IMG/VR virus record: IMGVR_UViG_3300044858_005015
Coordinates: 1 to 64,000 of that record
Length of the DNA: 64,000 nucleotides
Source: a virus
Direction: 5' to 3' (one strand)
In this document: positions 1 to 64,000 of the stretch, piece by piece
Layout: every line of letters begins with the position of its first letter
How positions within the stretch are numbered: position 1 is the stretch's first letter
Program-made: the position numbers and the translations under genes
Notes under the pieces: generated by a model
Databases searched by the model: none
Told to the model about the DNA's origin: nothing
What the model saw: only the letters and a program-made list of their open reading frames with translations

Positions 1-155
1 GATACCTACGAGAACCTTTATTCTTTTTAGTTCTCTTATAGTTTTCTCTATGCTTTTGTTCTCTTTATCTCTCTAATAGATTCTTTTATTTCTTAGAACT
101 TTTTCTGAGTTTTTGTATCTTTTTATCGGATTTTTAATAGTTTTTTCTCTATTTT

Positions 156-617
156 CTATCCTATTTTCTCTCCGTCTTTTAGGTACTCTAGGCCTATTTT
201 GTACTTCTCTCTCTGTCTCTCTGTAGGCATATCTGACAAGTTATCCATCATATCATAGATCTTTACCGTCCTTGCCCTATCGTTCTTTTTTAGTTCCGAT
301 AGATAGCTCTGGTAACTTTGATCTTTTTTCTTGGTTAGTAATTTTACTGCCGTTATAACTTCATCTGATATTCCTTTATCAGACAATTGTTGTTCCGTTA
401 TATCGGTATCTTCTAATACGTCATGCAATAGAGCTACGGCATGATATATACTGTCATCTATCCCGTCCTGTTTCATCCTCTGTACTACCGACTTTGGATG
501 GTCTATATAAGGCTTATTCGTTCCTTTCCTAGTTTGGTTCTTGTGGGCTTCTGTAGCGATATCAAGTGCTCTCCGATACTGCCAGTACCTTCTCATATTG
601 TCGGTGAACATTGACAT
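156..617 (-). CDS. SpoT/MESH1-like HD-domain (p)ppGpp hydrolase
   Basis: 153 aa. The first 130 residues match the HD hydrolase fold of RelA/SpoT and MESH1: an early His (H25) followed by TRKG, then PYIDHP (39-41), the HD doublet in LLHDVLEDT (about 63-71) and a C-terminal KIYDMMDNLSD resembling the family's K-x-D-R-x-x-N helix. No synthetase domain is present, so hydrolysis of (p)ppGpp or a related nucleotide is the likely role. The start at MSMF is the first ATG after an upstream stop; no Shine-Dalgarno is evident. The 155 bp beyond its 3' end is A-rich on this strand with no convincing gene. Function is inferred from motifs. Confidence 0.75.
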   Translation of the reverse strand: MSMFTDNMRRYWQYRRALDIATEAHKNQTRKGTNKPYIDHPKSVVQRMKQDGIDDSIYHAVALLHDVLEDTDITEQQLSDKGISDEVITAVKLLTKKKDQSYQSYLSELKKNDRARTVKIYDMMDNLSDMPTERQREKYKIGLEYLKDGEKIG

Positions 618-682
618 ATTTTGTTCCGTATTTTAGAGGATCTTTTTGCTTCTGGCAACCTTTTTTTCCTTAAATACTTTTA

Positions 683-868
683 ATGCAGGGCAACATTCAG
701 TATTTGGGTTCCGATATTACCTACGAAGGGGAGGTGTTGACCTTTGGGGGCCCTGATATTGTTCCTAAACCTACCTTCGGCCTTCCTCCTGAGGTGGTCG
801 CTTTGATAGAGGCTCGGTTTGGTTCGGTGGCTAACTTTTTAAGACTCCGGAACTTAGGACAAGTTTAA
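683..868 (+). CDS. Small protein, unknown function
   Basis: 61 aa, lying between minus-strand genes and ending 4 nt inside the stop of the convergent gene at 865. The N-terminal half contains ITYEGEVLTFGG, which resembles LTYTGEILTYNP at the C terminus of the virion-type protein at 13478-14098. That suggests a structural-gene fragment or a small virion accessory protein. No clear promoter box or Shine-Dalgarno. Confidence 0.5.
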   Translation: MQGNIQYLGSDITYEGEVLTFGGPDIVPKPTFGLPPEVVALIEARFGSVANFLRLRNLGQV

Positions 869-1062
869 TTTTTCTTTTCTACTAATCTATCAAGACCTAT
901 AGCGGCTAGGTCTAATAGGGCGTTCATCTTCTCATTCCAGAGAAGGTAATCAATAAATTTATCTTCTGATAACCAGCCTATTTCTGTTCCTATTTCAATA
1001 CCTCTATCGGTGTCTTTAACTTTGTATTCTTTATTGTCGACCTTTATTAGGTAATAGGTCAT
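865..1062 (-). CDS. Small acidic protein, unknown function
   Basis: 65 aa, begins MTYYLIKVDNKEYKVKD and has an amphipathic C-terminal half. No known domain recognised. It follows 1083-1289 on the same strand with a 20-nt gap, consistent with co-transcription. Confidence 0.55.
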   Translation of the reverse strand: MTYYLIKVDNKEYKVKDTDRGIEIGTEIGWLSEDKFIDYLLWNEKMNALLDLAAIGLDRLVEKKN

Positions 1063-1082
1063 GGAGTGTTTAAGAATTTATA

Positions 1083-1289
1083 TTATACCGCGCCTTGCGC
1101 TGTAAGAGTTTGCAGAAGAGTAATGATAGTTGCCAGAGGATCTGCAACAGTGCCTCCTACTGGGTAAACGGCTCTTGCGAATAAAGGTCTCCCGGCTCCG
1201 TCTACCGGAACCCAAGAAAAGGTATCAGCCATGGAGGGGTTGTAGGTAGGAGGAGTCGTCGGGGTAGCGGTAAGAAGAGGTGTTGCCAT
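1083..1289 (-). CDS. Small Ala/Thr/Pro-rich protein, possible virion accessory
   Basis: 68 aa, rich in Thr, Pro and Ala, no Cys and few charges, a composition like the structural proteins elsewhere in the window. A late-type AATAAATA box (1296-1303) lies 6 nt before the ATG, suggesting late expression. No domain recognised. Confidence 0.6.
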   Translation of the reverse strand: MATPLLTATPTTPPTYNPSMADTFSWVPVDGAGRPLFARAVYPVGGTVADPLATIITLLQTLTAQGAV

Positions 1290-1294
1290 ATATT

Positions 1295-1531
1295 TTATTT
1301 ATTCATTCTCTCTCTTAGGTTCTCGTGCCTTTCATAGTACCAGTCCCTTTGGTCAACAACATCCCAGAAGTCATTCATATTGAGTTCTAGAATCTTTTCC
1401 GTAAGAGTAGCTTCCTTGAGAAGTGTCTCATACATTCTTTTCCATTCAGAGATCTCTTCCTTAAGCTGTTTGTTCTCTTCCTTCAGTCTATTGAACTCGT
1501 GATCCTTGAACTGTTCATCTATCATTCCCAT
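1295..1531 (-). CDS. Small coiled-coil protein
   Basis: 78 aa, very charged. Residues 8-45 have a heptad-like pattern (EFNRLKEENKQLKEEISEWK), so a coiled coil is likely. One of few genes here with a clear Shine-Dalgarno: AGGAG about 8 nt before the start, made by the end of the preceding 39-aa gene. No known family. Confidence 0.65.
   Translation of the reverse strand: MGMIDEQFKDHEFNRLKEENKQLKEEISEWKRMYETLLKEATLTEKILELNMNDFWDVVDQRDWYYERHENLRERMNK
1296..1303 (-). promoter_or_regulatory. T4-late-like promoter box AATAAATA
   Basis: Minus-strand AATAAATA 6 nt before the ATG at 1289. T4 late promoters use TATAAATA centred near -10, so transcription would begin at or just before the start codon. 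Confidence 0.5.
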
Positions 1532-1543
1532 ATATTAAATCTC

Positions 1544-1663
1544 CTAAATTTCCCAAGATACAGTATCGCCACATTGATCGCAGCGTTTTTTATCACTACC
1601 CCAATCATCAACCTGAAACGATCTCACGATACAAATTAGAAACAGTTCATGCCATATATTCAT
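1544..1663 (-). CDS. 39-aa CxxC mini-protein
   Basis: A 39-aa frame starting MNIWHELFLICIV and ending with KKRCDQCGDTVSWEI, a single CxxC knuckle. The first residues match those of the small membrane protein at 18701 (both have IWHELFLIC), indicating shared ancestry or a recombined 5' end. It sits just upstream of 1295-1531 and supplies that gene's Shine-Dalgarno. Function unknown. Confidence 0.5.
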   Translation of the reverse strand: MNIWHELFLICIVRSFQVDDWGSDKKRCDQCGDTVSWEI

Positions 1664-1747
1664 TTTAAGTATTTTTAATTGTATCATATAATGAAGGAAT
1701 GTCAAGAGCCTTTAAAGTACTTCCCAGCATAAAATATTAAGTAAAAG

Positions 1748-1755
1748 AATAAATA
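1748..1755 (+). promoter_or_regulatory. T4-late-like promoter box AATAAATA
   Basis: AATAAATA ends 8 nt before the ATG at 1764, in the divergent gap between 1663 (minus) and 1764 (plus). The predicted start site falls essentially at the start codon. Confidence 0.6.
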
Positions 1756-1763
1756 ATATTACA

Positions 1764-2207
1764 ATGATCTCCAAAGACGCAGACCTTATCGCTGAAGCTT
1801 ATCTATCCGCTTTGCAAAAGATTCACAACGCACCCACTGATCCCGCCACTGAGGACATAGCACGAGTCAACCCTGAGGTAACTGACAGAGAGAACGTAGA
1901 GCAGTCTCCCGTAGCAATGACTGTTTCAGTACCGGCAGGTCCTGAAGCTATGGGTGCTATGGATCAAGGTTCGCCTTGCGGCTGTGCTGGCTCAGACCAA
2001 GCTCATGAGGAGTCTGAAGAGCATTGGATGGTTCGCTCAAACCTCTTCTCTCTCTATTCTAATGCTAAGAAGATCCATAACCTTGCACAAGCAGGAATGG
2101 ACTTAGAGCCTTGGGCAGCTGCCAAAATAGCTGTTTGTGCAGACAATTTAGAGTCAGTCATGAAATATGTAGCCTATGAGGCTGCAGAAAAAGGTCTTAG
2201 TGCCTAA
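1764..2207 (+). CDS. Putative internal head protein with capsid-targeting-like N terminus
   Basis: 147 aa. The N terminus MISKDADLIAEAYLSALQ is a short amphipathic helix containing LIAE followed by Ala, which fits the T4 gp21 protease rule (L/I-x-E, then A/G) in capsid-targeting sequences of T4 internal proteins (FIAE-A). A Pro/Glu-rich linker, a CGCAG patch near residue 72 and a helical C-terminal half (about 88-145) follow. A late-type promoter box lies immediately upstream. The packaged-protein role is an inference. Confidence 0.6.
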   Translation: MISKDADLIAEAYLSALQKIHNAPTDPATEDIARVNPEVTDRENVEQSPVAMTVSVPAGPEAMGAMDQGSPCGCAGSDQAHEESEEHWMVRSNLFSLYSNAKKIHNLAQAGMDLEPWAAAKIAVCADNLESVMKYVAYEAAEKGLSA

Positions 2208-2473
2208 TCAACTATTACTTCGTGCTCTTGATTGAACTGAGCAAGCTCCCAATCGTACTCTAACAACTGGTGGTCAAGGTAATAATATTCATTCTCTACT
2301 TCGTTCTTAACTTCTTCTACTATATCTAGAACCTTACCACACCATTCCTGAATCTGAGGAAAGGAAGTAAAGTCCATAGCCCAGCAGAACTGCTCTGAAG
2401 CTTTTTCGAGTATGTGTTTAAACTCTCCTAGCTCTTTGAGCTTGAGTTTAGCCTTAGTGTTCGTACCCTTCAT
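2204..2473 (-). CDS. Hypothetical protein
   Basis: About 89 aa from MKGTNTKAKLKLKELGEF; an in-frame ATG 18 nt further upstream is also possible. Start chosen to overlap the end of the upstream gene (2454) by about 20 nt, typical of this genome. Mostly helical and acidic at the C terminus (EYYYLDHQLLEYDWEL). Converges with 1764-2207 with a 4-nt overlap. No family recognised. Confidence 0.55.
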   Translation of the reverse strand: MKGTNTKAKLKLKELGEFKHILEKASEQFCWAMDFTSFPQIQEWCGKVLDIVEEVKNEVENEYYYLDHQLLEYDWELAQFNQEHEVIVD

Positions 2474-2672
2474 CTTCGTCAAGTTCTTCATTACTAATTT
2501 GGTACAAGGCGCCGACTGGTTGGATCTGTTCATAGACATCGCAGATAGCAGATGCCAGAGAACGATCAACTTGGAGCATGTATCCCAGGACTTTATAAGC
2601 GTCCTCAGATATACCAGCACCAGCCGTTGATAGGATGTACTGTTTGACGAGTTCGATTGCTTCTTTATTCAT
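2454..2672 (-). CDS. Small helical acidic protein
   Basis: 72 aa, begins MNKEAIELVKQYILS, ends in an acidic DEDEGYEH tail, no Cys motif. First of a pair with 2204-2473, with overlapping ends. No family recognised. Confidence 0.6.
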   Translation of the reverse strand: MNKEAIELVKQYILSTAGAGISEDAYKVLGYMLQVDRSLASAICDVYEQIQPVGALYQISNEELDEDEGYEH

Positions 2673-2701
2673 TTATTTTATTGTTTACTTTTGTGGTTAC
2701 T

Positions 2702-2848
2702 TTAAACACATTTTAACACGTTTACTTTTTTTAGATCTTGGCCAAGATCTTGACGAATGCTATTCATAATTCTCCACCCAGCCATAATGCTTATAATGAA
2801 TGTAAAGATAATTATGCCTGCCGCAATAAATTTTACTAGTTTATTCAT
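2702..2848 (-). CDS. Small single-pass membrane protein
   Basis: 48 aa. Residues 5-24 (VKFIAAGIIIFTFIISIMAG) form one hydrophobic helix followed by a basic/amphipathic tail. Its ATG lies inside the last codons of the upstream gene (ATGAATAA overlap), supporting translational coupling. Function unknown; phage inner-membrane miniproteins of this kind are common. Confidence 0.6.
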   Translation of the reverse strand: MNKLVKFIAAGIIIFTFIISIMAGWRIMNSIRQDLGQDLKKVNVLKCV

Positions 2849-2987
2849 GAGTCAGAGCCTCCATCTCTTGCTCAAGCTCCTTTTCGGTCTTGAGACGATA
2901 GCCACCGGCAACCTTCTTAACCATTCCTTCAGCAATAAGATATTCCAATGTTTGCTGAACCATTTCGTGCTTTTCTTTTTTTGTCAT
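2841..2987 (-). CDS. Small winged-helix-like protein
   Basis: 48 aa, starts MTKKEKHEMVQQTLEYLIAE. The helix, the loop with VKKVAGGYRLKT and the final helix resemble a minimal winged helix, but this is only a shape judgement. Overlaps the next gene by 8 nt and the end of a disrupted frame upstream (2984) by a few nt. Confidence 0.55.
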   Translation of the reverse strand: MTKKEKHEMVQQTLEYLIAEGMVKKVAGGYRLKTEKELEQEMEALTHE

Positions 2988-3075
2988 TTTGCAAATTGCG
3001 GGTGATCTTCTAAAAATTCCAAAAGACCTCCACCTACTTTGTCTCCTCTACCATATTTTCGTAAAAGCCTGTCAT
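2984..3075 (-). pseudogene. Short frame disrupted near its start
   Basis: The stretch encodes DRLLRKYGRGDKV then GGGLLEFLEDHPQFAK and a stop that overlaps the next ATG, as intact genes here do. The only ATG nearby (3075) is one base out of phase and runs into a stop after 13 codons. A single-base loss near the 5' end, or a non-ATG start, would explain it. Confidence 0.35.
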
Positions 3076-3096
3076 TGTTCTATTTAAAATTATTTT

Positions 3097-3444
3097 TTAG
3101 TCTCGAACATTGCGTAAAGCTTGTTCAAAATAGTCATATTCTTGTTGAATACCTATTTCGTACGTTCCTTTTTTTAGAGGAATGGTGTCATGGCGATCTT
3201 TCACCAAGCAACGAACCACAGTTTCTTCTCCGCAATCAATAAAGCGGCGGTTACCCAACTTATAAAAGTTGACTTTAGGTTTTCTATCAATAACATGGTG
3301 ATTTCCAGTAGTTTCAGAATCGGCAATGATCACATACCCCTGCTCATGTTTTTCTAAGGTTGCTTCTACAGGAATTTCATTTTGAAAAATAAAGCATTCG
3401 CCATGTACAATAGTTTTTGGTTTTGTATTTTTCATAATCTTCAT
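3097..3444 (-). CDS. Conserved phage hypothetical protein
   Basis: 115 aa (113 from the second Met). Contains VHGECFIF near the start, then IIADSETTGNHHVID around 40-55, a segment I associate with an unnamed family of small phage proteins. Mostly beta in appearance with a basic, Cys-containing second half. No enzymatic motif. A TTTAAATA box lies about 12 nt upstream. Confidence 0.6.
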   Translation of the reverse strand: MKIMKNTKPKTIVHGECFIFQNEIPVEATLEKHEQGYVIIADSETTGNHHVIDRKPKVNFYKLGNRRFIDCGEETVVRCLVKDRHDTIPLKKGTYEIGIQQEYDYFEQALRNVRD

Positions 3445-3479
3445 GATATAGGGTTTTATTTAAATGTCAAAGATTTTTT

Positions 3480-3698
3480 TCAATTTTTTTTTTTTGTAAA
3501 ATCTTTTACAGAATTACTCACAGAACTCTCCACAGAATCCCACACAGGGCTCCCCACAGAATTATCCACAGAGTACCACACAGCCTCCCACACAGATATC
3601 CCCACAGTATTTCTCAAAGATATCCCCACAGAATCACTCACAGATTTCTCCACAGAATTCCACACAGAATTCCTCACAGAATCTTTAAGCGTTTTCAT
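3480..3698 (-). CDS. SV tetrapeptide-repeat protein, copy 3
   Basis: 72 aa from MKTLKDSVRNSVW, made almost entirely of four-residue units of the form x-S-V-x (NSVW, NSVE, KSVS, DSVG). The regular Val every fourth residue with polar partners suggests a repetitive fold such as a thin solenoid or amphipathic rod. Ends in VKDFTKKKN, unlike the NFNKPL tail of the other two copies. Start placed at the ATG shared in context with the paralogs; a TTG two codons upstream overlaps the previous stop. Confidence 0.6.
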   Translation of the reverse strand: MKTLKDSVRNSVWNSVEKSVSDSVGISLRNTVGISVWEAVWYSVDNSVGSPVWDSVESSVSNSVKDFTKKKN

Positions 3699-4125
3699 TT
3701 TCAAAGCGGTTTGTTAAAATTTTGTACAGAATCCCCCACAGAATTCCACACAGACCTCGCCACAGAATTTCCCACAGAATTCCACACAGAGTACCACACA
3801 GACTTCTTTACAGGATTCACCACAGAATTCATCACAGCCTCCCACACAGAATTCCACACAGATTTCTCCACAGAATTCCACACAGAATCACTCACAGACC
3901 TCGCCACAGAATTTCCCACAGAATCTTTAAGCGTTTTCATTTTTAAAGCGGTTTGTTAAAATTTTGTACAGAATCACTCACAGAATTACTCACAGAACTC
4001 TCCACAGAATCCCACACAGGGCTCCCCACAGAATTATCCACAGAGTACCACACAGACTTCTTTACAGGATTCACCACAGAATTCATCACAGCCTCCCACA
4101 CAGAATCACTTACAGAATCTTTAAG
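3493..4125. repeat. Low-complexity tandem DNA repeat inside the SV-repeat genes
   Basis: On the plus strand the region is a degenerate 12-nt ladder of CACAGAATTCCA-type units, the reverse complement of codons for x-S-V-x. The three genes share long near-identical blocks plus identical junctions (TTTAAGCGTTTTCATTT and TTGTTAAAATTTTGTACAGA), implying duplication and unequal recombination. Confidence 0.85.
3701..3940 (-). CDS. SV tetrapeptide-repeat protein, copy 2
   Basis: 79 aa, starts MKTLKDSVGNSVARSV and ends DSVQNFNKPL. About 17 consecutive x-S-V-x units. The ATG is 2 nt after the stop of copy 1, so translation is probably coupled. Units are recombined relative to its neighbours (the block EAVMNSVVNPVKKSVWYSV is shared with copy 1). 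Confidence 0.65.
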   Translation of the reverse strand: MKTLKDSVGNSVARSVSDSVWNSVEKSVWNSVWEAVMNSVVNPVKKSVWYSVWNSVGNSVARSVWNSVGDSVQNFNKPL

Positions 4126-4143
4126 CGTTTGCATCTTTTTCAT
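3943..4143 (-). CDS. SV tetrapeptide-repeat protein, copy 1
   Basis: 66 aa, starts MKKMQTLKDSVSDSVW, ends SDSVQNFNKPL. First gene of the three-gene array and the one with a strong promoter: a TTGCAG / 17 bp / TATACT element ends 7 nt before the ATG. The MKTLKDS-type start is conserved in all copies. Function unknown; no catalytic residues. Confidence 0.65.
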   Translation of the reverse strand: MKKMQTLKDSVSDSVWEAVMNSVVNPVKKSVWYSVDNSVGSPVWDSVESSVSNSVSDSVQNFNKPL

Positions 4144-4150
4144 TGTTCTA

Positions 4151-4179
4151 AGTATATCGAAACCGTAATTAGACTGCAA
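4151..4179 (-). promoter_or_regulatory. Sigma70-type promoter for the SV-repeat array
   Basis: -35 TTGCAG (4179-4174), 17-bp spacer, -10 TATACT (4156-4151), then 7 nt to the ATG. Spacer and downstream bases closely match the promoter at 6872-6900 (shared ATTACnGTTnCGATATACTT). It overlaps the end of the upstream gene. Confidence 0.75.
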
Positions 4180-5139
4180 CTAGGCAATTGCTTCAATTTC
4201 CAGATCTCTCCCCCCAAAACGCTCTTGTATTGCTTCAGTAAGGGTTCTACACTTTGGCGAAACTGCCTCTACATGCCAAACCCCCGTTGTTTGGTTTAGC
4301 ATCTTCAAATGAGGAGCGTAAGTGATTGTTGGGAACAATTTTGACATATCCCAAAGCTCGTATTGGGAGTTGTGCCACATTTTGGTCTTGTATTTTTTGT
4401 AGCTATCAATTTGTGTACCCATATCGAGCATTCTCTCTATGCCGACTTTTTTGACAAATTCCATTTTTTGATCAGCATTTTCGATCAAATTATAATTTTT
4501 TAAAGGGATATCGGTCGATTTTGTCATAGCCAACCACTCAGGAACTACAATTCCATTTAGTGCGTAAACTCTAACATTACCCCTTCCTTTGTAACGGATT
4601 GCAGGTTGTCCGTCGCCATGTATAACATTGTTTTCGTTGAGGTTAATCTCAACAGGTTTTTGACAAACAATACACATGTTTTGTGGTCCAACATCTTTAA
4701 TGTTGAAAATGTAACCGAGTATGTGAGATGCTCGCATCGCTTCGTATTCAGCGTTCACTTCATACTTGATTCCGACTTCATCACGGAAAAAATCATAAAA
4801 ACTATAAAACGATGCATCAAAAGATCCTCTTAAATAAGGAGTGTAGAATTGTTCAATTTGTAATTTTAATTTTCCGTCAAAATAATCATCGACTAATTTA
4901 GGAATATCATTAGCTCGATGGGTTTTGGCTAAATTACAAGCCACCCATGCTTCAACAGGATCATCAAACACAAGGACAGGGGTTGTTTCTTGTTTGAGAA
5001 CGATTTTTTGAAGATCATGGATAATATCTACTGCGTCGTCAAAGCTGAATCTGTCTGTAGATGTCCCTAGTTTAATCCATTTGTCTACATATTGAGGCAT
5101 TGCGGATTTTTGCTTGTCGGTTAGTCCTTCGATTTTCAT
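4180..5139 (-). CDS. DUF6745-like protein
   Basis: 319 aa. The C-terminal half has features I associate with DUF6745: a WLAM...DIPLKNYNLIENAD segment with FVKKVGIERMLDMG (about 205-245), then HVEAVSPKCRTLTEAIQERFGG (about 290-312), like the family's ending with T-x-x-E-A and a final FG. The N-terminal part has a helical DUF-type region and two Cys in CIVC (about 158-161). Biochemical role unknown. Confidence 0.55.
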   Translation of the reverse strand: MKIEGLTDKQKSAMPQYVDKWIKLGTSTDRFSFDDAVDIIHDLQKIVLKQETTPVLVFDDPVEAWVACNLAKTHRANDIPKLVDDYFDGKLKLQIEQFYTPYLRGSFDASFYSFYDFFRDEVGIKYEVNAEYEAMRASHILGYIFNIKDVGPQNMCIVCQKPVEINLNENNVIHGDGQPAIRYKGRGNVRVYALNGIVVPEWLAMTKSTDIPLKNYNLIENADQKMEFVKKVGIERMLDMGTQIDSYKKYKTKMWHNSQYELWDMSKLFPTITYAPHLKMLNQTTGVWHVEAVSPKCRTLTEAIQERFGGRDLEIEAIA

Positions 5140-5213
5140 ATTTGAATGTTATTATTATACTCTTGTTTTTTTTCAATACCTTTGATTAGAGTGGTAAAGT
5201 TTTCAAGTTCATA

Positions 5214-5414
5214 TTACTTGTTATGAGTCCAAAGTGAAAGCTGCTGGTAGGCTTTAAGTCGCTCTAGCCAAGCACTATCCGTACACCAGGCGATATTGCG
5301 AGCCAGAAGCGAGGGTTGAGGCTTACTCTTAAAGGTTACCGAACGGTAAACGATTTGCAGAGCTTCCTTTACTGCTACGAGCATATCTATTAAGAGATAG
5401 ATGAGATGTTTCAT
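5214..5414 (-). CDS. Hypothetical small protein with N-terminal hydrophobic helix
   Basis: 66 aa from MKHLIYLLIDMLVAVKEAL; upstream in-frame Met codons would overlap the previous gene heavily, so this start is preferred. One N-terminal hydrophobic segment, then a Lys/Trp-containing soluble tail. No family recognised. Confidence 0.5.
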   Translation of the reverse strand: MKHLIYLLIDMLVAVKEALQIVYRSVTFKSKPQPSLLARNIAWCTDSAWLERLKAYQQLSLWTHNK

Positions 5415-5457
5415 TATTGGATGTATATTATGTAGGGTTGTTGGAAGAAAGGCAAGT

Positions 5458-5655
5458 TTAAAGTGTTTGAACCAGCTTAATAATATCATCTTCGGTAATG
5501 TTCTTGAAGGTAACTCCTCCCAGATGCCAGGTTCCGGGATATAGGGTAGAGAGTTTAGTAAGGAATTCTTTATCTCTGTCTACTAGAACGTCATAGTCCT
5601 TCCGTGAAAGGTGCACCCTGTCTACTTTAATAATAGATCCGTTCTTAGTTGTCAT
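5458..5655 (-). CDS. Hypothetical small protein
   Basis: 65 aa, starts MTTKNGSIIKVDRVHLS. Mixed alpha/beta, basic N terminus, no Cys. Part of the minus-strand series between the ATPase gene and the DUF6745-like gene. No family recognised. Confidence 0.5.
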   Translation of the reverse strand: MTTKNGSIIKVDRVHLSRKDYDVLVDRDKEFLTKLSTLYPGTWHLGGVTFKNITEDDIIKLVQTL

Positions 5656-5705
5656 CTTAGCTTATGGTTTAATAATAAAGGAATTTTAATTAAAGGCAAC
5701 TTAAG

Positions 5706-5942
5706 TTAGAGCTGGGCCAGTAGAGCTAATTCAAATTTAATTTTTTGCTCCAGGTATCGAACTTCTTTTTTGAGATCATCCAATTTGTTTTCCATCAAAG
5801 CTTCTGTCTCAATAGGGATGTCGTCTCCTCGCCCTGCTAGGATTCTATTAATGACCCGAGAGGTCCCGCTAACGCTATCCAGTTGCCTATTAATCCACTT
5901 GAGGGTGTTAAGAGACATTTGCTTTTGTTGTTTTTTATTCAT
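5706..5942 (-). CDS. Hypothetical helical protein downstream of the RadA-like ATPase
   Basis: 78 aa from MNKKQQKQMSLNTLKW. This ATG is 1 nt after the stop of the ATPase gene (TAATATG); an earlier in-frame ATG at 5990 would overlap it by 47 nt. Ends in a coiled-coil-like segment (KLDDLKKEVRYLEQKIKFEL). May act with the ATPase given the coupling, but nothing in the sequence shows how. Confidence 0.6.
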   Translation of the reverse strand: MNKKQQKQMSLNTLKWINRQLDSVSGTSRVINRILAGRGDDIPIETEALMENKLDDLKKEVRYLEQKIKFELALLAQL

Positions 5943-5943
5943 A

Positions 5944-6864
5944 TTAGGTAGTTTGAATGAAAGTGTATTGGGCTTTTTGGCCGCGGCCATCCTTTTTGAT
6001 AACTTCTAGCATTGTCAGCTCCCGAAGAACAGACTGAGCCTTCAACGAGCAGCCCAAGAGGTCGGTAGCCGTCTTGAGATTGATCTGTCCGTTCTGCTTA
6101 ACGGCATTGAGAATTTTGTCTTTGTACTGAGCAGTCTTACCCTTCTTAGCGGGTTTGTCATCTTCAGACTCAACTTCAACCTTCTCAAAGTCAAAGCCGT
6201 TAGAGGTCATATAGAAGCAGATCTCATTCGTAGAACCAAAGCGATTCTTAGTCGTATTGAAGATACGGACAGAAGGATCCTCTTTGCACTTCTCCATCAT
6301 GATCGTGCAATCAACGGAATGGCTCAACAAGGTACTGCCGCGATATTGCCCTGCTTTGGTCATATGTTGAATCGTGCCAACAACAACTTCGAGTTCCTTA
6401 GCCTTCGAAGTAATGTAGTTAGAAAGATACTCTTCCAGCTGGCGGCCGCGGATCTTCTTACGAGAAGTTAAAGCGGGGAAGGAATCCAAGATAACAATCT
6501 CATATTTGCCTTCAGCAATAACTTCAAAGATATCCTCGATGACAGACATATTAGCTACAGAAACAAGCTCAACACCCAGACGCTTACAAGTAAACGCTAG
6601 CTGTGCCGTAGCCTCTTCACAAGAGACATAAGCCGTCTTCTTACCAGACTTCTCAAGCAATTCGAGCATCTGCAGCATGCAGGTAGTCTTACCAGAACCT
6701 GCAGAAGCAGCGAGCATAAAGGACATACCAGGGAGAAGCCCCGAGCCACCAAATACATCATCGAGGTCCTTACGACCCGTCTTAAACCGGCGCGAGTAAA
6801 TCTCAGGAATCTTAACATCCTTGACGCGCTGGAAGCCTTTAGAGTTGGTCTTGATTACTTTCAT
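5944..6864 (-). CDS. RadA/RecA-superfamily ATPase
   Basis: 306 aa from MKVIKTNSKGF. RecA-fold core: TGRKDLDDVFGG opening as in RadA/KaiC/DnaB proteins, Walker A ASAGSGKTT (about 53-61), a Glu-containing SCEEAT motif, Walker B EIVILDSFP (about 128), and IQHMTKAGQYRGSTLLSHSVD typical of RadA/Sms. The C-terminal 70 residues (KTAQYKDKILNAV onward) look like a winged-helix DNA-binding domain. Likely a DNA-dependent ATPase in recombination or replication. No N-terminal zinc finger, unlike bacterial RadA. Preceded by a sigma70-type promoter with a 7-nt leader. Confidence 0.75.
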   Translation of the reverse strand: MKVIKTNSKGFQRVKDVKIPEIYSRRFKTGRKDLDDVFGGSGLLPGMSFMLAASAGSGKTTCMLQMLELLEKSGKKTAYVSCEEATAQLAFTCKRLGVELVSVANMSVIEDIFEVIAEGKYEIVILDSFPALTSRKKIRGRQLEEYLSNYITSKAKELEVVVGTIQHMTKAGQYRGSTLLSHSVDCTIMMEKCKEDPSVRIFNTTKNRFGSTNEICFYMTSNGFDFEKVEVESEDDKPAKKGKTAQYKDKILNAVKQNGQINLKTATDLLGCSLKAQSVLRELTMLEVIKKDGRGQKAQYTFIQTT

Positions 6865-6871
6865 TGTTACA

Positions 6872-6900
6872 AGTATATCGGAACTGTAATGGGTCGGCAA
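6872..6900 (-). promoter_or_regulatory. Sigma70-type promoter for the RadA-like gene
   Basis: -35 TTGCCG (6900-6895), 17-bp spacer, -10 TATACT (6877-6872), 7 nt to the ATG. Sister of the promoter at 4151-4179, matching over most of about 37 nt including the spacer core. Confidence 0.75.
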
Positions 6901-6965
6901 CATTATTATCCCTAAACTTTAAGAACTAAGACTTAAGATTTAAGACTGAGTTATGAACAAAAATA

Positions 6966-7030
6966 CCTCTGAGCATTGTGTATTGTGTGAAGAATATCAA
7001 TTTCTCAAATGAGAATCCAATGCTCAGAGG
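6966..7030 (+). repeat. 13-bp perfect inverted repeat, possible RNA hairpin
   Basis: CCTCTGAGCATTG (6966-6978) and its exact reverse complement (7018-7030) enclose 39 nt that contain a smaller stem TTCTC-AAAT-GAGAA. No T-run follows, so it is not an obvious terminator. It lies just before the HNH remnant and could belong to the former intron/homing element. Confidence 0.6.
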
Positions 7031-7056
7031 CATAAATAATTATGTGAAGAATATTA

Positions 7057-7275
7057 ATACTCAAAAACTGTTTACAAAAAATAAAGAAAAGGCTGTTTGG
7101 GTGGCATATAGATCACATTAAACCCATCAATACATTCGATTTAACAGATCCAGAACAACAAAAACAATGCTTTCATTATACAAATCTTCGACCATTATGG
7201 TATCAAGATAATTTAAAAAGACCTAAAGATGGAAGTGATATAACTAAACCGATATATTACGAGAAAAATTCTTAA
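7057..7275 (+). pseudogene. C-terminal remnant of an HNH homing endonuclease
   Basis: The open frame lacks an ATG and encodes GWHIDHIKPINTFDL, then a segment ending CFHYTNLRPLWYQDNL, the core of phage-type HNH homing endonucleases (HIDH plus FHYTNLQPLW). The N-terminal part of the gene is missing, with a stop at 7054. A short upstream frame with HCVLCEE (6954-7013) may be another piece. The last 30 nt overlap the opposite-strand gene at 7244. Confidence 0.75.
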
Positions 7276-7498
7276 TCACACTAAAGGCTCCGTTCGCAAC
7301 TAAGTACTTCTTCTGAGACTTGTAACAGCTATCACTTAAGACTTGAATCTCAGATCCAACCTTTCCGGTTGAAACCATGACTCCTTTCTTACGTTTGCCT
7401 ACATTAAAAAGACGAGCACAGCTTCCACAGAGCTGAGTATGAGGTATTAGTTCTAATCTTTCTTTTTCAACTGCATTAAAACAATGGGTGCAAATCAT
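7244..7498 (-). CDS. DksA/TraR-type zinc-finger protein
   Basis: 84 aa from MICTHCFNAVEKERLELIPH. Pattern C-x2-C, 17 residues, C-x2-C with an RL..IPHTQLC core matches the DksA/TraR C4 finger (C..C..I...RL...P....C..C). The N-terminal coiled coil of DksA is absent and the basic C-terminal 55 residues are different, so RNA-polymerase binding is only a possibility. Upstream in-frame Met codons run antisense to the plus-strand gene at 7484 and were rejected. Confidence 0.6.
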   Translation of the reverse strand: MICTHCFNAVEKERLELIPHTQLCGSCARLFNVGKRKKGVMVSTGKVGSEIQVLSDSCYKSQKKYLVANGAFSVIKNFSRNISV

Positions 7499-7717
7499 GA
7501 CATCATTAAAGAGGAACCAGGAAAAGACTTCAAGGTTAAAATTAAAGTTGCCGACATCTTCAAGTTCCTCCATAATAGTGGTATGCTAATAAAAGATCAA
7601 ATCAAACACTTCGTAGAAACTATGAAGGCTATCTATGTCGGTATTTGTGTAGGACTTGTGACTGCCATGCTCTTAGTTGAAATCGTTAAGACAATCTTTA
7701 GACAATTCTTCATTTAA
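7484..7717 (+). CDS. Small membrane protein
   Basis: 77 aa: a charged N-terminal half (IIKEEPGKDFKVKIKV) and one C-terminal hydrophobic segment (about 50-70, IYVGICVGLVTAMLLVEIV). Starts 14 nt inside the 5' end of the opposite-strand zinc-finger gene; a shorter start at 7583 is possible. First gene of a plus-strand cluster of membrane/lipoprotein genes that could include lysis or envelope functions; no holin signature is clear. Confidence 0.55.
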   Translation: MGANHDIIKEEPGKDFKVKIKVADIFKFLHNSGMLIKDQIKHFVETMKAIYVGICVGLVTAMLLVEIVKTIFRQFFI

Positions 7718-7718
7718 T

Positions 7719-7847
7719 ATGTTCAAGAAACTGCTAGACAATTATTGGGTTCAGTGCTTTTTGGAAACCAGCAAAGCCGTCATTATTGCTGGGTTCACTT
7801 TGTATCTAGGCTTGCTAATAATCTCAAAACTTATTAAACTGCTCTAA
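7719..7847 (+). CDS. 42-aa single-pass membrane protein
   Basis: 42 aa, MFKKLLDNYWVQCFLETSK then a hydrophobic helix (20-35) and a short basic end. ATG is 1 nt after the previous stop; its own stop overlaps the next ATG (TAATG). With 7484-7717 it makes a pair of small membrane proteins, a pattern seen in holin/antiholin or spanin modules, though identity is unproven. Confidence 0.6.
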   Translation: MFKKLLDNYWVQCFLETSKAVIIAGFTLYLGLLIISKLIKLL

Positions 7848-8074
7848 TGCCTCATTATCAAATTGAGTACTACAACAAGCTGTGGAAGGATTGGCTTGCC
7901 TTTGACCAGCACTTCTACAAAACCGAGGAAGCTGCCCGCAAGGTAGCCGACGATTACAAACAAAACAAAACCGGAATCAAAACCCGAATAATCCAAACAA
8001 CCATACTCGATGAAAAACCTCGACAAACTCGCAAACGAAATCTGGGACCAAAAGTGTCCACAGAAAAAGCGTGA
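7847..8074 (+). CDS. Hypothetical small protein
   Basis: 75 aa, begins MPHYQIEYYNKLWKDWLAFD with a very basic C terminus (PRQTRKRNLGPK). The opening resembles 8921-9103 (aromatic-rich, single-domain) in style. No family recognised; overlaps the next gene by 65 nt. Confidence 0.5.
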   Translation: MPHYQIEYYNKLWKDWLAFDQHFYKTEEAARKVADDYKQNKTGIKTRIIQTTILDEKPRQTRKRNLGPKVSTEKA

Positions 8075-8225
8075 ACTGATTCATCAGCTCATTGACTACT
8101 CCTCGGCTAAAGATAAGACCAAGATCTTAGCCCATGCCGAAGTCAAAAGAATGCCAGATTACAAGCTTGACTCCTTCACTGCTAACTATAAACTATCTGG
8201 AGACGGTCATAAGGTGATCAAATGA
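8010..8225 (+). CDS. Hypothetical small protein
   Basis: 71 aa, MKNLDKLANEIWDQKCPQKK, helical and basic. Overlaps the previous gene by 65 nt and the next by 4 nt (ATGA). No family recognised. Confidence 0.5.
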   Translation: MKNLDKLANEIWDQKCPQKKRELIHQLIDYSSAKDKTKILAHAEVKRMPDYKLDSFTANYKLSGDGHKVIK

Positions 8226-8632
8226 GAAGTCGAGTCAAGCCTCAGACGCTGGAAGAACATATCCGTTCCCAAGAACAACTCTTACACCTTCCTGACCTTG
8301 AACTATACTTTGCTGACTTCATTAATAAAATAACTGGCAAATCAGACTTCCGAAAGTTTGGTGTAACAGGTAAAAAGACAGCACTTGAACGCTTCTACAA
8401 CAAGTACGAAAAAGATCAGTACCAAGATTGGGATATTAACATTATATGTAGTGTGAGGTTAAAGCCTAGAATAGCTCTTACAAAAGAATACTATCTTCAA
8501 AAACGTTTCCCTAAGAACCTCATCATTGAAAAGAAAATAAAAGGGGTAACAGAAATATTTACTGGCTATGATGAGTACATTCCTTTAATAATTGAATACT
8601 TCAAAATGCTTGAAGAAAAATACAACAAATGA
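8222..8632 (+). CDS. Hypothetical protein
   Basis: 136 aa, basic and soluble, with mixed alpha/beta composition. Embedded by 4-nt overlaps at both ends, so co-translated with the lipoprotein that follows. No recognised motif. Confidence 0.6.
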   Translation: MRSRVKPQTLEEHIRSQEQLLHLPDLELYFADFINKITGKSDFRKFGVTGKKTALERFYNKYEKDQYQDWDINIICSVRLKPRIALTKEYYLQKRFPKNLIIEKKIKGVTEIFTGYDEYIPLIIEYFKMLEEKYNK

Positions 8633-8919
8633 AAAAGCTTTTACTCCTTTCAATCCTTCTGTCGGGATGTGCTTACAATGGTCCGGAGATCATTGCCCTC
8701 AACTACCCTCCCTTCATCAACTATAACACCCAGCCCTTAAGACAAGCTATCGAACGAACGGATAACGAAGCAATGAAGCTAGAAGAGTTCGTCCGGAGAT
8801 CTAACAACAGACAAGACTTGCTTCAAGCTTTGAGAGCCTCTCGACAAGCTAATCGCGATCTCTACAAACAACTTCAGAACCCTTGGAACGGCTTCTACTT
8901 ACTCAATAACTATCCTTAA
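8629..8919 (+). CDS. Small lipoprotein
   Basis: 96 aa. Signal peptide MKKLLLLSILLSGC with the lipobox Cys at residue 14, then a helical segment (EFVRRSNNRQDLLQALRASR). An outer-membrane lipoprotein next to small membrane proteins resembles an o-spanin arrangement, but it is longer than typical o-spanins; superinfection exclusion is another possibility. Confidence 0.65.
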   Translation: MKKLLLLSILLSGCAYNGPEIIALNYPPFINYNTQPLRQAIERTDNEAMKLEEFVRRSNNRQDLLQALRASRQANRDLYKQLQNPWNGFYLLNNYP

Positions 8920-8920
8920 T

Positions 8921-9103
8921 ATGGCATCCTTAGCACAAAAACCTTACTACAACGTCGAACGCCGGAATCGAGATGAGAACTCCTGGTACCAAGTCATGCT
9001 GGCACCCTTTAAGACATTTGAGGAATGTATTGAGTACATTCAAAAGTACTCTCAATACTACCCGGCTGAGTACTGTAATTATCGCATTACTTACGAAGAC
9101 TAA
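8921..9103 (+). CDS. Hypothetical small protein
   Basis: 60 aa, Tyr-rich (QKYSQYYPAEYCNYRITY), starts 2 nt after the lipoprotein stop. Compact single-domain appearance; no family recognised. Confidence 0.55.
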   Translation: MASLAQKPYYNVERRNRDENSWYQVMLAPFKTFEECIEYIQKYSQYYPAEYCNYRITYED

Positions 9104-9106
9104 ATA
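9099..9106 (+). promoter_or_regulatory. T4-late-like promoter box ACTAAATA
   Basis: ACTAAATA overlaps the stop of the previous gene and ends 7 nt before the ATG at 9114. Confidence 0.5.
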
Positions 9107-9113
9107 ATAGTCT

Positions 9114-9389
9114 ATGATAGAAAGACTATACGAAGAAGTAATGCTGGAGGAAGGCATTAAAGACTGGATCAAAGAACACAAAGACATCTTAAAGAAGTTT
9201 GTATCAGAGCTAGGAGTATTAGGGGCAGGGGCGGTGTCGCCTGTTCTTATGGCAAACTATTTGAATGATTTCTTAAAAGCCAACCCTGAACTACTCCTTC
9301 AGCATAGAGAATTAGCAGGTAAGACAGTAAATATGATTGCTACTTTTCTAGCAAACAACCCTCAGGTTATAGACTGGATTATGTCTTAA
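9114..9389 (+). CDS. Small helical protein with capsid-targeting-like N terminus
   Basis: 91 aa. N terminus MIERLYEEVMLEEGIKDW contains MLEE then Gly, compatible with T4 gp21-type processing. The rest is helical with a hydrophobic middle (ELGVLGAGAVSPVLMANYL), perhaps membrane-active. Late-type box 7 nt upstream. Role inferred only. Confidence 0.5.
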   Translation: MIERLYEEVMLEEGIKDWIKEHKDILKKFVSELGVLGAGAVSPVLMANYLNDFLKANPELLLQHRELAGKTVNMIATFLANNPQVIDWIMS

Positions 9390-10189
9390 CCTACCGTGCC
9401 GACGAGCTCTGCACCGTTATAGTACTCTACTCTAAGCGAATCTATTACCAGGTTGCGTGTAGGTACCCCTGATACCCACTTGGCTACTACCCAAGACGGA
9501 AACACTACCGTACCACTTAAAGAAGGACTATTCCAGTTAGGACGGAAGTTAGAGCGTTCTTGTACTGCATTATTATTAACTATCCAAGATGTATTAGCAG
9601 AGGTAAGAGCAGTAGTATAGTTGTCTTGGGCTAAGCCTTCCCAGTTAGTACCAAAGCTTATCGATATATTACTAGCATTAGCAGCTACCTTCTGCATTTT
9701 TATAATACCTAAAAAGCTATTAACTGCACTTGTACCTATAACAGCATTAGTAGGAAAGGGCATGCCTGCATAAGTTGTATTAATAAAGTTGCTAGTTGTT
9801 GACGAACCGTAGTAGAGGGCATTAATATTAAAACCTCCGTTAGTAAAAACAAACGGTGTAGTGGCAGATGGCCTCCAAGATGTATAAGTGGTGTGAGATA
9901 TAGTGTTGCCTGCCGATGTTGTACCTTGCTGATTGGTCCATCCTACAATACCTCCGTTGTTAGCCGATACAGACCCATTAAAAGATAAACCAAAAAATGC
10001 ATCTCCGTTCCATGCATAAGAAGTATTAGCTTCATTCGTACTTACTGGCCAACCTTCAACCCAGGCCTTATAATAAAAGACCATTGTATCAGCTGTAGAA
10101 GGCTGAGCAGGTAATTGTACTCTTGCTGCCTGATAACCTAAACTATCAGCTCTTAATTCTAGTCTATCGTTGTTAATGACTGCCGGCAT
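9386..10189 (-). CDS. Tail-fiber/adhesin-type protein
   Basis: 267 aa, strongly Asn/Thr/Ser/Gly-rich with regular aromatic residues and almost no Cys, typical of beta-rich phage fiber tips. Opens MPAVINNDRLELRAD, ends in a compact strand-rich region (LVIDSLRVEYYNGAEL). Head of a minus-strand adhesion block; likely a receptor-binding or fiber-tip subunit. No named domain recognised. Confidence 0.6.
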   Translation of the reverse strand: MPAVINNDRLELRADSLGYQAARVQLPAQPSTADTMVFYYKAWVEGWPVSTNEANTSYAWNGDAFFGLSFNGSVSANNGGIVGWTNQQGTTSAGNTISHTTYTSWRPSATTPFVFTNGGFNINALYYGSSTTSNFINTTYAGMPFPTNAVIGTSAVNSFLGIIKMQKVAANASNISISFGTNWEGLAQDNYTTALTSANTSWIVNNNAVQERSNFRPNWNSPSLSGTVVFPSWVVAKWVSGVPTRNLVIDSLRVEYYNGAELVGTVG

Positions 10190-10193
10190 ATTA

Positions 10194-10670
10194 TTATGCT
10201 AAGGGAAGAGAAGCGGCTCCGTCCTGAATAGCCTCTTCAAAAGTATAAGGAGCAGGCGACCAATCGTTACGAGGCTCTGGATTAGCTGCATACTCTGCCA
10301 AAATAATATTAAGCCAGGCACGAACAGGTGAAACCTTCTCTGAAGAAAGACCAAATGAAGCTAATTTATCTTCGATGTCCTTAAGAGCTACGAGACGGAG
10401 AGCAGTATAACCTTGACTCTCGATCCATTTTTCTGCAGATACCTTAGGCTTATTCTGTTGTTTAAAAGCTTCTCTCTTCTCTTCTTGAGAAACTAGCTTA
10501 TTGTCTTCTAGAAAGTAAATGATTTTGGGACTAGCCTCAAAACCGGCTTTAATAGTATCGGCTTGATCTTGGGTAACCTGCACCACTTTACCGTTAGGGG
10601 GAGTTACTTTAGGCTCTTCATCAGTTACGCGAAGAACACCGTTACGAGGGCCTAGAATTGCATATTTCAT
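10194..10670 (-). CDS. Putative tail-fiber assembly/accessory protein
   Basis: 158 aa. N terminus MKYAILGPRNGVLRVTDEEP and the later SPAPYTFEEAIQ stretch resemble small proteins encoded beside phage fibers. Helical middle (ALRLVALKDIEDKLASFG). Located just upstream of the fiber-like gene at 9386 (4-nt gap) and downstream of a late-type promoter box. A chaperone role is inferred from location. Confidence 0.5.
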   Translation of the reverse strand: MKYAILGPRNGVLRVTDEEPKVTPPNGKVVQVTQDQADTIKAGFEASPKIIYFLEDNKLVSQEEKREAFKQQNKPKVSAEKWIESQGYTALRLVALKDIEDKLASFGLSSEKVSPVRAWLNIILAEYAANPEPRNDWSPAPYTFEEAIQDGAASLPLA

Positions 10671-10680
10671 AGTGTTTAAT

Positions 10681-10688
10681 TATTTATT
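10681..10688 (-). promoter_or_regulatory. T4-late-like promoter box AATAAATA
   Basis: Minus-strand AATAAATA ending 10 nt before the ATG at 10670; a second TTAAATAA lies just upstream. Confidence 0.55.
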
Positions 10689-10710
10689 ATTTAATAGCAG
10701 ACTTTACTTT

Positions 10711-11511
10711 TTAAAGACTATCTATCCATTTAAAGGATTGTTTAATTTGCTCTGAAAATTGCCGACCTAAAACTTCGTTCCAGTCAGGAGCTACCGGTTC
10801 TACTTTACCACGAATCGTGTGATCCCCGTAAGGCCAACCGAGCTCATGTTCATGGGTGTATTGTTCTACGTTATTAAAGTCGTGAGAAGGAGCCTCAATG
10901 CCTAGATAATTCCAGACTGCAGTCATTGTCTCAGCAGGGGCCTTGGTCAGAGATTCAAAATGAACGAAGTGAAGCTTACTCTTAAACCGCTTAACAGCGT
11001 CTGAGAGCCGCTCTACTGCGATACCTAAAGGCGGCATATTCAGCCACCCTTGTGCGCGTTTTTCTACCGTGGTCCAAAGTTGTGGGTTCTGTTTTTCCAC
11101 TCCGGTAAAGGGAAAGGGATGTTTTTGCCATTTTTTCTCAAAGGAGGAAAGAATACCGCGCATGTCTCGTACCGGTACTAGAACTTTAGCATCAGGCCAG
11201 ATAGCAAAAAGCATATCGAGATGCCCAACCCACGAACGGCATTTATCAGCTACAATAGGTCGATCTGTCAGCCGGTTGAAGGCATTCTCACATCCCCCTT
11301 TTACATAATCGTAGAACAGTGTTTCGCCATCTTTGGGGTTTGGAATTGTTTTAAATTCTTCAGTCGCAGAGAATTGCCGAGCAATATAACCGATTTCGTG
11401 GAGCCCTGAGGTTGCGGTTGAGTGAACCTTAGGATTCTGTGCTAAGAGGTTCATTAAAAGAGTTGACCCCGATCTCGGAAGCCCCGACACAAAAATTATT
11501 TTTTTACTCAT
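10711..11511 (-). CDS. Sulfotransferase (PAPS-dependent family)
   Basis: 266 aa. The N-terminal GLPRSGSTLLMNLLAQNP (9-26) is the 5'-phosphosulfate-binding loop; VLVPVRDMRGILSSFEKKW (about 130-148) fits the 3'-phosphate-binding R...S motif. Would transfer sulfate from PAPS to a hydroxyl of a glycan or protein. Embedded among fiber/adhesin genes, so a virion or host-surface glycan is the plausible target. It shares N-terminal organisation and the HDFNN.xQYT region with 48489-49271, so the two are paralogs. Confidence 0.85.
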   Translation of the reverse strand: MSKKIIFVSGLPRSGSTLLMNLLAQNPKVHSTATSGLHEIGYIARQFSATEEFKTIPNPKDGETLFYDYVKGGCENAFNRLTDRPIVADKCRSWVGHLDMLFAIWPDAKVLVPVRDMRGILSSFEKKWQKHPFPFTGVEKQNPQLWTTVEKRAQGWLNMPPLGIAVERLSDAVKRFKSKLHFVHFESLTKAPAETMTAVWNYLGIEAPSHDFNNVEQYTHEHELGWPYGDHTIRGKVEPVAPDWNEVLGRQFSEQIKQSFKWIDSL

Positions 11512-11587
11512 AGATTTTTATGTTATAAATTAATAATAACCTCTAGAGAAATCAAATAATTTAATATCTTTCCTTTTGTGTGGTTCT

Positions 11588-12523
11588 TTACGGTACATTA
11601 GGGTAGTTTGTCCAAGCAGAGACGGTGATACCGCTCTTGCCGCCAATAGTTTGTCCAGACCCTAAAGTGTAGCCCGTGGCATCTGGGCCGATATAAATGT
11701 TGGTTATTCCTGAATTATAGAATGCGTAACTTCCGATGGAGCCGATTGGTTGATTGAGGTAAGCGGAAGTTAAACCGAAGCAGTCACGGAATGCGTCACT
11801 TCCAATGGTGGTAACGCTGTTGGGGATTGTGAGATTGCCTGTGAAACCGGAGCACTTGTTAAAGGCAAAGTCTCCAATGGAGGTGACGCTATTAGGTATT
11901 GTGAGACTTCCAGTAAAGTTGTTATTATAAAACGCATAACTTTCAATGGTGACAACACTGTTTGGAAGTACAAGTTCTCCGTCGAATGAGTTTGCTAAGG
12001 AAAGCGAAAAGTTGGCAAATGCATATTGTCCGATTGATGTGACGCTATTTGGTATAGTGAGTTCACCGCGAAGAAGCGCATTGTCTGCAAAATTGTCATG
12101 GATGGTGGTTCTGCCATCCGCGATGATTGTTCTGGTGAAGTATGTATCGTAAAATGCGTAGCTTCCAATTGAGGTGACGCCAGTTCCGATGATGAGATTA
12201 CCCGTGAAGCCAGTGCAATATCTGAATGCGTTGCTTCCGATGGAGGTAACGCTATTGGGTATAACGATATCGCCTGTGAGATATGAGCAGCCGCTGAATG
12301 CGTAGTCACCAATAGAAGTGGCGGAGTTTCCGATATACAGTTGAGTAATGTCGGTGTTGCTGGCCTTCCAGTTTGACGGAATGTCTCCATTGAGAAACTG
12401 AGTATCCTGGACATTTCCATCGTATATAAGTGTTGGAAATAGTGGAATGTCTTCAAAGCATCTAAGAGCAGTTCTTATGCCGGAAAGTGTTGTACTGGAA
12501 GCTGTAGTAAGTTCTATAGACAT
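11588..12523 (-). CDS. BspA-like leucine-rich-repeat adhesin, copy 2
   Basis: 311 aa. Residues about 60-270 are repeats of the BspA/TpLRR (LRR_5) type, unit IPNSVTSIGxxAFxxC-x5-G with about 23-residue period. N terminus MSIELTTASSTTLSGIRTAL and the C-terminal YIGPDATGYTLG...GITVSAWTNYP are near-identical to copy 1, while the repeats differ. LRR_5 proteins bind surfaces and matrix proteins; here probably a virion-attached receptor-binding module. Late-type box upstream. Confidence 0.85.
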   Translation of the reverse strand: MSIELTTASSTTLSGIRTALRCFEDIPLFPTLIYDGNVQDTQFLNGDIPSNWKASNTDITQLYIGNSATSIGDYAFSGCSYLTGDIVIPNSVTSIGSNAFRYCTGFTGNLIIGTGVTSIGSYAFYDTYFTRTIIADGRTTIHDNFADNALLRGELTIPNSVTSIGQYAFANFSLSLANSFDGELVLPNSVVTIESYAFYNNNFTGSLTIPNSVTSIGDFAFNKCSGFTGNLTIPNSVTTIGSDAFRDCFGLTSAYLNQPIGSIGSYAFYNSGITNIYIGPDATGYTLGSGQTIGGKSGITVSAWTNYPNVP

Positions 12524-12532
12524 GTGTTTTAG

Positions 12533-12540
12533 TATTTATG
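12533..12540 (-). promoter_or_regulatory. T4-late-like promoter box CATAAATA
   Basis: CATAAATA ending 9 nt before the ATG at 12523, overlapping the short gap between the two LRR genes. Confidence 0.55.
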
Positions 12541-12541
12541 A

Positions 12542-13465
12542 TTACGGTACATTAGGATAGTTAGTCCAAGCAGAGACAGTGATACCGCTCTTGCCGCCAA
12601 TAGTTTGTCCCGCTCCTAAAGTGTAACCTGTGGCATCTGGGCCGATATAAATGTTGGTTATGCCGGTAAGATAAAACGCATAGCTTCCAATGGAGCTGAT
12701 GGGTTGGTTGAGATATGCGGAGGTTAAGCCTGTGCAGTTTTCAAATGCATAGTTTCCAATTGAGGTCACGCTATTGGGGACTTTGAGGTAGCCTGTGAAC
12801 CCATCGCAAAATCGAAAGGCGCGGTCTCCAATTGAGGTGACGCTGTTCGGGATGATTAGGTCGCCTGTGAAGCTGGAGCAATACTGGAATGCATAACTAC
12901 CAATTGAGGTGATGCTGTTGGGAATAACAAGATCGCTATTTAGGTCTGAGCAGTCCATGAATGCAGAATTTCCAATGGAGGTGACACTATTAGGAATTAT
13001 GAGTTCACCAATAAGCTTCGCGTTGAATGCAAAATCTCCGGGAATAGTCGTTCTGCCATCCGCAATTATTGTTCTGGTAAAGTTGGTTCCTTTGAATGCA
13101 TATCCCCCGACAGATGTGACGCCAGTTCCGATGATGAGGTCGCCAGCTAAGGCGTTGCAGTTATAGAACGCATCACTTCCAATAGTGGTAACGCTATTCG
13201 GGATAACAAGATCATTTGTGAGATAGTAGCAGCCGCTGAATGCGTTGCTTCCGATGGAGGTTGCTGAGTTTCCGATATACAGTTGAGTAATGTCGGTGTT
13301 GTTGGACTTCCAATTCTCTGGTATGTCTCCGTAGAGAAATTCTGTCTGTCCTGTGGTTCCATTGAAAACTAAGGTCGGGGCAAGTGGAATGTCTTCAAAG
13401 CATCTAAGAGCAGTTCTTATGCCGGAAAGTGTTGTACTGGAAGCTGTGGTAAGTTCTATAGACAT
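12542..13465 (-). CDS. BspA-like leucine-rich-repeat adhesin, copy 1
   Basis: 307 aa, paralog of 11588-12523, with conserved terminal regions and a central run of IPNSVTSIG..AF..C repeats whose order and exposed residues differ. The first 80 bp and promoter region of both genes are almost identical in DNA, showing recent duplication. Likely an alternative or paired binding protein on the virion. Confidence 0.85.
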   Translation of the reverse strand: MSIELTTASSTTLSGIRTALRCFEDIPLAPTLVFNGTTGQTEFLYGDIPENWKSNNTDITQLYIGNSATSIGSNAFSGCYYLTNDLVIPNSVTTIGSDAFYNCNALAGDLIIGTGVTSVGGYAFKGTNFTRTIIADGRTTIPGDFAFNAKLIGELIIPNSVTSIGNSAFMDCSDLNSDLVIPNSITSIGSYAFQYCSSFTGDLIIPNSVTSIGDRAFRFCDGFTGYLKVPNSVTSIGNYAFENCTGLTSAYLNQPISSIGSYAFYLTGITNIYIGPDATGYTLGAGQTIGGKSGITVSAWTNYPNVP

Positions 13466-13474
13466 GTGTTTTAA

Positions 13475-13482
13475 TATTTAGG
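13475..13482 (-). promoter_or_regulatory. T4-late-like promoter box CCTAAATA
   Basis: CCTAAATA ending 9 nt before the ATG at 13465, in the same position as the box before the second LRR gene; it overlaps the stop region of 13478-14098. Confidence 0.5.
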
Positions 13483-14098
13483 GATTATAAGTTAATATTT
13501 CTCCTGTGTATGTTAATGGTTGAGTGTTGTAAGTTATAGTGCCGCTCGGAATAGGAGCAGAATTAGTAACCGATACCCCTACGGTATAACTACCGGCACT
13601 TAAATAGGTAATGCGAGTTCTGAGTTGAGTTCCTGATTCTAAAGCCTGAGTGGTAATAGTATAATGGACGTTCTGGGTGCCTCCCGTAACTGAGGTGGTT
13701 ACGGTTTGAGTGCTTAGAGGCAAGGTCCAAGAATATACATCAATACCGGTACTAAAGCCCTGAGGTATAGTATAAGATTCGCTATAAGTTCCCGGAGTAA
13801 CTCTCAAAGTACCCGTTTGTGGTGAAGGGTAGTCAGTCCAGCTATTGGTACGAGGAACCGGAAGCACCGATATCTGTCCTCCAATAGTGTCCATTTGACC
13901 TACGACAAGAGTAGTATTAAAGGTAAACAAAACTAGAGGTTCAGATTCTACAAACTCCGTAAACATACCTGAAGGAGTGCCCACGGATTTCCATTTAAGG
14001 GAAACACGCTCTCTAACTGTAGGTCCGTTGTCGCTCCTTCTTAGTAAACGTCGGCGAATTGATCTAAAAAGCTCTAAAGATGAGGGTACCCCTGCCAT
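13478..14098 (-). CDS. Virion-type beta-rich protein
   Basis: 206 aa from MAGVPSSLELFRSIRRRLL; upstream in-frame Met codons exist but the conserved start is supported by the duplicated copy at 14766. Basic N-terminal helix (to about 45), then Ser/Thr-rich beta segments ending LTYTGEILTYNP. Probably the base of the adhesion block (linker to LRR proteins) given the order of genes. No family recognised. Confidence 0.6.
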   Translation of the reverse strand: MAGVPSSLELFRSIRRRLLRRSDNGPTVRERVSLKWKSVGTPSGMFTEFVESEPLVLFTFNTTLVVGQMDTIGGQISVLPVPRTNSWTDYPSPQTGTLRVTPGTYSESYTIPQGFSTGIDVYSWTLPLSTQTVTTSVTGGTQNVHYTITTQALESGTQLRTRITYLSAGSYTVGVSVTNSAPIPSGTITYNTQPLTYTGEILTYNP

Positions 14099-14245
14099 TA
14101 TATTATATTTAATTTGTTCTACAGGAAAAGCTTGCCAGCCCTGAACAACTCTGTATAATAAACCTATGATCACAGAACAACACTATACAAGACAGTATGA
14201 ACATCCTGAAGACAGAATCTTTAAGGACAAAGAATATATCAACAG
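13907..14245. repeat. 339-bp direct repeat, copy A
   Basis: Appears identical, read base by base, to 14811-15149 (constant offset of 904). Covers the 5' two-thirds of the minus-strand gene at 13478 and the 5' end of the plus-strand 90-aa gene, including their shared divergent promoter region. Confidence 0.95.
14166..14245 (+). pseudogene. Truncated 5' copy of the 90-aa gene
   Basis: Encodes MITEQHYTRQYEHPEDRIFK through EYINR exactly as the intact gene at 15070, then runs into foreign sequence at 14246. The extended 191-aa frame that results is chimeric and probably not meaningful. Confidence 0.8.
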
Positions 14246-14588
14246 AGCTATCAAAACACTTCTTCTCTGTCCCCTTATATGCTCTCCATGCCTCGGAAAT
14301 ATGGTTCCGCTCGAAAGAACACAACATGCTTCTGTAGTTAATGTATGCCGCGAGGATATTGGGGTAGCTGACTCTAAAATTGTGTTGAGCGATCAATGCG
14401 GGATTAGTGATCTTCCCGACATCAACCTCCGCAAAGGTCATATCCAACTGAGCCATCAGCAGCGCCCGCAGAGTATCCTTGGCAGCATCTCTCCGCTGTC
14501 TGTAGGCGATCCACAAAGCGGCGGAACTGGCGATACCAGCACCAATTACAGCGCCAGTCAAATTGATGAGAAGATCAACAAGAATCAT
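14246..14588 (-). pseudogene. Truncated membrane-protein gene inside the insert
   Basis: Starts MILVDLLINLTGAVIGAGIA: one N-terminal transmembrane helix, a basic RQRRDAAKD stretch and a helical domain with NILAAYINYRSML and SEAWRAYKG, resembling a bacterial inner-membrane protein family I cannot name. Interrupted after about 114 codons by repeat copy A, where the frame continues into unrelated sequence. Confidence 0.6.
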
Positions 14589-14621
14589 GGAATTAGGGAT
14601 GCGACGATAAGATCATTCGGT

Positions 14622-14741
14622 ATGTTGATCGGGATTCCTTTGGGAGTGTTGCTTGTGGTAGCCGCTACCGAAATTCCATATTATTTGAAGGCGTGGAAAA
14701 AAGCTCAAGCGTGGAAGGAGAGGAAGCGCCGTAGAGAATGA
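14622..14741 (+). CDS. 39-aa membrane peptide inside the insert
   Basis: MLIGIPLGVLLVVAATEIPY then a highly basic tail (KAWKKAQAWKERKRRRE). Divergent from the truncated gene at 14588. Followed by an eight-T run and GGGAGAACGCCC. Composition differs from phage neighbours. Confidence 0.45.
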   Translation: MLIGIPLGVLLVVAATEIPYYLKAWKKAQAWKERKRRRE

Positions 14742-14765
14742 TTTTTTTTGGGAGAACGCCCGTCA

Positions 14766-15002
14766 TCAGCGGAACTTACCCGCCGAGACGACTTCCGAAA
14801 ACCACAACCCAAGAGTAGTATTAAAGGTAAACAAAACTAGAGGTTCAGATTCTACAAACTCCGTAAACATACCTGAAGGAGTGCCCACGGATTTCCATTT
14901 AAGGGAAACACGCTCTCTAACTGTAGGTCCGTTGTCGCTCCTTCTTAGTAAACGTCGGCGAATTGATCTAAAAAGCTCTAAAGATGAGGGTACCCCTGCC
15001 AT
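14766..15002 (-). pseudogene. Truncated duplicate of the 13478-14098 gene
   Basis: First 64 codons match MAGVPSSLELF... of the intact gene, then the frame leaves the repeat and ends LGLWFSEVVSAGKFR. Arises from repeat copy B meeting the insert; about two-thirds of the protein is lost. Confidence 0.8.
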
Positions 15003-15149
15003 TATATTATATTTAATTTGTTCTACAGGAAAAGCTTGCCAGCCCTGAACAACTCTGTATAATAAACCTATGATCACAGAACAACACTATACAAGACAGT
15101 ATGAACATCCTGAAGACAGAATCTTTAAGGACAAAGAATATATCAACAG
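14811..15149. repeat. 339-bp direct repeat, copy B
   Basis: Second copy of 13907-14245. It ends within the 90-aa gene at the point where copy A breaks off, so copy B carries the intact 5' end of that gene and copy A the intact minus-strand gene. Confidence 0.95.
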
Positions 15150-15342
15150 GCTACAAAAGCATGTCGATGAAGTGTATGAAAAGCTGTCACAAGACCTGAG
15201 ACTCAATGAGAGGGGTAAAGATCTTCTCTTTGATTATCTTTATAACTGTGATGAAGATATTGAGTTTGAAGACTATGTGAATAGATTTGGTAGTGAATAT
15301 GAGGCTATAGCTTTTAAGAAGCCTAGAAAAGTAAGGTACTAA
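15070..15342 (+). CDS. Hypothetical acidic protein (intact copy)
   Basis: 90 aa, starts MITEQHYTRQYEHPEDRI; helical, with an acidic centre (CDEDIEFEDYVNRFG). Its first 26 codons lie in direct repeat B. First gene of a long plus-strand series to 20 kb. No family recognised. Confidence 0.65.
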   Translation: MITEQHYTRQYEHPEDRIFKDKEYINRLQKHVDEVYEKLSQDLRLNERGKDLLFDYLYNCDEDIEFEDYVNRFGSEYEAIAFKKPRKVRY

Positions 15343-15349
15343 AACTCTT

Positions 15350-15619
15350 ATGAAATACAGAATCAAAGAAATAGAAGACACAGGGTTCGATCCATCTTAT
15401 ACTAAGTTAATTAAAAAAAATTACTACTACCCTCAGTATAAAAAATTCCTTTTTTGGCGTAGATTTGTCTGGTGGGGTGGAGAGGATGGCCGCACCCCTC
15501 GCACTGCCTTCTACACAACCAAAGAAGATGCTCTAGAAGCGATTGAAGCTGATAAAGAAGAACGAAGACAAAAAGCTCTTGACAAACCTCAAAAACCTAT
15601 CTATCATTACATAAACTAA
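15350..15619 (+). CDS. Hypothetical small protein
   Basis: 89 aa, MKYRIKEIEDTGFDPSYTK, aromatic middle (FLFWRRFVWWGG) and Lys/Glu-rich end. Stop overlaps the next ATG (TAATG). The middle resembles a small beta domain but matches no family I know. Confidence 0.6.
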   Translation: MKYRIKEIEDTGFDPSYTKLIKKNYYYPQYKKFLFWRRFVWWGGEDGRTPRTAFYTTKEDALEAIEADKEERRQKALDKPQKPIYHYIN

Positions 15620-15978
15620 TGAATATTAGAATCAACAACATTGGTGCAGTATCTACTAAGTATGATGGTTTTCATATTGTCAAGTATATGCCTAATGACT
15701 TGTATGGAAAACTAGAAGAATACCTTAAAGATGGCTGGGAAGATGATGGAGACTTTGTGGTGAAGCCTCAAATGTCCGTTGATAAAAATTGCTTCTCAAA
15801 CAAAGAAAATCAATATGTTGTTGCTTTTCTAAAATATGAACAAAATAACTATTGTACTAGAATTGAATCAGTTAGGGATAGACTCTTAGATCTCAGTAAA
15901 CAGGAGAGAGATGACTTCTGGGAGGTCTATGAAATTGCTGATAGAAAGATCTGTGAAAAAGCAGACAAAGATGAGTGA
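15619..15978 (+). CDS. Hypothetical protein
   Basis: 119 aa, MNIRINNIGAVSTKYDG, acidic, mixed fold, no motif recognised. Translationally coupled to 15350-15619. Confidence 0.6.
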   Translation: MNIRINNIGAVSTKYDGFHIVKYMPNDLYGKLEEYLKDGWEDDGDFVVKPQMSVDKNCFSNKENQYVVAFLKYEQNNYCTRIESVRDRLLDLSKQERDDFWEVYEIADRKICEKADKDE

Positions 15979-16019
15979 GCAGACTTTGGCTTTGTGTTGC
16001 CGAAATAGACTCTAGAAGA

Positions 16020-16027
16020 GATAAATA
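16020..16027 (+). promoter_or_regulatory. T4-late-like promoter box GATAAATA
   Basis: GATAAATA ending 7 nt before the ATG at 16035. Confidence 0.55.
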
Positions 16028-16034
16028 ATAGATA

Positions 16035-16229
16035 ATGAATAAAGACTCTAAAATGCTGGCTGAGGCTTATGATCAAGTTAAAAAGCATTTTATACCTGAT
16101 AAATGGTATGCTCATTATATGGGATCTGTTGCTGGACCTTATGATTCTAAAGAAGAAGCATGGAAAGATTGTGGTGGGGATGTTAAATGGATAAAGCTTG
16201 GAGAAGAAATAACTGAAAGAAAAGCTTGA
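16035..16229 (+). CDS. Small protein with capsid-targeting-like N terminus
   Basis: 64 aa. MNKDSKMLAEAYDQVKKHF contains MLAE-A and parallels LIAE-AY of 1764-2207. The rest (about 20-64) is a compact domain with WYAHYMGSVAGPYDSKEEAW. Late-type box 7 nt upstream. Candidate internal head protein; unproven. Confidence 0.55.
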   Translation: MNKDSKMLAEAYDQVKKHFIPDKWYAHYMGSVAGPYDSKEEAWKDCGGDVKWIKLGEEITERKA

Positions 16230-16254
16230 GTTGCCCTAGTCCTTCCTGTATACT
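16226..16254 (+). promoter_or_regulatory. Sigma70-type promoter
   Basis: TTGAGT (16226-16231), 17-bp spacer, TATACT (16249-16254), then 8 nt to the ATG at 16263. Starts a new transcription unit inside the plus-strand train. Confidence 0.65.
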
Positions 16255-16262
16255 AGAACATA

Positions 16263-16517
16263 ATGAAAACTTGGAAAAAGCGTTTTGAATCTTCTTCTTG
16301 GTATGAATCTTATGAACAAGAAGAGGATACTAGTTCCCCTAGAACTGATCTAAAGGTTCAGGAATTATCTCTCGAAGCTATAGATGTTTGCTCTAATGAG
16401 CACTATCTAGTTATTAGCACTCAAAGATGGGCACTTGATGTAGAGGACATTGATGACTTTTGCCAACTCTTAAAAGACTTCATGAATAGAGAACTTAAAC
16501 AGAAAAAAATAAAATGA
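16263..16517 (+). CDS. Hypothetical small protein
   Basis: 84 aa, MKTWKKRFESSSWYESYEQE, acidic with two strand-like segments (HYLVISTQRWALDVED). Overlaps the next gene by 4 nt. No family recognised. Confidence 0.6.
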   Translation: MKTWKKRFESSSWYESYEQEEDTSSPRTDLKVQELSLEAIDVCSNEHYLVISTQRWALDVEDIDDFCQLLKDFMNRELKQKKIK

Positions 16518-16741
16518 AAGTTATTGACGAAGATACTGATATAATTAGCTTTGGAAAGTATTCTGGTAAAACTTACAGAGAGATTTGCGATATTGATCCA
16601 GAATATATTATTTGGTTGCATGAAAATGTAAAAGAAATTAAATTTAGAAAATCTTGGATTACTGCTATTGAAATGGATTTAAGAGAAGAAGCATCTGAAC
16701 TTCATGATATTATTAGAGAGCATTATTATGATATTTTTTAG
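16514..16741 (+). CDS. ExoX C-terminal-like domain protein
   Basis: 75 aa. Residues 10-40 (ISFGKYSGKTYREI then DPEYIIWLHEN) match the small domain found at the C terminus of exonuclease X and as a stand-alone phage protein (FGKYKGK...DP.Y..WL). No nuclease domain is present, so it is probably a nucleic-acid-binding or adaptor domain. Confidence 0.65.
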   Translation: MKVIDEDTDIISFGKYSGKTYREICDIDPEYIIWLHENVKEIKFRKSWITAIEMDLREEASELHDIIREHYYDIF

Positions 16742-16753
16742 AGATTAAACAAA

Positions 16754-16984
16754 ATGAAAACAACCTGCGAAAAAAGAGCAATTAAAATTGTAGAGCTTCA
16801 AGAAGAGCTTGAAGAGGCAAAAGAAATTATTTATAACTTTGTCTTTCCTTCAGATAGTACAGAACAAACCCATCAAGCATTCCTTAAAAAAGCTGCTAGA
16901 TTTATCGGAACACAAGCCCATTTTAGTGAGAAAAAGAACTATCTGAACAACTTGAACCTCATCCAGAAAAAATATAAACAATGA
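16754..16984 (+). CDS. Hypothetical helical protein
   Basis: 76 aa, MKTTCEKRAIKIVELQEEL, mostly helical with a coiled-coil-like start. Overlaps the next gene by 4 nt. No family recognised. Confidence 0.55.
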   Translation: MKTTCEKRAIKIVELQEELEEAKEIIYNFVFPSDSTEQTHQAFLKKAARFIGTQAHFSEKKNYLNNLNLIQKKYKQ

Positions 16985-17172
16985 AACCAAAAATAGTTAA
17001 TTGGGAAATATATCATAAAAACTTTGAAATACTTGGAGAGTCTATTATGCATGCTGGAGGTAATCCCTTTAAAGTATTAAAAGATAATGAAGACTTTATG
17101 AGAATGCTTGCAAATAATCATATTGAAATAGGTTCTTGTGTTAAGCATAACCCAGATTTAAGCAATGAGTGA
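16981..17172 (+). CDS. Hypothetical small protein
   Basis: 63 aa, MKPKIVNWEIYHKNFEILG, helical and basic N terminus. Flanked by short gene overlaps on both sides. No family recognised. Confidence 0.5.
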   Translation: MKPKIVNWEIYHKNFEILGESIMHAGGNPFKVLKDNEDFMRMLANNHIEIGSCVKHNPDLSNE

Positions 17173-17335
17173 TCTATGGTTTAATGTTAGATTTGGAGCA
17201 TTTCATTTACAATGCAAAAAATATTCATTGACTAAATGGAATTTAAGCTATAATAGTTATTGGAGCAATTGGAAATGGCTTAAAGAACCATTTGACATTT
17301 GCGAATTTGAATGGAAAGGATGGAAAAATGAGTAG
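17165..17335 (+). CDS. Trp-rich 56-aa protein
   Basis: 56 aa with eight Trp residues (for example SYWSNWKWLKEP, FEWKGWKNE). Overlaps both neighbours (8 nt each), which supports it as a real gene despite its size. Function unknown. Confidence 0.55.
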   Translation: MSDLWFNVRFGAFHLQCKKYSLTKWNLSYNSYWSNWKWLKEPFDICEFEWKGWKNE

Positions 17336-17762
17336 AAAACTAAAATTTAGAGTTTGGAACCCAACATATCAAGAAATGTTGTATCCATCAAGCCCAACTA
17401 AAAATGGAGACTATGAAGAAAAAATTTATCTTCAATTAGATGGTCAATTAATTGGAGATTTTAAACATACAGGTCTTATTAATTGCTCAGAACACTATGT
17501 CATTCAACAATTCACAGGAATGCTTGATAATAATGGTAAAGAGATCTATGAAGGAGATATAATCAAATATTCAAGATTATTTGAAGCAACCTCCGATGAA
17601 CCTACCCATATCAAAGAATTAACATCTTTTATTAGATATGAAAGTGCTAAATTTGGATTTGATTTAAAAGGATTTAATGATATGTTTTGTGATTTAAGTG
17701 ATGGATATAATGTTGAAGTAATTGGAAATATTTTTGAAAATAAAAATACACTTGACTCCTAA
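17328..17762 (+). CDS. YopX-family protein A
   Basis: 144 aa from MSRKLKFRVWNPTYQEM. Contains the YopX hallmarks: FRVWxP at the start, VIQQFTGMLDNNGKEIYEGDIIKY in the middle (about 72-95) and VEVIGNIFEN at the end. YopX proteins are widespread in phages; their function is not established. Paralogous to 19160-19471. Confidence 0.8.
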   Translation: MSRKLKFRVWNPTYQEMLYPSSPTKNGDYEEKIYLQLDGQLIGDFKHTGLINCSEHYVIQQFTGMLDNNGKEIYEGDIIKYSRLFEATSDEPTHIKELTSFIRYESAKFGFDLKGFNDMFCDLSDGYNVEVIGNIFENKNTLDS

Positions 17763-17785
17763 GACAAATACTATAGAATAAAGTG

Positions 17786-18403
17786 ATGTCAGAAGAACTT
17801 AAAAAAATCTCTAAAGACCTTGACAAGCTTGAAGCAGAAAAAGAGACTTGGAAAGAAATGTATGAGATGCAAACTAGGCTTGTCCTCAGTCTAGAACTTG
17901 ATAAGATTGAGAAAGAAAAAGAAATTGATAGCTTAAAAGAAACCCTCAAACTCCAAAAACATGTATACGATGTAGGTGCTGAAGATTTAGAATTAGATAA
18001 AAGAATTGAATTTTTAGAAGAAACACAAAAACAATTAGCCAAATGTATTGAAAAATGTTGGAACTGCTTTGGTTATTCAAAATTCAAGATCTGGGACTTT
18101 GTAGATGGTTTAGAATTACTAGTCGAAAAGGTACAAGATGTTGTAGAGGATGAGAGAATACATCAAAAAATAGTAGACCAGACCTATGACATCCTTACAG
18201 GGAACCCCCCTGTAGACCTACCTAAAGGTATTTTTAGCATTCCTAAATGTGTGGAAAATATGTTTGAAGAACTTAAAGATCTAGTAATTGAGAACAAAAG
18301 ACTAGAAGACAAATTAGAAAGATATAGAAAAGAAAATAAAACTCTCCAAAGCTATCTCGATAACATTAACAAAAATCTTAAACAGATGACCGGAGAAAAA
18401 TAA
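17786..18403 (+). CDS. Long coiled-coil protein
   Basis: 205 aa from MSEELKKISKDLDKL. Two coiled-coil segments (about 1-70 and 165-200) flank a central helical domain with CIEKCWNCFGYSKFKIW. TTGACT about 36 nt upstream and TATAGA suggest a weak promoter. No family recognised; possibly a structural spacer or oligomerising regulator. Confidence 0.6.
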   Translation: MSEELKKISKDLDKLEAEKETWKEMYEMQTRLVLSLELDKIEKEKEIDSLKETLKLQKHVYDVGAEDLELDKRIEFLEETQKQLAKCIEKCWNCFGYSKFKIWDFVDGLELLVEKVQDVVEDERIHQKIVDQTYDILTGNPPVDLPKGIFSIPKCVENMFEELKDLVIENKRLEDKLERYRKENKTLQSYLDNINKNLKQMTGEK

Positions 18404-18404
18404 T

Positions 18405-18704
18405 ATGACACTCAAAACCTTTACAACTCTCATTGAAGGACTCAAAAGCTATAGAGATAAAAAAGACAAGCTCTATACTTTAGGAATAGATATCCTTAGC
18501 TTTGATGAAGACTATTATAGAGAGGTAACAAGACCTTTGATGGTAGAAGCTTTTACTGAAGAAGGAACGGAATGGATCTATTGGTACTTGTATGAGAAGG
18601 AATCTTTATCAGGAGGACCTCTAAAAGCCTTTGACAAAGAGGGTAATGAAATCTGCTTTGACATTCCTTCATTATATGATACAATAAAAGAGTACTTAAA
18701 ATGA
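18405..18704 (+). CDS. Hypothetical protein
   Basis: 99 aa, MTLKTFTTLIEGLKSYRDKK, acidic, with a WIYWYLYEKESLSGGPLKAFD segment reminiscent of small phage proteins that end in an immunity-like fold. No family assigned. Ends in an ATGA overlap with the next gene. Confidence 0.55.
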   Translation: MTLKTFTTLIEGLKSYRDKKDKLYTLGIDILSFDEDYYREVTRPLMVEAFTEEGTEWIYWYLYEKESLSGGPLKAFDKEGNEICFDIPSLYDTIKEYLK

Positions 18705-18832
18705 CTATATGGCATGAACTGTTTCTAATTTGTTTTATTGTTGTTTGTGGTGCAATTGCAGTAGCCATGAAAGCTTTAGAGGATAAAAAATATTTTGAGG
18801 ATGAAAAGAACTTGATTCAACCTATTACATGA
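18701..18832 (+). CDS. 43-aa single-pass membrane protein
   Basis: MTIWHELFLICFIVVCGAIA: one transmembrane segment, then a charged tail (ALEDKKYFEDEKNLIQ). Both ends overlap neighbours by ATGA, strong support for a real gene. Its first residues repeat those of the 39-aa gene at 1544-1663. Confidence 0.65.
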   Translation: MTIWHELFLICFIVVCGAIAVAMKALEDKKYFEDEKNLIQPIT

Positions 18833-19158
18833 GAGCATTTAAACTAAATTCTGATTGTCATAAAAGCTCTGGTTGGAAAATAGAAACCTGTAGAGAATTT
18901 ATTATTTTTCTAAATGAGTATGCTGATATTCATTTAACAGAAACCGAACCCACTTTGATATGTTCTAATAATGCTATGGAATTTGTTGAAAAGTTGCCTG
19001 TATTTCAATGGAGTCCTGTTAAATGTTCTGGAATATCTATACCAGATTATATAGGACATATTCAATTTAAAAACAAAAAAATAAAATTTATTAAAGATAA
19101 AGAGTTGGAAAATGTAGTTATAAAGACACAATCTGGAAACGTTATAGCTTCTAATTAA
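18829..19158 (+). CDS. Hypothetical protein
   Basis: 109 aa starting MRAFKLNSDCHKSSGW. The MRAFK start is shared with the YopX-type gene that follows, but the YopX core is not visible. No family recognised. Confidence 0.5.
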   Translation: MRAFKLNSDCHKSSGWKIETCREFIIFLNEYADIHLTETEPTLICSNNAMEFVEKLPVFQWSPVKCSGISIPDYIGHIQFKNKKIKFIKDKELENVVIKTQSGNVIASN

Positions 19159-19159
19159 A

Positions 19160-19471
19160 ATGAGAGCATTTAAATTTAGAGTTTACGACGAAAAGAAAAA
19201 ATGTTGGGTAGAGGATTATATCCAATATTATCCAATGGATACTTTCGTTAAACAAGGTCATATTATTCAACAATTTACAGGTATGTTGGATAAAAATCTT
19301 CAAGAAATTTATGAAGGAGATTTGGTAAAAGCCAAAACTGGTATTGTATATACATGCAAATATTCCAACGAAGAAGCTGCTTTTATTCTTGAATTTGTAG
19401 ATAGTTTTGTGTATCTTTCTGACTTTGATCATTTAGAAGTCGTGGGAAATATTTTTGAAAATGGAAATTAA
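19160..19471 (+). CDS. YopX-family protein B
   Basis: 103 aa. FKFRVYDEKKKCWVED start, HIIQQFTGMLDKNLQEIYEGDLV centre and LEVVGNIFEN end match YopX and protein A at 17328 (shared IIQQFTGMLDxN). Shorter than A by about 40 residues in the variable middle. Function unknown. Confidence 0.8.
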   Translation: MRAFKFRVYDEKKKCWVEDYIQYYPMDTFVKQGHIIQQFTGMLDKNLQEIYEGDLVKAKTGIVYTCKYSNEEAAFILEFVDSFVYLSDFDHLEVVGNIFENGN

Positions 19472-19498
19472 ATATCAAAAAAGACTGGAGATTAAAAG

Positions 19499-19939
19499 AT
19501 GAATGAAATTTACAGAGAAGAAGCAAAAAAATGGGAAGCTCTTTATGATGAGGTTTATGATGCTTTGTCAAATGAGATAGATAGAGATTCTCAAGGCGAA
19601 TTAGAAACTTTGGGACAATGTGCCAAAAGAATTATCAAAGAACGAAACGAACTTATAGCTGAACTTAAAGAATACAGATCAATCGCAGAAAATATTGGAG
19701 CAGAAAAAGAAACTCTTAAACAGTTATCTCAATGGGAAGACTTGGTCTTTAGCCATCAAGAAGATTTTGAAAAAGAATTTTGTAGTGATAATGAACTTTT
19801 GGGTTTGTGGTTTGGTTCAGAATGGGTTAAAATCTGGTACATGCATAGTGAGGGAATACATTATACTAATAGTTTCCCCATAAAAATCTTTTTAGAATTT
19901 GTGGAAAAATATGAAAGACACATATATTGCAAAAATTAA
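19499..19939 (+). CDS. Hypothetical protein with coiled-coil start
   Basis: 146 aa, MNEIYREEAKKWEALYDEVY. Helical first 85 residues, then a compact C-terminal region (EWVKIWYMHSEGIHY). Last gene before the queC transcription unit. No family recognised. Confidence 0.55.
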   Translation: MNEIYREEAKKWEALYDEVYDALSNEIDRDSQGELETLGQCAKRIIKERNELIAELKEYRSIAENIGAEKETLKQLSQWEDLVFSHQEDFEKEFCSDNELLGLWFGSEWVKIWYMHSEGIHYTNSFPIKIFLEFVEKYERHIYCKN

Positions 19940-19954
19940 AATTTATTATACAAT
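19927..19954 (+). promoter_or_regulatory. Sigma70-type promoter for the queC cluster
   Basis: TTGCAA (19927-19932), 16-bp spacer, TACAAT (19949-19954), then 6 nt to the queC ATG. Predicted leaderless or near-leaderless. Confidence 0.6.
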
Positions 19955-19960
19955 ATCGTA

Positions 19961-20695
19961 ATGTCTAATACTAAATCAGTTGTTATATACAGCGGGGGGA
20001 TGGATTCAACAGTAATCTTACATCATGCTATTAAGAACTTTGAAGATGTTTATTGTTTAACATATAACTATAATCAAAGACATAAACTTGAAATTGATAA
20101 AGCTATTAATTATACAGCTGATTTAGGTGTTGGTGAAGGTCAAAAGATTCAACAACATATTATTGTTGATTTGACATTTTACGCTAAATTAGCTACTGCA
20201 TCTGCTTTAACTAATCCTAATATTAATGTGCCTAAAATGGCGGAGGTAATTGGAGAAGCTCAAACTTTGGCGTATGTTCCAAATCGTAATACAGTAATGC
20301 TTTCAATTGCTGCTGGATATGCTGAATCTATTGGAGCAGAAACTATTCTTTATGGTGCTGCTATGGCAGACGACACGAGCGGTTTTTGGGATTGTACAAA
20401 TCATTACCTTGAACTTTATAACTCTATTTTAGCGCTTAACCGAAAGAATACTATTCAAGTTCAGGCGCCGCTTATTAAGATGTCTAAGAAGGAAATTATT
20501 CAATATGGCGTAGAGCTCGGTATTAATTTTTCTAAGACGTTAACCTGCTATAATGGGGAAGAGGTGGGCTGTTCTCAATGCCCGGCTTGTGCCGCTCGTT
20601 TGCGCGGCTTTATAGACGCAAAGTTAATTGATCCGGTTAAGTATGCTATAGACATTGACTGGACTAAGTATGGGTGTCAGCCTATAATGTCCTAA
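19961..20695 (+). CDS. queC: 7-cyano-7-deazaguanine (preQ0) synthase QueC
   Basis: 244 aa, full length for QueC. PP-loop SGGMDST (11-17), YVPNRNTVMLS (105-115) and a C-terminal zinc site C196, C204, C207, C210 (CYNGEEVGCSQCPACAAR). QueC converts 7-carboxy-7-deazaguanine to preQ0 with ATP and ammonia. In phages preQ0 feeds DNA 7-deazaguanine modification or host queuosine. The stop overlaps the start of a class II amidotransferase gene by one base, so the two are translationally coupled. FolE, QueD, QueE and a DpdA transglycosylase are not in the window. Confidence 0.93.
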   Translation: MSNTKSVVIYSGGMDSTVILHHAIKNFEDVYCLTYNYNQRHKLEIDKAINYTADLGVGEGQKIQQHIIVDLTFYAKLATASALTNPNINVPKMAEVIGEAQTLAYVPNRNTVMLSIAAGYAESIGAETILYGAAMADDTSGFWDCTNHYLELYNSILALNRKNTIQVQAPLIKMSKKEIIQYGVELGINFSKTLTCYNGEEVGCSQCPACAARLRGFIDAKLIDPVKYAIDIDWTKYGCQPIMS

Positions 20696-21339
20696 TGTGC
20701 TCTGTAGCAGGCAGTTCTAACCTCGAGAAAGCATATACTCTTTACAGGCTAGGTCTTGATAGAGGTTATCAGTCATCAGGGTTCTTAGGAGTGACCCAGA
20801 ACAACTTTGTCTTACTAAAGCAAAAGGATATCTTTGAACTCGACTATCTCAAAGAAGAGATGAAGCGTACAGAGGAGTTCCCTGTCTACTGTTTGTTTCA
20901 TTCAAGAGCTCCGACCAATACTGTTAGTCAAAGTTTTTCACCTAAGACTACACATCCCTTTTCGTTTAAGAATTGGTTTGTGGCACAGAACGGAATCATT
21001 CAGAACTTTAATGAACTGAAGACTGAAGCTACATGTATGGCCTTTAATGTCGACTCGGCTATGGTTCCCTATGACTTGTATTGGAAGAGAGGCGACATAG
21101 CTAAGACCTACGAACGTTATAAAGGCCTTTTAACTTCCTGGATCTATAATTCTATTACTGGTGAGATCTTCTTAGTTAAAGCCGGCTCCTCTCTACATAT
21201 GGACGAAGATAGCTTTTGTTCAGTCTCTTTTGAAGGTTCTCATATAGTTGAACAAGACGGAGTAGTGACTAAATTTAACGGAATGCAGTTTGAAATGTAC
21301 CAGACCTTTAACTATGACAACCCCTATTTTATTTTATGA
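20695..21339 (+). CDS. Stand-alone class II glutamine amidotransferase (Gat)
   Basis: 214 aa from MCSVAGSSN: Cys2 becomes the N-terminal nucleophile once Met is removed. Other Ntn-amidotransferase motifs: HSRAPTNT (69-76) with the substrate Arg, TTHPF (85-89), the oxyanion QNGIIQNFNEL (98-108) and NVDSAMV (118-124). Start chosen because only this ATG puts Cys second; a longer frame to 20674 would bury it. In phages a Gat domain fused to QueC (Gat-QueC) is linked to amidating preQ0 to archaeosine-type bases; here Gat is separate and follows QueC. No synthetase domain is attached, so it presumably supplies ammonia to QueC or acts on preQ0. Confidence 0.85.
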   Translation: MCSVAGSSNLEKAYTLYRLGLDRGYQSSGFLGVTQNNFVLLKQKDIFELDYLKEEMKRTEEFPVYCLFHSRAPTNTVSQSFSPKTTHPFSFKNWFVAQNGIIQNFNELKTEATCMAFNVDSAMVPYDLYWKRGDIAKTYERYKGLLTSWIYNSITGEIFLVKAGSSLHMDEDSFCSVSFEGSHIVEQDGVVTKFNGMQFEMYQTFNYDNPYFIL

Positions 21340-22061
21340 AACAAGTATTACTCGTAACCGCAACTAAAGCTAAGACTCTAGAAGAGTTTCAGCAAAGACC
21401 TCTAGCTAAGTCTTTACAAGTGCTCTGTGACAGGAGATACGACAAGTCAATGTTCGACTTTGAAGTAGTTAAGGATAACTCAACCGGCTTACCTGAAGTC
21501 TACAACCGCTATCTGACTGAAGAGAATAAGGACAAATTACTACTTTTTGTACACGACGACTTGGAGATCCATGACTTGAACTTAGTAGAGAAGCTTAACC
21601 AGTCGCCTTGGGATATTACCGGTCTGGCGGGAGGTGCTACGTTTGAACTAAAAGATAAGAACTTATGGCACATTTGTTCAAAGCGTGAATCTCAAACCGG
21701 CTCTGTCAGTCATCCTCTCTGTTGGCAGGAAGGCAATCAGCTCAAAGTAGACAATACCCGACAGATTGTTACCACCTTTGGACCGACCCCTATGAGAGCT
21801 CTAATTCTAGATGCACTGTTTATGTGTGTTAACGTTGAGAGAGCTCTAGAGGTAGGCTTTAAATTGGACGAAGACTTTAAGTTTCACCACTGGGACATTT
21901 CTTCCTGTCTTTTGGCTAATGAGAAGAAGCTAACTATGGGCACCTATCCTGTTTACTGTCTGCATCATGGCCTGGGCAATTCGTTTATGTCTCAGGACTG
22001 GGAAGATTCTAATAACATTTTTAAAGATAAATGGCAAAGTGCCTTGAAGAAGTCTGAATAG
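21336..22061 (+). CDS. GT2-like glycosyltransferase
   Basis: 241 aa. Resembles short GT-A proteins of the Glyco_tranf_2_5 type: N-terminal LLVTATKAK, a metal-binding-like LLLFVHDDLEIHD (about 70-82), DITGLAGGATFEL, then LDALFMCVNVERALEVGF and an acidic/His-rich DFKFHHWDISSCL. Starts inside the Gat stop (ATGA). Its place in the queC-gat unit suggests glycosylation linked to base modification, or of another phage product; the substrate cannot be read from sequence. Confidence 0.65.
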   Translation: MKQVLLVTATKAKTLEEFQQRPLAKSLQVLCDRRYDKSMFDFEVVKDNSTGLPEVYNRYLTEENKDKLLLFVHDDLEIHDLNLVEKLNQSPWDITGLAGGATFELKDKNLWHICSKRESQTGSVSHPLCWQEGNQLKVDNTRQIVTTFGPTPMRALILDALFMCVNVERALEVGFKLDEDFKFHHWDISSCLLANEKKLTMGTYPVYCLHHGLGNSFMSQDWEDSNNIFKDKWQSALKKSE

Positions 22062-22071
22062 CCTTTATATT
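22044..22071 (+). promoter_or_regulatory. Sigma70-type promoter
   Basis: TTGAAG (22044-22049), 16 bp, TATATT (22066-22071), 10 nt to the ATG at 22082. It overlaps the end of the glycosyltransferase gene. Confidence 0.5.
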
Positions 22072-22081
22072 ATTACACACT

Positions 22082-22669
22082 ATGATTATTAAACGCGATA
22101 AACTAAAAGAGTTAACTGGATCTGATTACTACTGCGGTAAAGCGCTACATGAACGCTTAGCTTACAAGCTTTACAAGAAGGAAGTTAACCCTTTGGGCAA
22201 TATTATTTCTTTTATTGCTCCCATGACTGTGATCGAGAACCTTATCGACCTCGAGGATTCTCTTAACAAAGACTATATCTATTCTGAGTCAGCTATGAAT
22301 TTCCTTATGGAGATTCCTGGTAAGGATCTTTGGGGTGGTACCTTGTTCCAGCGCTTGCTTAATGCTCAGGTCGGCTCTTTACTCTGTTCAAAGTATCTGG
22401 AGACTGATGGTTATGTTGACGGAGACGACATTATGGTCAAGGACGGAGATGAGTATAAGAAGGCTTCAGTTAGTATTGCAGCTGAGAAGAACGGAGCCGT
22501 TCTAATCCATCTCGGTATTAATATTAATGCCGGTCCTAAAGCACCTTCATTTGCCTATTCAACCAACCTTTCTGAAGAGAAGGCTGTTGACTTTATGACT
22601 GAAGTTGAAGGTATCTTTTATGAGATTCTAACTTCGGTCTTTGTAGCGACCACGAAAGTTGTAGTGTGA
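22082..22669 (+). CDS. DUF366-like protein
   Basis: 195 aa. Matches the DUF366 pattern: VIENLIDLEDSLNKDYIYSE (about 50-69), the FQRLLNAQVG core, GDDIMV, and VSIAAEKNGAVLIHLGININ (about 129-148), corresponding to the family's SVSIAT...LIHFGINV. DUF366 is of uncharacterised activity. It follows the queC-gat-glycosyltransferase genes and overlaps the gp62-type gene (GTGA). Confidence 0.65.
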   Translation: MIIKRDKLKELTGSDYYCGKALHERLAYKLYKKEVNPLGNIISFIAPMTVIENLIDLEDSLNKDYIYSESAMNFLMEIPGKDLWGGTLFQRLLNAQVGSLLCSKYLETDGYVDGDDIMVKDGDEYKKASVSIAAEKNGAVLIHLGININAGPKAPSFAYSTNLSEEKAVDFMTEVEGIFYEILTSVFVATTKVVV

Positions 22670-23019
22670 CGATATTTGACTATCTTAAAGACGTTGTTGT
22701 GTTCAAGAAGGGCAGTCTGCCTTTAGACGAGTACATTCCGTTTCTCATCAATCGGTGGCTGTCCTTCTTTACCCCTCAAGTCTGTCCTGCTATTAACGAG
22801 AGTGTTAATAGACTGGGTAGTATGGACAAGGAGCAGCATTACAGGCTTTTGCTAAGGCTTTTTCCTAAGCAGAAGTTTATGCCTCGGATCAACTATATTA
22901 AGAAAGTCAAACACGAGAAGACTAAAGAGGATGATAGAATAGAACATCTATCCCAGAACCTAGAACTGTCACAGAGAGAAACGAAACTATTACTGGAACT
23001 TACTGAACAATTAACTTAA
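22666..23019 (+). CDS. Clamp-loader small subunit, T4 gp62-like
   Basis: 117 aa with a GTG start overlapping the previous stop. FDYLKDVVVFKKG, PFLINRWLSFF, INESVNRLG and HYRLLLRLFPKQKF are the signature of gp62-type subunits in marine T4-like phages, which are shorter than T4 gp62 (187 aa). With a gp44-type ATPase (not in window) it would load the gp45 sliding clamp. The C-terminal 30 residues are helical. Confidence 0.8.
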   Translation: MTIFDYLKDVVVFKKGSLPLDEYIPFLINRWLSFFTPQVCPAINESVNRLGSMDKEQHYRLLLRLFPKQKFMPRINYIKKVKHEKTKEDDRIEHLSQNLELSQRETKLLLELTEQLT

Positions 23020-23031
23020 ATTTAAACATAT

Positions 23032-23445
23032 ATGATAGCTAACTCAATGGCCGGCCTTGCTGCCGAAAACAACGGAATCGCACCTGAAGATTATAAAGAC
23101 TTACCCTTACCGGAAGACTACGAAATTGTAGAACTTTTGTCTAATGTAATTTCTGCAGAGTACGTTGATACTAGTCCAGATGGAGAATCGATTGTTCGTA
23201 ACGGAATTTATCTACCCAAGTCAGTAATCGATCACAGGGCTTGGCGTGTAGCTAGAGTAATTCTTGCAGGCCCGGCATGCAAGCAAGTTAAGCCAAATGA
23301 CATTATTATTTTCCCGGGAGATAGAGGATTGCAGTCAATTCAAAAGAATGGTAAGATGGTTATTTTTCTATCTGAAGAACGCATCTTCGGTATTTGTAGA
23401 CCGATGGCAAAAGAAGAATCGAAGAAAGATAAAAAGAAGAAATGA
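23032..23445 (+). CDS. GroES-like co-chaperonin, T4 gp31 analog
   Basis: 137 aa. The GroES beta-barrel is visible: NGIYLPKSVIDHRAWRVARV (mobile-loop region about 65-84), VKPNDIIIFPGDRG (93-106) and VIFLSEERIFGI (about 115-126). N-terminal extension of about 30 residues and a Lys-rich tail (KEESKKDKKKK). Likely replaces host GroES to fold the phage capsid protein through host GroEL. Confidence 0.8.
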   Translation: MIANSMAGLAAENNGIAPEDYKDLPLPEDYEIVELLSNVISAEYVDTSPDGESIVRNGIYLPKSVIDHRAWRVARVILAGPACKQVKPNDIIIFPGDRGLQSIQKNGKMVIFLSEERIFGICRPMAKEESKKDKKKK

Positions 23446-23828
23446 GATTAGGCCGTGCAGCATTAGCTCAGCTTTTGATGACTAATGTTGTTGAATTGAG
23501 ATTTAAAAGACGTATTGAGAAGGCTGGGTTCGGTGATTATCGCCGAATGCTGTGCACTAATGATAGAGGTCTTCTTATGTCTCAACTCGGCCGTAATATC
23601 CTCAACTTTGAACCGGCAACTCAACCTCCTAAGTATGACCCAGCTTCTAAGAACCTTATCATCACCTGGGATATTTTTATGCAGAATTATAGATGCATTA
23701 ACTGTAATGATGTGGAGGTGGTTGCCGTTATCAAGACCTCTCCTGATCCTAAAGAGTTTTGGCAATACTTCAATGACAAGATTGCACCTATGCCGGCAGT
23801 TCAGAAGGCTGCCTTTATGAACAAGTAA
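23442..23828 (+). CDS. WYL_2/DUF2693-type SH3 beta-barrel phage protein
   Basis: 128 aa. VVELRFKRR...GDYRRMLCTNDRGLL and NLIITWDIFMQNYRCINCNDVEVVAVI match the small phage SH3-barrel family (two paralogs here; see 49842). C-terminal PEEFWQYF-like helix (KEFWQYFNDKI). Possibly nucleic-acid binding; role unknown. Confidence 0.7.
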   Translation: MRLGRAALAQLLMTNVVELRFKRRIEKAGFGDYRRMLCTNDRGLLMSQLGRNILNFEPATQPPKYDPASKNLIITWDIFMQNYRCINCNDVEVVAVIKTSPDPKEFWQYFNDKIAPMPAVQKAAFMNK

Positions 23829-23832
23829 TATT

Positions 23833-24213
23833 ATGATATCCGTACCTTCAGCCTATTTAGAAGAGTTGCCCGGAGAGGCTTTTCTCACCCGAGTTCTTCA
23901 ATCACCAATTAAGTTTATTTTAGGACAGAAGACTATAAAGCAAGGAAGGCTAGTTCTGTTTAAACGCACCCATTACTATCTTCATATCACTTTATTAACT
24001 TCTAAAGATACTAAAGAGTCGTTTGAGATTCCTATCCCTTTTAGAGTTGAAGAGTACGCCCAGGAAGGACTGGCTTATTTTGATTATAGGGTGCAGGGCT
24101 TAGGAGGCATGCATGAAGAGCTTAATAACAGACTAGCAAAGGTTAGAATCAAATCTACCAACCCTTCACAATATCTCAATAAGATCCTAGAGATTCAGAC
24201 CAATTCTGTATAA
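23833..24213 (+). CDS. Hypothetical beta-rich protein
   Basis: 126 aa, MISVPSAYLEELPGEAF, alternating strands (HYYLHITLLTSKDTKESFEI) and a helical end. Ends 11 nt before the next ATG, with a late-type box on the boundary. No family recognised. Confidence 0.6.
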   Translation: MISVPSAYLEELPGEAFLTRVLQSPIKFILGQKTIKQGRLVLFKRTHYYLHITLLTSKDTKESFEIPIPFRVEEYAQEGLAYFDYRVQGLGGMHEELNNRLAKVRIKSTNPSQYLNKILEIQTNSV

Positions 24214-24216
24214 ATA
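24209..24216 (+). promoter_or_regulatory. T4 late promoter box, perfect TATAAATA
   Basis: Exact T4 late consensus TATAAATA ending 8 nt before the ATG at 24225. Confidence 0.75.
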
Positions 24217-24224
24217 ATATACAT

Positions 24225-25112
24225 ATGGCAACTAAAAATTTTGATTCTCTTTTTGAACAACTCCTAACTGAACTTACACCTGTTGGTGCTGAATATGAAA
24301 CGTTTTCCGGATCACTTAAATCAGGTATTGGATCAGCTCCTGGTGGTGGATACCTCATCGGTAAATTAGCTGATGTTTTAGGTAAATCTAAAGAAGAAGT
24401 AGTCGACATGATTTCTAAAGAGCTTTACGACAAAGTGTTCCCAGGTGGTACAAATCCTGCTAACAACGAAGATGCTTATCGGGCTTCTATCACAAATGCT
24501 TTAATTGAAATTGTTAAAAGTATTCAAGAAGAGCAAGGAGTTAAGATTCCTGGTGCTGGTAGAGCTGTAGCAGGTTATACAGCAAGACTTATTTCCCAGC
24601 TTGGTGCTGCTAAGAAGGAGTATGGTGCTAAGGTATCTAGACAAGAAGTTAAAGCTGCCGTAGAAGATGCCGAGCCTGTAGAGAACGGCAAGCCTGCTGC
24701 TCCTAAGGCACCTAAGGCTGCTCGTTTTATGGACGAAGCTGAATATGAAATTTTAACTCCTGATGAGATGTCAGGTGCTGGTGTTGAGCTCTCAGACGAT
24801 CTTAAGACTTATTATGCTCGTGTTGAGAACATCGCCGACCAAGTTCAAAAAGGATCTGATCTCGTTAAGGCTGTTCAACGCGGAGGTACTGATGTAGGTT
24901 CTGCCACTAAGGCTGTTAGCGCTTTGATTAGAGCTGGTGCCATCAAATACGCTTCAGCTGAGAATTCAGATCAGGATATCGAAGCTTTAGAAGCTGGTGA
25001 AGAAGATATTGAAGATATTGGCCGTAAAGAATTTGAGCGCTCTTTTGGCAAAGTTTATAAAGATTATATGGCTTCCCAGCCCGGTGCTATGTCATATGGA
25101 TTTGAAGACTAA
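24225..25112 (+). CDS. Late protein, possible head/core component
   Basis: 295 aa, Ala/Glu/Lys-rich and largely helical with a Pro/Ala linker (about 150-166) and acidic C terminus. Its perfect TATAAATA promoter implies strong late expression. N terminus MATKNFDSLFEQLLTELTP has LLTE as a possible cleavage site but Leu follows, which is poor. Scaffold/core or internal protein are possibilities; no family recognised. Confidence 0.55.
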   Translation: MATKNFDSLFEQLLTELTPVGAEYETFSGSLKSGIGSAPGGGYLIGKLADVLGKSKEEVVDMISKELYDKVFPGGTNPANNEDAYRASITNALIEIVKSIQEEQGVKIPGAGRAVAGYTARLISQLGAAKKEYGAKVSRQEVKAAVEDAEPVENGKPAAPKAPKAARFMDEAEYEILTPDEMSGAGVELSDDLKTYYARVENIADQVQKGSDLVKAVQRGGTDVGSATKAVSALIRAGAIKYASAENSDQDIEALEAGEEDIEDIGRKEFERSFGKVYKDYMASQPGAMSYGFED

Positions 25113-25120
25113 TTTTTAAT

Positions 25121-25261
25121 ATGAACATCAACACACCTCACTTTAATACTATTCTCGAATCTGTTAATTCAACTCTTAACGAAGCTAAGAAGTCTTATTC
25201 TTCTAAAAAGATGAAAATGACTAAAGCAGTTAAGAAGAAAGTTAGAGCTAAATCAAAGTAA
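25121..25261 (+). CDS. 46-aa basic peptide, candidate internal head peptide
   Basis: MNINTPHFNTILESVNSTLNE then AKKSYSSKK and a very basic end (KKKVRAKSK). TLNE-A fits the T4 prohead-protease cut; cleavage would release a 25-residue basic peptide suited to DNA binding. Lies 8 nt after the late gene at 24225, probably in its transcript. Overlaps the convergent dCMP deaminase stop by 14 nt. Confidence 0.55.
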   Translation: MNINTPHFNTILESVNSTLNEAKKSYSSKKMKMTKAVKKKVRAKSK

Positions 25262-25667
25262 TCTGCTCTACTTCAATCCCGAATTCTTTTGCTATCTCTT
25301 TAAAGGGATAAGGTATATCGGGTCTATATTCGTGTTGGTAGACGATCTTTTTAATCCCGTAAGCTGCCAAGGACTTTAGACAGTCATTACAAGGCGACAG
25401 GGTACAGGCAGCTAGATAGCATTCATCAGGTCTTACCATCCTCAGTCCATTTATTTCAGCATGGACAGCTCTAAGAAGCTTTTCTTTTCTATTATTCCAA
25501 TCTATCTCTACTCCAGAGGGGGCGCCATTAAAGCCTGCTGAAGCTATAGTGTTGTCGTGTCTTAGGAGCACACATCCTACCTTATGCCTCGGGTCCTGAG
25601 ACCGAAGAGCTACTACTTGAGCTATGCGTAAAGCGTATTCTTCCCAGCTAATTCTACTCTCGGCCAT
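25248..25667 (-). CDS. dCMP deaminase family protein
   Basis: 139 aa from MAESRISWEEYALRIAQV; upstream Met codons overlap the next gene and are unlikely. Zinc-site motifs HAEINGL (about 75-81) and LSPCNDCLKSL (about 95-105) with the catalytic Glu in HAE. KVGCVL and GFNGAPSGVE also match the dCMP deaminase group. Would feed dUMP to the ThyX encoded at 36830. Confidence 0.85.
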   Translation of the reverse strand: MAESRISWEEYALRIAQVVALRSQDPRHKVGCVLLRHDNTIASAGFNGAPSGVEIDWNNRKEKLLRAVHAEINGLRMVRPDECYLAACTLSPCNDCLKSLAAYGIKKIVYQHEYRPDIPYPFKEIAKEFGIEVEQITLI

Positions 25668-25668
25668 C

Positions 25669-25821
25669 TTATGGTTCTTCAAATGCAGGTAGTTCTGCAT
25701 CAGGTACAATTAGTAGACGCTCAATGTCATCGATCTTGAACTTGATCATAACTAATGAGACAGTGACGGCCAGGAGAAGGCCTACTACAGCAAACTTCCA
25801 AATAATATTAAATGTATCCAT
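25669..25821 (-). CDS. 50-aa single-pass membrane protein
   Basis: MDTFNIIWKFAVVGLLLAVT: one transmembrane helix, then an acidic tail ending FEEP. ATG 1 nt after the previous stop and its own stop 1 nt before the deaminase start region. Function unknown. Confidence 0.6.
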   Translation of the reverse strand: MDTFNIIWKFAVVGLLLAVTVSLVMIKFKIDDIERLLIVPDAELPAFEEP

Positions 25822-25822
25822 A

Positions 25823-26110
25823 TTATACTAAATGTTCTTCAATAGCTTGTTCTAGTAAGTCATTAATGACATCATTAACAGAGACGTCTCGTTCGCAAGA
25901 TTCTTGTACTAGCATTTCTAGGATGCTTCGATCCCAGTCTGTTATATCAATTTCCATTTTTACGTAAGGGGTAAGCTTAACGGCTCCGTCTACTACTTCC
26001 CAGGAGTACTTTTGACCCTTCTCCATTTTAAGCTCTTTGAGCTCTTCGTCAGTAAATTGAATGAAGTATTCTTCGCGCGACTGCACTACTTTTTGAATAG
26101 GTTGTTTCAT
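25823..26110 (-). CDS. Small protein with AbrB-like start and RHH-like end
   Basis: 95 aa. N-terminal EEYFIQFTDEELKELKMEKGQKYSW resembles an AbrB swapped-hairpin strand set; C-terminal ERDVSVNDVINDLLEQAI looks like a ribbon-helix-helix helix pair. Transcription-regulator-like, but both comparisons are weak. Preceded by a TATAAT promoter. Confidence 0.5.
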   Translation of the reverse strand: MKQPIQKVVQSREEYFIQFTDEELKELKMEKGQKYSWEVVDGAVKLTPYVKMEIDITDWDRSILEMLVQESCERDVSVNDVINDLLEQAIEEHLV

Positions 26111-26117
26111 AGAGAGT

Positions 26118-26145
26118 ATTATAAAAGGAAGTTTTAATTACGCAA
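26118..26145 (-). promoter_or_regulatory. Sigma70-type promoter
   Basis: TTGCGT (26145-26140), 16 bp, TATAAT (26123-26118), 7 nt to the ATG at 26110. Overlaps the end of the upstream gene. Confidence 0.65.
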
Positions 26146-26380
26146 GCTGTTTTAAAAACTGTTCTTTACTTTCGGCATTTAACCGATCCTTTATATAGAC
26201 TAGCAAATGTTTAAGTTCAGTGTTCGTTAGATGCAGTTCTACTCTTATCCCGTCGTATTCAGATCCGTAATCACATTCTATCTTAACAGTTACCGGGGGA
26301 CAGTGCCTGAACAGAGTACCGGAGAAGTCAGAATAGTAAATAGTTTCTTCTGGTTCAGCAGGTTTAAGTACCTTTTTCAT
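26138..26380 (-). CDS. Hypothetical small protein
   Basis: 80 aa, MKKVLKPAEPEETIYYSDFS; beta-rich centre (VTVKIECDYGSEYDGIRVEL) and a C-terminal helix. Divergent from 26409 with only 28 bp between starts, so regulatory signals must overlap coding DNA. No family recognised. Confidence 0.6.
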   Translation of the reverse strand: MKKVLKPAEPEETIYYSDFSGTLFRHCPPVTVKIECDYGSEYDGIRVELHLTNTELKHLLVYIKDRLNAESKEQFLKQLA

Positions 26381-26408
26381 ACAGATAATTTAGTTGCCAG
26401 TTCCTTAA

Positions 26409-26663
26409 ATGGCTACTAATATAGGGTGTATGGCTGGAATGTCACAACGCGAATACAACGAATTAGTCGACGAAGCTTTAGTACTCTTTGGAGGAGGAGC
26501 TCCGTGCTGTAGTATTGATCCTCGTCTGTGGGGTGACTTTAAAGAGCTCTACAAAGAGTTTAATGATGCCGTTCCTAAGTCTGATCAGTGGTCATTCGAT
26601 CAGGTTTCAGAATGGCTGGACGCATACAAAGAAGCTAAGATACAACAACAAAAAAATCAATGA
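26409..26663 (+). CDS. Hypothetical small protein
   Basis: 84 aa, MATNIGCMAGMSQREYNELV; a CCSID segment and helical ending. Overlaps the next gene by 4 nt. No family recognised. Confidence 0.55.
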   Translation: MATNIGCMAGMSQREYNELVDEALVLFGGGAPCCSIDPRLWGDFKELYKEFNDAVPKSDQWSFDQVSEWLDAYKEAKIQQQKNQ

Positions 26664-27160
26664 TTGTTAAAAAAATTACTAACCCCCCTGTAGAGGGTAT
26701 TTACTCTTCTACTTTAAAAGCTAGGGTCTGGTGGGTTGTTCGAGACTTGCTTTCCTATATCCCTTATCCTGTTCGGGACTTCTATTGGAAGCATATCCGC
26801 ACTTTGTGGAAGCCTCAGCATTCCCGGGTCCGTAAAGCTATTCCTCGGTATTGGGTTGATAAAGATCGTATTCTTCAGAGTGTCTGTTTTGAGATCATTA
26901 AATCCTTTTATGAAGATGAGTATAAGGCTGGTACAGTTGACTGGGAAGGCACAGGAGGAGATGCTATGAAGTTCGTTGACTGGCTCGAACAGGCTTATAC
27001 ATATATTACATCTGTTCGTCCTACTCTAGAAAAGCGAATCGAAGAAGCTTATGACACCTCTAACTACAGGAAAGTAGAGAAGCTTGAAGGTCAAATGGAA
27101 GACATGGATACTGAAGTTCTTACTGATCTGGTCAAGTGGCGGGGACATATGTGGACTTAG
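26660..27160 (+). CDS. Hypothetical protein
   Basis: 166 aa with a conserved-looking basic/aromatic start (WWVVRDLLSYIPYPVRDFYWKH would continue to RTLWKPQHSRVRKAIP) and a helical acidic second half. Looks like a conserved protein of T4-like marine phages but I cannot name it. Confidence 0.6.
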   Translation: MIVKKITNPPVEGIYSSTLKARVWWVVRDLLSYIPYPVRDFYWKHIRTLWKPQHSRVRKAIPRYWVDKDRILQSVCFEIIKSFYEDEYKAGTVDWEGTGGDAMKFVDWLEQAYTYITSVRPTLEKRIEEAYDTSNYRKVEKLEGQMEDMDTEVLTDLVKWRGHMWT

Positions 27161-27236
27161 TATAGAGGTACAATTTGCTAATGTTTGGTTGTTGAATATC
27201 TTTTTTTATAGACAGATAAGATTTTAAGTATATTAT

Positions 27237-27244
27237 AATAAATA
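27237..27244 (+). promoter_or_regulatory. T4-late-like promoter box AATAAATA
   Basis: AATAAATA ending 7 nt before the ATG at 27252, in a 91-bp AT-rich intergenic gap. Confidence 0.6.
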
Positions 27245-27251
27245 TACAATT

Positions 27252-27872
27252 ATGTTACCAACTGTTATGCTCGATATGGACGGCTTACTGGCCAATCTAT
27301 TTGATACAGTTGGTCATAAATTTTACGGTAAAGACTATAAACTTCTCACTAAAGAAGAAAAACTAAAAATTAAAAAGATTTGGGTTAATAAAAAAGAGTT
27401 TACGAAACATTTTACTTCCGTAAGAGAGTTATTTGCTGACCTTGAGCCGTTCGGTACTAACGGCGAAATAACTAAAGCAATAGTACAAGCTGTCGTCGAT
27501 GTTTTTGGAGGGTATAATATTTTGTCTCATCCTGCATCAATTGACAAAGAAGGATGTATTCAAGGAAAGAAAGAATGGATTAGGAAACATTTAAACCCTC
27601 TACCTAAAGAAATGTTCTTTCCTCAAAACAAATCTGACTATGCTATGAGAGAAGGAGTCGCTAATATTCTTGTAGATGATTTTAGTCCATACATTGAGTC
27701 TTGGAGATCAAAAGGAGGTTACCCGATACAGATCAGGTCAGATATGTTTAAGTCTGGAGAAGAAGCTAAAAATATTTTAACAAAAGAATTAGAAAAAGCA
27801 AAAAGAGCTCTTGTAAATGAATCAAATTTTATTAGAATGGTAAGAAACATTCTCAATGAAACTAAATACTAA
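27252..27872 (+). CDS. HAD-superfamily phosphatase, 5'(3')-nucleotidase-like
   Basis: 206 aa. Motif I VMLDMDGLLAN (5-15) supplies the nucleophilic Asp and DxD; a motif IV-like ILVDDFSPYIESW (about 138-150) follows. Resembles phage 5'(3')-deoxyribonucleotidases, removing phosphate from nucleotides. The C-terminal 30 residues are a charged helical extension. Overlaps the next gene by 17 nt. Confidence 0.75.
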   Translation: MLPTVMLDMDGLLANLFDTVGHKFYGKDYKLLTKEEKLKIKKIWVNKKEFTKHFTSVRELFADLEPFGTNGEITKAIVQAVVDVFGGYNILSHPASIDKEGCIQGKKEWIRKHLNPLPKEMFFPQNKSDYAMREGVANILVDDFSPYIESWRSKGGYPIQIRSDMFKSGEEAKNILTKELEKAKRALVNESNFIRMVRNILNETKY

Positions 27873-28182
27873 AAACTACACTAAGCTTGTTTCTTTATTT
27901 CTAAGCACAACTTTTATTTGTTCCTGTACCTACAATGATATGAGTAGGCTGTTTGCTGACCGACCTGATTCGTATGCTAAGTTTATGGGAGAGTTTGATT
28001 ATACCAAGGAAGTCAATGAGTCAGCTTATAATAAGTTCGGAGTAGACTTTAAAAGACCGATATATGAGACTAAAGACAAAAAGAAGATGTACTATGTAGG
28101 GGGTAATGTTTATCATAACTACGATCTCTTCAATAGATCTTATTACGTTAACGGGTTCGGTCATATAGGGGTTGAGTATTAG
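27856..28182 (+). CDS. Lipoprotein
   Basis: 108 aa. Signal peptide with hydrophobic LVSLFLSTTFICSC and lipobox Cys at residue 24, then a Tyr/Asp-rich mature part. Expected to be lipid-anchored in the host envelope. Could be a superinfection-exclusion or spanin-related lipoprotein; nothing decides. Confidence 0.65.
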   Translation: MKLNTKNYTKLVSLFLSTTFICSCTYNDMSRLFADRPDSYAKFMGEFDYTKEVNESAYNKFGVDFKRPIYETKDKKKMYYVGGNVYHNYDLFNRSYYVNGFGHIGVEY

Positions 28183-28199
28183 GATAGTTCCTATATACT
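28172..28199 (+). promoter_or_regulatory. Sigma70-type promoter
   Basis: TTGAGT (28172-28177), 16 bp, TATACT (28194-28199), then 6 nt to the ATG at 28206. Confidence 0.65.
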
Positions 28200-28205
28200 G
28201 TTTAT

Positions 28206-28379
28206 ATGAAGTCTATTGATATGCTTATTATTGTTGCTATGTTTGGATTACTTTTTATAATTGATATTCAGCAGATGGTTAAGAACCGAGAACTACAAGC
28301 TCAAATTGATGAGCTGAAGATTATTGTAGAACAGAAGTTTTTACCAGCTATGATTTTAGAAGAACCTAATATTAGATAA
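28206..28379 (+). CDS. 57-aa membrane protein
   Basis: MKSIDMLIIVAMFGLLFIID: one transmembrane helix, then a heptad-like charged segment (MVKNRELQAQIDELKIIVEQ). Stop overlaps the phosphoesterase start (TAATG), so the two are coupled. Confidence 0.65.
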   Translation: MKSIDMLIIVAMFGLLFIIDIQQMVKNRELQAQIDELKIIVEQKFLPAMILEEPNIR

Positions 28380-29233
28380 TGCGTACTATTATTATTCCAG
28401 ATATCCATCAAAGAGTAGATACCATAAAAGCTATTCTTGATATTGAAAAAAACTATGATGAAGTAGTTTTTCTTGGTGATTTTTTTGATTCCTTCTACGA
28501 ACCTCCTTATGTTGCTTCGTTTGAACATACTTGTGATTATCTTAAACATCTTGTTTTAGATCATCCCGATAAAGATAAATTTGTTTTTCTGTTGGGAAAT
28601 CATGATGTTTCTTATATATATGAAAATAAAAATTTTTCAGACAAGGGTATTTCTAAAACTCTGAAATATTACTGTTCTGGATTCACTAAATCAAAAGCTT
28701 CTAAATTTCGTCATTGTTTTTTTGATAAAGGTCTTAAAGATGATTTCTTTTTTAAAAATTTTAAGTTGGCATATAGAACACAAGGTTGGACATTATCGCA
28801 TGGAGGAATTTCTATTCAACATTTCCCCTATGGATATACTATTGATAGACTTATTAATGAATTATTGCCTGATGTTTGGCGTAACTTTAGAAACTTAGAA
28901 TACAATCATAATTGGCTGATCTCTGGAGCAGGTGTTCACAGAGGAGGTAATCATAGTGTGGGAGGGGTTCTTTGGCTTGATTGGAGGGCAGAATTTTATC
29001 CTTCTATAGATATTGGTAAGCAAATTGTGGGTCATACCACAGTCAGGGAGCCTGAGTGTTTACATATGGGTTCAGAATATGAATCTTGGAATCTTGATAC
29101 TGGAAAAGATTACGGTATAATCATTGACAGTAGGATGACTACAAAAAAGATACCTAATATGGTTGGAAGCCAAAAGCCGGAGACTCTTCGCTGGGATCAT
29201 TCTGACGAACTTAAAAGGTACTTAGAATTATGA
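28379..29233 (+). CDS. Calcineurin-like metallophosphoesterase
   Basis: 284 aa. All core motifs: PDIHQ (8-12), GDFFDS (33-38), GNHD (about 72-75), SHGGIS (about 140-145) and VGHTTV (about 218-223), which bind a two-metal centre. Substrate could be nucleotides, RNA ends or protein phosphate. Ends in ATGA overlap with the next gene. Confidence 0.85.
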   Translation: MRTIIIPDIHQRVDTIKAILDIEKNYDEVVFLGDFFDSFYEPPYVASFEHTCDYLKHLVLDHPDKDKFVFLLGNHDVSYIYENKNFSDKGISKTLKYYCSGFTKSKASKFRHCFFDKGLKDDFFFKNFKLAYRTQGWTLSHGGISIQHFPYGYTIDRLINELLPDVWRNFRNLEYNHNWLISGAGVHRGGNHSVGGVLWLDWRAEFYPSIDIGKQIVGHTTVREPECLHMGSEYESWNLDTGKDYGIIIDSRMTTKKIPNMVGSQKPETLRWDHSDELKRYLEL

Positions 29234-29439
29234 ATGTAAGAGAACTAATTGAATTATTGTCCAAAGAAGATCCTGATAAGCTTGTTTTGGTTTCGGGTTA
29301 TGAATCGGGTTACGAAGCTCTTAAGAAGGTTAGTCAGATAAAAGTTAAACGCGAACCAACCGAGCATTGGTGGGCTGGGGAATATGAAGATTACCCTCCT
29401 GAAGAATGTAATATAGAAGCTATACTTTTACCTCGATAA
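29230..29439 (+). CDS. Conserved small phage protein
   Basis: 69 aa. VRELIELLSKEDPDKLVLVSGYESGYE is a pattern common in small phage proteins (LI..L...DPD..V...GYESGY), then CNIEAILLPR. Function unknown. Confidence 0.65.
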   Translation: MNVRELIELLSKEDPDKLVLVSGYESGYEALKKVSQIKVKREPTEHWWAGEYEDYPPEECNIEAILLPR

Positions 29440-29491
29440 GTCCAGAACTAGAACAGAAGCTAACTGACAAAACCTCTATGGAGTCTCTGAT

Positions 29492-30505
29492 ATGAATAAA
29501 TCTCTCAATTATAAAGACGTTCACCTTGTACCTAATTACTCTGATCTCAAATCGCGCTCAGAGGCTGACACCTCAGTCAAGTTAGGCAATTTTACTTTTA
29601 AGCTTCCTATTGTACCGGCTAACATGGCCTCTTGTATCTCTTATGAGAAGGCTACTTGGCTGTCACAGAACGGTTACTTCTATATCCTTCACCGGTTTTA
29701 TGACTATGATGAGATCTTGAACTGGATGCGTAGAATGAACAAGTGTTCTGATCTTCTACCTTTTGTTTCTATCTCAGTAGGTATTAAGCAGAGAGATGTA
29801 GAGTTCCTGGCTAAGGTGGTAGACGAGAAGCTTAGACTTGACTTTATTACTGTTGATGTGGCCCATGGTGACCATGAAGAGGTTATCGGTATGTTAGGAT
29901 ACTTGAGGGCACTTAGACGCTGTGTCTACCCAGAGCTGTTTATCATCGGTGGCAATATTGCTACACGGAGCGCTTTCCAGCGGCTTAAGCCATATGTAGA
30001 TGCGGTGAAGGTTGGTGTAGGCCCGGGCGCAGCCTGCACAACTTACAATAAGACAGGGTTTGCATCTCCTATGTTTTCTACCGTAAAAGAGATTGCTGAA
30101 GTTAAAGAGTCTCATTCTATGGCTGGTAACGGAGAAGGTTCTACACCTCCCTATGTAGCACCTCTCATTATCGCCGATGGAGGTATTTCTTGTAATGGAG
30201 ATATTGCCAAGGCTCTAGTAGCAGGAGCTGATATGGTTATGGCTGGGTCAATGTTCGCCCGGTGTATTGATTCTCCGGCTATGGTCGACCCTACTGATCC
30301 TACTAAGAAGCTCTACTTCGGTTCTGCTTCTGCTATGAACGGCAATAAGAAGAACATTGAAGGACGGACCTTGTCTATGCCTATGAACGGGATGACCTAC
30401 GAACAGAAGATGAATGAGGTTAGACAGGATTTGGCATCAGCTGTTTCTTATGCTGGAGGCAATGATTTAGAAGCCTTCAAAGAAGTTGAATACCGTCTCA
30501 TTTGA
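29492..30505 (+). CDS. guaC: GMP reductase, GuaC type
   Basis: 337 aa, single TIM barrel without CBS domains. Cys loop VGVGPGAACTTYNKTG (174-189) with catalytic C182, PLIIADGGISCNGDIAKAL (about 220-238), and the C-terminal YFGSASAMNGNKKNIEG (about 274-290) and QDLASAVSYAGG, matching the Bacillus/Staphylococcus GuaC branch rather than IMP dehydrogenase. Reduces GMP to IMP with NADPH. In a phage it could rebalance guanine pools or act on a modified GMP; the latter is speculation prompted by queC in the window. Confidence 0.85.
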   Translation: MNKSLNYKDVHLVPNYSDLKSRSEADTSVKLGNFTFKLPIVPANMASCISYEKATWLSQNGYFYILHRFYDYDEILNWMRRMNKCSDLLPFVSISVGIKQRDVEFLAKVVDEKLRLDFITVDVAHGDHEEVIGMLGYLRALRRCVYPELFIIGGNIATRSAFQRLKPYVDAVKVGVGPGAACTTYNKTGFASPMFSTVKEIAEVKESHSMAGNGEGSTPPYVAPLIIADGGISCNGDIAKALVAGADMVMAGSMFARCIDSPAMVDPTDPTKKLYFGSASAMNGNKKNIEGRTLSMPMNGMTYEQKMNEVRQDLASAVSYAGGNDLEAFKEVEYRLI

Positions 30506-30514
30506 GTGTATAAT
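30486..30514 (+). promoter_or_regulatory. Sigma70-type promoter, near consensus
   Basis: TTGAAT (30486-30491), 17 bp, TATAAT (30509-30514), 6 nt to the ATG at 30521. Lies within the end of the GMP reductase gene. Confidence 0.7.
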
Positions 30515-30520
30515 ACAGAG

Positions 30521-31378
30521 ATGTACTATTTGATTCTTGGTAAAGGTTTTGTCGGTTCTAATCTAGCCCAGCACTTTAAGGATACTAAAGTTCCTTATAA
30601 GATTTTTTCTCAGTCAGAGCTTGATTATACTAATCCGTCTGTGTTTGAGAAATATATAAAAGAAAATAATATTGAAATTAAAGAAATTATTATAGCTTTT
30701 GGACTAACAGGGGTACCAAATGTTGATTTTTGCGAAGACAATAAAGAGCTCTGCTATGCCTATAACGTCCTCTACCCTATGCAGGTAGTTCGTATCTGTG
30801 AGCAGTACGTTATTCCCGTAGTGCATGTAGGTTCGGGGTGCATTTATTCTGGTTACGACAAAGCATACACTGAAGAGGATACCCCTAACTTTGGAATGTT
30901 CTCCGACGACTCTTCCTACTACTCAAAGTGTAAGCATGTCTTTGAGACCTTTGCCCAAGGACGGAAGTGTTATGTATTGCGTATTCGGATTCCTTTCACT
31001 TCTGATTATTCCCGGAAGAACTACTTCACCAAGCTCCTCAAATACGATACCCTTATTAATGAGCTCAATTCAGTGACCTCTATTAAGGACTTTAATGTAT
31101 TTGTTGCTAAATTTATCCGCCAGCATCCCGAGTACGGAATTTACAATGTTGTTAACCCTCAACCAGTAAAGGCTGAAGATGTGGTTCAGATTCTTAAAGA
31201 TCACGGACTATCTAATCCTGATTGGCGTTTTATTTCTCTCTCTGAACTGAACACCAAAGCTAATCGTTCCAACTGTGTTTTATCAACAGATAAGATTGAT
31301 GCTTTAGGCTTGTCATTACCTGACACCAAGCAATCACTTATTCGGGACATAGCCCAGCTCTCCTTAGTTACCCCATGA
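30521..31378 (+). CDS. RmlD-like NAD(P)-dependent sugar-nucleotide reductase
   Basis: 285 aa. Rossmann start YYLILGKGFVGSNLAQHF (GxGxxG variant), VVHVGSGCIYSG (about 107-118) and catalytic YYSKCKHVFE (Y-x3-K, about 134-143) of extended SDRs, closest in style to dTDP-4-dehydrorhamnose reductases. Start fixed by the promoter 6 nt upstream. Would make an activated sugar; the glycosyltransferases at 21336 and 47306 are possible consumers. Confidence 0.75.
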   Translation: MYYLILGKGFVGSNLAQHFKDTKVPYKIFSQSELDYTNPSVFEKYIKENNIEIKEIIIAFGLTGVPNVDFCEDNKELCYAYNVLYPMQVVRICEQYVIPVVHVGSGCIYSGYDKAYTEEDTPNFGMFSDDSSYYSKCKHVFETFAQGRKCYVLRIRIPFTSDYSRKNYFTKLLKYDTLINELNSVTSIKDFNVFVAKFIRQHPEYGIYNVVNPQPVKAEDVVQILKDHGLSNPDWRFISLSELNTKANRSNCVLSTDKIDALGLSLPDTKQSLIRDIAQLSLVTP

Positions 31379-31950
31379 CCAACGTACAGAAGCTTATAGC
31401 TAAGGTGGTAGCTGATTGTCGGCATCATGGCATTGGGTTTCATCTGTCGGGGGACGATTATGTGATGGCTGACGGCATTAAGTGCTCAGGCTACTTTGAT
31501 GAGACTGACCTTAAGGTAGCCGGAGGCAAAAAGGATTGGGTTGATGTTTTGGTTCATGAGTCCTGCCACCTGGATCAGTTCTTAGATAAGTCCCCTCTCT
31601 GGGACGGAGGTGATGCGGGGATAACGACTATTGATAAGTGGATTTCCGGAACTGATTATACCGAGAAGAAGCTTATAAAGTCATTCCAAGATACTATTCT
31701 CCTAGAGCTAGATTGTGAGAAGAGATCTATAAAGAAGTTTAAGAAGTATAGACTTAAAGTCAGTGAAGGGCAGTATATAAAGCAGGTTAATAGTTATGTC
31801 CTGTCTTATTGGGCAACTTATAGAGACCGGAAGTGGTTTCCCTTCCCTTATAATAATCCTAAGATCGTTCGCCGGATGCCGGATTATTTTCTCCCTAGTG
31901 AGGTTTACATGACCCCTCAGAACGATTATCTGAGATATTTTCGCCAGTAG
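31375..31950 (+). CDS. HExxH putative zinc metallopeptidase
   Basis: 191 aa. VLVHESCHLDQFL (58-70) carries HExxH; TILLELDCEKRSIKKFKKY about 40 residues later offers a third ligand Glu. No signal peptide, so cytoplasmic. Looks like a conserved protein of T4-like marine phages with a cryptic peptidase fold. ATGA overlap with the reductase. Confidence 0.55.
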   Translation: MTNVQKLIAKVVADCRHHGIGFHLSGDDYVMADGIKCSGYFDETDLKVAGGKKDWVDVLVHESCHLDQFLDKSPLWDGGDAGITTIDKWISGTDYTEKKLIKSFQDTILLELDCEKRSIKKFKKYRLKVSEGQYIKQVNSYVLSYWATYRDRKWFPFPYNNPKIVRRMPDYFLPSEVYMTPQNDYLRYFRQ

Positions 31951-31980
31951 CATTATTGTTTATATGTTTGACTGATAAGG

Positions 31981-31997
31981 CTCTTACTGTCTAAGAG
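31981..31997 (+). other. Small hairpin in the 31951-32054 gap
   Basis: CTCTTA-CTGTC-TAAGAG, 6-bp stem with 5-nt loop, no following T-run. The surrounding 104 bp holds no gene; it precedes the 53-aa gene at 32055. Role unclear. Confidence 0.3.
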
Positions 31998-32054
31998 TAT
32001 TACGATGCTAATACATCTTACTTGAAGTATTATCGATAATTAATAATTAACTTT

Positions 32055-32216
32055 ATGAACACTGAGACTATTATTAAAATCATCCAAGATAATCTCTTTA
32101 ACAAAAGTACTTTACCAGAGAACCTTTCATTTAAATCTTCTTTTATACCTTTTGAATATCCTCCGGAGACACCTTGGGAAAGAAATATAAGAGAGAGTAT
32201 TGGAGACTGGTTGTAG
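32055..32216 (+). CDS. 53-aa hypothetical protein
   Basis: MNTETIIKIIQDNLFNKSTL, with a Pro-rich centre (PFEYPPETPW) and a short helical end. Placed in an otherwise empty plus-strand gap, with AT-rich upstream DNA. Start and reality moderately supported. Confidence 0.45.
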   Translation: MNTETIIKIIQDNLFNKSTLPENLSFKSSFIPFEYPPETPWERNIRESIGDWL

Positions 32217-32258
32217 TCCTTTAGTAGCATTATTATTCTAACAGCCATAATTGTTTGT

Positions 32259-32618
32259 ATGGTTGTTGACGTAGAACAAATAAGAGAAGACGAATTTATA
32301 AAGTTTCGTAAAGCTATACAGAAATTTTATAAAGATCGACAGGATTTGTATTTTAATATTTTTGAGGAAAAGTTAGAGTTTGGGGTAATTGATGTAAATG
32401 ATTTTAACTATGAAGAGATATGTAAGGCTGAGGCTGAAGCCCATATGTCAACAAGAGGACAAGAGGTATTAGAGTTTATCAGACATTACGTAGACCAAAG
32501 ATCTAATGAGATATTAGATGCAGTTAGTGATAAGACGCTACTCAAAGGGAAGGCTAAAGTACAGCTCGAAGTTCTTAAGTATGTGCTTGAAGCAGGAGAA
32601 GAAGATTCCCTTAAATAA
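32259..32618 (+). CDS. Hypothetical helical protein
   Basis: 119 aa, starts MVVDVEQIREDEFIKFRKA, almost wholly helical and charged. Located just before gp15, with the late box for gp15 overlapping its stop. No family recognised. Confidence 0.6.
   Translation: MVVDVEQIREDEFIKFRKAIQKFYKDRQDLYFNIFEEKLEFGVIDVNDFNYEEICKAEAEAHMSTRGQEVLEFIRHYVDQRSNEILDAVSDKTLLKGKAKVQLEVLKYVLEAGEEDSLK
32610..32617 (+). promoter_or_regulatory. T4-late-like promoter box CTTAAATA
   Basis: CTTAAATA ending 7 nt before the gp15-like ATG at 32625. Confidence 0.5.
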
Positions 32619-32624
32619 TAGATA

Positions 32625-33356
32625 ATGCGTAAGTACACCTATGATTTCGAAATTTCGACTATGGTTCAGATGTTTGCTTCGGCCATGGATGATATTATCG
32701 TTAAGAGGTATAATCGTTACAGAGAGCCTCAGGATTCTATTAAGGTAAGGTTTGTTTACGCGCCCAAGCAAAGAGTGCTGGCAGATTTATTAGATAAGGC
32801 CCAGAACCTTCAGTTACCGGTTGTTGCTTTAACTAACGGAGGCATTGTTCGGGATCCTAATAGAGTCTTTAATAAGATTCAAGGGTCTTATATGACTACC
32901 TCAAACCCTGCCCTGGCTAATAAGCTCTTACAGCCTGTTCCTATTGATCTTGTTATCAATATGACTATTCTTACCCGCTTTCAAGAAGATTTCGACCAAA
33001 TAGTAACCAACTTTATTCCTTACTTTGATCCTTTTATTATTGTATCTTGGCGTACCCCTTCAATGCCTGACTATGAAATCCGTTCACAGGTTGTTTGGTC
33101 GGGTAATATAGCTGCAACTTATCCTTATGATATTAATAGTACTCTGGTAGCTCGAGTAGAGGGCAATACATCGTTCACTTTTAAAGGATGGCTGTTTAAA
33201 GCTTCTGGGGGAGATGATTCTAAGATCTTTACTATTAATTCTAACTTCTCAACTGAAGCAGGATTAAATTCAATGCTTTCCCTTGATCTTCTCAACGCTG
33301 ATACTACTAAGCGTATTACTCTATCAGCACAACCCCAACCTCGAGTTATTAACTAA
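32625..33356 (+). CDS. Tail sheath stabilizer/completion protein, T4 gp15-like
   Basis: 243 aa. Alignment by eye with T4 gp15: start with FEISTMVQMFASAMDDIIVKR (T4 has RYATLMGDLFSNIQIKR), VRFVYAPKQRVLADL, and the strongest block MTILTRFQEDFDQIVTNFIPYFDP (T4: LSIFTRYEDDMFQIVEQILPYFQP), ending FTFKGWLFKA. gp15 caps the tail tube and sheath before joining the head. First gene of the main late block. Confidence 0.85.
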   Translation: MRKYTYDFEISTMVQMFASAMDDIIVKRYNRYREPQDSIKVRFVYAPKQRVLADLLDKAQNLQLPVVALTNGGIVRDPNRVFNKIQGSYMTTSNPALANKLLQPVPIDLVINMTILTRFQEDFDQIVTNFIPYFDPFIIVSWRTPSMPDYEIRSQVVWSGNIAATYPYDINSTLVARVEGNTSFTFKGWLFKASGGDDSKIFTINSNFSTEAGLNSMLSLDLLNADTTKRITLSAQPQPRVIN

Positions 33357-33357
33357 T

Positions 33358-33876
33358 ATGGCAGCTATTTTAATTAAAAAGCCTTATACCCCTTTTGTTT
33401 TTACCTCTGCTTCGAAGACGTTTAGTGTTTACGGTAAATCATTCTTTGCAGTTACTAATGTATATCTTTCAGGTGACCCTTTCCCTACTACCAGCTTCTT
33501 TAATCCTTTTTCGGCTTCACCTCGCTTGTCAGCTGCCTATCCCGGCTTTTATGCTTTGAAGTTACCTGCTTCGGCTTATAATTCTAATGGCGATAATACT
33601 ATAACCTTTACTATGCCTTCTGCTGCAGATCCGGGTTATGTTGATATCGTAGTAGAGAATGAGGCAGGCTATGGAACTTTAACTCAATACGTAATTCGTA
33701 GCACTTATAATCCCTATACTTCTGGAACAGCAGAATATAATAGTTTTATACCTTATCAGGTACCTTGGAGGGATGGTATTATTGTAGCAAATGAAGAGAC
33801 TATTACATCTCTTGTTGGATTGTATCCAGGTAATCTTTTAACTACTTTATCAGGCGAATACCTGGTCAATAACTAA
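33358..33876 (+). CDS. Virion protein with Ig/TIG-like fold
   Basis: 172 aa from MAAILIKKPYTPF, 1 nt after the gp15 stop. Strand-rich with FSVYGKSFFAVTNVYLSG and DNTITFTMPSAADPGYVDIVVEN, the pattern of an IPT/TIG domain. Probably a tail or neck decoration protein co-expressed with gp15. Confidence 0.6.
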   Translation: MAAILIKKPYTPFVFTSASKTFSVYGKSFFAVTNVYLSGDPFPTTSFFNPFSASPRLSAAYPGFYALKLPASAYNSNGDNTITFTMPSAADPGYVDIVVENEAGYGTLTQYVIRSTYNPYTSGTAEYNSFIPYQVPWRDGIIVANEETITSLVGLYPGNLLTTLSGEYLVNN

Positions 33877-33888
33877 TAAGTAATGTAA

Positions 33889-34323
33889 ATGGCTACAATT
33901 AATTTTTCCCAGTTTGAGTTAAAAACAACACCAGCATTAACCGATTACCTCGTAGGATATAAAGGAAATGGAACCGGAGAGTATAGAACATCTATCGAAA
34001 GTGTTGCAGCTTTAATCTCCGCAACAACAACTGTGTACCCAACACTCTCATACAATACAACAGGTAACCGGTTATCTATTTCTAATGGTAACACAGTTAC
34101 TTTATCTAACCTTATAACCAGCCATCAAAACCTTTCAGTAAACGCTTCTAATAAACAACTCTCAATTACCCAAGGTAACACTGTTTCTTTATCTAGTTTT
34201 GTTGTAAGTGATACAACCACGATTCCATCAGCGACAGCAATATCTAATATTATAACTGTTACTCAAACTCAGTACAATGATATTGCTGTAAAAAATCCAA
34301 ATACACTGTACGTTATAGTATAA
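33889..34323 (+). CDS. Fiber-like structural protein
   Basis: 144 aa. Shaft-type repeats LSYNTTGNRLSISNGNTVTLS and LSVNASNKQLSITQGNTVSLS, also present in 40015-41007. The end TQYNDIAVKNPNTLYVIV is typical of short phage tail proteins. 2 nt before the next gene ATG region, so probably the attachment partner for the protease-bearing protein. Confidence 0.7.
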   Translation: MATINFSQFELKTTPALTDYLVGYKGNGTGEYRTSIESVAALISATTTVYPTLSYNTTGNRLSISNGNTVTLSNLITSHQNLSVNASNKQLSITQGNTVSLSSFVVSDTTTIPSATAISNIITVTQTQYNDIAVKNPNTLYVIV

Positions 34324-34324
34324 T

Positions 34325-36223
34325 ATGAATTTATCAGAAGTTAAGCGCGTTTATGTTGGTCGTAAACTTATAGAAGCGATTAATCAAGGCAATAATACTG
34401 TTTTTGAACCTATCACAGGTACCATATTTTTAGGTAGTATTGCGAATGCTGAGCTATACCCGATAGCGTTCTATCCTGATATAGCTTTAAGTACATCACC
34501 GGTTATATTTGAAAACGGTACAGATTACACAATTAAGGATAATAAAATATTTTTACAAGCCAATCTGGATAAACTTAGCGGGGCTAATATTTTTAATGTT
34601 ACAGGAGCCGCCAGAGTTGAGAATTTAACCTTGGAAGGTCTTTCAGGTATTCAAAGCTTAACATTTACCGGTGTGTCCTCTATTAAAAGTGTTACTCTAC
34701 CTTACTCTCCTACTCTCAGAAGTCTTTCCATAACTAACTGCCCCGAGCTAACAAGTCTAACCGTTAATACTGATACACTGGACTACTACCCGTTATTATC
34801 ATCCGTAACTATGACAACCGTTACTGGTCTTAGCACTCTACAACCTAATAATGTTTTAGACGTTATTCATAAATCTCTTTATTTTTCTTTATCATCTTAC
34901 AGTTCAAGCAATATATTAAACTATAGTAATTTCTGGGCTAATACACACTTAACAAGAACATCAGCTAGCGATGTATATATAGGTAAAGTTTATACCCATA
35001 CAACAAATAATTTTCCTCAGATTGATCCACTTTACCCTGCGTTTGTTTCCCCTACAGAGTATATTTCCTCAACCCCTGAATGTAGCTCTTATACAATATT
35101 TTGTCCTATTAGTTCAGTCTCAGGTAAAGGTGTATATACAGCTGCAACTACCAGAATGTCGACAGACCCGGTTACTTGGCATAGAGGTCTAACTGCAGAA
35201 TTTATAAAAACTGGTAACGTATACAACAGCAGAGATGTATTCAGCAACGTTGATAACTACCATTTACTGTTTAATAGATCTTTAGGACACTGGACTGTAG
35301 TAGGTCCTACAAGCAGTAGTGAAACAATATGGCTGAGCGCCCGGGAAGGTATTGGGGAATGGGGCAACCCTCCAAGTTTAGGATGGACCGGAGGAGCTTA
35401 TACAGTAGCAGGCTGGAACATACCCCCTCAAACACACGGCACTGTGTGGTTTCAAGCTACTACCGTATTCCCTACAAGTCATTTATTATATAACGCAAGG
35501 TCTTTTGGCAGAGAATATGGTGGCGCACAGCTACGAGTTTTTTATAACCCACTAAGCGGTTACAGGCCTAACTTTTATAGAACAGATTTAGATTTTTCTG
35601 GTATTGCACACAGCGGACCGATTTCTAGTCCGAGCCAAAACGGCAGAGGGATCCTCGTATCCCCGGTTCACTACGTAACAAACACTCATTTTAAAGTAGG
35701 TAACCCAAGATTCTACAATAGAGACGGAACTGTAGAAGTTAGAACCATTCTTAGCTCGTTAGATATAGGAAATGATACAACAGTAGGTATATTAAATGCT
35801 CCGGTTAGTGCAACGTTTTATCAAGTAGGAAGCGGGTGGCAGCTAAAAAGACTGATAGGTAGAGAAGACTTTAAGAACTATCTGTACGGCCCTAGTCAAA
35901 ACGGTAAAGTGGGATATTGTCTACCTACTGAAAAAAACCCTACTACAAGTTCATGGAACGGGAATACAAAATACACATTGTGGCACCAAGTAGCAACCAT
36001 ACCTAAAACTGACTGGCATAATGAACCCCTTGTTGGAGGTGACAGCTCTTCACCTTTTTGGTATGTAGATGGAGGTAAACTAATACTAATAGGACTCACA
36101 ATCTCTGCCGGACCTGCAGGAAATTATATTGGCTCACGTACATCCACCGTTAATCAAGCTATGACAGCTCTAAGTGCTCGGTTCGGGCTCCCTACCCACA
36201 CTCTGTCATCATTCTCGTTTTAA
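34325..36223 (+). CDS. Tail protein with trypsin-like serine protease domain
   Basis: 632 aa. N-terminal 30-170 has Leu-rich strand repeats (LEGLSGIQSLTFTGVSSIKS), then a C-terminal region carrying a chymotrypsin-type triad: H449 in ILVSPVHYVTNTHF, D484 (or D480) in LDIGNDTTVGIL and S574 in GGDSSSPFW. Spacing (35 and 90 residues) is close to chymotrypsin (45 and 93), and GDSxSP is its nucleophile motif. A plausible virion-borne peptidase that cuts a host surface protein or matures fibers. Directly follows a fiber-type gene. Confidence 0.7.
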   Translation: MNLSEVKRVYVGRKLIEAINQGNNTVFEPITGTIFLGSIANAELYPIAFYPDIALSTSPVIFENGTDYTIKDNKIFLQANLDKLSGANIFNVTGAARVENLTLEGLSGIQSLTFTGVSSIKSVTLPYSPTLRSLSITNCPELTSLTVNTDTLDYYPLLSSVTMTTVTGLSTLQPNNVLDVIHKSLYFSLSSYSSSNILNYSNFWANTHLTRTSASDVYIGKVYTHTTNNFPQIDPLYPAFVSPTEYISSTPECSSYTIFCPISSVSGKGVYTAATTRMSTDPVTWHRGLTAEFIKTGNVYNSRDVFSNVDNYHLLFNRSLGHWTVVGPTSSSETIWLSAREGIGEWGNPPSLGWTGGAYTVAGWNIPPQTHGTVWFQATTVFPTSHLLYNARSFGREYGGAQLRVFYNPLSGYRPNFYRTDLDFSGIAHSGPISSPSQNGRGILVSPVHYVTNTHFKVGNPRFYNRDGTVEVRTILSSLDIGNDTTVGILNAPVSATFYQVGSGWQLKRLIGREDFKNYLYGPSQNGKVGYCLPTEKNPTTSSWNGNTKYTLWHQVATIPKTDWHNEPLVGGDSSSPFWYVDGGKLILIGLTISAGPAGNYIGSRTSTVNQAMTALSARFGLPTHTLSSFSF

Positions 36224-36326
36224 CTTATTGTCTATTACACTCTTTTAATACAATTAGAGCTATTAACAAGCAAAAAAGAATTGAAAAAAATAATTGATCA
36301 AAGATCATTGTATAGCTTTCAATAGA

Positions 36327-36380
36327 CTAAAAGAGCTTATTCGAAGTTACGACAACAACAAATAAGCTTTGTTCTTTTAG
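36327..36380. terminator. Putative bidirectional terminator
   Basis: Convergent gap (36224-36406). CTAAAAGA pairs with TCTTTTAG and GCTTATT with AATAAGC, a 15-bp interrupted stem with a 19-nt loop; other pairings nearby (GTCTATT/AATAGAC, TGATC-AAA-GATCA) make the 180 bp highly structured. Position between a plus and a minus gene end fits termination in both directions; a small RNA is an alternative. Confidence 0.5.
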
Positions 36381-36406
36381 TTAATCTAAGCTATTAATAT
36401 TTATTC

Positions 36407-36553
36407 TCAATAGACGTAAATCTGCTTTCCCTTCTTTATTTTAGTGGGTTTGCGCTTGTCCTTTGACCATTTAATTTTGTCAAAGTTTTCTACGTATTGA
36501 GATATTTTTACTGGACGGAGGTCATCTCCTTTGCCCGCTGCTGAAGGTTTCAT
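36407..36553 (-). CDS. Conserved 48-aa phage protein (GKGDxxRPV)
   Basis: MKPSAAGKGDDLRPVKISQYVENFDKIKW fits a widespread family of tiny phage proteins with GKGDxxRPV and a W/Y-containing helix, basic C terminus (KRKPTKIKKGKQ). Role unknown. 3 nt from the stop of the next gene upstream. Confidence 0.7.
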   Translation of the reverse strand: MKPSAAGKGDDLRPVKISQYVENFDKIKWSKDKRKPTKIKKGKQIYVY

Positions 36554-36556
36554 AAA

Positions 36557-36745
36557 TTATTTTGCTCTATATTTGTTCAGAACTTCTTCATCTTCTTTAT
36601 TCAAGCGAAGATCGTCTTTAGTAACTCTTTTTGATCTTTGCTCCTTAGAAGGGAAGTAAACATTTTTCTTTTCCTCTTTTGAGAGAAGAGGAAAGATTTC
36701 ATGTTGAATATAGTATTTGTTGAGTATTGGGAATCGTCCGTGCAT
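36557..36745 (-). CDS. Hypothetical small basic protein
   Basis: 62 aa, MHGRFPILNKYYIQHEIFPL, rich in Lys and Glu. Followed by the GKGD protein 3 nt downstream. No family recognised. Confidence 0.55.
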   Translation of the reverse strand: MHGRFPILNKYYIQHEIFPLLSKEEKKNVYFPSKEQRSKRVTKDDLRLNKEDEEVLNKYRAK

Positions 36746-36829
36746 AAAGTTATATTATATTAATTCCATTCTAAAGCTTTTGCAATGGATTTTGTTATTA
36801 TACAGAATATAAAGGATATAAGTCTACAG

Positions 36830-37456
36830 TTAAACCTGAAATGCCTCAATTGTGTACTTAAAAGGATTACCTTCTACACTTTTTACCAGTTCTAACATTT
36901 CTGCAGCTATTTCTTTAATTTCTTTTTGCGCGTCTGGTTTATTTCTAAGACTAAGAAAATGATAAAACGATCTCCAATTAAACATTACATCACAATCTAT
37001 CTGTGTGTTGTATGTTCTAAAGTACCTTGCTGATTCTTTAGCTCTTTTTCTATCAAATTTTAAGTCATTAACTAAAGACTCAATACATTCATGATATAAT
37101 TTTAGTCCTTCTTCTGTATATTGTTTTAGTCTATTGGCCCAGTGCGGTGACCAATCATCCGGTATATAGAAATTATCTTCTTTTAACTCTTTATAACGAG
37201 CTGATTCAGCATTAATTGAGACTCCAATACGATGTTTTAATAAATGAATATGAGAAGCAATGTCTGAAGTAACTAAAAAGTGTAAAGACGATTTTTCAAA
37301 AGGGGTGTGATGTCCATTCTCAGCAAGCATTTTCAATAACTGAGGTATTCGTTTCTTTTTTTCTTCTGTTATTTCTCGTGTTGTAGATGTCCATGCCGAA
37401 CATGCATGAGTTTCATCAGAACCGTAATAACCTATTAATTTAACGGAATTGTTCAT
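36830..37456 (-). CDS. thyX: Flavin-dependent thymidylate synthase ThyX
   Basis: 208 aa. The ThyX motif region reads KHRIGVSINAESARYKEL (74-91), one residue longer than the classic RHRxxSxNxxSxR and with Lys for the first Arg. NGHHTPFEKSSLHF (48-61), DSWP-type PDDWSP and the C-terminal NWRSFYHFLSLRN complete the fold. Makes dTMP from dUMP using FAD and methylenetetrahydrofolate. Ends in overlap with 37453. With dCMP deaminase it forms a dTTP-supply pair. Confidence 0.9.
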   Translation of the reverse strand: MNNSVKLIGYYGSDETHACSAWTSTTREITEEKKKRIPQLLKMLAENGHHTPFEKSSLHFLVTSDIASHIHLLKHRIGVSINAESARYKELKEDNFYIPDDWSPHWANRLKQYTEEGLKLYHECIESLVNDLKFDRKRAKESARYFRTYNTQIDCDVMFNWRSFYHFLSLRNKPDAQKEIKEIAAEMLELVKSVEGNPFKYTIEAFQV

Positions 37457-37671
37457 AGAGATTTTGTAAATATTTTTTGTTCCACTTCAAGTTTTTGGCC
37501 TAGTATATTACATTCATGCTCCAATTCTGCCAGCTTTTTGTCTAAAATTTCTATAAGCTCTCGATTGTTTTCCTCCATAAGCATTTCGCCAATTAGAGTA
37601 GCTTTTGCGTTAATAGCATCTATTTGTTGCTGTAGCCAGGTAATAGTTTGCAGTTGTATATTCTCTTCCAT
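37453..37671 (-). CDS. Small coiled-coil protein
   Basis: 72 aa, MEENIQLQTITWLQQQIDAI, heptads through residue 60. Overlaps the start of thyX by 4 nt; may be expressed with it. Function unknown. Confidence 0.6.
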   Translation of the reverse strand: MEENIQLQTITWLQQQIDAINAKATLIGEMLMEENNRELIEILDKKLAELEHECNILGQKLEVEQKIFTKSL

Positions 37672-37715
37672 AGTCTTTATATAGTAAATTAGTCTTTGAA
37701 GAATACAAGCAACTT

Positions 37716-37723
37716 AATAAATA
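37716..37723 (+). promoter_or_regulatory. T4-late-like promoter box for the portal gene
   Basis: AATAAATA ending 7 nt before the portal ATG. Confidence 0.65.
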
Positions 37724-37730
37724 ATATACA

Positions 37731-39632
37731 ATGATTCATCAGGCTTATACTTACAATAATGCTATCCCCGGTAATACTACAGGACCGATTCAAGATCAAG
37801 CGTTTCCATCTACGAATTTATTAGGGGCATTTGTTTCAAGACTTCCGTACGCATATAGTATAATTTCTAGCATGATGGAACGGAACCCGAAGTTCCAGGA
37901 CTTTAAGGGGGTTGGTCCTAAAAGAGAAGAACTCATCCAAGATCAATCCATTTTTTTACAAGACCCTGATCTGCAGTTCGGTTCGGGTCCTGGTACACCT
38001 GGTGCTTTACAGATCAATAAAGACTATCAAGCCTTCATCTACGCTAACGTTGACAAGGATAAGACCAGACGTTTGCAGGATTATCGCCGTATGGCAGCTT
38101 TTGCTGAACTGGCTGACTGTATTGATGAGATTTGCGATGAATGTATTGTCAAGGATGAGAATGACAATATTGTACAATTCAATTTAAGAGGCAATTATAC
38201 CAAAGAGACTAAGGATACTATTGAAAAAGAGTTTAGAAAGTTTATCGAAATTTTTGAACTGGAAGATAAAGGCTGGGAATATTTTAGACAGTTTCTTATT
38301 GACGGAGAGCTATATTTTGAGAACATCATTGACGAAGATCGTAAGAACTTAGGCATTTTCGGTCTAGTTTCTATTCCCTCTGAGCTCATCAACCCCGTTT
38401 ATCAAAACGTTCAGAATGAGCTAGTAAAAGGCTTTTTAATTCGTAAGCCTGTTGTAGGACCGGCTACCTCAATGAACCGTAAGGATCAAGAAGAGCTATT
38501 CTTTATGAATAAGGCTCAGGTCTCTTATATTAACTCCGGTATTTGGAACGAGTATAAGTCAATCCGTCTGCCCTTTATTGAGAATGCTAAGAGAGCTTAT
38601 CGTCAGTTATCTCTTATTGAAGATTCAATTGTCATTTATCGCCTAGTGAGAGCACCAGAACGTCTTAGATTCACCATTTACACTGGCAACATGCCTCCAC
38701 CCAAGGCTGAAGCGTACCTCAAACGTCTCATGCAGTCTTATTGGACTAAGAAGAACTTTGACTCAAGTCAGGGCTCAGGGGGCCGGGTTACTAACATCTA
38801 CGATCCTCAGTCCATGCTTGACGCTTACTGGTTTACCAAAGATGCTCAAGGCAACGGCTCCACTGTAGATACTCTTCCTGCCGGTCAGAACTTAGGACAG
38901 CTTGACGATCTCAATTACTTCCTCAAGAAGCTTTATAACTCTCTCAAAGTACCGACCTCTCGCTTCATGCAGCAAGATACTCCTTTCAAGGACGGTGCTG
39001 AGATTACACGAGACGAATTAAGATTTGCTCGCTTTATTATCCGCATTCAAAGGCAGTTTGCTATGGGTGTTAAGGATACTTTTATTGCTCACCTTAAGCT
39101 TAAAGGTTTTTGGAAGCAGTACAAGATCCGTGAAAGAGCTTTACAGGTTGAGTTTAATGTTCCGACCTCATTCATGGCAATGAGAGAGCAGCAGCTCTTA
39201 CAGATCAAATTTGAAAACTTTAATACAGCAACCCAGAACAATTCAATAGCTCCTTCTTATGCCCAGAAGTACTACTTACAGTGGTCTGACGAGATGATGA
39301 AGGAGAATAGAGAATGGATCAAGAAAGATGCCGCTCTTCGCTGGGAAATTGCCCAGATTGAGTCTTCAGGTCCTAATTTTAGAGAGCTTTTAGCAGCTCA
39401 AGCCGGTGTTGAAGCCGGAGGAGCTGAAGCAGGTAGTGCACCTGGTGGCGGCGGTAGTGCGGGAGGTTCAGAGATTCCTGAATTTGGCGGCTCTAGTCCA
39501 ACTGCAGGAGAATCTCCTGAAGCTGCAACCCCTACAACGGGCGGCGCTGAAGCTGGAGCCGGAGCGGCTCCTGAGGCTGGTCCTCCGACGCAGGCTACCG
39601 GAGCTTCTACGCCAACACCGCCACCAGCTTAA
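37731..39632 (+). CDS. Portal vertex protein, T4 gp20-like
   Basis: 633 aa, slightly longer than T4 gp20 (524 aa). Core features: YRRMAAFAELADCIDEICDECIV (helical start about 115-137), RQFLIDGELYFENIID, the IVIYRLVRAPERLRFTIYTGNMP block (about 300-322), KVPTSRFMQQD, and IIRIQRQFAMGVKDTF. Forms the 12-mer head gate for DNA packaging and docking of the neck. The last 80 residues are a Gly/Ala/Pro-rich tail absent from T4. Late-type promoter directly upstream. Confidence 0.92.
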   Translation: MIHQAYTYNNAIPGNTTGPIQDQAFPSTNLLGAFVSRLPYAYSIISSMMERNPKFQDFKGVGPKREELIQDQSIFLQDPDLQFGSGPGTPGALQINKDYQAFIYANVDKDKTRRLQDYRRMAAFAELADCIDEICDECIVKDENDNIVQFNLRGNYTKETKDTIEKEFRKFIEIFELEDKGWEYFRQFLIDGELYFENIIDEDRKNLGIFGLVSIPSELINPVYQNVQNELVKGFLIRKPVVGPATSMNRKDQEELFFMNKAQVSYINSGIWNEYKSIRLPFIENAKRAYRQLSLIEDSIVIYRLVRAPERLRFTIYTGNMPPPKAEAYLKRLMQSYWTKKNFDSSQGSGGRVTNIYDPQSMLDAYWFTKDAQGNGSTVDTLPAGQNLGQLDDLNYFLKKLYNSLKVPTSRFMQQDTPFKDGAEITRDELRFARFIIRIQRQFAMGVKDTFIAHLKLKGFWKQYKIRERALQVEFNVPTSFMAMREQQLLQIKFENFNTATQNNSIAPSYAQKYYLQWSDEMMKENREWIKKDAALRWEIAQIESSGPNFRELLAAQAGVEAGGAEAGSAPGGGGSAGGSEIPEFGGSSPTAGESPEAATPTTGGAEAGAGAAPEAGPPTQATGASTPTPPPA

Positions 39633-39660
39633 CATACTTCTAAAGTAAGGCAAAAAGTTC

Positions 39661-39668
39661 CATAAATA
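39661..39668 (+). promoter_or_regulatory. T4-late-like promoter box CATAAATA
   Basis: CATAAATA ending 7 nt before the ATG at 39676; starts the fiber unit separately from the portal gene. Confidence 0.6.
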
Positions 39669-39675
39669 TAGGTAT

Positions 39676-40014
39676 ATGACCTATAATATACCAAGCCATC
39701 GCAGAGGTGATACCTGGGATGGTATAAGTTCAATAGTAATTACTTCTAACGGTCAGCCGGTTGATCTTACAAATGCCGCTATTAAGATGGAGCTCCGGGA
39801 GGATATTGATGCTCCTGCAATCTTCACTCTTTCTACTACTGATTCTACTATAGTCATTACTAATGCTGCTCAAGGAATCTTCACTATACCTCCTATTCTC
39901 GTTGATATACCCTTCGGTAAGTATCTCTATGATATACAAATTACTTTTGCTAACGGAGTGGTTAAGACCTATGTTGACGGCTCTTGGGAGATTACAGCAG
40001 ACATTACCAAATAA
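39676..40014 (+). CDS. Baseplate/fiber-attachment protein, BppU-N-like
   Basis: 112 aa with RGDTWDGISSIVITSNGQPVDL then IKMELREDIDAPAIFTLST: the beta-sandwich style of BppU N-terminal domains that fix fibers to baseplates. Followed immediately by the fiber gene at 40015 (no gap), a gene pair expected to interact. Confidence 0.65.
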   Translation: MTYNIPSHRRGDTWDGISSIVITSNGQPVDLTNAAIKMELREDIDAPAIFTLSTTDSTIVITNAAQGIFTIPPILVDIPFGKYLYDIQITFANGVVKTYVDGSWEITADITK

Positions 40015-41007
40015 ATGAGCGATACCTTAGTTATTAATACCTCTACAGAGTATATTAATCTGTCAGTCATTACTACGACAGAGCAATATAATGTGTCTGT
40101 TGTTGATGGTACATTAGCTCTTTGGGGTACTATATTTGGATCCCTGTCGACTCAAACTGATCTCTGGAGAGAGTTATCTGCTAAGGCTTTAGAAATAGAT
40201 CTGCAGAGCTTATCCGGTCAGGTGGTAGATTTGGAAACCTTTATAGCAGCTATCTCCGGTACTTGGAATGGAGGACAGCAAGCATTAACCGTTTTGACAA
40301 GCAACTCCGCTAATTGGGATTTTAGCTATGATGTAGCTACTTATGTCCAGGCTAACTCTGGTAGCTGGGAAGAGTCAGCTGAAATTATTCCTACAGTTAC
40401 TAATTACCTTTCTACCGTCCCGGTTACCCTTAGCTCTGCAGATGTCAGAGGGCAGTTGTTGTCGTCAGGCACCGATCTTTTTGATATATTTTTAACCACA
40501 GAAACTGACAGTCAAACTCTAAGCTATACTCCCTCATCATACAGCTTATCTATATCTAATGGCAACACGGTTAATTTGTCTTCTATTAATACTACCTTTG
40601 CTGCTAACTCAGGAAAGTATGAAAATGTTTATAGTAATGTTGTAAGCAATTCAGCTAACTGGAATACAGCATTTGATAGATCAACTGTTTTCAGCTCTGT
40701 ATCAGGCCGTTATAATAGTTCTTCAACTGCAGTTGAGTCAAATTCAGCTAACTGGAATAATGCTTATAATACCTCTCTAGCCTATCAAAGTGTATCAGGT
40801 ACTTTTGCTACCAACTCAACAGTAAGTTCTGTATCAGGTCTTTTAACACCTTTAACCCTTACAAGAACTTTAACTAGTCAGCTATTACCTACAACCACTT
40901 ATCAACAAGCTTCCGGTAATTGGCAAGACACTTATACTAATTTTTCCCAAAATTCTGCTACATATTGCACCAAATCTCTAGCTTTAGCTTTTGCAATAGC
41001 ATTATAA
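40015..41007 (+). CDS. Tail fiber protein with SNSANWN repeats
   Basis: 330 aa. Ser/Asn/Thr-rich, with repeated SNSANWN(T/N)AY units and the LSISNGNTVNLSS shaft motif. Its C-terminal LLPTTTYQQASGNWQDTYT matches the protein at 58015, whose frame continues about 90 residues further; here it ends in an unrelated CTKSLALAFAIAL tail, so the end may be truncated or frameshifted. Confidence 0.75.
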   Translation: MSDTLVINTSTEYINLSVITTTEQYNVSVVDGTLALWGTIFGSLSTQTDLWRELSAKALEIDLQSLSGQVVDLETFIAAISGTWNGGQQALTVLTSNSANWDFSYDVATYVQANSGSWEESAEIIPTVTNYLSTVPVTLSSADVRGQLLSSGTDLFDIFLTTETDSQTLSYTPSSYSLSISNGNTVNLSSINTTFAANSGKYENVYSNVVSNSANWNTAFDRSTVFSSVSGRYNSSSTAVESNSANWNNAYNTSLAYQSVSGTFATNSTVSSVSGLLTPLTLTRTLTSQLLPTTTYQQASGNWQDTYTNFSQNSATYCTKSLALAFAIAL

Positions 41008-41010
41008 ATA
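41003..41010 (+). promoter_or_regulatory. T4 late promoter box, perfect TATAAATA
   Basis: Exact TATAAATA overlapping the end of the fiber gene and ending 9 nt before the ATG at 41020. Confidence 0.65.
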
Positions 41011-41019
41011 TTAAACATA

Positions 41020-41760
41020 ATGAAGACCTTAATAACCAATTATACATTTTCACCGAGTACCAAACAGGTGTTTTTGTCTGGTTTTTCTTATAATATTCTC
41101 CAGGATCAGTTATTATTGATAACCAATGTTTCTCAGAATATTATAATTTATAATTTCGCTGACCCCACAGCTGGAGGCAATATAGTTAATAATGTTGTTA
41201 CCTTGTCGGCTGATACCACATCAATGCTATCTTCGGATAGACTACAAATATTTTTAGATGATTTAAGAGATCCTCTATACGGTGTTTACCAAGACGCTAC
41301 TTCGTATTCCCCAGTTACTTCTGTATCTGCTGTTCCTTCTCTAACAGGGGTAAATGCTAATCTCACCATTGATGTCCAAACTGGAGGTGCCATGGCCCTT
41401 CAAGGTGACTTAGATAAAGATATAGATTCAGTTACTACCTTTGATGTCGGGTATGCTTCAGTATCAAACTTTTTATCAGCACAGACTCTAGGAACCGTTC
41501 CTTCAGGCACCGGTGTTCAGGTCTTGTCCGCTAATGCTAATAGAATTACATTATTTGGTCAGAATTTAGGAACTCAACCTTTGCTCGTTAAATACGGTCT
41601 TGGTTGTAATGTTTCTTCTTTTAATTTTATCTTGTACCCGGGTACAGCAGGTGGAGACGGGAGAGGGGAAAAGTTTTCTGATGATCGCTATAAAGGAGAT
41701 GTATCAGTTAATACTACAACAGGTCTGTCAGCACAATATATCTTTTGGGAGGGAGTTTAA
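41020..41760 (+). CDS. Virion protein, beta-rich
   Basis: 246 aa, starts MKTLITNYTFSPSTKQVFLS. Strand-rich, low charge, with GTAGGDGRGEKFSDDRYKGD near the end. The fold is not identifiable by eye. Between two fiber-type genes and under its own late box, so a structural role is likely. Confidence 0.6.
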   Translation: MKTLITNYTFSPSTKQVFLSGFSYNILQDQLLLITNVSQNIIIYNFADPTAGGNIVNNVVTLSADTTSMLSSDRLQIFLDDLRDPLYGVYQDATSYSPVTSVSAVPSLTGVNANLTIDVQTGGAMALQGDLDKDIDSVTTFDVGYASVSNFLSAQTLGTVPSGTGVQVLSANANRITLFGQNLGTQPLLVKYGLGCNVSSFNFILYPGTAGGDGRGEKFSDDRYKGDVSVNTTTGLSAQYIFWEGV

Positions 41761-41763
41761 TCT

Positions 41764-42735
41764 ATGCCTATTACCTTTGGAGGAAACCCAACGCCGTCTG
41801 ATGTTTTAAGACCTATTACTCCTATAACTATACCCTCTCATGTCTTTTTACAAGATTTTTTTATGAGTGGAGGCTCGACTTCGGGAACTTTAGGCCAAAT
41901 AGGATGGAATCTAGCAGGTACGGGAGCGGGAGCAGCTGTAGGTGGAGCAAGTTCCGGTTTAATCATAGCTCCAGCTGCTGGTATTACTTCATCTTTAAAT
42001 ACAGCAGCTGTTTTTCTTCCAGGAAATAACTATACAGGCGCGGCTCTCATAAATGCAAATCCTTCTACACCTACAATAACACAGCACACTATTGTAGCAA
42101 GAAATGTAAGAACTTTTACCAATAACTCATCTTTTTCTTTTGGTTTCGGGCAACAGTCAGGTGGCACAGCTTCTCCTAATAAGGTAATTCATGAAAACAG
42201 TATAGGTGTAGCTTATGTATCCCCTGCATCTGCTACTTGGACTTCAAATTTTGGTGCATCAGTAGGATACTCAGTTGTTCCTACAATTTCTAACGGCAGA
42301 AAGTATATTTGTACTACAGCAGGCACTACAGACTTGACAGAACCAACATGGCCATTAAATTACGGAACAACCGTAACTGACGGTACAGTAACTTGGACTA
42401 ATGCAGGTTATTCAGGTAATCCTAACTATATATGTTTTACTACAGGAACCGATCCTATTAGTACTGCTAATATTTTAGTTACTAATTTTGTGGCACCGAC
42501 CGCGCAATCTGGCCAGCCAATAACTGATTTTAGCGTGAGAGTAGACGCTCTCAGTGCGTATTTTAGCATTAACAATTCAGCTGAAGTCGCTCTCCCCAGA
42601 GTAGCAGGTGCTAATTCCTTTACTCCTTATTTTGCTGTTAGAAATGATTTAGGTATATCTCCCGCAGGTGCTGCTTGTACATCTTTTAGATACTTTGGTT
42701 ACTACGCACCTCGAAGAGCTGTAACAGATCCATAA
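41764..42735 (+). CDS. Virion/adhesin protein
   Basis: 323 aa, Gly/Ala/Thr-rich first half (GTGAGAAVGGASSGL) then beta-rich lectin-like region with KYICTTAGTTDLTEPTWP and ICFTTGTDPI. Immediately precedes the five-gene lectin array; may be its platform protein. No named domain. Confidence 0.55.
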   Translation: MPITFGGNPTPSDVLRPITPITIPSHVFLQDFFMSGGSTSGTLGQIGWNLAGTGAGAAVGGASSGLIIAPAAGITSSLNTAAVFLPGNNYTGAALINANPSTPTITQHTIVARNVRTFTNNSSFSFGFGQQSGGTASPNKVIHENSIGVAYVSPASATWTSNFGASVGYSVVPTISNGRKYICTTAGTTDLTEPTWPLNYGTTVTDGTVTWTNAGYSGNPNYICFTTGTDPISTANILVTNFVAPTAQSGQPITDFSVRVDALSAYFSINNSAEVALPRVAGANSFTPYFAVRNDLGISPAGAACTSFRYFGYYAPRRAVTDP

Positions 42736-42746
42736 TATTTCTATAA

Positions 42747-43652
42747 ATGCGCTACTATGGTATACAAAATGAAGTTAAAGCATATTTGAATAGACTCCAA
42801 AGTGAAACATCTATTCAAATAACCCCTTCTATTGTAAAGACCTTAAATGATAGAGTAGAATCTTTAAAGAAGTCTGGTGTCTGGTCACAGTTTGGCTTAG
42901 GTTTTAATGATACAGATGCTGATAATTATTTTCAAAGAGCCTCAGTAAATGATGTAATAGGGAGATCAGAAGTATGTTGGTTTGTTCGAGGAATAAAGTC
43001 TTTAGGTCTGTGGCAGAATATGGTCAGTTGGCCTTTGAGAAGTTATCAGAATGCAGGAACAGGAAGCACTGTTTATAGTTTAGGGGGTGGAGGTATATCA
43101 AATGGTACTATGGTTAATTCTCCAACTTGGGGCATAGATGGTATTACTTTTTCAGCAACATCTTCTCAGACTAAAACAGATACATTAGGTCTTCCACCTA
43201 CACCATTTAGTTCTATTGTAGTTGGTAAAAGAGTTTTAGGTACGGGTACAGCATCGTGGGAATATGTAGGTACCGGTTCAGAAGGTACTCGATCAGTAGC
43301 AAGAAGAGTATATGCTAATAATTCTATGGGCATAAGCATACAAGGTGTAGGTTATACTATGTTAGTGAATACAAACGATCAAACATTTACAGATAATATC
43401 GAATATGTTCATATGACAATGCCCTCTCTCGTAAATGCAAATGCTGAAGTTTTTATAAATTTAACAAAACCAGCCCAAACAGCAGGAGGAGCTAATTGGG
43501 GAGTAAATGCTTCAACAGGAGGTATATTTCGAGTTTTAGGAGATTTGATTTTTCAAACTACGTTTCATGCAACATTTAACATTAGTATAAACAATGTTAA
43601 CTTTTACAACCTCTACAAATCAACCCTCGGCTCCAACCTCGGACTACCATAA
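42747..43652 (+). CDS. Lectin-array protein 1 (ConA/LamG-like)
   Basis: 301 aa. Shared head: MRYYGIQNEVKAYLNRL, GIKSLGLWQNMVSWPLRS, NAGTGSTVYSLGGG, NGTMVNSPTWGIDGI, the opening of a ConA/LamG sandwich. The remainder is unlike the other four. The head is probably the attachment part and the tail a binding domain. Confidence 0.7.
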   Translation: MRYYGIQNEVKAYLNRLQSETSIQITPSIVKTLNDRVESLKKSGVWSQFGLGFNDTDADNYFQRASVNDVIGRSEVCWFVRGIKSLGLWQNMVSWPLRSYQNAGTGSTVYSLGGGGISNGTMVNSPTWGIDGITFSATSSQTKTDTLGLPPTPFSSIVVGKRVLGTGTASWEYVGTGSEGTRSVARRVYANNSMGISIQGVGYTMLVNTNDQTFTDNIEYVHMTMPSLVNANAEVFINLTKPAQTAGGANWGVNASTGGIFRVLGDLIFQTTFHATFNISINNVNFYNLYKSTLGSNLGLP

Positions 43653-43655
43653 CAT

Positions 43656-44480
43656 ATGGCAAAACGATACTACAATTTAGAAAAAGAGACAAAAGAGTAT
43701 TTGAAGGCTTGTGAGGCTAAGAATGTAGCTCCGTTTAGAGCTATTAAAGATATTAATGATATTTTTATAAATCAGAAAGCTAATAACCGATTAGGTTCTT
43801 CTTTTATAACTAATCTAAATTTAAACGGGGCTGTTTTATTTTCAGACGCTTCTTTACAGAGTTCTTATACAGGCACAGGTAACTCTTTTGGAGATATAAG
43901 CAGTTTTAATAACAATGGTACCATATCAGGTCAAATATTTACAAATGACGGCTTAGGTAGTTTTTTATTCAATAACAACTCCATAACATTTCCGAATACA
44001 ATAAATGGTATTCAGCCTTTACAGACAAGTTATGCAATATCAGTATGGATCAAATTAGTCACTAGACCGTTAATTGCCAACTACTATGGTTTTTTTGCCC
44101 ATCAATCATTAGCATCAGTAAGTGCAGGTACCCCTAGATTAGAAATAGGTCAAGATATAAGCGGTAATTTATATTTTGCAACTTATAACCACTCTACAGG
44201 TGTTGTAAATAACGGTGCTTCAATTTTTATGTTGCCTTTAGGGACTTGGATTAATATTTGTGTAGTAGCGGGGTCAAATTTAAACAGAACTTTTGTAAAC
44301 GGGCAACTCGTTAATTCTGTTTCTGTAACTTCTAACTTTCCTGATTTCACTCATCCCACTTTTTTGGGATATAGAAACTATAATGGTTTAGCATCTAATT
44401 TAATAATTTATAATAGAGAGCTTACAGCACTTGAAGTACTCCAAAACTACAACGCATTAAGAGGGAGGTTCGGTTTATGA
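43656..44480 (+). CDS. Lectin-array protein 2 (LamG-like)
   Basis: 274 aa. Keeps the YNLEKETKEYLKACEA start but diverges in the head; the C-terminal 180 residues are the clearest LamG/ConA fold of the set (SYAISVWIKLVTRPL, GTWINICVVAGSNLNRTFVNGQLV, ASNLIIYNRELTALEV). Laminin-G-like domains often bind glycans. Overlaps the next gene by 4 nt. Confidence 0.75.
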   Translation: MAKRYYNLEKETKEYLKACEAKNVAPFRAIKDINDIFINQKANNRLGSSFITNLNLNGAVLFSDASLQSSYTGTGNSFGDISSFNNNGTISGQIFTNDGLGSFLFNNNSITFPNTINGIQPLQTSYAISVWIKLVTRPLIANYYGFFAHQSLASVSAGTPRLEIGQDISGNLYFATYNHSTGVVNNGASIFMLPLGTWINICVVAGSNLNRTFVNGQLVNSVSVTSNFPDFTHPTFLGYRNYNGLASNLIIYNRELTALEVLQNYNALRGRFGL

Positions 44481-45289
44481 TTTCATCCAAATCATACGGC
44501 TTACAAAATGAGACAAGGCAGTACCTAAGAAGGTTATATGCTTACGGGAGAGAACTAGCTCCTACAGATGTTGCTGATATAGATAATTTTATAAAGGGTT
44601 TAAAACAATTGAATTTCTGGGGTAATGTTATTTGTTGGCCTATGAGATCTATACATAACATAGGTACAGGTTCTACAGTTCTTAGTTTAGGTAAAATGAA
44701 TGATGGTTACCAAGGAAACGGAACACTATTAAATAGCCCTACATGGAGTTCTAATGGTATTGTTTTTGATATTGGTAGTATACATAGTATGCAGTGGACT
44801 AATTTTAGATATCCTTTGTATTTTATGACCCAAACAACTCTTTCTGTCAATACTTCAGTTGCTACAGATATAAACCTACTTGGTACCAGCGTAGCAAGTA
44901 TTGGTAGTCCGAACAGTTTAACTCTTAAAATAAGCAATTTACAAGGTAGAACGTGGAGAACGTGGAGATATCTTACAAGTTCAAATCACGATCTTATATT
45001 TACAAACAATTACGACACATCTTGGAGAACTATTACATGTTATTTAAACAACACATTTAAAGCTGTTAGAAACAATAAAACTCAAATAGGTAGTACCTCG
45101 ATAGACGCAACGTTTTTACAGAGAACTATAACAGACTGTATCGGGGCAGCGACTGCCAGTACCACGTTTAGATTTCATGGTACAATTGCTTCTCATTTAA
45201 TAACTAGAGCACCAATTTCGTCAACAGAAAGTGACAATCTTCATGATCTAGTTAAAACCACAATAGGTAAAGGATTGAACTTACCATAA
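44477..45289 (+). CDS. Lectin-array protein 3
   Basis: 270 aa. Head SYGLQNETRQYLRRL, DIDNFIKGLKQLNFWGNV, CWPMRSIHNIGTGSTVLSLG, NSPTWSSNGIVF; variable beta-rich tail ending TTIGKGLNLP, similar to the ends of proteins 1 (TLGSNLGLP) and 5 (SLGLGLNIP). The conserved final LxLP may be a second contact point. Confidence 0.7.
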   Translation: MISSKSYGLQNETRQYLRRLYAYGRELAPTDVADIDNFIKGLKQLNFWGNVICWPMRSIHNIGTGSTVLSLGKMNDGYQGNGTLLNSPTWSSNGIVFDIGSIHSMQWTNFRYPLYFMTQTTLSVNTSVATDINLLGTSVASIGSPNSLTLKISNLQGRTWRTWRYLTSSNHDLIFTNNYDTSWRTITCYLNNTFKAVRNNKTQIGSTSIDATFLQRTITDCIGAATASTTFRFHGTIASHLITRAPISSTESDNLHDLVKTTIGKGLNLP

Positions 45290-45293
45290 CACT

Positions 45294-46118
45294 ATGTCCA
45301 CACCCAGACAATACCAATTTGATGTAGATACTAAGCGTTATCTCAACAGAGTTAACACTTATAGGTCTTTAAACGGCTTGCCAGATATTCAGAAGTCTGA
45401 TGCAGCTGATATAGACAACTTTGTGATTGGGTTGAAGGACTTAAATTTATGGCAAAACACAACACTTTGGCTCATGAGATCTGTTCACAATATAAGTGTT
45501 GGTTCAAATCTTTTATGCACCGGAGGAGGGCCTCAGTTAGATATAACTCTTATCAACTCTCCGTCATGGACAACAAATGGCATAACCTTCAATAGAAGTC
45601 TTGATCAATACGGCTTGACAAGAGTAGTTGATGTTTTAAACGATTTTGGTGCCTTTGTTGTTGTTGATCATGATAGAAACAATGGTGGTTCTTTTATTAC
45701 TCAAGATAGGTGGTCAGGGGCTTCTGGAGACGGTGGGTTTAATTGGCTTTTACAAAGAAACGATTCAACTTCAGTACAGTTATTTATCGGTAATAATACT
45801 ACAGGATCAGCTTTTACGAATATTACAGCACCAACATCAGGTTTTATGTTCCATGGAGGCATAAAATCTATAAGAGGTAATTCACATAGTGTGAACGGGG
45901 GTGCGGTTTCTACTGTAGGGTCTGTTAGTCAATTTTTAGGCACCAAAAGAATGGCTATAAGTTTGGCCAGATCAGGGTGGGGGTCTGGTAGTGCTATGTC
46001 AGGAACTATGGCTGCAGCATGTTATTTAAATACCAGCTTATCTCCCACCCAACAAACATTTCAAAGTTTAAATAGCTTGTTAAGAGCTACCATTTGTAAA
46101 GACATTTTAACCACATAA
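45294..46118 (+). CDS. Lectin-array protein 4
   Basis: 274 aa. Head YQFDVDTKRYLNRV, AADIDNFVIGLKDLNLWQNT, LMRSVHNISVGSNLLC, NSPSWTTNGITF; tail rich in Gly/Ser with GGSFITQDRWSGASGDGGFNW. Similar length to its neighbours but with little tail identity, as expected for diversified binding modules. Confidence 0.7.
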   Translation: MSTPRQYQFDVDTKRYLNRVNTYRSLNGLPDIQKSDAADIDNFVIGLKDLNLWQNTTLWLMRSVHNISVGSNLLCTGGGPQLDITLINSPSWTTNGITFNRSLDQYGLTRVVDVLNDFGAFVVVDHDRNNGGSFITQDRWSGASGDGGFNWLLQRNDSTSVQLFIGNNTTGSAFTNITAPTSGFMFHGGIKSIRGNSHSVNGGAVSTVGSVSQFLGTKRMAISLARSGWGSGSAMSGTMAAACYLNTSLSPTQQTFQSLNSLLRATICKDILTT

Positions 46119-46123
46119 CAACC

Positions 46124-46927
46124 ATGCCCAGAATAAGAACATACGGATTAGATATAGACACAATCAGATATGCCCAGAGGGTCAAGTCTGGTTCTGGTAC
46201 TACTATACTCCCTGAACCTTTAAAGCAGATTAATAAGTTTGTTGTAGGGGTTAAGAAGCTGGGGTTATGGAACTCTATGGTCTGCTGGCCTATGAGAAGT
46301 ATTCATAATGCGGGAACTGGTAGTACAGTTTATAGTTTAGGGGGCTTGCAGATATCGAATGGCACTATGGTCAATTCTCCTGTTTGGGGTGATAAAGGAA
46401 TTAAATTTGGAGATAATTCAAATCGGCATATGACCACAGGTATAACCCCCGCTCTTAATTCTAATTACAATGTTTTTGCTGCTATGGAATGCTTGCCCCA
46501 AGGGGTTGCTTTTAACGTGATGGGGTCAACGAGAAACGGTACTACAGGTGGATTCACAATGGCTCAATTTTGGAATAGTGCTTGGAACAATATTGCATGG
46601 GTGTCTAGTGGTACTTGGGCAGAGAATAGAATAACACCCCCCATAACAGACGGTACGTACAATACTGCTTCGTTTAGAGTGAATTGTACACCCACCCACG
46701 TAACAGGACTGTCAATAAACAGCAATGTTGAACAAACAATCACAGGCACGGGCGTGGTGCAGATTGCTCATAGCCCAATGATTATAGGTAATGAAGGACC
46801 AACAAGCACTCGTTCTTTTGACGGAAATCTTGCCTTTACATCCTATATAGTAACATCTACTATACCTGTAACCTTCTTACACACCCTTTATAAAAGATCT
46901 CTAGGTCTAGGTTTAAACATCCCTTAA
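46124..46927 (+). CDS. Lectin-array protein 5
   Basis: 267 aa. Head YGLDIDTIRYAQRV, KQINKFVVGVKKLGLWNSM, CWPMRSIHNAGTGSTVYSLG, NGTMVNSPVWGDKGIKF, nearly identical to protein 1 over the NAGTGSTVYSLGG block; tail variable and Asn/Thr-rich, ending LGLNIP. Confidence 0.7.
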   Translation: MPRIRTYGLDIDTIRYAQRVKSGSGTTILPEPLKQINKFVVGVKKLGLWNSMVCWPMRSIHNAGTGSTVYSLGGLQISNGTMVNSPVWGDKGIKFGDNSNRHMTTGITPALNSNYNVFAAMECLPQGVAFNVMGSTRNGTTGGFTMAQFWNSAWNNIAWVSSGTWAENRITPPITDGTYNTASFRVNCTPTHVTGLSINSNVEQTITGTGVVQIAHSPMIIGNEGPTSTRSFDGNLAFTSYIVTSTIPVTFLHTLYKRSLGLGLNIP

Positions 46928-46949
46928 AACTATTTGAAAACTTTCAACA

Positions 46950-46957
46950 ACTAAATA
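46950..46957 (+). promoter_or_regulatory. T4-late-like promoter box ACTAAATA
   Basis: ACTAAATA ending 11 nt before the ATG at 46969. Confidence 0.5.
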
Positions 46958-46968
46958 ATATATAATAT

Positions 46969-47316
46969 ATGAACTTCTCAACTGAATTTAAGACATTTGC
47001 TTTTTCTGCTGAACTAGTCGAACAGCTTCCCCAGCTTATTGAACAGTACGGTGAACCAGCACAAGACGGTTTACAGACTTATACTACGATTGCTGCAGGT
47101 TGGGATGATTTAGAACATACAAGGATAAGAGCATTGAGAATTCCGGAAACGGTTTCTTTAACAGATCTCGTAGATGGTCGTAAAGCTTATACCGCTCTTT
47201 GGTCATTAAGACTCTTAGAAGCTTTTAATCAGGGTTTGTTTCCTCAAGTAGAAGAACTAACTCAAGAACAGCTTCAAGCCTTGTTGCCTGTTATTGAAGA
47301 GCCAGTTACTGAATAA
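46969..47316 (+). CDS. Hypothetical late protein
   Basis: 115 aa, acidic and helical, MNFSTEFKTFAFSAELVEQL and a Gln/Glu-rich end (QVEELTQEQLQALLPVIEE). Follows the lectin array, so an accessory or chaperone for those proteins is possible. Converges with the GT9 gene (11-nt overlap). Confidence 0.55.
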   Translation: MNFSTEFKTFAFSAELVEQLPQLIEQYGEPAQDGLQTYTTIAAGWDDLEHTRIRALRIPETVSLTDLVDGRKAYTALWSLRLLEAFNQGLFPQVEELTQEQLQALLPVIEEPVTE

Positions 47317-48205
47317 GCTTTTCAAATTCTCTATCAATTGTTTCTTGATTAAAAAGAGTGCTCGCATCATAGTTTCGCGGGCATTGGTGGCCTTGAGTTA
47401 GTAAAGGGTAAGAGTCTAAATAAGACTCGAGATTGTCGTATCCGAATCTTAGGTTACTAATTATATTCGTATGGGTGCTGTAACCGTATACGATAGGAGA
47501 ATTTCCAATCCAATGAACTAAGGAAGGTTTATTAAAACAAGCCATAACGTGCTGTACCACACTATCAATACCAATAGCTGTTTTACATTGTGAAAGAAGT
47601 AAGAGTAATTCTCTTAATGTAAGATCGAGCTGGGTACAGTTGTCTAATTGTATCTGGTTGTTATTTTTAATTTGTACGAATGTAAATTTATCTCTATATT
47701 TGTTTATAATAGGTATAACATATCGCGGAGGGAGATCTCTAAACCAGTTAAAGCTTATATGTTTGGGGTTATTGCCCATACCTCCATTAACTTGTACTGC
47801 TATGAGAGGTTTATTATTAGAATAGTTTTGTGCCAGTAATTGAGCGTTTTGTTCTTCAATTTGGTTAAAATGAAGTTCAGGCTTGTTAAAGTCATAATCA
47901 ATCTGCAATGACTTACACCAGGCTTTAGCTAAATTTGTCTTTCTGGTTATAACTTCATTTGAGTTATAAGGTTCATGTTTGAAGACGATAGTGTCTTTAT
48001 CTCTTATATAGTTCTCGTAAAAATACGGACACATACCTATCTTATATACCCGATAGATATTAGGGTTGTGTAAGAAGACTTCCGGGTAAGGAGATACAAC
48101 AACAAGCTGTCTTTCCGGAAAGGTCTTCTTTATTGCGCGAACTACATTCGTCGCTACAACATTCTTACCTATTCCACCTTCGACATGGAATACCGAATAC
48201 TGCAT
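47306..48205 (-). CDS. GT9-like (heptosyltransferase-type) glycosyltransferase
   Basis: 299 aa. GT-B style: N-terminal VEGGIGKNVVATNVVRAIK, C-terminal LDLTLRELLLLLSQCKTAIGIDSVVQHVMACFNKPSLVHWIGNSP (split here), the GT9 pattern of L..L..c...IG.DS...H.A....KP. GT9 enzymes add ADP-heptose to LPS. Here, beside fibers and a sulfotransferase, it may modify virion glycans or the host LPS; the donor is unknown. Confidence 0.7.
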   Translation of the reverse strand: MQYSVFHVEGGIGKNVVATNVVRAIKKTFPERQLVVVSPYPEVFLHNPNIYRVYKIGMCPYFYENYIRDKDTIVFKHEPYNSNEVITRKTNLAKAWCKSLQIDYDFNKPELHFNQIEEQNAQLLAQNYSNNKPLIAVQVNGGMGNNPKHISFNWFRDLPPRYVIPIINKYRDKFTFVQIKNNNQIQLDNCTQLDLTLRELLLLLSQCKTAIGIDSVVQHVMACFNKPSLVHWIGNSPIVYGYSTHTNIISNLRFGYDNLESYLDSYPLLTQGHQCPRNYDASTLFNQETIDREFEKLIQ

Positions 48206-48207
48206 TT

Positions 48208-48465
48208 TTATTCTTCTGGTGTTTCAGTATAAGCAGCTTTAGCTCTTACCACAGCATCTTCTAAAGAGTCTTTTTGCTCCTGGGTTAAAGCTTCTTGATA
48301 AATAGCTTTACCAAGCTGTAGTTCAATATGTCCTACATTAGCTTTAAGGATCTGTTGCTTCATCTTACCTTCATTTTCATTGGCAAGAGCTTGATCGATA
48401 GCGTAGACACTATCCATAAGAGCTGATACATTTGCTTTTTCTACGAATGGTTGTTTCTGTGACAT
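48208..48465 (-). CDS. Small helical protein
   Basis: 85 aa, starts MSQKQPFVEKANVSALMDSV, helical and acidic. 2 nt before the GT9 gene start, under a late-type box. Composition resembles small virion accessory proteins. No family recognised. Confidence 0.6.
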   Translation of the reverse strand: MSQKQPFVEKANVSALMDSVYAIDQALANENEGKMKQQILKANVGHIELQLGKAIYQEALTQEQKDSLEDAVVRAKAAYTETPEE

Positions 48466-48471
48466 ATATTC

Positions 48472-48479
48472 TATTTATC
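48472..48479 (-). promoter_or_regulatory. T4-late-like promoter box GATAAATA
   Basis: Minus-strand GATAAATA ending 6 nt before the ATG at 48465, so the GT9 gene appears late-expressed. Confidence 0.6.
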
Positions 48480-48488
48480 TTAAGTTGT

Positions 48489-49271
48489 TTAAAAGTTAAA
48501 GTGAAAATTTTGAAATTGTTCATGCATATAACCTAGAACTTCTTTTGAATCGTCTTTTACTGGGGCTATTTTAGGTCTAATGGTGTGAAGATCAGTAAAG
48601 CCGTGTTCAGCATCATTCTCTTTCGTATACTGAGGTATATTGTTAAAGTCATGATCGAAGTATTCTTCATCTAAAAACTCATAAACGTACTTTATAGTAA
48701 GTTCGGGCTGTGTAGTTAGCTTGTCAAAATCAATAAAGTGAAATTTATCTCTGTGACCTCTCATTACAGCGTCTCTAATGGAGTTAAATGTACCACCGAT
48801 TAACCCGTCTTGAGCGGCCCATACACCAAGTCTTCCTTCCAGTGTTTGCATCTGCGGGCCAGTCTCCATAGGAGAGTTTATATTTTTTATTTCTTTTCTA
48901 TAAAGCTTTTCCATAGAGGCCAGGATACAGGTTATCTTTCTTGTAGTAGTTAAGATTTTAATAGGGTGGCCTAAAGCATTTTCTACGAGTTCAATTTTAG
49001 GTGCCCAGCCTCTCGATTTATTAAAGACTGTAGGGCGATCGGTGTCCTGATGATAGGACTGAAAGAGATCTTTAATAATTGACAACTGCTTTTCGGGTGT
49101 TTCAGAAGCTTTAATTACCGGATTGTTTTTCCAAAACTGATGCACCCCCTGAACCAATTCAGATAAACCTGAAGTCGGTGTAACATGAAATTTTGGGTTC
49201 TGTGCTAGAATGTTGCACAGAAGGGTTGAACCTGAACGGGGCATCCCGTTTATGAAGTAAATTTTTCTCAT
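48489..49271 (-). CDS. Sulfotransferase (PAPS-dependent family), second copy
   Basis: 260 aa. INGMPRSGSTLLCNILAQNP (7-26) is the 5'-PSB loop; ILTTTRKITCILASMEKLY (about 108-126) is the 3'-phosphate motif. DHDFNNIPQYT matches the HDFNNVEQYT of 10711-11511, so these are paralogs at moderate divergence. In an unbroken minus-strand run with the GT9 gene, suggesting a glycosylate-then-sulfate pathway. Confidence 0.85.
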   Translation of the reverse strand: MRKIYFINGMPRSGSTLLCNILAQNPKFHVTPTSGLSELVQGVHQFWKNNPVIKASETPEKQLSIIKDLFQSYHQDTDRPTVFNKSRGWAPKIELVENALGHPIKILTTTRKITCILASMEKLYRKEIKNINSPMETGPQMQTLEGRLGVWAAQDGLIGGTFNSIRDAVMRGHRDKFHFIDFDKLTTQPELTIKYVYEFLDEEYFDHDFNNIPQYTKENDAEHGFTDLHTIRPKIAPVKDDSKEVLGYMHEQFQNFHFNF

Positions 49272-49561
49272 TTAACCTTCTCAACCAAAGCTGCCAAATA
49301 AGGTACTAAGTCTAAAGCTGTGTCGTGTTTGTACCCACCTAAGAATCTACTATACTTTTGATCAATAAAGACTGCCAGACCGATAGCGGTTAGAGCATCT
49401 TTATCGAGATCTTTATCAGTGTATTTCTTTACGATAGCCTTAGTCAAGTGCCACACAGCATCTTCGCCCCAGGAGTCACTATACTGACTACCGCGTTCCT
49501 GCATTGTACTAGCAACTTCTTTAATAGTTGCTGTAGCTGCTTTAATGAATTCGTTTTGCAT
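49268..49561 (-). CDS. DUF6378-like protein
   Basis: 97 aa. MQERGSQYSDSWGEDAVWHLTKAIVKKY resembles the ERGxxYGD start of DUF6378-type phage proteins, followed by a helical C terminus. ATGA overlap with the sulfotransferase. Function unknown; MazG-like activity is not supported by visible acidic motifs. Confidence 0.5.
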   Translation of the reverse strand: MQNEFIKAATATIKEVASTMQERGSQYSDSWGEDAVWHLTKAIVKKYTDKDLDKDALTAIGLAVFIDQKYSRFLGGYKHDTALDLVPYLAALVEKVK

Positions 49562-49830
49562 TAACGTCCTAACCAGTTAATGGTAGAGGCTGCCGAACAA
49601 TCCGTAGTATCAAAGAAGAGAGAGTGTTGCTGGCCACCAGCTTCGACTAAGAACGAGATAATACGACGAGGAGTCTTAGAATAGGAGACCATACGGTTCA
49701 TAGTCTGTTCATTGATAATCTCATAAGCTCCGTTAAAGTTTCTTGAGATCTGTTGACGAAGGAAGTCCATAATATCCTTACCCCCGACTTGTTCTGGTTT
49801 AACAATATAAATGTTTGGTTCTGTGCTCAT
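49561..49830 (-). CDS. Hypothetical small protein
   Basis: 89 aa from MSTEPNIYIVKPEQV. Mixed alpha/beta, no motif. The first Met of the longer frame would overlap the upstream gene and is disfavoured. 1-nt overlap with the next gene. Confidence 0.55.
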   Translation of the reverse strand: MSTEPNIYIVKPEQVGGKDIMDFLRQQISRNFNGAYEIINEQTMNRMVSYSKTPRRIISFLVEAGGQQHSLFFDTTDCSAASTINWLGR

Positions 49831-49841
49831 ATTTTTAATTA

Positions 49842-50102
49842 TCAAAAGTTAGGCTCATATTCCACCACAGAGTCAACTCGAAAGGATCTCCAGGCTAGTT
49901 TTTCTAAATCCCATACCGGGAGCACATTAGGGTTTTCTTTTTTAGTTCTTTTAACTTCCCCTTCAGTCAAAGTTTCTGGTTCTGGGAGATATTCTTCAGA
50001 CAATGTGCAAACCATTTTACGTAAAGTGTCGTCTTTCTTTTTGAACTTGACAGTTACTACTCGTTCTTTTAACATTTTTATAAGGTCTTCTCGTGTTGCC
50101 AT
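49842..50102 (-). CDS. WYL_2/DUF2693-type SH3 beta-barrel protein
   Basis: 86 aa. REDLIKMLKERVVTVKFKKK, TLRKMVCTL, VWDLEKLAWRSFRVDSV fit the small phage SH3-barrel family, more canonical than the paralog at 23442. Divergent from the 5'-3' exonuclease gene, 72 bp between starts. Role unknown. Confidence 0.7.
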   Translation of the reverse strand: MATREDLIKMLKERVVTVKFKKKDDTLRKMVCTLSEEYLPEPETLTEGEVKRTKKENPNVLPVWDLEKLAWRSFRVDSVVEYEPNF

Positions 50103-50139
50103 ATTTCAATAATACCTCAAAAGAGAGTGAAATCAACTC

Positions 50140-50167
50140 TTGACTTAAACCTTTAAGCATCTATACT
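50140..50167 (+). promoter_or_regulatory. Sigma70-type promoter for the exonuclease gene
   Basis: TTGACT (50140-50145), 16 bp, TATACT (50162-50167), 7 nt to the ATG at 50175. Consistent with early/middle expression. Confidence 0.7.
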
Positions 50168-50174
50168 TAACGGC

Positions 50175-51080
50175 ATGAATAATCTTGTAATCGACGGTTC
50201 CAATCTTTTATGGCGAACATACTGGATCGCTGAAACCCGTCAAAAGCTAGTCAACTCCAAAGGCATTTGGACAGGGCCTATCTATCTTTTTCTTAAATCC
50301 CTTAAAGGTCTTCAAGAGAAGTTTAAACCTAATAGTGTTTGGTGTACATGGGATAAAAAATTAATTTACCCTTCGACTAACTTCCGTAAAGAGTTAGCTC
50401 CGGAGACCTACAAACAGAACCGAGATGATGATAAGTCGCGAGAGATCCATAAACAGCATGATGAACTTTCAAAGTGGTTGACTGTTTTAGGGGTTAAACA
50501 GATTTATCCTGGTGTATTAGAAGCCGATGACATTATTTCCTGGCTCTGTAAGGAGAAGCTTTCGTCGACTATTATTGTTACTGTTGACAAAGATCTTTTA
50601 CAGTTGGTCAACGATTTTTGTCACTACTACAACCCTATTAAGAAGAAGCTTATCACTCCCGATAACTTCCTAGCCGAAGTAGGAGTAGAGATTGTAGAAT
50701 ACAATTATTACAAGGCTCTCCTCGGGGACAAGTCAGATAACGTCGAAGGAGTTCCCGGTTACGGGGTTCAGAAGTCAACCCGTCTTTGTAAAGAAGGTTA
50801 CAACGGAATTGTGTCTAAGCTTTCTGAAGAAGATCGGAAACGTTTTGAAAAGAACTTAACGCTTACTAATCTTTTCGGGTCCTATCATAAAACTGAGGGT
50901 GAGGTAGAACTTTACGAAAAGCAATATCAAGAACAGAAGGATATCAAAGCTGACATGAAGAAGTTTGAAGAGATGTGTCAGGAAGCTGAGTTTTATTCTT
51001 TTGTTAAAGAGATTGATAAATGGAAGCAGACTTTTTCTCGTAATCAGTCACTCGTCGATCTCATATCCCAGCTTTCGTAA
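50175..51080 (+). CDS. 5'-3' exonuclease / FEN-type RNase H
   Basis: 301 aa, similar in size to T4 RNase H (305). Acidic metal ligands: LVIDGSNLLWR (D7), EADDIISWL (about 120-128), VTVDKDLLQLV (about 139-149), GDKSDNVEGVPGYG (about 185-198), the last being the helix-three-turn-helix DNA-binding motif. Removes RNA primers and flaps in lagging-strand synthesis. Antisense overlap of 33 nt with the next minus gene. Confidence 0.88.
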   Translation: MNNLVIDGSNLLWRTYWIAETRQKLVNSKGIWTGPIYLFLKSLKGLQEKFKPNSVWCTWDKKLIYPSTNFRKELAPETYKQNRDDDKSREIHKQHDELSKWLTVLGVKQIYPGVLEADDIISWLCKEKLSSTIIVTVDKDLLQLVNDFCHYYNPIKKKLITPDNFLAEVGVEIVEYNYYKALLGDKSDNVEGVPGYGVQKSTRLCKEGYNGIVSKLSEEDRKRFEKNLTLTNLFGSYHKTEGEVELYEKQYQEQKDIKADMKKFEEMCQEAEFYSFVKEIDKWKQTFSRNQSLVDLISQLS

Positions 51081-51254
51081 GTCTTGCGCAGTGATTGATT
51101 CTAGTACCATCATAACAAAGTCTTCTATGTCTTCTTTATGGGCATATTTGACCCCGAAAGCATCACATACAGCATCTTCAAAGTCTTGATCATAGGTCAT
51201 ATGAAGGATAATTTTATCACCGTTATCCTCGGCATCTAAGATCTCAAACTTCAT
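51048..51254 (-). CDS. Hypothetical small acidic protein
   Basis: 68 aa, MKFEILDAEDNGDKIILHMT, alternating strands then a helical end (AHKEDIEDFVMMVLESI). Start lies 10 nt inside the end of the upstream gene. No family recognised. Confidence 0.6.
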   Translation of the reverse strand: MKFEILDAEDNGDKIILHMTYDQDFEDAVCDAFGVKYAHKEDIEDFVMMVLESITAQDLRKLGYEIDE

Positions 51255-51627
51255 CTTTAGATTTTTTCTTTTTACGTTTAGCTCTCTTCTCCTGTAGTTC
51301 TTTTTGGAGAGCTGATTTATAGACTTTAGCAGATAAGAGTTTTAGAAACCGAGCATTATCGAGGATCGAAACACCATTAATGACCCGAGACTCAGCGTAG
51401 ATGACTTGGGACTCTGACCAGTCCGGGTACAGGTAGTGGATGCATTCATGATAGGCTGTCCTAAGCATATCCTTACGGTGATCTATTACTACCATATCCT
51501 CATCATACAAACACCAACCACAAATTTTTAACTTACTGAATACAAAGAATTCAGGAGGCTTTTTGCGGACTAAGTTTAGGCATCGAGTATAGATTTCGGT
51601 TACCTGTTTTTTACCGAGCTTTATCAT
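51244..51627 (-). CDS. HExxH putative metallopeptidase, SprT-like
   Basis: 127 aa. TAYHECIHYLYPDWSESQVIYAESRVIN (58-85; cited in part) gives H60-E61-x-x-H64 and a nearby YAE Glu as a possible third ligand, as in SprT/gluzincin cores. Highly basic C terminus (EKRAKRKKKKSKDEV) suggests DNA binding. Small for an active peptidase; function uncertain. A second unrelated HExxH protein is at 31375. Confidence 0.55.
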   Translation of the reverse strand: MIKLGKKQVTEIYTRCLNLVRKKPPEFFVFSKLKICGWCLYDEDMVVIDHRKDMLRTAYHECIHYLYPDWSESQVIYAESRVINGVSILDNARFLKLLSAKVYKSALQKELQEKRAKRKKKKSKDEV

Positions 51628-51647
51628 AGCCGTTAATATTTAATCTT

Positions 51648-52379
51648 TTATAGCCCGAACTCACGATCAAAGGCTTTGAAGGATTGCTTGTAGGACTTTA
51701 AAGATTCGTCGTATTTGTCTTTAGTGTACTGCCAGTTCCAGGATAGTTGTTCCGGAACTTTAAAACCATAGAACTTGAGAACTTGTTTTTGTAAGTCAAT
51801 TACATTGTGACCGTTCCAGTTTTGTCCGGTAAAGATGAGACCGGCATCAATATCTTTAATGATATTGTCTTCTCCTAAGGTTGTATGTCTTGACTCCAGC
51901 CAGCAAAGTCGTTCCAAGAGTCTTTGATAGACAGCATTTGTCTGACCCCATCTAACGGAACCAAAAAAGATAACACAGTCAGATTCTAAAAGCTCTTTAA
52001 CTATTTTCCAAAGCTCATCGTCCTTCATATAAAAAGAGGTCCAGCACCGTAGACATCCTGAAGGATTCTTGTCTTTATCTTTGAGAGTCGCGGCCTTGAC
52101 CCCGCAATCATTGTTCTTGAAGGAGACGTGACCGGTGCAGTCATGGATAGTCATATGAGCGGCGTCCATGAGGAGTGTCTTATCTGAGTGCTGGGACTGA
52201 ATGTACCGAGCTAGTTGCATGGACTTAGGTACCTCTTCCTCTTTCATTGATTCTGGTCTATTGGAAGTAGAAATGAGAAGTATCTTCTTTTTCTTCTCGA
52301 GATACTGAACTGTGGTATCGAGGAGTTTTCTCTCTTTAGCTTCCAAAAGATAGTAATAGTCTTTAAAGTCCGTTTTCAT
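51648..52379 (-). CDS. NAD(P)H-dependent FMN reductase/flavodoxin-fold protein
   Basis: 243 aa. ILLISTSNRPESMKEEE (about 33-49) resembles the FMN phosphate loop, then DCGVKAATLKDKDKNPSGCLRCWTSF (about 92-117) with two Cys in CLRC, SDCVIFFGSVRWGQTN (about 134-149) and FTGQNWNG. Fits the flavodoxin-like NADPH:FMN reductases of phages. Could supply reduced flavin, for example to ThyX; that link is inference. Confidence 0.65.
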   Translation of the reverse strand: MKTDFKDYYYLLEAKERKLLDTTVQYLEKKKKILLISTSNRPESMKEEEVPKSMQLARYIQSQHSDKTLLMDAAHMTIHDCTGHVSFKNNDCGVKAATLKDKDKNPSGCLRCWTSFYMKDDELWKIVKELLESDCVIFFGSVRWGQTNAVYQRLLERLCWLESRHTTLGEDNIIKDIDAGLIFTGQNWNGHNVIDLQKQVLKFYGFKVPEQLSWNWQYTKDKYDESLKSYKQSFKAFDREFGL

Positions 52380-52402
52380 GTATAGTATTTAGGAGAAAAA
52401 TA

Positions 52403-52410
52403 GATAAATA
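52403..52410 (+). promoter_or_regulatory. T4-late-like promoter box GATAAATA
   Basis: GATAAATA ending 11 nt before the ATG at 52422, in the divergent gap with the flavoprotein gene. Confidence 0.55.
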
Positions 52411-52421
52411 CAATATATTAT

Positions 52422-52709
52422 ATGTACGAATCAGATGGTTACAACGGTATTTTGAGTCCGGGAGGTTTTAATCCCGTAGCAAAGAAAGTTCTCCCTTTTC
52501 CTCTCGAGAACATTGAAGAGAACTTAGCAGATGTTTACTTTGAGATGGATAAGATCCGTAAGCGGATTGAAGTGGTTAAGCGTAATAATGTTACCTCTTT
52601 GACTGAGTTAAGACTTAAACAGCTTACTAAGATGCAGTATAAGATTAACACCGCTATGACCTTGATCAAAGATCTGACCAAGGACTTAGACAGTTTTTGG
52701 ATTAACTAA
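52422..52709 (+). CDS. Hypothetical late protein, coiled coil
   Basis: 95 aa, YNGILSPGGFNPVAKKVLPF then heptad-like helices to the end. Converges with the membrane-zinc gene by 8 nt. No family recognised. Confidence 0.6.
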   Translation: MYESDGYNGILSPGGFNPVAKKVLPFPLENIEENLADVYFEMDKIRKRIEVVKRNNVTSLTELRLKQLTKMQYKINTAMTLIKDLTKDLDSFWIN

Positions 52710-53166
52710 GAGACGTTTTAAACTCAATAGTTTCGTTTTCTCCCACTGGCATTACTACTTTGTTAAGTGGGGTGGTAATTTGAGCAGCAAAGAATTGCAT
52801 CTTAACAGCATTAACCTGGTTGCAGGACCCACACTTAAACCGGTTCTCTTGATTTAGAGTAATAAGGGTTACGTTGGACTGTTTACAGTAAGCGCAGGTC
52901 AGCTGGATAGTAAACTTAGAAAGCGCTTCTAGCTGCTCGTTTAGTACTTTGGCTCCCTCTAGTGTATCTTTTCTTTGTAAGTATGTATTGATAACAGCGA
53001 AGATAACAAATTGAACCCCAAAGGCTAGAATAAAGTAACCCCAGAAGGACCCGGTAAGAAGATACCCTCCTACTCCAACCACTCCTGAAACAAGGGCAGT
53101 AAAAGCTAGGGAAAGAAATACAATAAGAATCTCAGGTCGTTTTAATAGCTGTAGATACTTTTTCAT
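52702..53166 (-). CDS. Two-helix membrane protein with zinc ribbon
   Basis: 154 aa from MKKYLQLLKRPEILIVF. Two transmembrane helices (about 15-32 and 40-60), then a C-x2-C...C-x2-C zinc ribbon (CAYCKQSN and CGSCNQVN) on a cytoplasmic-type tail. Start is inside the end of the upstream gene. Function unknown. Confidence 0.65.
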   Translation of the reverse strand: MKKYLQLLKRPEILIVFLSLAFTALVSGVVGVGGYLLTGSFWGYFILAFGVQFVIFAVINTYLQRKDTLEGAKVLNEQLEALSKFTIQLTCAYCKQSNVTLITLNQENRFKCGSCNQVNAVKMQFFAAQITTPLNKVVMPVGENETIEFKTSLS

Positions 53167-53371
53167 AAATTTTATCGGTTTGACTATCAACATAAGTCAT
53201 AATATCTAAAGGGTTCAATTGTACACTTTCAAAGTCTACTCCACGATCTTCGCACTTATCGCCAATGAGATTAATGGCTTCTTCCAGAGCTGACCAACGG
53301 CAAAGTTCATACAAAGACATTTTATCGATGTTAACATTTGAGACCTTTTCGGGTTGTTTAGTTTTTTTCAT
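53132..53371 (-). CDS. Hypothetical protein
   Basis: 79 aa from MKKTKQPEKVSNVNI, helical, acidic, with LYELCRWSALEEAINLIGD. The earlier Met of the longer frame would overlap the upstream gene. No family recognised. Confidence 0.55.
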   Translation of the reverse strand: MKKTKQPEKVSNVNIDKMSLYELCRWSALEEAINLIGDKCEDRGVDFESVQLNPLDIMTYVDSQTDKIYEKVSTAIKTT

Positions 53372-53405
53372 AGATGGGAAATATATAGGAAGGTGATAAA
53401 GGTAG

Positions 53406-53669
53406 TCAAGAACTTTTTTGATAAGTTTCAATGTTTGCTGAGGCTACTTCGAATACTTCTTCCGGTACTTGTTCTACAAAGTCAAGCAGACCGGTTTGTA
53501 CTCCTTCCGAGAATTCTTCTTTTGTGAGGCAGATTTGATAACGATCAGGGAGCTGCATGAATTCAAGTACTTCAGATTCTTCTTTTATGAAGAGTATAAA
53601 GTCCCCTCTTCGGAGCTTTGTAAACGCATACATACCTCTTAACTGAGGAGTTTTTAGTATTTTAGCCAC
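53406..53669 (-). CDS. Hypothetical protein
   Basis: 87 aa with a GTG start (read as MAKILKTPQ), a CTAAATA box about 20 nt upstream. Beta start (FILFIKEESEVLEFM) and acidic helical end. No family recognised. Confidence 0.5.
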   Translation of the reverse strand: MAKILKTPQLRGMYAFTKLRRGDFILFIKEESEVLEFMQLPDRYQICLTKEEFSEGVQTGLLDFVEQVPEEVFEVASANIETYQKSS

Positions 53670-53714
53670 TGAAATATTATAAGGATTATTTAGGATATAT
53701 CCACTATGTATTAA

Positions 53715-54200
53715 TTAGATTACCCCAGGTATAAGATTAGTATTTTTTGCAATATTATTAAAGTCAGATGCTAGTTCGTTTTTAACGCCGTTAACAATAT
53801 CTGTCTTATCTTGAGATGTGACCCCGGATCCTGTTGCCACAACGGTAGATGCTGCAGATTGTATTAAGAGGGTCTGGACTCCTTCGCTGTAGGCGATGGG
53901 GTCTCCTCCGGGGCCTCCGGTGAGGTTTCCTCCGGCGACCCGGGCGATGTAATTTCCTGACGCAAAACGAAGTTGCCACGACCCCAATAGTTCGACGGTG
54001 AGGCCGACTTGCACGCCGGGACCGAGTTCTTTGAGTCCTGATCCTGAGCCGATTCTTTCATATGTTATCCCTGTCTCGCTAGCTTGCGCAACTTTAATGG
54101 CAGCATAAAGAGATATACAGTCGACATCGGCAGTCCCATTATCAACCTCGATAATAGACGTTTCAAAATCGAAGGTAAACGGTGATACATATAAAGTCAT
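53715..54200 (-). CDS. Virion protein, beta-rich
   Basis: 161 aa, MTLYVSPFTFDFETSIIEVD, Gly-rich middle (GGNLTGGPGGDPIAYS) and a helical end. Contiguous (1-nt overlap) with the fiber-type gene at 54200. Resembles small phage baseplate/fiber-linked proteins. Richer in G/C-ending codons than neighbouring phage genes. Confidence 0.6.
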   Translation of the reverse strand: MTLYVSPFTFDFETSIIEVDNGTADVDCISLYAAIKVAQASETGITYERIGSGSGLKELGPGVQVGLTVELLGSWQLRFASGNYIARVAGGNLTGGPGGDPIAYSEGVQTLLIQSAASTVVATGSGVTSQDKTDIVNGVKNELASDFNNIAKNTNLIPGVI

Positions 54201-55636
54201 TAGACATCGGAGTTTCTACTAGTATTAACGGAACCACCGGCGTTTGTTACGCTTAATAGAGTGTTAAACGGTATAATAGGTGCCCCGCCGGATCCGTTGC
54301 GAACGTCAACACGCGCGGTGAAATTGGTAGAAAATATAAAGGTAACACTCTCGCTTGAACCAGATGCTACTTTATCAATGAAAGGAACAAAGACGTCATC
54401 CGCTGTAACAACGTTACCAGCAAGAGCAGGACTTAAGCCAGAGAATGTTTTCGTGCCGGCATTGAACGATGAATATGTATAACGTAGCCCTTTAATACGG
54501 ATAACACCTGATGATGGTGTGTCAGTCTTAATAGATTCTACTACCTGTAAGGATGTAGCGCCAGAGCTTGCAGCAACCGGTGTATATTCATCTTTAAGAA
54601 TACCACCGCTACCATTTTCCCGGGCTACCAGAACTCTATCACCAGAGACTAGGTTACCTACAGTTATTCCAACCAAGGTAGGGGGTACCTGTGTTGTACC
54701 GTCGTGAGCAATAAGTTGATAGCGAGTAGCTTCAGCTGGAAGAACACCCGAGAGGTACCATCCTTGTGCTGCGAAGAACGTACCACCTGCAAAAGTTCCG
54801 AAGGGCGCGGAAACAACCTCCGGGTAAGCTGGATTTAGCTTCCGGTATCTCCACCCTGGAATACCACTTAAGGTAGCGGTAGAGTTTTCTCTTGTGAGAT
54901 ATTGAAGGTACTGATATGTTTCTTGCAGTGTACAATCACCGGAAAGAGATATAGTACCTTTATAAAGCTTTGGTCCGTTACCGTTGTTAATGTCCTGGGT
55001 AGTGTCTCCAAAGGTAACCGAAACTTTAGAAGATAATGCTGCGGTTTGAGTTTCAGTGAGAACAATAGAGGAGTCTAATGAAGTTGATAACGCAGCCGCG
55101 GCTTCACCACCAGCCGCGAGGTTAGTATCGAAGTGGGAATATGTTTGACCCCATTTGCGCGAAAATGCAGTAACGTCACCGTTGTCGATAAACGATCCAC
55201 CGGTTCTTACTTTTACTAAAATTTGAATATGACCGTCTGACCAAAACTTGGTAAGTTTGTTCCCGCTCTGTACAACATAGACGGGGGACCCTGCAACAAT
55301 ACCACCGATGGTTTTAAGACCTGAGTACTGTACGTTTCCGGTATTTTGTTTTACCGAACCGAAATTTATATACTGGGCAGCGTCGTCGTCAATGTTGTAA
55401 ACAAACTCACCAGATGTTAAAAGGTTGAGCCTTGATGCTACGGCTGCATCTCGGGGACCGTCTAGCCTCGACGGGTTGGGTGAGAGTATATCGAGAAGAT
55501 CATTTCCTGAAGCATTAGCATCGTCCGCCAAATCCTGTAACCACGAATGTAGTTCTAGAACACTATAAATTGTAGTACCACTAGTATGCCGGATATCCCC
55601 TGTTGAATTAATTGAAAAATCATCTTGAATAGCCAT
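54200..55636 (-). CDS. Large virion protein
   Basis: 478 aa. Starts MAIQDDFSINSTGDIRHTSG, has repeated Ser/Thr/Gly strands and no Cys cluster except CTLQ. Organisation resembles tail-tip or fiber-attachment proteins. Located between a small structural gene and the 743-aa fiber. No named domain seen. Confidence 0.65.
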   Translation of the reverse strand: MAIQDDFSINSTGDIRHTSGTTIYSVLELHSWLQDLADDANASGNDLLDILSPNPSRLDGPRDAAVASRLNLLTSGEFVYNIDDDAAQYINFGSVKQNTGNVQYSGLKTIGGIVAGSPVYVVQSGNKLTKFWSDGHIQILVKVRTGGSFIDNGDVTAFSRKWGQTYSHFDTNLAAGGEAAAALSTSLDSSIVLTETQTAALSSKVSVTFGDTTQDINNGNGPKLYKGTISLSGDCTLQETYQYLQYLTRENSTATLSGIPGWRYRKLNPAYPEVVSAPFGTFAGGTFFAAQGWYLSGVLPAEATRYQLIAHDGTTQVPPTLVGITVGNLVSGDRVLVARENGSGGILKDEYTPVAASSGATSLQVVESIKTDTPSSGVIRIKGLRYTYSSFNAGTKTFSGLSPALAGNVVTADDVFVPFIDKVASGSSESVTFIFSTNFTARVDVRNGSGGAPIIPFNTLLSVTNAGGSVNTSRNSDV

Positions 55637-55645
55637 ATAATATAA

Positions 55646-57877
55646 TTATTCATCTAAAACTTGATTTGCTACCACCGAGCCGTTATTTGATGTTAGTGTA
55701 GCTATTGTTCTAAATTCCTGGTATACCGGAGACGACGACGCTTTTCTAAGGACTATCTCAATTGGTATATCGGCGGTATAAGTGTAACTATAAACACGGG
55801 AAGTACCGGCAACTGTTTCATTTACCAGAACGTTTTGATTGTCGGTGTTTCTAATTAAAAGGCGAGAACCTGATACAATGTTTGATACGGTAAATGTGTT
55901 TTGGGGCTGACTCAAAACAACTGTCGCACCAGCGGTATCAAATGTTATTTCGGAGTCTCCAGCGGCACGTTCAATGGTAACGGTTCCTGTGGTCGCCAAA
56001 ATATTCAATGGTTTTGTATAACCAGAAAATGTTGATCCCTCAAGAGAGACGGTTCCTGTTCCCGATATTTCGATTGCATAAGTTTCCGCCCCCTTAGTAA
56101 ATGACGTTTGCAGAACAGAACCTCCATTTTCCATGCGAATCGCCGCGTCAGTAGCGGCACTTTCTTTGATAAAGCAGTTGCTAAAGCTTGCTCCCTTTGC
56201 GTCTATTTTTCCGCATCTTGAAAATGTTGCACCAGAGCAATCTACTCCCGTTTTCCAAGTAACATTCCATCCCACAATACTTGCACCGTTAAAACTGTAA
56301 GATGCGCTTGTACTGCTACTGCTGTTGATTGTAAATGGTTGACGAGTTGTTGTGGCGACAATTGTGCTGTCGAGATTTATTGTGTCTGCCGATGATGCGT
56401 AGATTGTTAGTGGTTGGTCTAATTCTCCGAGCCTAAACCAAGGAAACGAAACAGTGCCTCCTATTTGATACTCCAAAGATTGTGCCGCTCCAATGAAGTA
56501 GGTGCTGTCGGTTCCGTTGCCAATCTGTAGCGGAATCCCGACAAGTGCTTGCCCTGAACCCTGAATAAATCCGCGATAAATGCCAGAGCCACTGACGATT
56601 ATTTTGGCTACATCGTTAAAGGTGACGGGGCGACTGGAACCACCACCAGCCACTTTTAATGTGTCTATCGAGCCTAACGCACGAAGCTGAACTGTACGAC
56701 TCGTTCCGTTGGCCGTTGTGTTTTGGTGAACCATACCAAAATACACTATGTTGGCCCAATCTATGGAGCCAACGGAATCCACAAACGTTTCGTTTGGGAG
56801 GTCTGCTATTATTGCCTTAAAATTAACGGAGCCAAAATAAAAGCGATTTATCGGTCGCCATGTTCGCCAATTGCCAGAATTGTCTTCAAAATAGAATATC
56901 GGCCCATCTTTGGACATTACGTTGTTTTGCGCCGTGCTTGCCAATAGCGCGAACAATTTACCAGATGACCAATCCGCTGTGACTGGGAATATGCCGCCAT
57001 ATACTCCAACAGTAGCTGGTGGCTGTGTGGTGACTTGAATATATGGACTATACCAATTGGGATCAGTTGAATATGACTGTGCGTTTGCAACATTTGGGCC
57101 AGATGTAGGTGTTAATGTTGAAACGCCACAAATTGTCGCTTGTCGCGTATGGATGGACGCAACGGTTGGAGAGTCCGCATCTAAGGTGAATTCCTCAACA
57201 ACATTAAACACTTGGTCGCTATGTGGAGACACCGCGCCACCAGATTTATTACGAATTGCCAAAGTTGCCAGAACGCCACCACGACTCAATCCCCTGTCCC
57301 AAGTAAATGTTCCAACAGAACCAGCGGTTCTTTTCATTTGTTCTGCCAAATACAATTCAACCGCCGCGTTTTCAATCCTGCGAGAAACGTCCGTAAAGCC
57401 ACCGATTGTTAGTGCTGGAGATGATACGCCGTTGGCATCCAATGCTGCCACTCTTATGATTAGAGAATTGTTATTTGTTGTTGTGATTGATGGGGCTGTA
57501 TATTTTGTTACAAATACAGTCTGTTCCGTTGTTCCTATCGCCACATCCAAAAACGTAGTAGGGTCTGCGTCTCTAATAAGCATCGCGCAGCAATTCCAAT
57601 CGTCACTTGCTCCACTTATCGTGGGGGCTGTTATGTCGCTACCACTGCGTTTGGCCTCCCAAATTCCCAAACGAACACCAGCAACAGAAGCGGAACTTCT
57701 GTATATTTCCGTCCAGCCAGAGCTGATGCTTATTGCGCTACCACCGCCATCGTTGACGGCGCAGAACAAAATCCGATCATCGTTTTTTTGCTCTTCGGTA
57801 ATCCACTGATCGGGAGTAAACGAAGCGGCAAAAACCGTGTCTGTGTAAGACTGGACTGCTTGTACTATGTATGCCAT
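55646..57877 (-). CDS. Large tail fiber/spike, possible beta-helix
   Basis: 743 aa. Sandwich-like N-terminal 200 residues, ConA-like middle (about 220-400), then a strand-ladder with repeats such as VDCSGATFSRCGKIDAKGASFSNC, typical of a right-handed parallel beta-helix. Likely receptor-binding spike. Codons are more G/C-rich than neighbours, and GAGGG before the ATG is an unusual Shine-Dalgarno for this genome, so acquisition by transfer is likely. Confidence 0.7.
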   Translation of the reverse strand: MAYIVQAVQSYTDTVFAASFTPDQWITEEQKNDDRILFCAVNDGGGSAISISSGWTEIYRSSASVAGVRLGIWEAKRSGSDITAPTISGASDDWNCCAMLIRDADPTTFLDVAIGTTEQTVFVTKYTAPSITTTNNNSLIIRVAALDANGVSSPALTIGGFTDVSRRIENAAVELYLAEQMKRTAGSVGTFTWDRGLSRGGVLATLAIRNKSGGAVSPHSDQVFNVVEEFTLDADSPTVASIHTRQATICGVSTLTPTSGPNVANAQSYSTDPNWYSPYIQVTTQPPATVGVYGGIFPVTADWSSGKLFALLASTAQNNVMSKDGPIFYFEDNSGNWRTWRPINRFYFGSVNFKAIIADLPNETFVDSVGSIDWANIVYFGMVHQNTTANGTSRTVQLRALGSIDTLKVAGGGSSRPVTFNDVAKIIVSGSGIYRGFIQGSGQALVGIPLQIGNGTDSTYFIGAAQSLEYQIGGTVSFPWFRLGELDQPLTIYASSADTINLDSTIVATTTRQPFTINSSSSTSASYSFNGASIVGWNVTWKTGVDCSGATFSRCGKIDAKGASFSNCFIKESAATDAAIRMENGGSVLQTSFTKGAETYAIEISGTGTVSLEGSTFSGYTKPLNILATTGTVTIERAAGDSEITFDTAGATVVLSQPQNTFTVSNIVSGSRLLIRNTDNQNVLVNETVAGTSRVYSYTYTADIPIEIVLRKASSSPVYQEFRTIATLTSNNGSVVANQVLDE

Positions 57878-57972
57878 TTTGTCACCCTCTCAGAGTTTGT
57901 AACAACATTTCTATTAGCAACATTAGAAAGCGAGCTATAGTTAATATTGGTTGTTACGTTAAAAGTTGTCAT
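57865..57972 (-). CDS. 35-aa leader fragment of a structural gene
   Basis: MTTFNVTTNINYSSLSNVAN followed by RNVVTNSERVTKWHT. The first 20 residues look like the N terminus of phage fiber proteins with a short TTNTNYSSL opening; the frame ends inside the 743-aa gene, so it is probably the remainder of a displaced fiber gene. May still be translated ahead of 57877. Confidence 0.45.
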   Translation of the reverse strand: MTTFNVTTNINYSSLSNVANRNVVTNSERVTKWHT

Positions 57973-58014
57973 AGACTATATAATAATATGTTATTTTATA
58001 AAAATATCAATTTT

Positions 58015-59757
58015 TTATTGGTAAGTTGCCCCGGTTAGTGCATTATTTATTGAGTATTCTAGTGTCTTTACAGTACTAATTCCTACTGGAAGATCTCCGG
58101 ATAGAGTTACTGTTGTTAGGTTATTATTAACGTAACTAAAAATTTTTGTAATTTGTTTATTATCTGGTAGATTGTAACTTATAGATGTTAGTAAACTACC
58201 ATTATAGTTTACAGTGTAGGGGTAACTTTTTAAATTTTTCGAAACTGTTTCAAACGTTTCCGTAGAACCAGTACCCCAACTTGCAGAATTAGACCGCACC
58301 GTAGTATATGTTTCCTGCCAATTTCCTGAAGCACTCTGATAAACTGTTGTAGGTAGTAAGGTAGCCGTAATGTTAGCAATACTCGTAACCAACTGTCCGG
58401 TTAGAGTATTTAAAAGTGTATTAGTAGCAAAATTACTCGAAACGGCTTGATAAGAGGTAGCTGTATAATAGGCTGTGTTCCAGTTTGCCGAGTTGTATGT
58501 GACTAAGGTAACAATATTGCTATTGTCGGTGGCGGTCAAGGTAAAGATTTCAAATAAATCTTTGTCGCCTGATAAAATTTTTCCTAAAGAAGAGAGACCA
58601 TTAACCGTGAGAGTATTGTGTGGCCCCTGAAGAATACCCTTGTTGTCAAAAGTCCATTCATATTTGTCTTGAGACGTAAGAACTATATTATTATCAACTT
58701 TATCAAAAGTAATAGAGTTGCCTTCATTGTCGTAGGCAAAAAAAGCATAGGGGGATAAAGCAATTCGGGTATAGGATGATAGTAAGGGAGCCTCAGACTC
58801 TAGAGTTAAAATAGTTTCATCAGGCGGACGAATAGTGTCGTTAGGAAAATCTATAGTACCATCTGGATACAGTCTTAAAGTTTCCGAGTCTGCTATTAAC
58901 CGGTCCGGTATACCCGATACAACACCTCCCCCTGAGCTAAACAGGGTACTTATATCTACCCCACCCGACAAATACTTACCGGTAACATTTAAGTCACCAT
59001 CCATTGTACCTCCTTTAGCGTATTGAACAGCGTTAGTGCCTCCACCTCCACCAGAGAAGCTTAAATTAGGGTATCTCGAAAGTTGCTCTTGAATTTGTTG
59101 AGCTATTATCTTTTTTATATCGGAAAGTCCTGAAACTTTTTCTTCTGTTTTTGTTTTGTTTTTATCGATTACCTGAAGCTCTTTAAGGTAGGGGTTATCA
59201 GGTTGGTTTGTTTGAGAAGACTGAACTGTTTCTGTTTTTGTAAACTGTTCTATTACAGAGTGCTGATTTTCTTTTGAGGTAATCTTTTTTACAAACTTTG
59301 GTGGCAAATATTTTTTTGATTTACTTTTTATTTGTTTTTCTTTAACAGCTATTTTTGGAGTATCTTTATCAAAAAAATCATCTTCTTTAAGATTGTTTAT
59401 AAAATTAATAGTAGCGTTTTTAATGTTTTCTTCTTTATTAACATTTTCATCTTGTTTTACAAGACCAGCAAAAGACTCTAAAAATTTTGCAAAAGGATCG
59501 TCGGTACTTGTGGTAGGTTGAACAACTCTTTCGTTAAATTGTTGTTGCTGTTGTTCGGTGATTTTTTTTTCTTCTTTTAGTTTTTCAGCTAAATTAAAAA
59601 GAAATTTATCAAACGGGTCACTATTTTCTGGTACTGTAACTGTAACCTCTTCTGAAACAAGAGGTTTAAGAGATTCTATTTGTTTTTCCGAAGAGTCTAC
59701 CGGCTTATCCCTGTCTTCAGCTTTTTTATAAAAATCTATTATTTCGTTATCAGTCAC
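58015..59757 (-). CDS. Long tail-fiber/hinge-type protein
   Basis: 580 aa, GTG start (MTDNEIIDFYKKAE). N-terminal 240 residues are charged, Gln/Lys/Glu-rich and partly coiled coil, with two DPFxKFL repeats (around 48 and 88); the rest is Ser/Thr/Asn-rich fiber with NSANWNTAYYTATSYQ units shared with 40015. GGGGG at about 240 marks the boundary. Typical of a fiber with a structural-attachment N terminus. Confidence 0.7.
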   Translation of the reverse strand: MTDNEIIDFYKKAEDRDKPVDSSEKQIESLKPLVSEEVTVTVPENSDPFDKFLFNLAEKLKEEKKITEQQQQQFNERVVQPTTSTDDPFAKFLESFAGLVKQDENVNKEENIKNATINFINNLKEDDFFDKDTPKIAVKEKQIKSKSKKYLPPKFVKKITSKENQHSVIEQFTKTETVQSSQTNQPDNPYLKELQVIDKNKTKTEEKVSGLSDIKKIIAQQIQEQLSRYPNLSFSGGGGGTNAVQYAKGGTMDGDLNVTGKYLSGGVDISTLFSSGGGVVSGIPDRLIADSETLRLYPDGTIDFPNDTIRPPDETILTLESEAPLLSSYTRIALSPYAFFAYDNEGNSITFDKVDNNIVLTSQDKYEWTFDNKGILQGPHNTLTVNGLSSLGKILSGDKDLFEIFTLTATDNSNIVTLVTYNSANWNTAYYTATSYQAVSSNFATNTLLNTLTGQLVTSIANITATLLPTTVYQSASGNWQETYTTVRSNSASWGTGSTETFETVSKNLKSYPYTVNYNGSLLTSISYNLPDNKQITKIFSYVNNNLTTVTLSGDLPVGISTVKTLEYSINNALTGATYQ

Positions 59758-59858
59758 AGTAGTAAGGTAAAATATTTAAGTGAGTTTACTTAAATGTCTA
59801 TTTTTAACTACTAAAATGTTTAGGCAAAAATAGGTATTTTTCTAATAGCCTCGTTAAA

Positions 59859-61439
59859 TTAAAACGGTATAATCGGAACCCTTACATTAGTTCCATTGAG
59901 CCTTATAATTACAGAAGATGTCTGATTGGTAAATGTAGTATCTGCTACTGTAGATAATTGCCAAGTAGAAGAACCGAGAACAAACTGATTGTTTTGTGTT
60001 GCTGCGGCACATGTTCCTAACACAATAACTCCGGATAAATTACCTGTTTGTGTATCTGCCTGAGTACCTATTATAATATTATTTGTTCCTGTAGTGTTGC
60101 TACATCCAGCACCACAACCAAAAAAGCTGTTATTGCTTCCGGTAGAGTTAGCATAACCGGCGCGCCGACCAAAAAAGCTATTATTGCTACCGGTAGTATT
60201 ACAATAACCAGCATCAATTCCCAAAAAGTTGTTATATCTGCCCGTGGTATTAGAACGACCAGCATAGTTACCTATAAAGTTGTTATTACTCCCTGTAGTA
60301 TTGTAAAGTCCGGCCAAGTTGCCTATAAAGTTGTTAAAACTACCGGTACTATTACTGCTCCCAGCTACATTACCTATAAAGTTATTTTGACAGCCCTGAT
60401 TACAATAACCTGCTTTAAAGCCAAAAAAGTTATTATAAGAACCACTACTACTAGCATCACTGCAAAAACCAGCCTGAGTACCAAAGAAGTTATTATGAGC
60501 ACCCTTATTATACTTACCTGCCTCAAAACCAATAAAGTTGCTACACCCACTACTATAATGATTACAGAAACCAGCGCGTGTGCCAAAGAAGTTATTGTGT
60601 GAACCTCCGTCCCTGTAGCTACCTGCTTTATACCCAATAGCGTTGTTAAAACTACCGCAACTAGTTTCGAAGCGACCTGCCCAAGTACCAATAAAATTAT
60701 TATGTGAGCTGCCCGAAGAGTCGTCAGAGCCCGCACAAGTACCAATAAAGTTGTTATGGGACCCGTTGTTAGAGTTAAAGAGCCCTGTCTTGTAACCAAT
60801 AAAGTTGTTAAAACTCCCCCCACAACCATATAAGGCACAAGAGCCAGCAAGCGTACCTATGATATTATTATTGGAACTACTTATATTACTACTTCCAGCA
60901 TATTCACCAAACAAGTTGTTGCTATTGCCAGTGTTATTATAAGAACCGGCAAAAAGACCAAAGAAATTGTTGCGGTTCCCTGTAGTGTTATTAAAACCAG
61001 CAAAAGAACCAATAATATTATTGTAGTTCCCTGTAGTATTGCAAAGTCCTGCATCAGGCCCCATAGCGTTATTGCCACTACCTGTAGTGTTGTAAGAACC
61101 AGTACGTTTGCCAAAAAAATTGTTATACCGGCCGGTAGTATTCTGGTTACCAGACTGATAACCAAAAAAATTGTTATTATAACCTGTAGTGTTGTAAGAA
61201 CCAGTACGTTTGCCAAAAAAATTGTTATACCGGCCGGTAGTAAGAGAACATCCCGCTCGCCTACCAAAAACAAAGTTATGGGTTCCAGTAGTATTATTAT
61301 TACCTGTGGTAGAGTCTCCGATAAAAATGTTAGTGTTTTTTACAAAAACGTTATTAGCACTCAAAGGCCCTCCAACTACAATACTTCCTGAAGAGAGACT
61401 TTTTACAAATAAATCATTATTATTAAATTCTTGTGCCAT
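59859..61439 (-). CDS. Repeat adhesin with about 23 NNFxG-x2-AG units
   Basis: 526 aa. From about residue 45 to 460 it is a tandem array of about 17-23-residue units of the form NNFFGxxAGxxNTTGS, with variants NNFIG and NNAMG. The regular Gly/Asn pattern resembles trimeric beta-roll heads (YadA-like) and would form a thin stacked shaft. N terminus MAQEFNNNDLFVKSLSSGS and end IVLGTCAAATQNNQFVLG are fiber-like. Receptor-binding or shaft protein. Confidence 0.75.
   Translation of the reverse strand: MAQEFNNNDLFVKSLSSGSIVVGGPLSANNVFVKNTNIFIGDSTTGNNNTTGTHNFVFGRRAGCSLTTGRYNNFFGKRTGSYNTTGYNNNFFGYQSGNQNTTGRYNNFFGKRTGSYNTTGSGNNAMGPDAGLCNTTGNYNNIIGSFAGFNNTTGNRNNFFGLFAGSYNNTGNSNNLFGEYAGSSNISSSNNNIIGTLAGSCALYGCGGSFNNFIGYKTGLFNSNNGSHNNFIGTCAGSDDSSGSSHNNFIGTWAGRFETSCGSFNNAIGYKAGSYRDGGSHNNFFGTRAGFCNHYSSGCSNFIGFEAGKYNKGAHNNFFGTQAGFCSDASSSGSYNNFFGFKAGYCNQGCQNNFIGNVAGSSNSTGSFNNFIGNLAGLYNTTGSNNNFIGNYAGRSNTTGRYNNFLGIDAGYCNTTGSNNSFFGRRAGYANSTGSNNSFFGCGAGCSNTTGTNNIIIGTQADTQTGNLSGVIVLGTCAAATQNNQFVLGSSTWQLSTVADTTFTNQTSSVIIRLNGTNVRVPIIPF
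60072..61310 (-). repeat. Tandem repeat DNA of the NNFxG adhesin
   Basis: Repeats encode 17-23 aa; a 48-nt-type unit AACAACTTTATTGG... recurs with minor variants, and some neighbouring units are identical (for example two NNFFGKRTGSYNTTG blocks). Such arrays can change length by slippage or recombination. Confidence 0.8.
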
Positions 61440-61442
61440 ATA

Positions 61443-62444
61443 TTAAATTACATCAAAGAGTCTTATATATTTAGTTTGTCCGTTTGCTACAATCTTAACG
61501 TAAGTGTCTGTAGCTGTAACAGAAGTTGTTGATGTTACGGTTTCTCCCGTAAACTGTACAGAACTAATAGACAAGGTATTGGTAGCTGAAACACTACCGG
61601 TAACTAACATATTACCGTTAAAAAAGCTATTACCCTGAGAACTTAAGGTACCTCTAACGGTAAGACTACCGGTGGGGGTTGCTGTACCAATATTAACGTT
61701 GTTCGCGAGAACAGAACTAGATTGAACGTAGGTAGTCCAGATACCACTTGTAGCAACAGCAGATGAATACACAGTGTTGGTAGCTGAAATATCACCCTTA
61801 ACAGTTAACTTTAAAGCAGGATTGGTTACCCCTAGGCCGATGTTACCCCCGTCAGCCATAAACAAGATAGATGTTCCATCATCTTGAAAGTTCGCGATAG
61901 GTTGTGCCCCAGTTTGATTGACCAATAGAGCAGGACCAGTGCCATTGTTGGTCACCATAACAGACGAGGTTGTTATGATTTGAGTATCGATATAAGTTAT
62001 TTCCCCGAGTGCTGTCAGATTACCAAAGACGGTGACATTGTTGGCAGATAAATTACCAATTACATTTACATTACCTGTCTGAGTTGTATTGCCGGTCTGT
62101 ACGGTATTACCAAAATATGTTAAATCTCCTACCTGAGTAGTATTGCCGGTATAGTTAAGATTACCTACCTGGGTAGTATCTCCTGCTATAATAAAATCAC
62201 CACGAGCTGTTAGGGCGTAGTTATCGCTGTCAAGAATAAGAGCTGTTGAAAGACTAGCGAAAGAAGCTGCAAAACCACTTAAAGAAGAATTGGCTGATAG
62301 AGGCCCGTTAATAACAAACGCTCCTTGAAAGGGTGATTCAGGAGAAGCAATCGGGTCATAAGATGAATCCGGGTATCGAGGATCCGGTTTAGGGTTGGTG
62401 TGGTGGTTAAATCTGTGCCACTTATTATGGAATTTTGAGCTCAT
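61443..62444 (-). CDS. Tail-fiber attachment/shaft protein
   Basis: 333 aa. N terminus MSSKFHNKWHRFNHHTNPKP with PRYPDSSYDPIASPESPF, followed by a shaft of TxxG-type repeats (TQVGNLNYTGNTTQVGDL) and a second half with NIGLGVTNPALKLTVKGDI, a fiber motif also common in bacterial-intramolecular-chaperone-type spikes. Likely connects the baseplate to the repeat adhesin encoded 3 nt downstream. Confidence 0.7.
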   Translation of the reverse strand: MSSKFHNKWHRFNHHTNPKPDPRYPDSSYDPIASPESPFQGAFVINGPLSANSSLSGFAASFASLSTALILDSDNYALTARGDFIIAGDTTQVGNLNYTGNTTQVGDLTYFGNTVQTGNTTQTGNVNVIGNLSANNVTVFGNLTALGEITYIDTQIITTSSVMVTNNGTGPALLVNQTGAQPIANFQDDGTSILFMADGGNIGLGVTNPALKLTVKGDISATNTVYSSAVATSGIWTTYVQSSSVLANNVNIGTATPTGSLTVRGTLSSQGNSFFNGNMLVTGSVSATNTLSISSVQFTGETVTSTTSVTATDTYVKIVANGQTKYIRLFDVI

Positions 62445-62588
62445 ATGTCTTTCAATCTTAGCAACGGTGTTTATCCGCGCGATATTATTAAGATCAGTTA
62501 TATTTATTCTAAAAACTAAAATAAGTCCTATAGCACCAGTGAAGACTGCTATTTTGTTGCTTTATTAGAATAAATATTAGCAACTTTT

Positions 62589-63254
62589 ATGTTGTTTTTA
62601 GCAGAATCTTTACCGACTGTTCCGGGATATACACATTTTATTCCATTGATAATAGCGTTTTTAACCGGCGTTCTGGGTCCCATATTATTAACTATAGTCA
62701 GACATAGACTATCGCGAGCTAATAAAGATTTAGAAAAACGTAAAAAAGATTTTCAACACTCTTTAGAGATACAGGATCTCATTAATACCTCTCTTAATAA
62801 ACTTCAAAACAAATATAATCTTGACAGGCTTTGGATAGCACAATTTCATAACGGAGGTAATTTCTATCCAGGAAATAAGTCCATGAAGAAGATTTCTATT
62901 ACTTTTGAATCAACAGCGCCGGGGGTTGCTGCTGACATAATGAAAATGCAGAACTTACCGGTATCTTTTTTAGCTCCTACCTTACAAAAACTAACATCGG
63001 AAGATGGTATTACCATAGACGTCTTTACAGAAGATGATTACGCTCTGAGATCTTTCTGGGAGAATAGAGGGGTTCAGACAGCTTATCTGTTCCCTATTAG
63101 ATGTCTGGAATCTGATTTTATTGGTATTTTTGGAGTTGACTTTATTAAAAGAGATGGGTTTTTATCTGACGACGTCTATAATCAACTCAAAAACGAAGCA
63201 CTCCTTCTTTCCGGTTACGTAGCAGCTATTTCGGTAGATAAGTCGTTAAAGTAA
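62589..63254 (+). CDS. Membrane protein with GAF-like domain
   Basis: 221 aa. N-terminal transmembrane helix (about 17-40, IPLIIAFLTGVLGPILLTIV), a basic coiled-coil linker, then a GAF-type region (DRLWIAQFHNGGNFYPG, DFIGIFGVDFIKRDGF). Resembles a conserved protein of T4-like marine phages with no known role. First gene of the right-end plus-strand unit. Confidence 0.65.
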   Translation: MLFLAESLPTVPGYTHFIPLIIAFLTGVLGPILLTIVRHRLSRANKDLEKRKKDFQHSLEIQDLINTSLNKLQNKYNLDRLWIAQFHNGGNFYPGNKSMKKISITFESTAPGVAADIMKMQNLPVSFLAPTLQKLTSEDGITIDVFTEDDYALRSFWENRGVQTAYLFPIRCLESDFIGIFGVDFIKRDGFLSDDVYNQLKNEALLLSGYVAAISVDKSLK

Positions 63255-63267
63255 CATAATTACTTTT

Positions 63268-63858
63268 ATGAGATATTTACTACTTTCTATTGCTCTTATA
63301 ACCTTAACAGGGTGTGCTACTAAAGTCAAATATGTTGAAAAGCAATCTGAAGAGCTTTCACAGGCCGTTTACGCTACTAAAGATTCTATAGAAGTTGCTC
63401 GGATTGATCTAGCTTCTAAATACTCGGGAGAAGCAGCCCGTCTGGTAGCACCTCCTAAGAACCGAGTTAAGATAGATGCTATTATTAAGTCAAAGGGTGA
63501 CAAGGAGACAGAGAGAGTTTTAATTCTTCCTAACGCTAATAAGAACGACAAACCCATTTACGTTGATACCCCGGAGTTTCAAGAGCTAGTAAAAGATTCA
63601 AGAGTAGCCCAGCAGCTTAAGACCGACTTGCAGAACTGGCAGCTATATACTAAAGAAGTAGATCGCAAGCTAACTGAACAGTATGAGATCCAGAATGAGA
63701 TGATAGTTAAGATTCAAGACCTGGAGAAGCAAGTTCTTGAAAAGGATAAAAAGTTACTCAAGAAAGATATCGCTATCCTCTGGCGTAACATTGTTATTGT
63801 AGCCCTCTTTGGTACTATCGGGGTTGGGGTTTATCTTCGTATCAAAGGGGTTCTCTAA
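63268..63858 (+). CDS. Candidate u-spanin (lipoprotein with C-terminal TM)
   Basis: 196 aa. Signal MRYLLLSIALITLTGC with lipobox Cys16, a periplasmic coiled coil (QLKTDLQNWQLYTKEVDRKL through VLEKDKKLLKKD) and a C-terminal transmembrane helix (about 174-191, NIVIVALFGTIGVGVYLRI). An outer-membrane lipid anchor plus an inner-membrane helix in one chain is the unimolecular spanin plan, which disrupts the outer membrane at lysis. Longer than T1 gp11 (134 aa). Confidence 0.65.
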   Translation: MRYLLLSIALITLTGCATKVKYVEKQSEELSQAVYATKDSIEVARIDLASKYSGEAARLVAPPKNRVKIDAIIKSKGDKETERVLILPNANKNDKPIYVDTPEFQELVKDSRVAQQLKTDLQNWQLYTKEVDRKLTEQYEIQNEMIVKIQDLEKQVLEKDKKLLKKDIAILWRNIVIVALFGTIGVGVYLRIKGVL

Positions 63859-64000
63859 TGTCCTTGGATGACATCTACACCCGGCAGGTGCAGGGTAAGA
63901 GAGCAGGAGGACTCCCCTCTATAGGTTCAGCCCCTCCTCCTCTCATAGAACGCGATCCTAATGTTCGTAGATTAGAACAAGATGTCTTTGCCCGGATGCA
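63858..64000 (+). CDS. Start of a gene running off the window
   Basis: At least 47 codons, MSLDDIYTRQVQGKRAGGLP, Pro-rich then RDPNVRRLEQDVFARM. One-nt overlap with the spanin candidate stop (TAATG). Too short to assign. Confidence 0.6.
   Translation, partial: MSLDDIYTRQVQGKRAGGLPSIGSAPPPLIERDPNVRRLEQDVFARM

Follow-up and report, generated by a model that had tools for sequence, protein, structure and literature searches.

The three x-S-V-x repeat genes (SV genes) at positions 3480-4143 of the window, by which we mean the whole 64,000-nt stretch of DNA analyzed, probably represent a hypervariable short-repeat rod in free-standing, duplicated form, which acts, probably in trans, with a DUF6745 protein; we put the probability of this reading at about 0.62. 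Most viral relatives carry the repeat inserted into the DUF6745 protein and not as a gene of its own. The window comes from an uncultured viral record of 68 kb.

Three tandem x-S-V-x genes

The SV genes all lie on the minus strand, namely: SV3 (3943..4143; 66 aa, with an alternative ATG at 4134), SV2 (3701..3940; 79 aa) and SV1 (3480..3698; 72 aa from its ATG or 74 aa from a TTG at 3704). SV3 starts 36 nt past the end of a DUF6745-like gene at 4180-5139, and the genes follow one another with a stop-to-ATG spacing of 2 nt, both from SV3 to SV2 (TAA-AA-ATG) and from SV2 to SV1 (TGA-AA-ATG). The first-pass annotation, made from the sequence alone, had described three tandem ORFs with a valine at every fourth residue, built from strongly duplicated 12-nt units, and this description is borne out. 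The ORFs of 66, 79 and 72 aa are where it placed them, and 15 SV dipeptides are in phase in their best frame, compared to a maximum of 3 in 2000 shuffles of the region and a maximum of 3 in the rest of the window. Tandem Repeats Finder (TRF) gives a period of 12 nt with 34.6 copies, with higher orders of 24, 36 and 48 nt, and duplicated stretches link the genes (e.g. 3490-3644 and 3962-4116, at 83%). The open antisense frames that it mentioned are also present. The array is one of small tandem ORFs with period-4 S-V repeats and shared ends.

The annotation had also taken the SV genes to be driven by a consensus-like promoter, which is not supported. The only near-consensus sigma-70-like site nearby (TTGACA-16-TATCAT, 3470-3443 on the minus strand, an 11/12 match to the consensus) is downstream of the SV genes; by its placement it would serve the 115-aa gene (3097-3444). 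On the upstream side of the first SV gene, only TTGCAG-17-TATACT can be read from the sequence (8/12, under the scan threshold).

Searches of the SV proteins against Pfam, PHROG, NCBIfam and PADLOC returned no fitting family; a few weak matches to Pfam and PHROG reach at best E=1.6e-4 and fall under the Pfam cut-offs. SV2 has no sequence relative in a PDB sequence search.

Several other features of the window were seen in passing. Two P-loop, sulfotransferase-like proteins ('GxPRSGSTLL') are recognizable by eye at 10711-11511 and 48489-49271, as are a QueC-like ORF ('YSGGMDSTV') at 19961-20695 and an ORF resembling IMP dehydrogenase/GMP reductase at 29492-30505. Two tandem PHROG_18805-like paralogs at 11588-13465 are identical in their first 28 residues (MSIELTTASSTTLSGIRTALRCFEDIPL), and five consecutive paralog-like ORFs of about 270-300 aa ('YGLQNETRQYL') occupy 42747-46927. 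A spike-like virion protein gene (59859-61439) contains 51-nt tandem repeats at 60168-61279.

A conserved gene pair flanks the array

The gene at 4180..5139 (minus strand) encodes a 319-aa DUF6745-like protein that lacks the repeat insert of its relatives. Its direct match to Pfam PF20530 (15.2 bits, E=0.014) is below the curated cut-off of 27 and does not by itself place the protein in the family, whereas two close relatives (G002 and G004) score 27.4 bits. Against homemade HMMs of viral DUF6745 proteins it gives E=2e-30 for the tails and E=4e-7 for the heads. We assign it to DUF6745 on the basis of its end-to-end homology to proteins that pass the PF20530 cut-off and of its having the same partner gene. 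No PDB match at E<=0.001 was available to suggest a function from the fold, and no relatives of this protein or of the fused DUF6745 protein of L012 were found among 50,697 phage records.

The partner gene (3097..3444, minus strand) encodes a 115-aa PHROG_27831-like protein (E=1.5e-4) with conserved histidines H50 and H85; its family has no Pfam, NCBIfam or PDB match. A homolog lies beside DUF6745 in all 8 of the window-type loci tested, with the order shuffled. Using an HMM, the 115-aa family was found beside DUF6745 on the same strand in 88/88 loci holding both, which correspond to about 61 distinct viral and bacterial records, some loci being counted more than once. Ten of the loci are on bacterial chromosomes, of the class of a Streptomyces genome, and the chromosomal DUF6745 proteins examined at full length have no such repeat. 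From this co-occurrence, DUF6745 and the 115-aa protein are a conserved gene pair in phages and Streptomyces.

In the window, as in G001, the SV genes sit between the two partners. Because 4180-5139 and 3097-3444 form a conserved pair, and because the repeat is part of the former in relatives, the array is not an isolated oddity without context. The first-pass annotation had missed this pair; its picture of tandem, duplicated, valine-periodic genes that may form a rod otherwise stands, apart from the promoter.

The SV genes as coding sequences

Canonical SV-repeat ORFs occur in more than 100 IMG/VR records, a lower bound from pattern and protein scans. Among bacterial genomes, a scan for the TCT codon pattern gave one canonical SV protein among the matches listed, in a Prevotella MAG. 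Several contigs (L150/L178, L176/L198, L170/L175, L156/L194 and L020/L034) have both of their ends inside an SV array, which looks as though assembly had broken circular genomes at that point, and SV arrays may be under-assembled in metagenomes.

Within one array the Ser-Val codon pair is 94% uniform, and it differs between arrays (TCT GTG, TCT GTA, TCG GTC, TCC GTG, AGC GTC, AGC GTG, AGC GTT and others). Across records, the same motif is thus written with mutually incompatible codons, TCN or AGY for Ser and GTG, GTA, GTC or GTT for Val. No single silent step leads from TCN to AGY serine codons, so what has been conserved is the protein. In fused genes the commonest Ser codon accounts for 97% of serines within the repeat vs. 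37% outside, and the commonest Val codon for 97% vs. 48%, indicating that each array grew from few units and that general codon bias is not the cause. In free arrays of 10-20 genes, the frame, the N-cap and the C-cap are all kept. By these codon and frame patterns, the SV genes are protein-coding.

Fused and split arrangements

An SV repeat is found inside the DUF6745 protein in at least 59 viral records. The insert follows the N-terminal ~75 residues and precedes the C-terminal domain, between 'SPLSQGLTRAI' and 'YGQHDAxWLxFY', and in our alignment of these proteins (A1) this zone is absent from the 4180-5139 protein. A second, unrelated viral protein with an embedded SV repeat is present in at least 32 records (e.g. 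L008, L006, L011, L208 and about 28 more); it has a DUF7666-like N-terminus and a C-terminal 'FDGxxWRLH' motif ('VPSFDGKxWRLHxGKNAxIVYE'). The repeat is therefore not tied to DUF6745 alone.

Free-standing tandem SV genes with shared ends were found in about ten records among the matches listed. Searches with PF20530 and the window protein showed DUF6745 without an in-frame repeat in 9/11 free-array records, one of which, L152, was left out as it is really a fused gene with a frame-shifted repeat zone. DUF6745 is present in 7/9 distinct free-array records vs. 2/32 controls (Fisher p=5e-5), and in both positive controls the coordinates suggest a repeat array within or next to DUF6745. In the window, G001, G002, G004, G005 and G007, array and DUF6745 are neighbours on one strand; the distance is 3.3 kb in G008 and 26 kb in G009, while in G003 (L010) the array is at the contig end. 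There is no DUF6745 in the 86-kb record of G006 (L037). The distances in G008 and G009, together with this last record, suggest that some arrays may act alone.

The reverse search with the window-type DUF6745 gave nine such loci besides the window, plus the distant, partly matched L409 as a tenth. SV arrays are nearby in L400, L402-L404, L405 and L406, and tandem x-Q-V-x genes stand in their place directly downstream of DUF6745 in L407 and L408. The contig of L401 ends 421 nt past the DUF6745 gene and could not be assessed; in L409, a QV repeat is embedded in the DUF6745 protein. Hence all 9 assessable window-type loci, the window included, have an SV or QV array, and they count as eight independent loci since G002 and G004 (L403 and L404) are nearly one phage. 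Over both searches, a repeat-free DUF6745 protein accompanied by tandem SV or QV genes is seen in the window and about ten further phages, namely G001, G002, G004, G005, G007 and G008, with L400 and L406 (SV) and L407 and L408 (QV) added by the reverse search.

Other repeats in the same slot

To survey the slot independently of the SV motif, we searched with the small protein alone. This gave 23 viral loci, in 22 of which DUF6745 adjoins. A short tandem repeat fills the slot in 20/21 resolvable loci, L438 being the only one without it. The repeats are of the SV (5), QV (3), QL (1) and AV (1) kinds, AT tetrapeptides (5) and tripeptides of the form [D/A]A[R/L/I/Q] (5); the non-SV kinds (AT tetrapeptides, QL, AV and the tripeptides DAR/AAL) occur in L425, L426, L428, L430, L433-L437 and L441-L443. 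They have a common two-position alphabet, with mainly D/A (or D/G) first and R plus W, G, L, I and others last; it should be noted that the slots were aligned by position between the conserved flanks and not by homology of the repeats themselves.

Variation within the arrays

In 44/53 fused SV arrays, positions 2 and 10 are the two most variable of the twelve bases. Third positions average 0.28 bit; in control tetrapeptide arrays taken from these scans they average 0.63 bit and are the most variable. Deviations are seen at the silent Val sites in 1.5-4.6% of units, at the second bases of x1 in 30-36% and at the first bases of x4 in 51-55%. Twelve arrays, one of them 41 units long, vary at no more than two of the twelve bases, and in L441, which has 57 nine-base tripeptide units, seven of the nine bases are invariant and two vary. 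Free arrays are more diverged than fused ones. A divergence that leaves silent bases untouched requires strong diversifying selection, or else an unknown process.

The first-pass annotation had proposed comparing repeat numbers among isolates. Two near-identical phages with a 6.2-kb array differ there by 2 substitutions and by indels of 12 and 36 nt only. The order of units has no preferred lag, and three-unit words recur above shuffled expectation (z=13), as is expected from block duplication.

Predicted structure

The annotation had raised the possibility of a rod and suggested structure prediction. AlphaFold, using an alignment of 27 free-standing proteins, models SV2 as one long helix (residues 4-75; mean pLDDT 85, pTM 0.45). 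In the model of the fused L012 protein the SV zone is also helical, at a very low pLDDT of about 30, and both flanks are confident. The Gln-, Ala- and Leu-based scaffolds that occupy the same slot favour a helix as well, whereas a standard coiled coil is disfavoured by the frequent Gly at x4 and by a period of strictly 4 residues. A beta-solenoid with a fixed number of sides is not supported, as repeat numbers have no modulus and units no preferred lag. On these models, the SV proteins are likely helical rods.

Proposed role and alternatives

Taken together, these data point to DUF6745, the small protein and the repeat array as an undescribed three-part phage system; no described system combines these parts. 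An open-access literature search found nothing on DUF6745 or such arrays, which is weak evidence given its incomplete coverage. In the lineage of the window phage, the insert would have left the DUF6745 protein and now be supplied by the adjacent tandem genes. The SV proteins, as mostly helical rods, may bind to or oligomerize with the DUF6745 protein in trans. Arrays would turn over as units are duplicated and deleted and as different x residues are selected for; this would alter the length and the surface of the rod, as expected if it contacts a fast-evolving host partner. Host-factor binding and evasion of recognition are the leading ideas for the role of the module.

A selfish or neutral minisatellite, whose 12-nt repeat expands by slippage or recombination, is open by chance and encodes inert proteins, would account for the open antisense frames, the unit-sized indels and the recurring three-unit blocks. 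We consider it very unlikely, as it fits poorly with S-V residues kept through incompatible TCN and AGY codons, with frame and caps preserved across 10-20 genes, with a conserved gene neighbourhood, and with variation at amino-acid-changing sites where control arrays vary most at third positions. The confinement of variation to one or two bases per unit recalls the targets of diversity-generating retroelements, but this origin is most improbable: none of 24 array-bearing records has a PF00078 reverse transcriptase, in a search that was positive in control genomes, and at the main variable positions the bases are A/C and A/G/T-rich, which is not the pattern of adenines changed to all four bases.

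The single-helix model of SV2 and weak tape-measure profile matches of the embedded forms (PHROG_1272, E=2.5e-5 to 4e-5) would suit a structural rod or length ruler, tape-measure-like or fibrous, of a virion or cell-surface structure. This is unlikely, since the matches are low-complexity, the genes are ORFs of 66-79 aa in many copies and not one large ORF, no tail gene is recognized adjacent to them, and chromosomal Streptomyces loci have the DUF6745 pair without the repeat. A variable decoy, in which diversification of the arrays serves to evade or soak up a recognition or defence protein of the host and DUF6745 is the effector, agrees with the excess of amino-acid-changing over silent variation, the many paralogs in each phage and the different scaffolds in one slot. 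It is nevertheless doubtful, as host-factor binding without immunity is equally possible, there is no known defence partner, and PADLOC gives no match to a known anti-phage defence protein up to E=0.1.

Returning to the free-standing rod that works with DUF6745, we tentatively offer a bolder version, which we hold to be possible but not probable. Many kinds of phage would possess a dedicated repeat rod that is rewritten rapidly; in each of its 3-4-residue units two positions would vary, drawing on small alphabets (mostly D/A; R/W/G, L or I), within a near-invariant scaffold. With the alphabet kept across scaffolds (SV, QV, QL, AT, tripeptide), the order of unit types would set partner specificity, and the window phage and its kin would have moved the rod to multigene cassettes. 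If the main reading is right, a three-component phage module is defined and two protein families of unknown function gain a partner; it would also reveal a slot in which repeat units differ at bases that alter the amino acid but keep their silent bases.

Comparison with known systems

An RNA-level element was considered and set aside, as the window gave no Rfam match and contains no tRNA. Pentapeptide-repeat proteins resemble the SV proteins in having strict short-period repeats. Their period is five residues, A(D/N)LXX, whereas that of the SV array is 4 residues (12 nt), and no Pfam match links the two. The TLP-4 freshwater glycofibril (PDB 9ikm), made of XTAS tetrapeptides, likewise has a tetrapeptide period with Ser at each fourth residue, but its core is Thr-Ala-Ser without Val; the profile of fused proteins (A1) matches it at E=0.0018, probably through low complexity. 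The DUF7666-like viral protein has an equal x-S-V-x zone between other flanking domains and was not found beside the window array. PHROG_27831, which the 3097-3444 protein resembles, adjoins DUF6745 in other phages and in Streptomyces. The neighbouring gene of the window is a divergent relative of DUF6745 (PF20530), and while its fused relatives embed the x-S-V-x repeat, the window differs in carrying the repeat outside, as three separate genes.

Follow-up and report, generated by a model that had tools for sequence, protein, structure and literature searches.

The cluster of four genes found in an uncultured T4-like phage raises the question of whether the phage makes a 7-deazaguanine for its DNA and, if so, whether the last two genes of the cluster elaborate the modified base. 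The window analyzed here is 64,000 nucleotides long and comprises bases 1-64000 of a 68,269-base IMG/VR viral record that is itself a fragment. At positions 19961-22669, it contains four tightly packed genes on the plus strand that encode, in this order, the 7-cyano-7-deazaguanine (preQ0) synthase QueC, a stand-alone class II glutamine amidotransferase (GAT), a glycosyltransferase (GT) and a DUF366 protein. The next gene, for a clamp-loader-like protein (22666-23019, plus strand; phrog_225, 1.9e-08), is included as context and lies outside the proposed function. The TAA stop codon of queC (20693-20695) and the ATG of the GAT gene at 20695 have one base in common (TAATG), and the GAT and GT genes overlap by ATGA, with the GT start at 21336. 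The four-gene cluster and its junctions, originally recognized from the letters of the DNA, are thus confirmed by the coordinates and by the Pfam matches described below. Comparison with relatives gives dN values of 0.08-0.20 and dS values from 0.9 to saturation for all four genes, which indicates that they evolve under purifying selection. A megablast search of the region against isolated phages yields no match. The window also contains a GMP reductase-like gene.

QueC and the stand-alone amidotransferase

The QueC protein (19961..20695, plus strand, 244 amino acids) matches Pfam PF06508 at 3.8e-60 and scores 187 bits against TIGR00364 (7-cyano-7-deazaguanine synthase), for which the NCBIfam equivalog cut-off is 150. 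The motifs of the protein (SGGMDS, YNQRHKLE, VPNRN, FWDC and CYNGEEVGCSQCPAC) were checked against the canonical signature in PMC13329287 and are kept, with the sole exception of FWDC in place of YPDC; at the first position of the latter motif, an aromatic ring is required and Phe is partly active (PMC13329287). Judging by these profile and motif matches, the protein is a member of the canonical preQ0 synthase family.

The GAT gene (20695..21339, plus strand) encodes a protein of 214 amino acids that starts with Met-Cys and matches GATase_6 (PF13522) at 9.4e-07, exceeding the gathering cut-off. Residues C2, H87-P88, N99-G100 and D120 are invariant in an alignment of 22 sequences that includes KVP40.0125, so that the class II motifs that the sequence-only reading ascribed to this protein are borne out as an invariant set of catalytic residues. 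The two proteins are encoded by separate genes, with queC first, and do not form a Gat-QueC fusion.

Gene-order conservation

Profile scans of viral contigs identified 343 relatives of GAT and 305 relatives of DUF366. A survey of gene order covered 66 deduplicated GAT loci, 58 of which are testable for QueC and 63 for GT. Of the 58 testable loci, 56 have queC just upstream of the GAT gene and in the same orientation; the GT gene is just downstream in 56 of 63, with a four-base GAT/GT overlap like that in the window in about 39 loci. The sequence-only reading had offered a lack of conservation of these neighbors with queC as a test of its proposal, and the proposal survives it. On the evidence of these sequences, the order and coupling of QueC, GAT and GT go far beyond chance. 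The trio occurs in two genomic settings: in one, which is that of the window, it is followed by the genes for DUF366 and the clamp loader, and in the other, it lies between the genes for UvsX and the gp41 helicase. In a third group of loci, a NodU-type carbamoyltransferase is encoded upstream of QueC-GAT and GT is missing, as if the tailoring genes had been exchanged.

The rest of the pathway in larger relatives

The sequence-only reading recommended a search for FolE, QueD, QueE and a DpdA-type transglycosylase. None of these enzymes, nor QueF, was found in the 68-kb fragment to which the window belongs, whereas larger relatives encode them. Among 13 further records searched, 12 are of 71-230 kb; QueD, QueE and FolE are present in most of these 12 records, as are QueF and a formyltransferase-like enzyme (FolE and QueF were confirmed by Pfam, and QueD and QueE by Pfam and PHROGs). 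A DpdA-type protein of about 270 amino acids with a TGT fold is encoded in all 12, and genes for QueF, the formyltransferase-like enzyme and a kinase-like protein form a conserved run behind it. Although this protein is labeled 'unknown function' in PHROGs, its AlphaFold2 model (pLDDT 93.1) has tRNA-guanine transglycosylases as the top PDB matches, and a member of the family in Flavobacterium phage immuto is annotated as 'DNA guanine transglycosylase'. The family is also represented in Campylobacter phages CP220 and CPt10, the dG of which is reported to be 100% replaced by dADG (7-amido-7-deazaguanine) (PMC8306585). The PHROG profiles of DpdA1 and DpdA2 (phrog_887 and phrog_10773, respectively) match none of 25 records, fragments included, and the absence of DpdA1 is to be read as weak because the phrog_887 control matched nowhere. 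The Pfam TGT profile (PF01702) gave no match in the phages and was dropped as a test because it also misses the DpdA of phage 9g and the DpdA2 of KVP40. The TGT-fold family and the formyltransferase-like enzyme may be equivalent to DpdA3 and to the preQ1 formyltransferase, respectively, of Cui et al. 2023.

In five loci of relatives, QueC-GAT is encoded in a single run with FolE, the DpdA-like protein, the formyltransferase, the kinase, QueF and QueD, and in most of the five, QueE is in that run as well. This arrangement indicates that GAT belongs to the DNA 7-deazaguanine pathway, and the QueC-GAT pair very probably acts in the synthesis of 7-deazaguanine for DNA. The earlier claim that QueC and GAT are a linked pair in such a pathway is accordingly upheld by the pathway enzymes of larger relatives. 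The relatives that supply the pathway are often distant, with GAT about 30-50% identical. Several metagenomes, e.g., 3300007216, 3300019776 and 3300042332, contain both cassette contigs and contigs with the transglycosylase module.

The glycosyltransferase and the DUF366 protein

The GT of the window (21336..22061, plus strand, 241 amino acids) has no Pfam, PHROG or NCBIfam match of its own. Orthologs that occupy the equivalent position exceed the cut-off of PF13712 (Glyco_tranf_2_5; 1e-8 to 3e-11) and therefore, the identification of the protein as a GT-A glycosyltransferase, made before any database search, is right by family; we denote it a GT2-family glycosyltransferase of the PF13712 type. 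Alignments reveal an HDD motif at positions 73-75 and invariant residues D159, H184 and D187. Among the isolated phages searched, GT has no match, and 136, 51 and 26 records match QueC, GAT and the transglycosylase, respectively. Phages of this group carry several other GTs.

The DUF366 protein (22082..22669, plus strand, 195 amino acids) matches PF04017 at 8.2e-21, with 74.7 bits against a gathering threshold of 29.9. A Foldseek search with its AlphaFold2 model (pLDDT 93.5) retrieves first the PDB entry 2ddz (TM-score 0.79), a protein of the same family and fold from Pyrococcus horikoshii that was solved in 2007 without an assigned function, and then biotin/lipoate ligases, with many BPL/LplA matches (for MjBPL, E 3e-06 and TMq 0.55). 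The predicted structure is that of the biotin/lipoate-protein-ligase fold. Residues GDD 114-116, K127, H143 and N147 are invariant; read by eye, the first two of these may correspond to the Asp/Lys motif of the BPL active site. No function of DUF366 was found in the literature searched. The cellular members examined are located outside que clusters; those in Vampirovibrio MAGs have no que genes nearby and give no functional clue, and DUF366 is missing in two control archaea that possess QueC and TGT. The sole match among isolated phages is a doubtful record, the 'Microcystis phage' MaAM05, which was rejected and left out of the phage evidence because the neighboring genes (glyS, fabI, fliM and secF) look bacterial.

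Genomic context provides mixed clues to the function of this protein. In the loci listed, the gene directly after DUF366 is that for the clamp loader, also in those in which QueC is distant, and DUF366 may therefore serve replication or another role; this adjacency is the main argument against a role of DUF366 in modification. In 6 of the 12 loci with DUF366 only, QueC is encoded elsewhere in the record, and the other 6 are fragments of 28-73 kb. Both GT and DUF366 are present in 12 records in addition to the window, often at a distance of tens of kb from each other, and one record of 163 kb with the whole basic pathway (G048) has neither. This co-occurrence speaks for the suggestion of the sequence-only reading that the two proteins extend the modification. 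Given that three fragments contain GT without DUF366 and five contain DUF366 without GT, however, it is from the large records that the rule derives, and shared ancestry alone may account for it. A role of GT on the modified DNA or base is a realistic prospect, if slightly short of probable, and the same role for DUF366 is a little more doubtful.

Proposed mechanism and alternative explanations

The cassette is likely to represent the preQ0-making part of a phage pathway that replaces guanine in DNA with a 7-deazaguanine, to which two putative tailoring genes are added. FolE, QueD and QueE, encoded elsewhere in the genome as they are in larger relatives, would make the precursor. Judging from the respective families, QueC would activate 7-carboxy-7-deazaguanine with ATP, and GAT would hydrolyze glutamine and pass the ammonia to QueC, yielding 7-amido-7-deazaguanine and preQ0; coupling and co-conservation of the two genes are observed, and the supply of ammonia to QueC is perhaps the sole role of GAT. 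QueF would then reduce preQ0 towards preQ1, the amine of which may be formylated by the formyltransferase-like enzyme, and the TGT-fold DpdA-type enzyme, by its fold and orthology, would swap DNA guanine for the modified base. GT and DUF366, an additional pair in only part of these phages, may decorate the base, with GT adding a sugar and DUF366, which has the fold of ligases that activate a carboxylic acid by adenylation and link it to an amine, possibly acylating the aminomethyl group. Such a modification would protect the DNA against host restriction. Taken as a whole, the scheme in which uncultured T4-like phages replace DNA guanine with a glycosylated and/or acylated 7-deazaguanine, with GT adding the sugar and DUF366 acting on the aminomethyl group as an adenylating acid ligase, is speculative and rather unlikely to hold in every part.

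The alternatives concern either the product of QueC-GAT or the involvement of its two followers. The pair might be a split archaeosine synthase that converts preQ0 to G+, as the Gat-QueC of Enterobacteria phage 9g does, in which case the DNA would carry dG+. The GAT profile picks up the 9g protein at 2e-07 and, according to PMC6884629, the fused Gat-QueC of 9g together with DpdA gives dG+. We nevertheless consider this possibility unlikely. In the same paper, the DNA of vibriophage nt-1, which has the split pair, is described as containing mainly dPreQ0, with traces only of dG+. Furthermore, most of the large relatives encode a full-length QueF and the formyltransferase-like enzyme, from which we infer that preQ1-type products are favored; the link to archaeosine drawn in the sequence-only reading is weakened to that extent. 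Yet less credible is the possibility that the modified base is made as a nucleotide and enters the DNA via the polymerase as modified dGTP, rather than by base exchange, as proposed for Campylobacter phages (PMC6884629). The kinase-like gene that accompanies QueF, the GMP reductase-like gene of the window and a dATP/dGTP diphosphohydrolase-like gene in one other locus are compatible with such a route, but the presence in 12 of the 12 large records of the TGT-fold enzyme, the family of which includes the protein of the Campylobacter phages, argues for base exchange. Finally, QueC could be a protein modifier of the anti-phage type, similar to Cap9 or QatC, that places a deazaguanine onto protein, given that protein N-termini are the substrates of the QueC-family enzymes in type IV CBASS and qatABCD (PMC13329287). 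This role was rejected as extremely improbable: PADLOC gave no match for GAT, GT or DUF366 and no CD-NTase or QatA/B/D partner was found, QueC passes the TIGR00364 equivalog cut-off and matches the canonical signature almost throughout, and in relatives the pair is embedded in complete base-synthesis clusters.

A more serious contender leaves the role of QueC-GAT intact and holds that GT and DUF366 are unrelated to deazaguanine, with GT acting on capsid, fiber or host glycans and DUF366 being a core gene of the replication region that is carried along. The constant clamp-loader neighbor of DUF366 is in line with this explanation, as are the glycosyltransferase arrays that precede DUF366 in loci remote from QueC, the basic pathway without GT or DUF366 in G048 and in the immuto stretch examined, and the several other GTs of these phages, which could act on the capsid or the host surface. 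Against it, the GT and GAT genes have four bases in common in most loci, GT accompanies QueC-GAT in two genomic settings, and GT and DUF366 are found in one genome also where tens of kb separate them. We regard this explanation as plausible but somewhat less than probable, and prefer the assignment of both genes to the tailoring of the base.

Novelty and comparison with known systems

The novelty lies in GT and DUF366 as stable additions to a known QueC-GAT pathway. The phage 7-deazaguanines in the literature searched are all small (preQ0, preQ1, ADG and G+), and no description of a glycosylated or acylated 7-deazaguanine was found there. Should GT and DUF366 tailor the base, hypermodification with sugars or acids would extend from cytosine and thymine to guanine, which would bear on the evasion of restriction and, perhaps, of CRISPR; DUF366, an orphan family common to phages and archaea, would acquire its first function, and one with testable chemistry. 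The hundreds of relatives of GAT and DUF366, together with the lack of an isolated-phage match for GT, suggest that the system is common but unstudied.

The sequence-only reading took QueC and GAT for a fusion split into two coupled genes and considered the cluster as a whole the best candidate for an undescribed system in the window. The split itself is real but, judging from gene order and homology, it is not new, being preceded by that in the KVP40/nt-1-type vibriophages (Schizotequatrovirus). As in the window, GAT is encoded directly after queC in these phages with a one-base overlap, and both GAT (2e-46) and QueC are homologous to those of the cassette, although the GATs of KVP40 and the window are only 20% identical. 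Genes for FolE, QueF and a DpdA2-like protein are located near the pair in KVP40. The KVP40 GAT is annotated as hypothetical only, and no discussion of the split pair was found in the passages of PMC6884629 that were searched. Unlike the window, these vibriophages have no match to GT or DUF366, and they use DpdA2 (phrog_10773), which was not found in the cassette relatives. Phage 9g likewise employs a class II amidotransferase and QueC in a DNA 7-deazaguanine pathway, that of dG+, but as a single fused polypeptide, in contrast to the two genes of the window; it uses DpdA1 (phrog_887), which was not found in the cassette relatives, and the 9g stretch examined has no match to QueF, GT or DUF366. 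Phage immuto has the same TGT-fold DpdA family as the cassette relatives, with the formyltransferase, kinase and QueF genes in the same order, and CP220 and CPt10 share the TGT-fold family; in the stretches examined, none of the three has a match to GAT, GT or DUF366. For the proposed chemistry of DUF366, the precedent is CmoY, an adenylating ligase that extends a phage DNA base (PMC12783734). In the CmoX/CmoY system of Synechococcus phage S-B43, the base in question is carboxymethylcytosine rather than a deazaguanine, and CmoY is asparagine-synthetase-like rather than BPL/LplA-like, but an adenylating amide ligase extends a handle on the base (PMC12783734), as proposed here for DUF366.

PHROG family 19058, labelled as having unknown function in PHROG, is a TGT-fold protein of the DpdA type (DNA guanine transglycosylase), with at least 554 relatives on viral contigs. 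Its gene heads a conserved run that also includes formyltransferase-like, kinase-like and QueF genes (loci L237, L244, L257, L261, L278, L300 and L303-L382).

Approximately 7 kb downstream of the cassette, the window encodes a GMP reductase-like protein (29492-30505) and, adjacent to it, an RmlD-like NDP-sugar reductase (30506-31378), a pair that is retained in close relatives. Two sulfotransferase-family genes (10711-11511 and 48489-49271) flank different structural or repeat genes.

In one lineage (L010), a DenV-like pyrimidine-dimer DNA glycosylase gene (PF03013; L010:9523-9984) lies between the class II amidotransferase gene (GAT) and DUF366. The QueC relative L029:1718-2470 has lost the zinc-binding cysteines while keeping the other motifs; a dATP/dGTP diphosphohydrolase-like gene is located nearby. 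In L073, L080 and L092, QueC and GAT are separated by genes that resemble those for heme oxygenase and phycobilin reductase, as named by reading rather than by family search; their presence suggests cyanobacterial hosts for this lineage. The DUF366 match in L001 (MW495066, "Microcystis phage MaAM05") is surrounded by glyS, fabI, secF and fliM; this gene content looks bacterial rather than phage, and the record is possibly mislabelled.

The L071-L103 group lacks the glycosyltransferase gene. Here, a NodU-type carbamoyltransferase gene adjoins QueC on its upstream side (e.g., L071:308-1912, directly upstream), and methyltransferase-like genes are found close to QueC-GAT. Together, these genes might represent an alternative set of tailoring genes.
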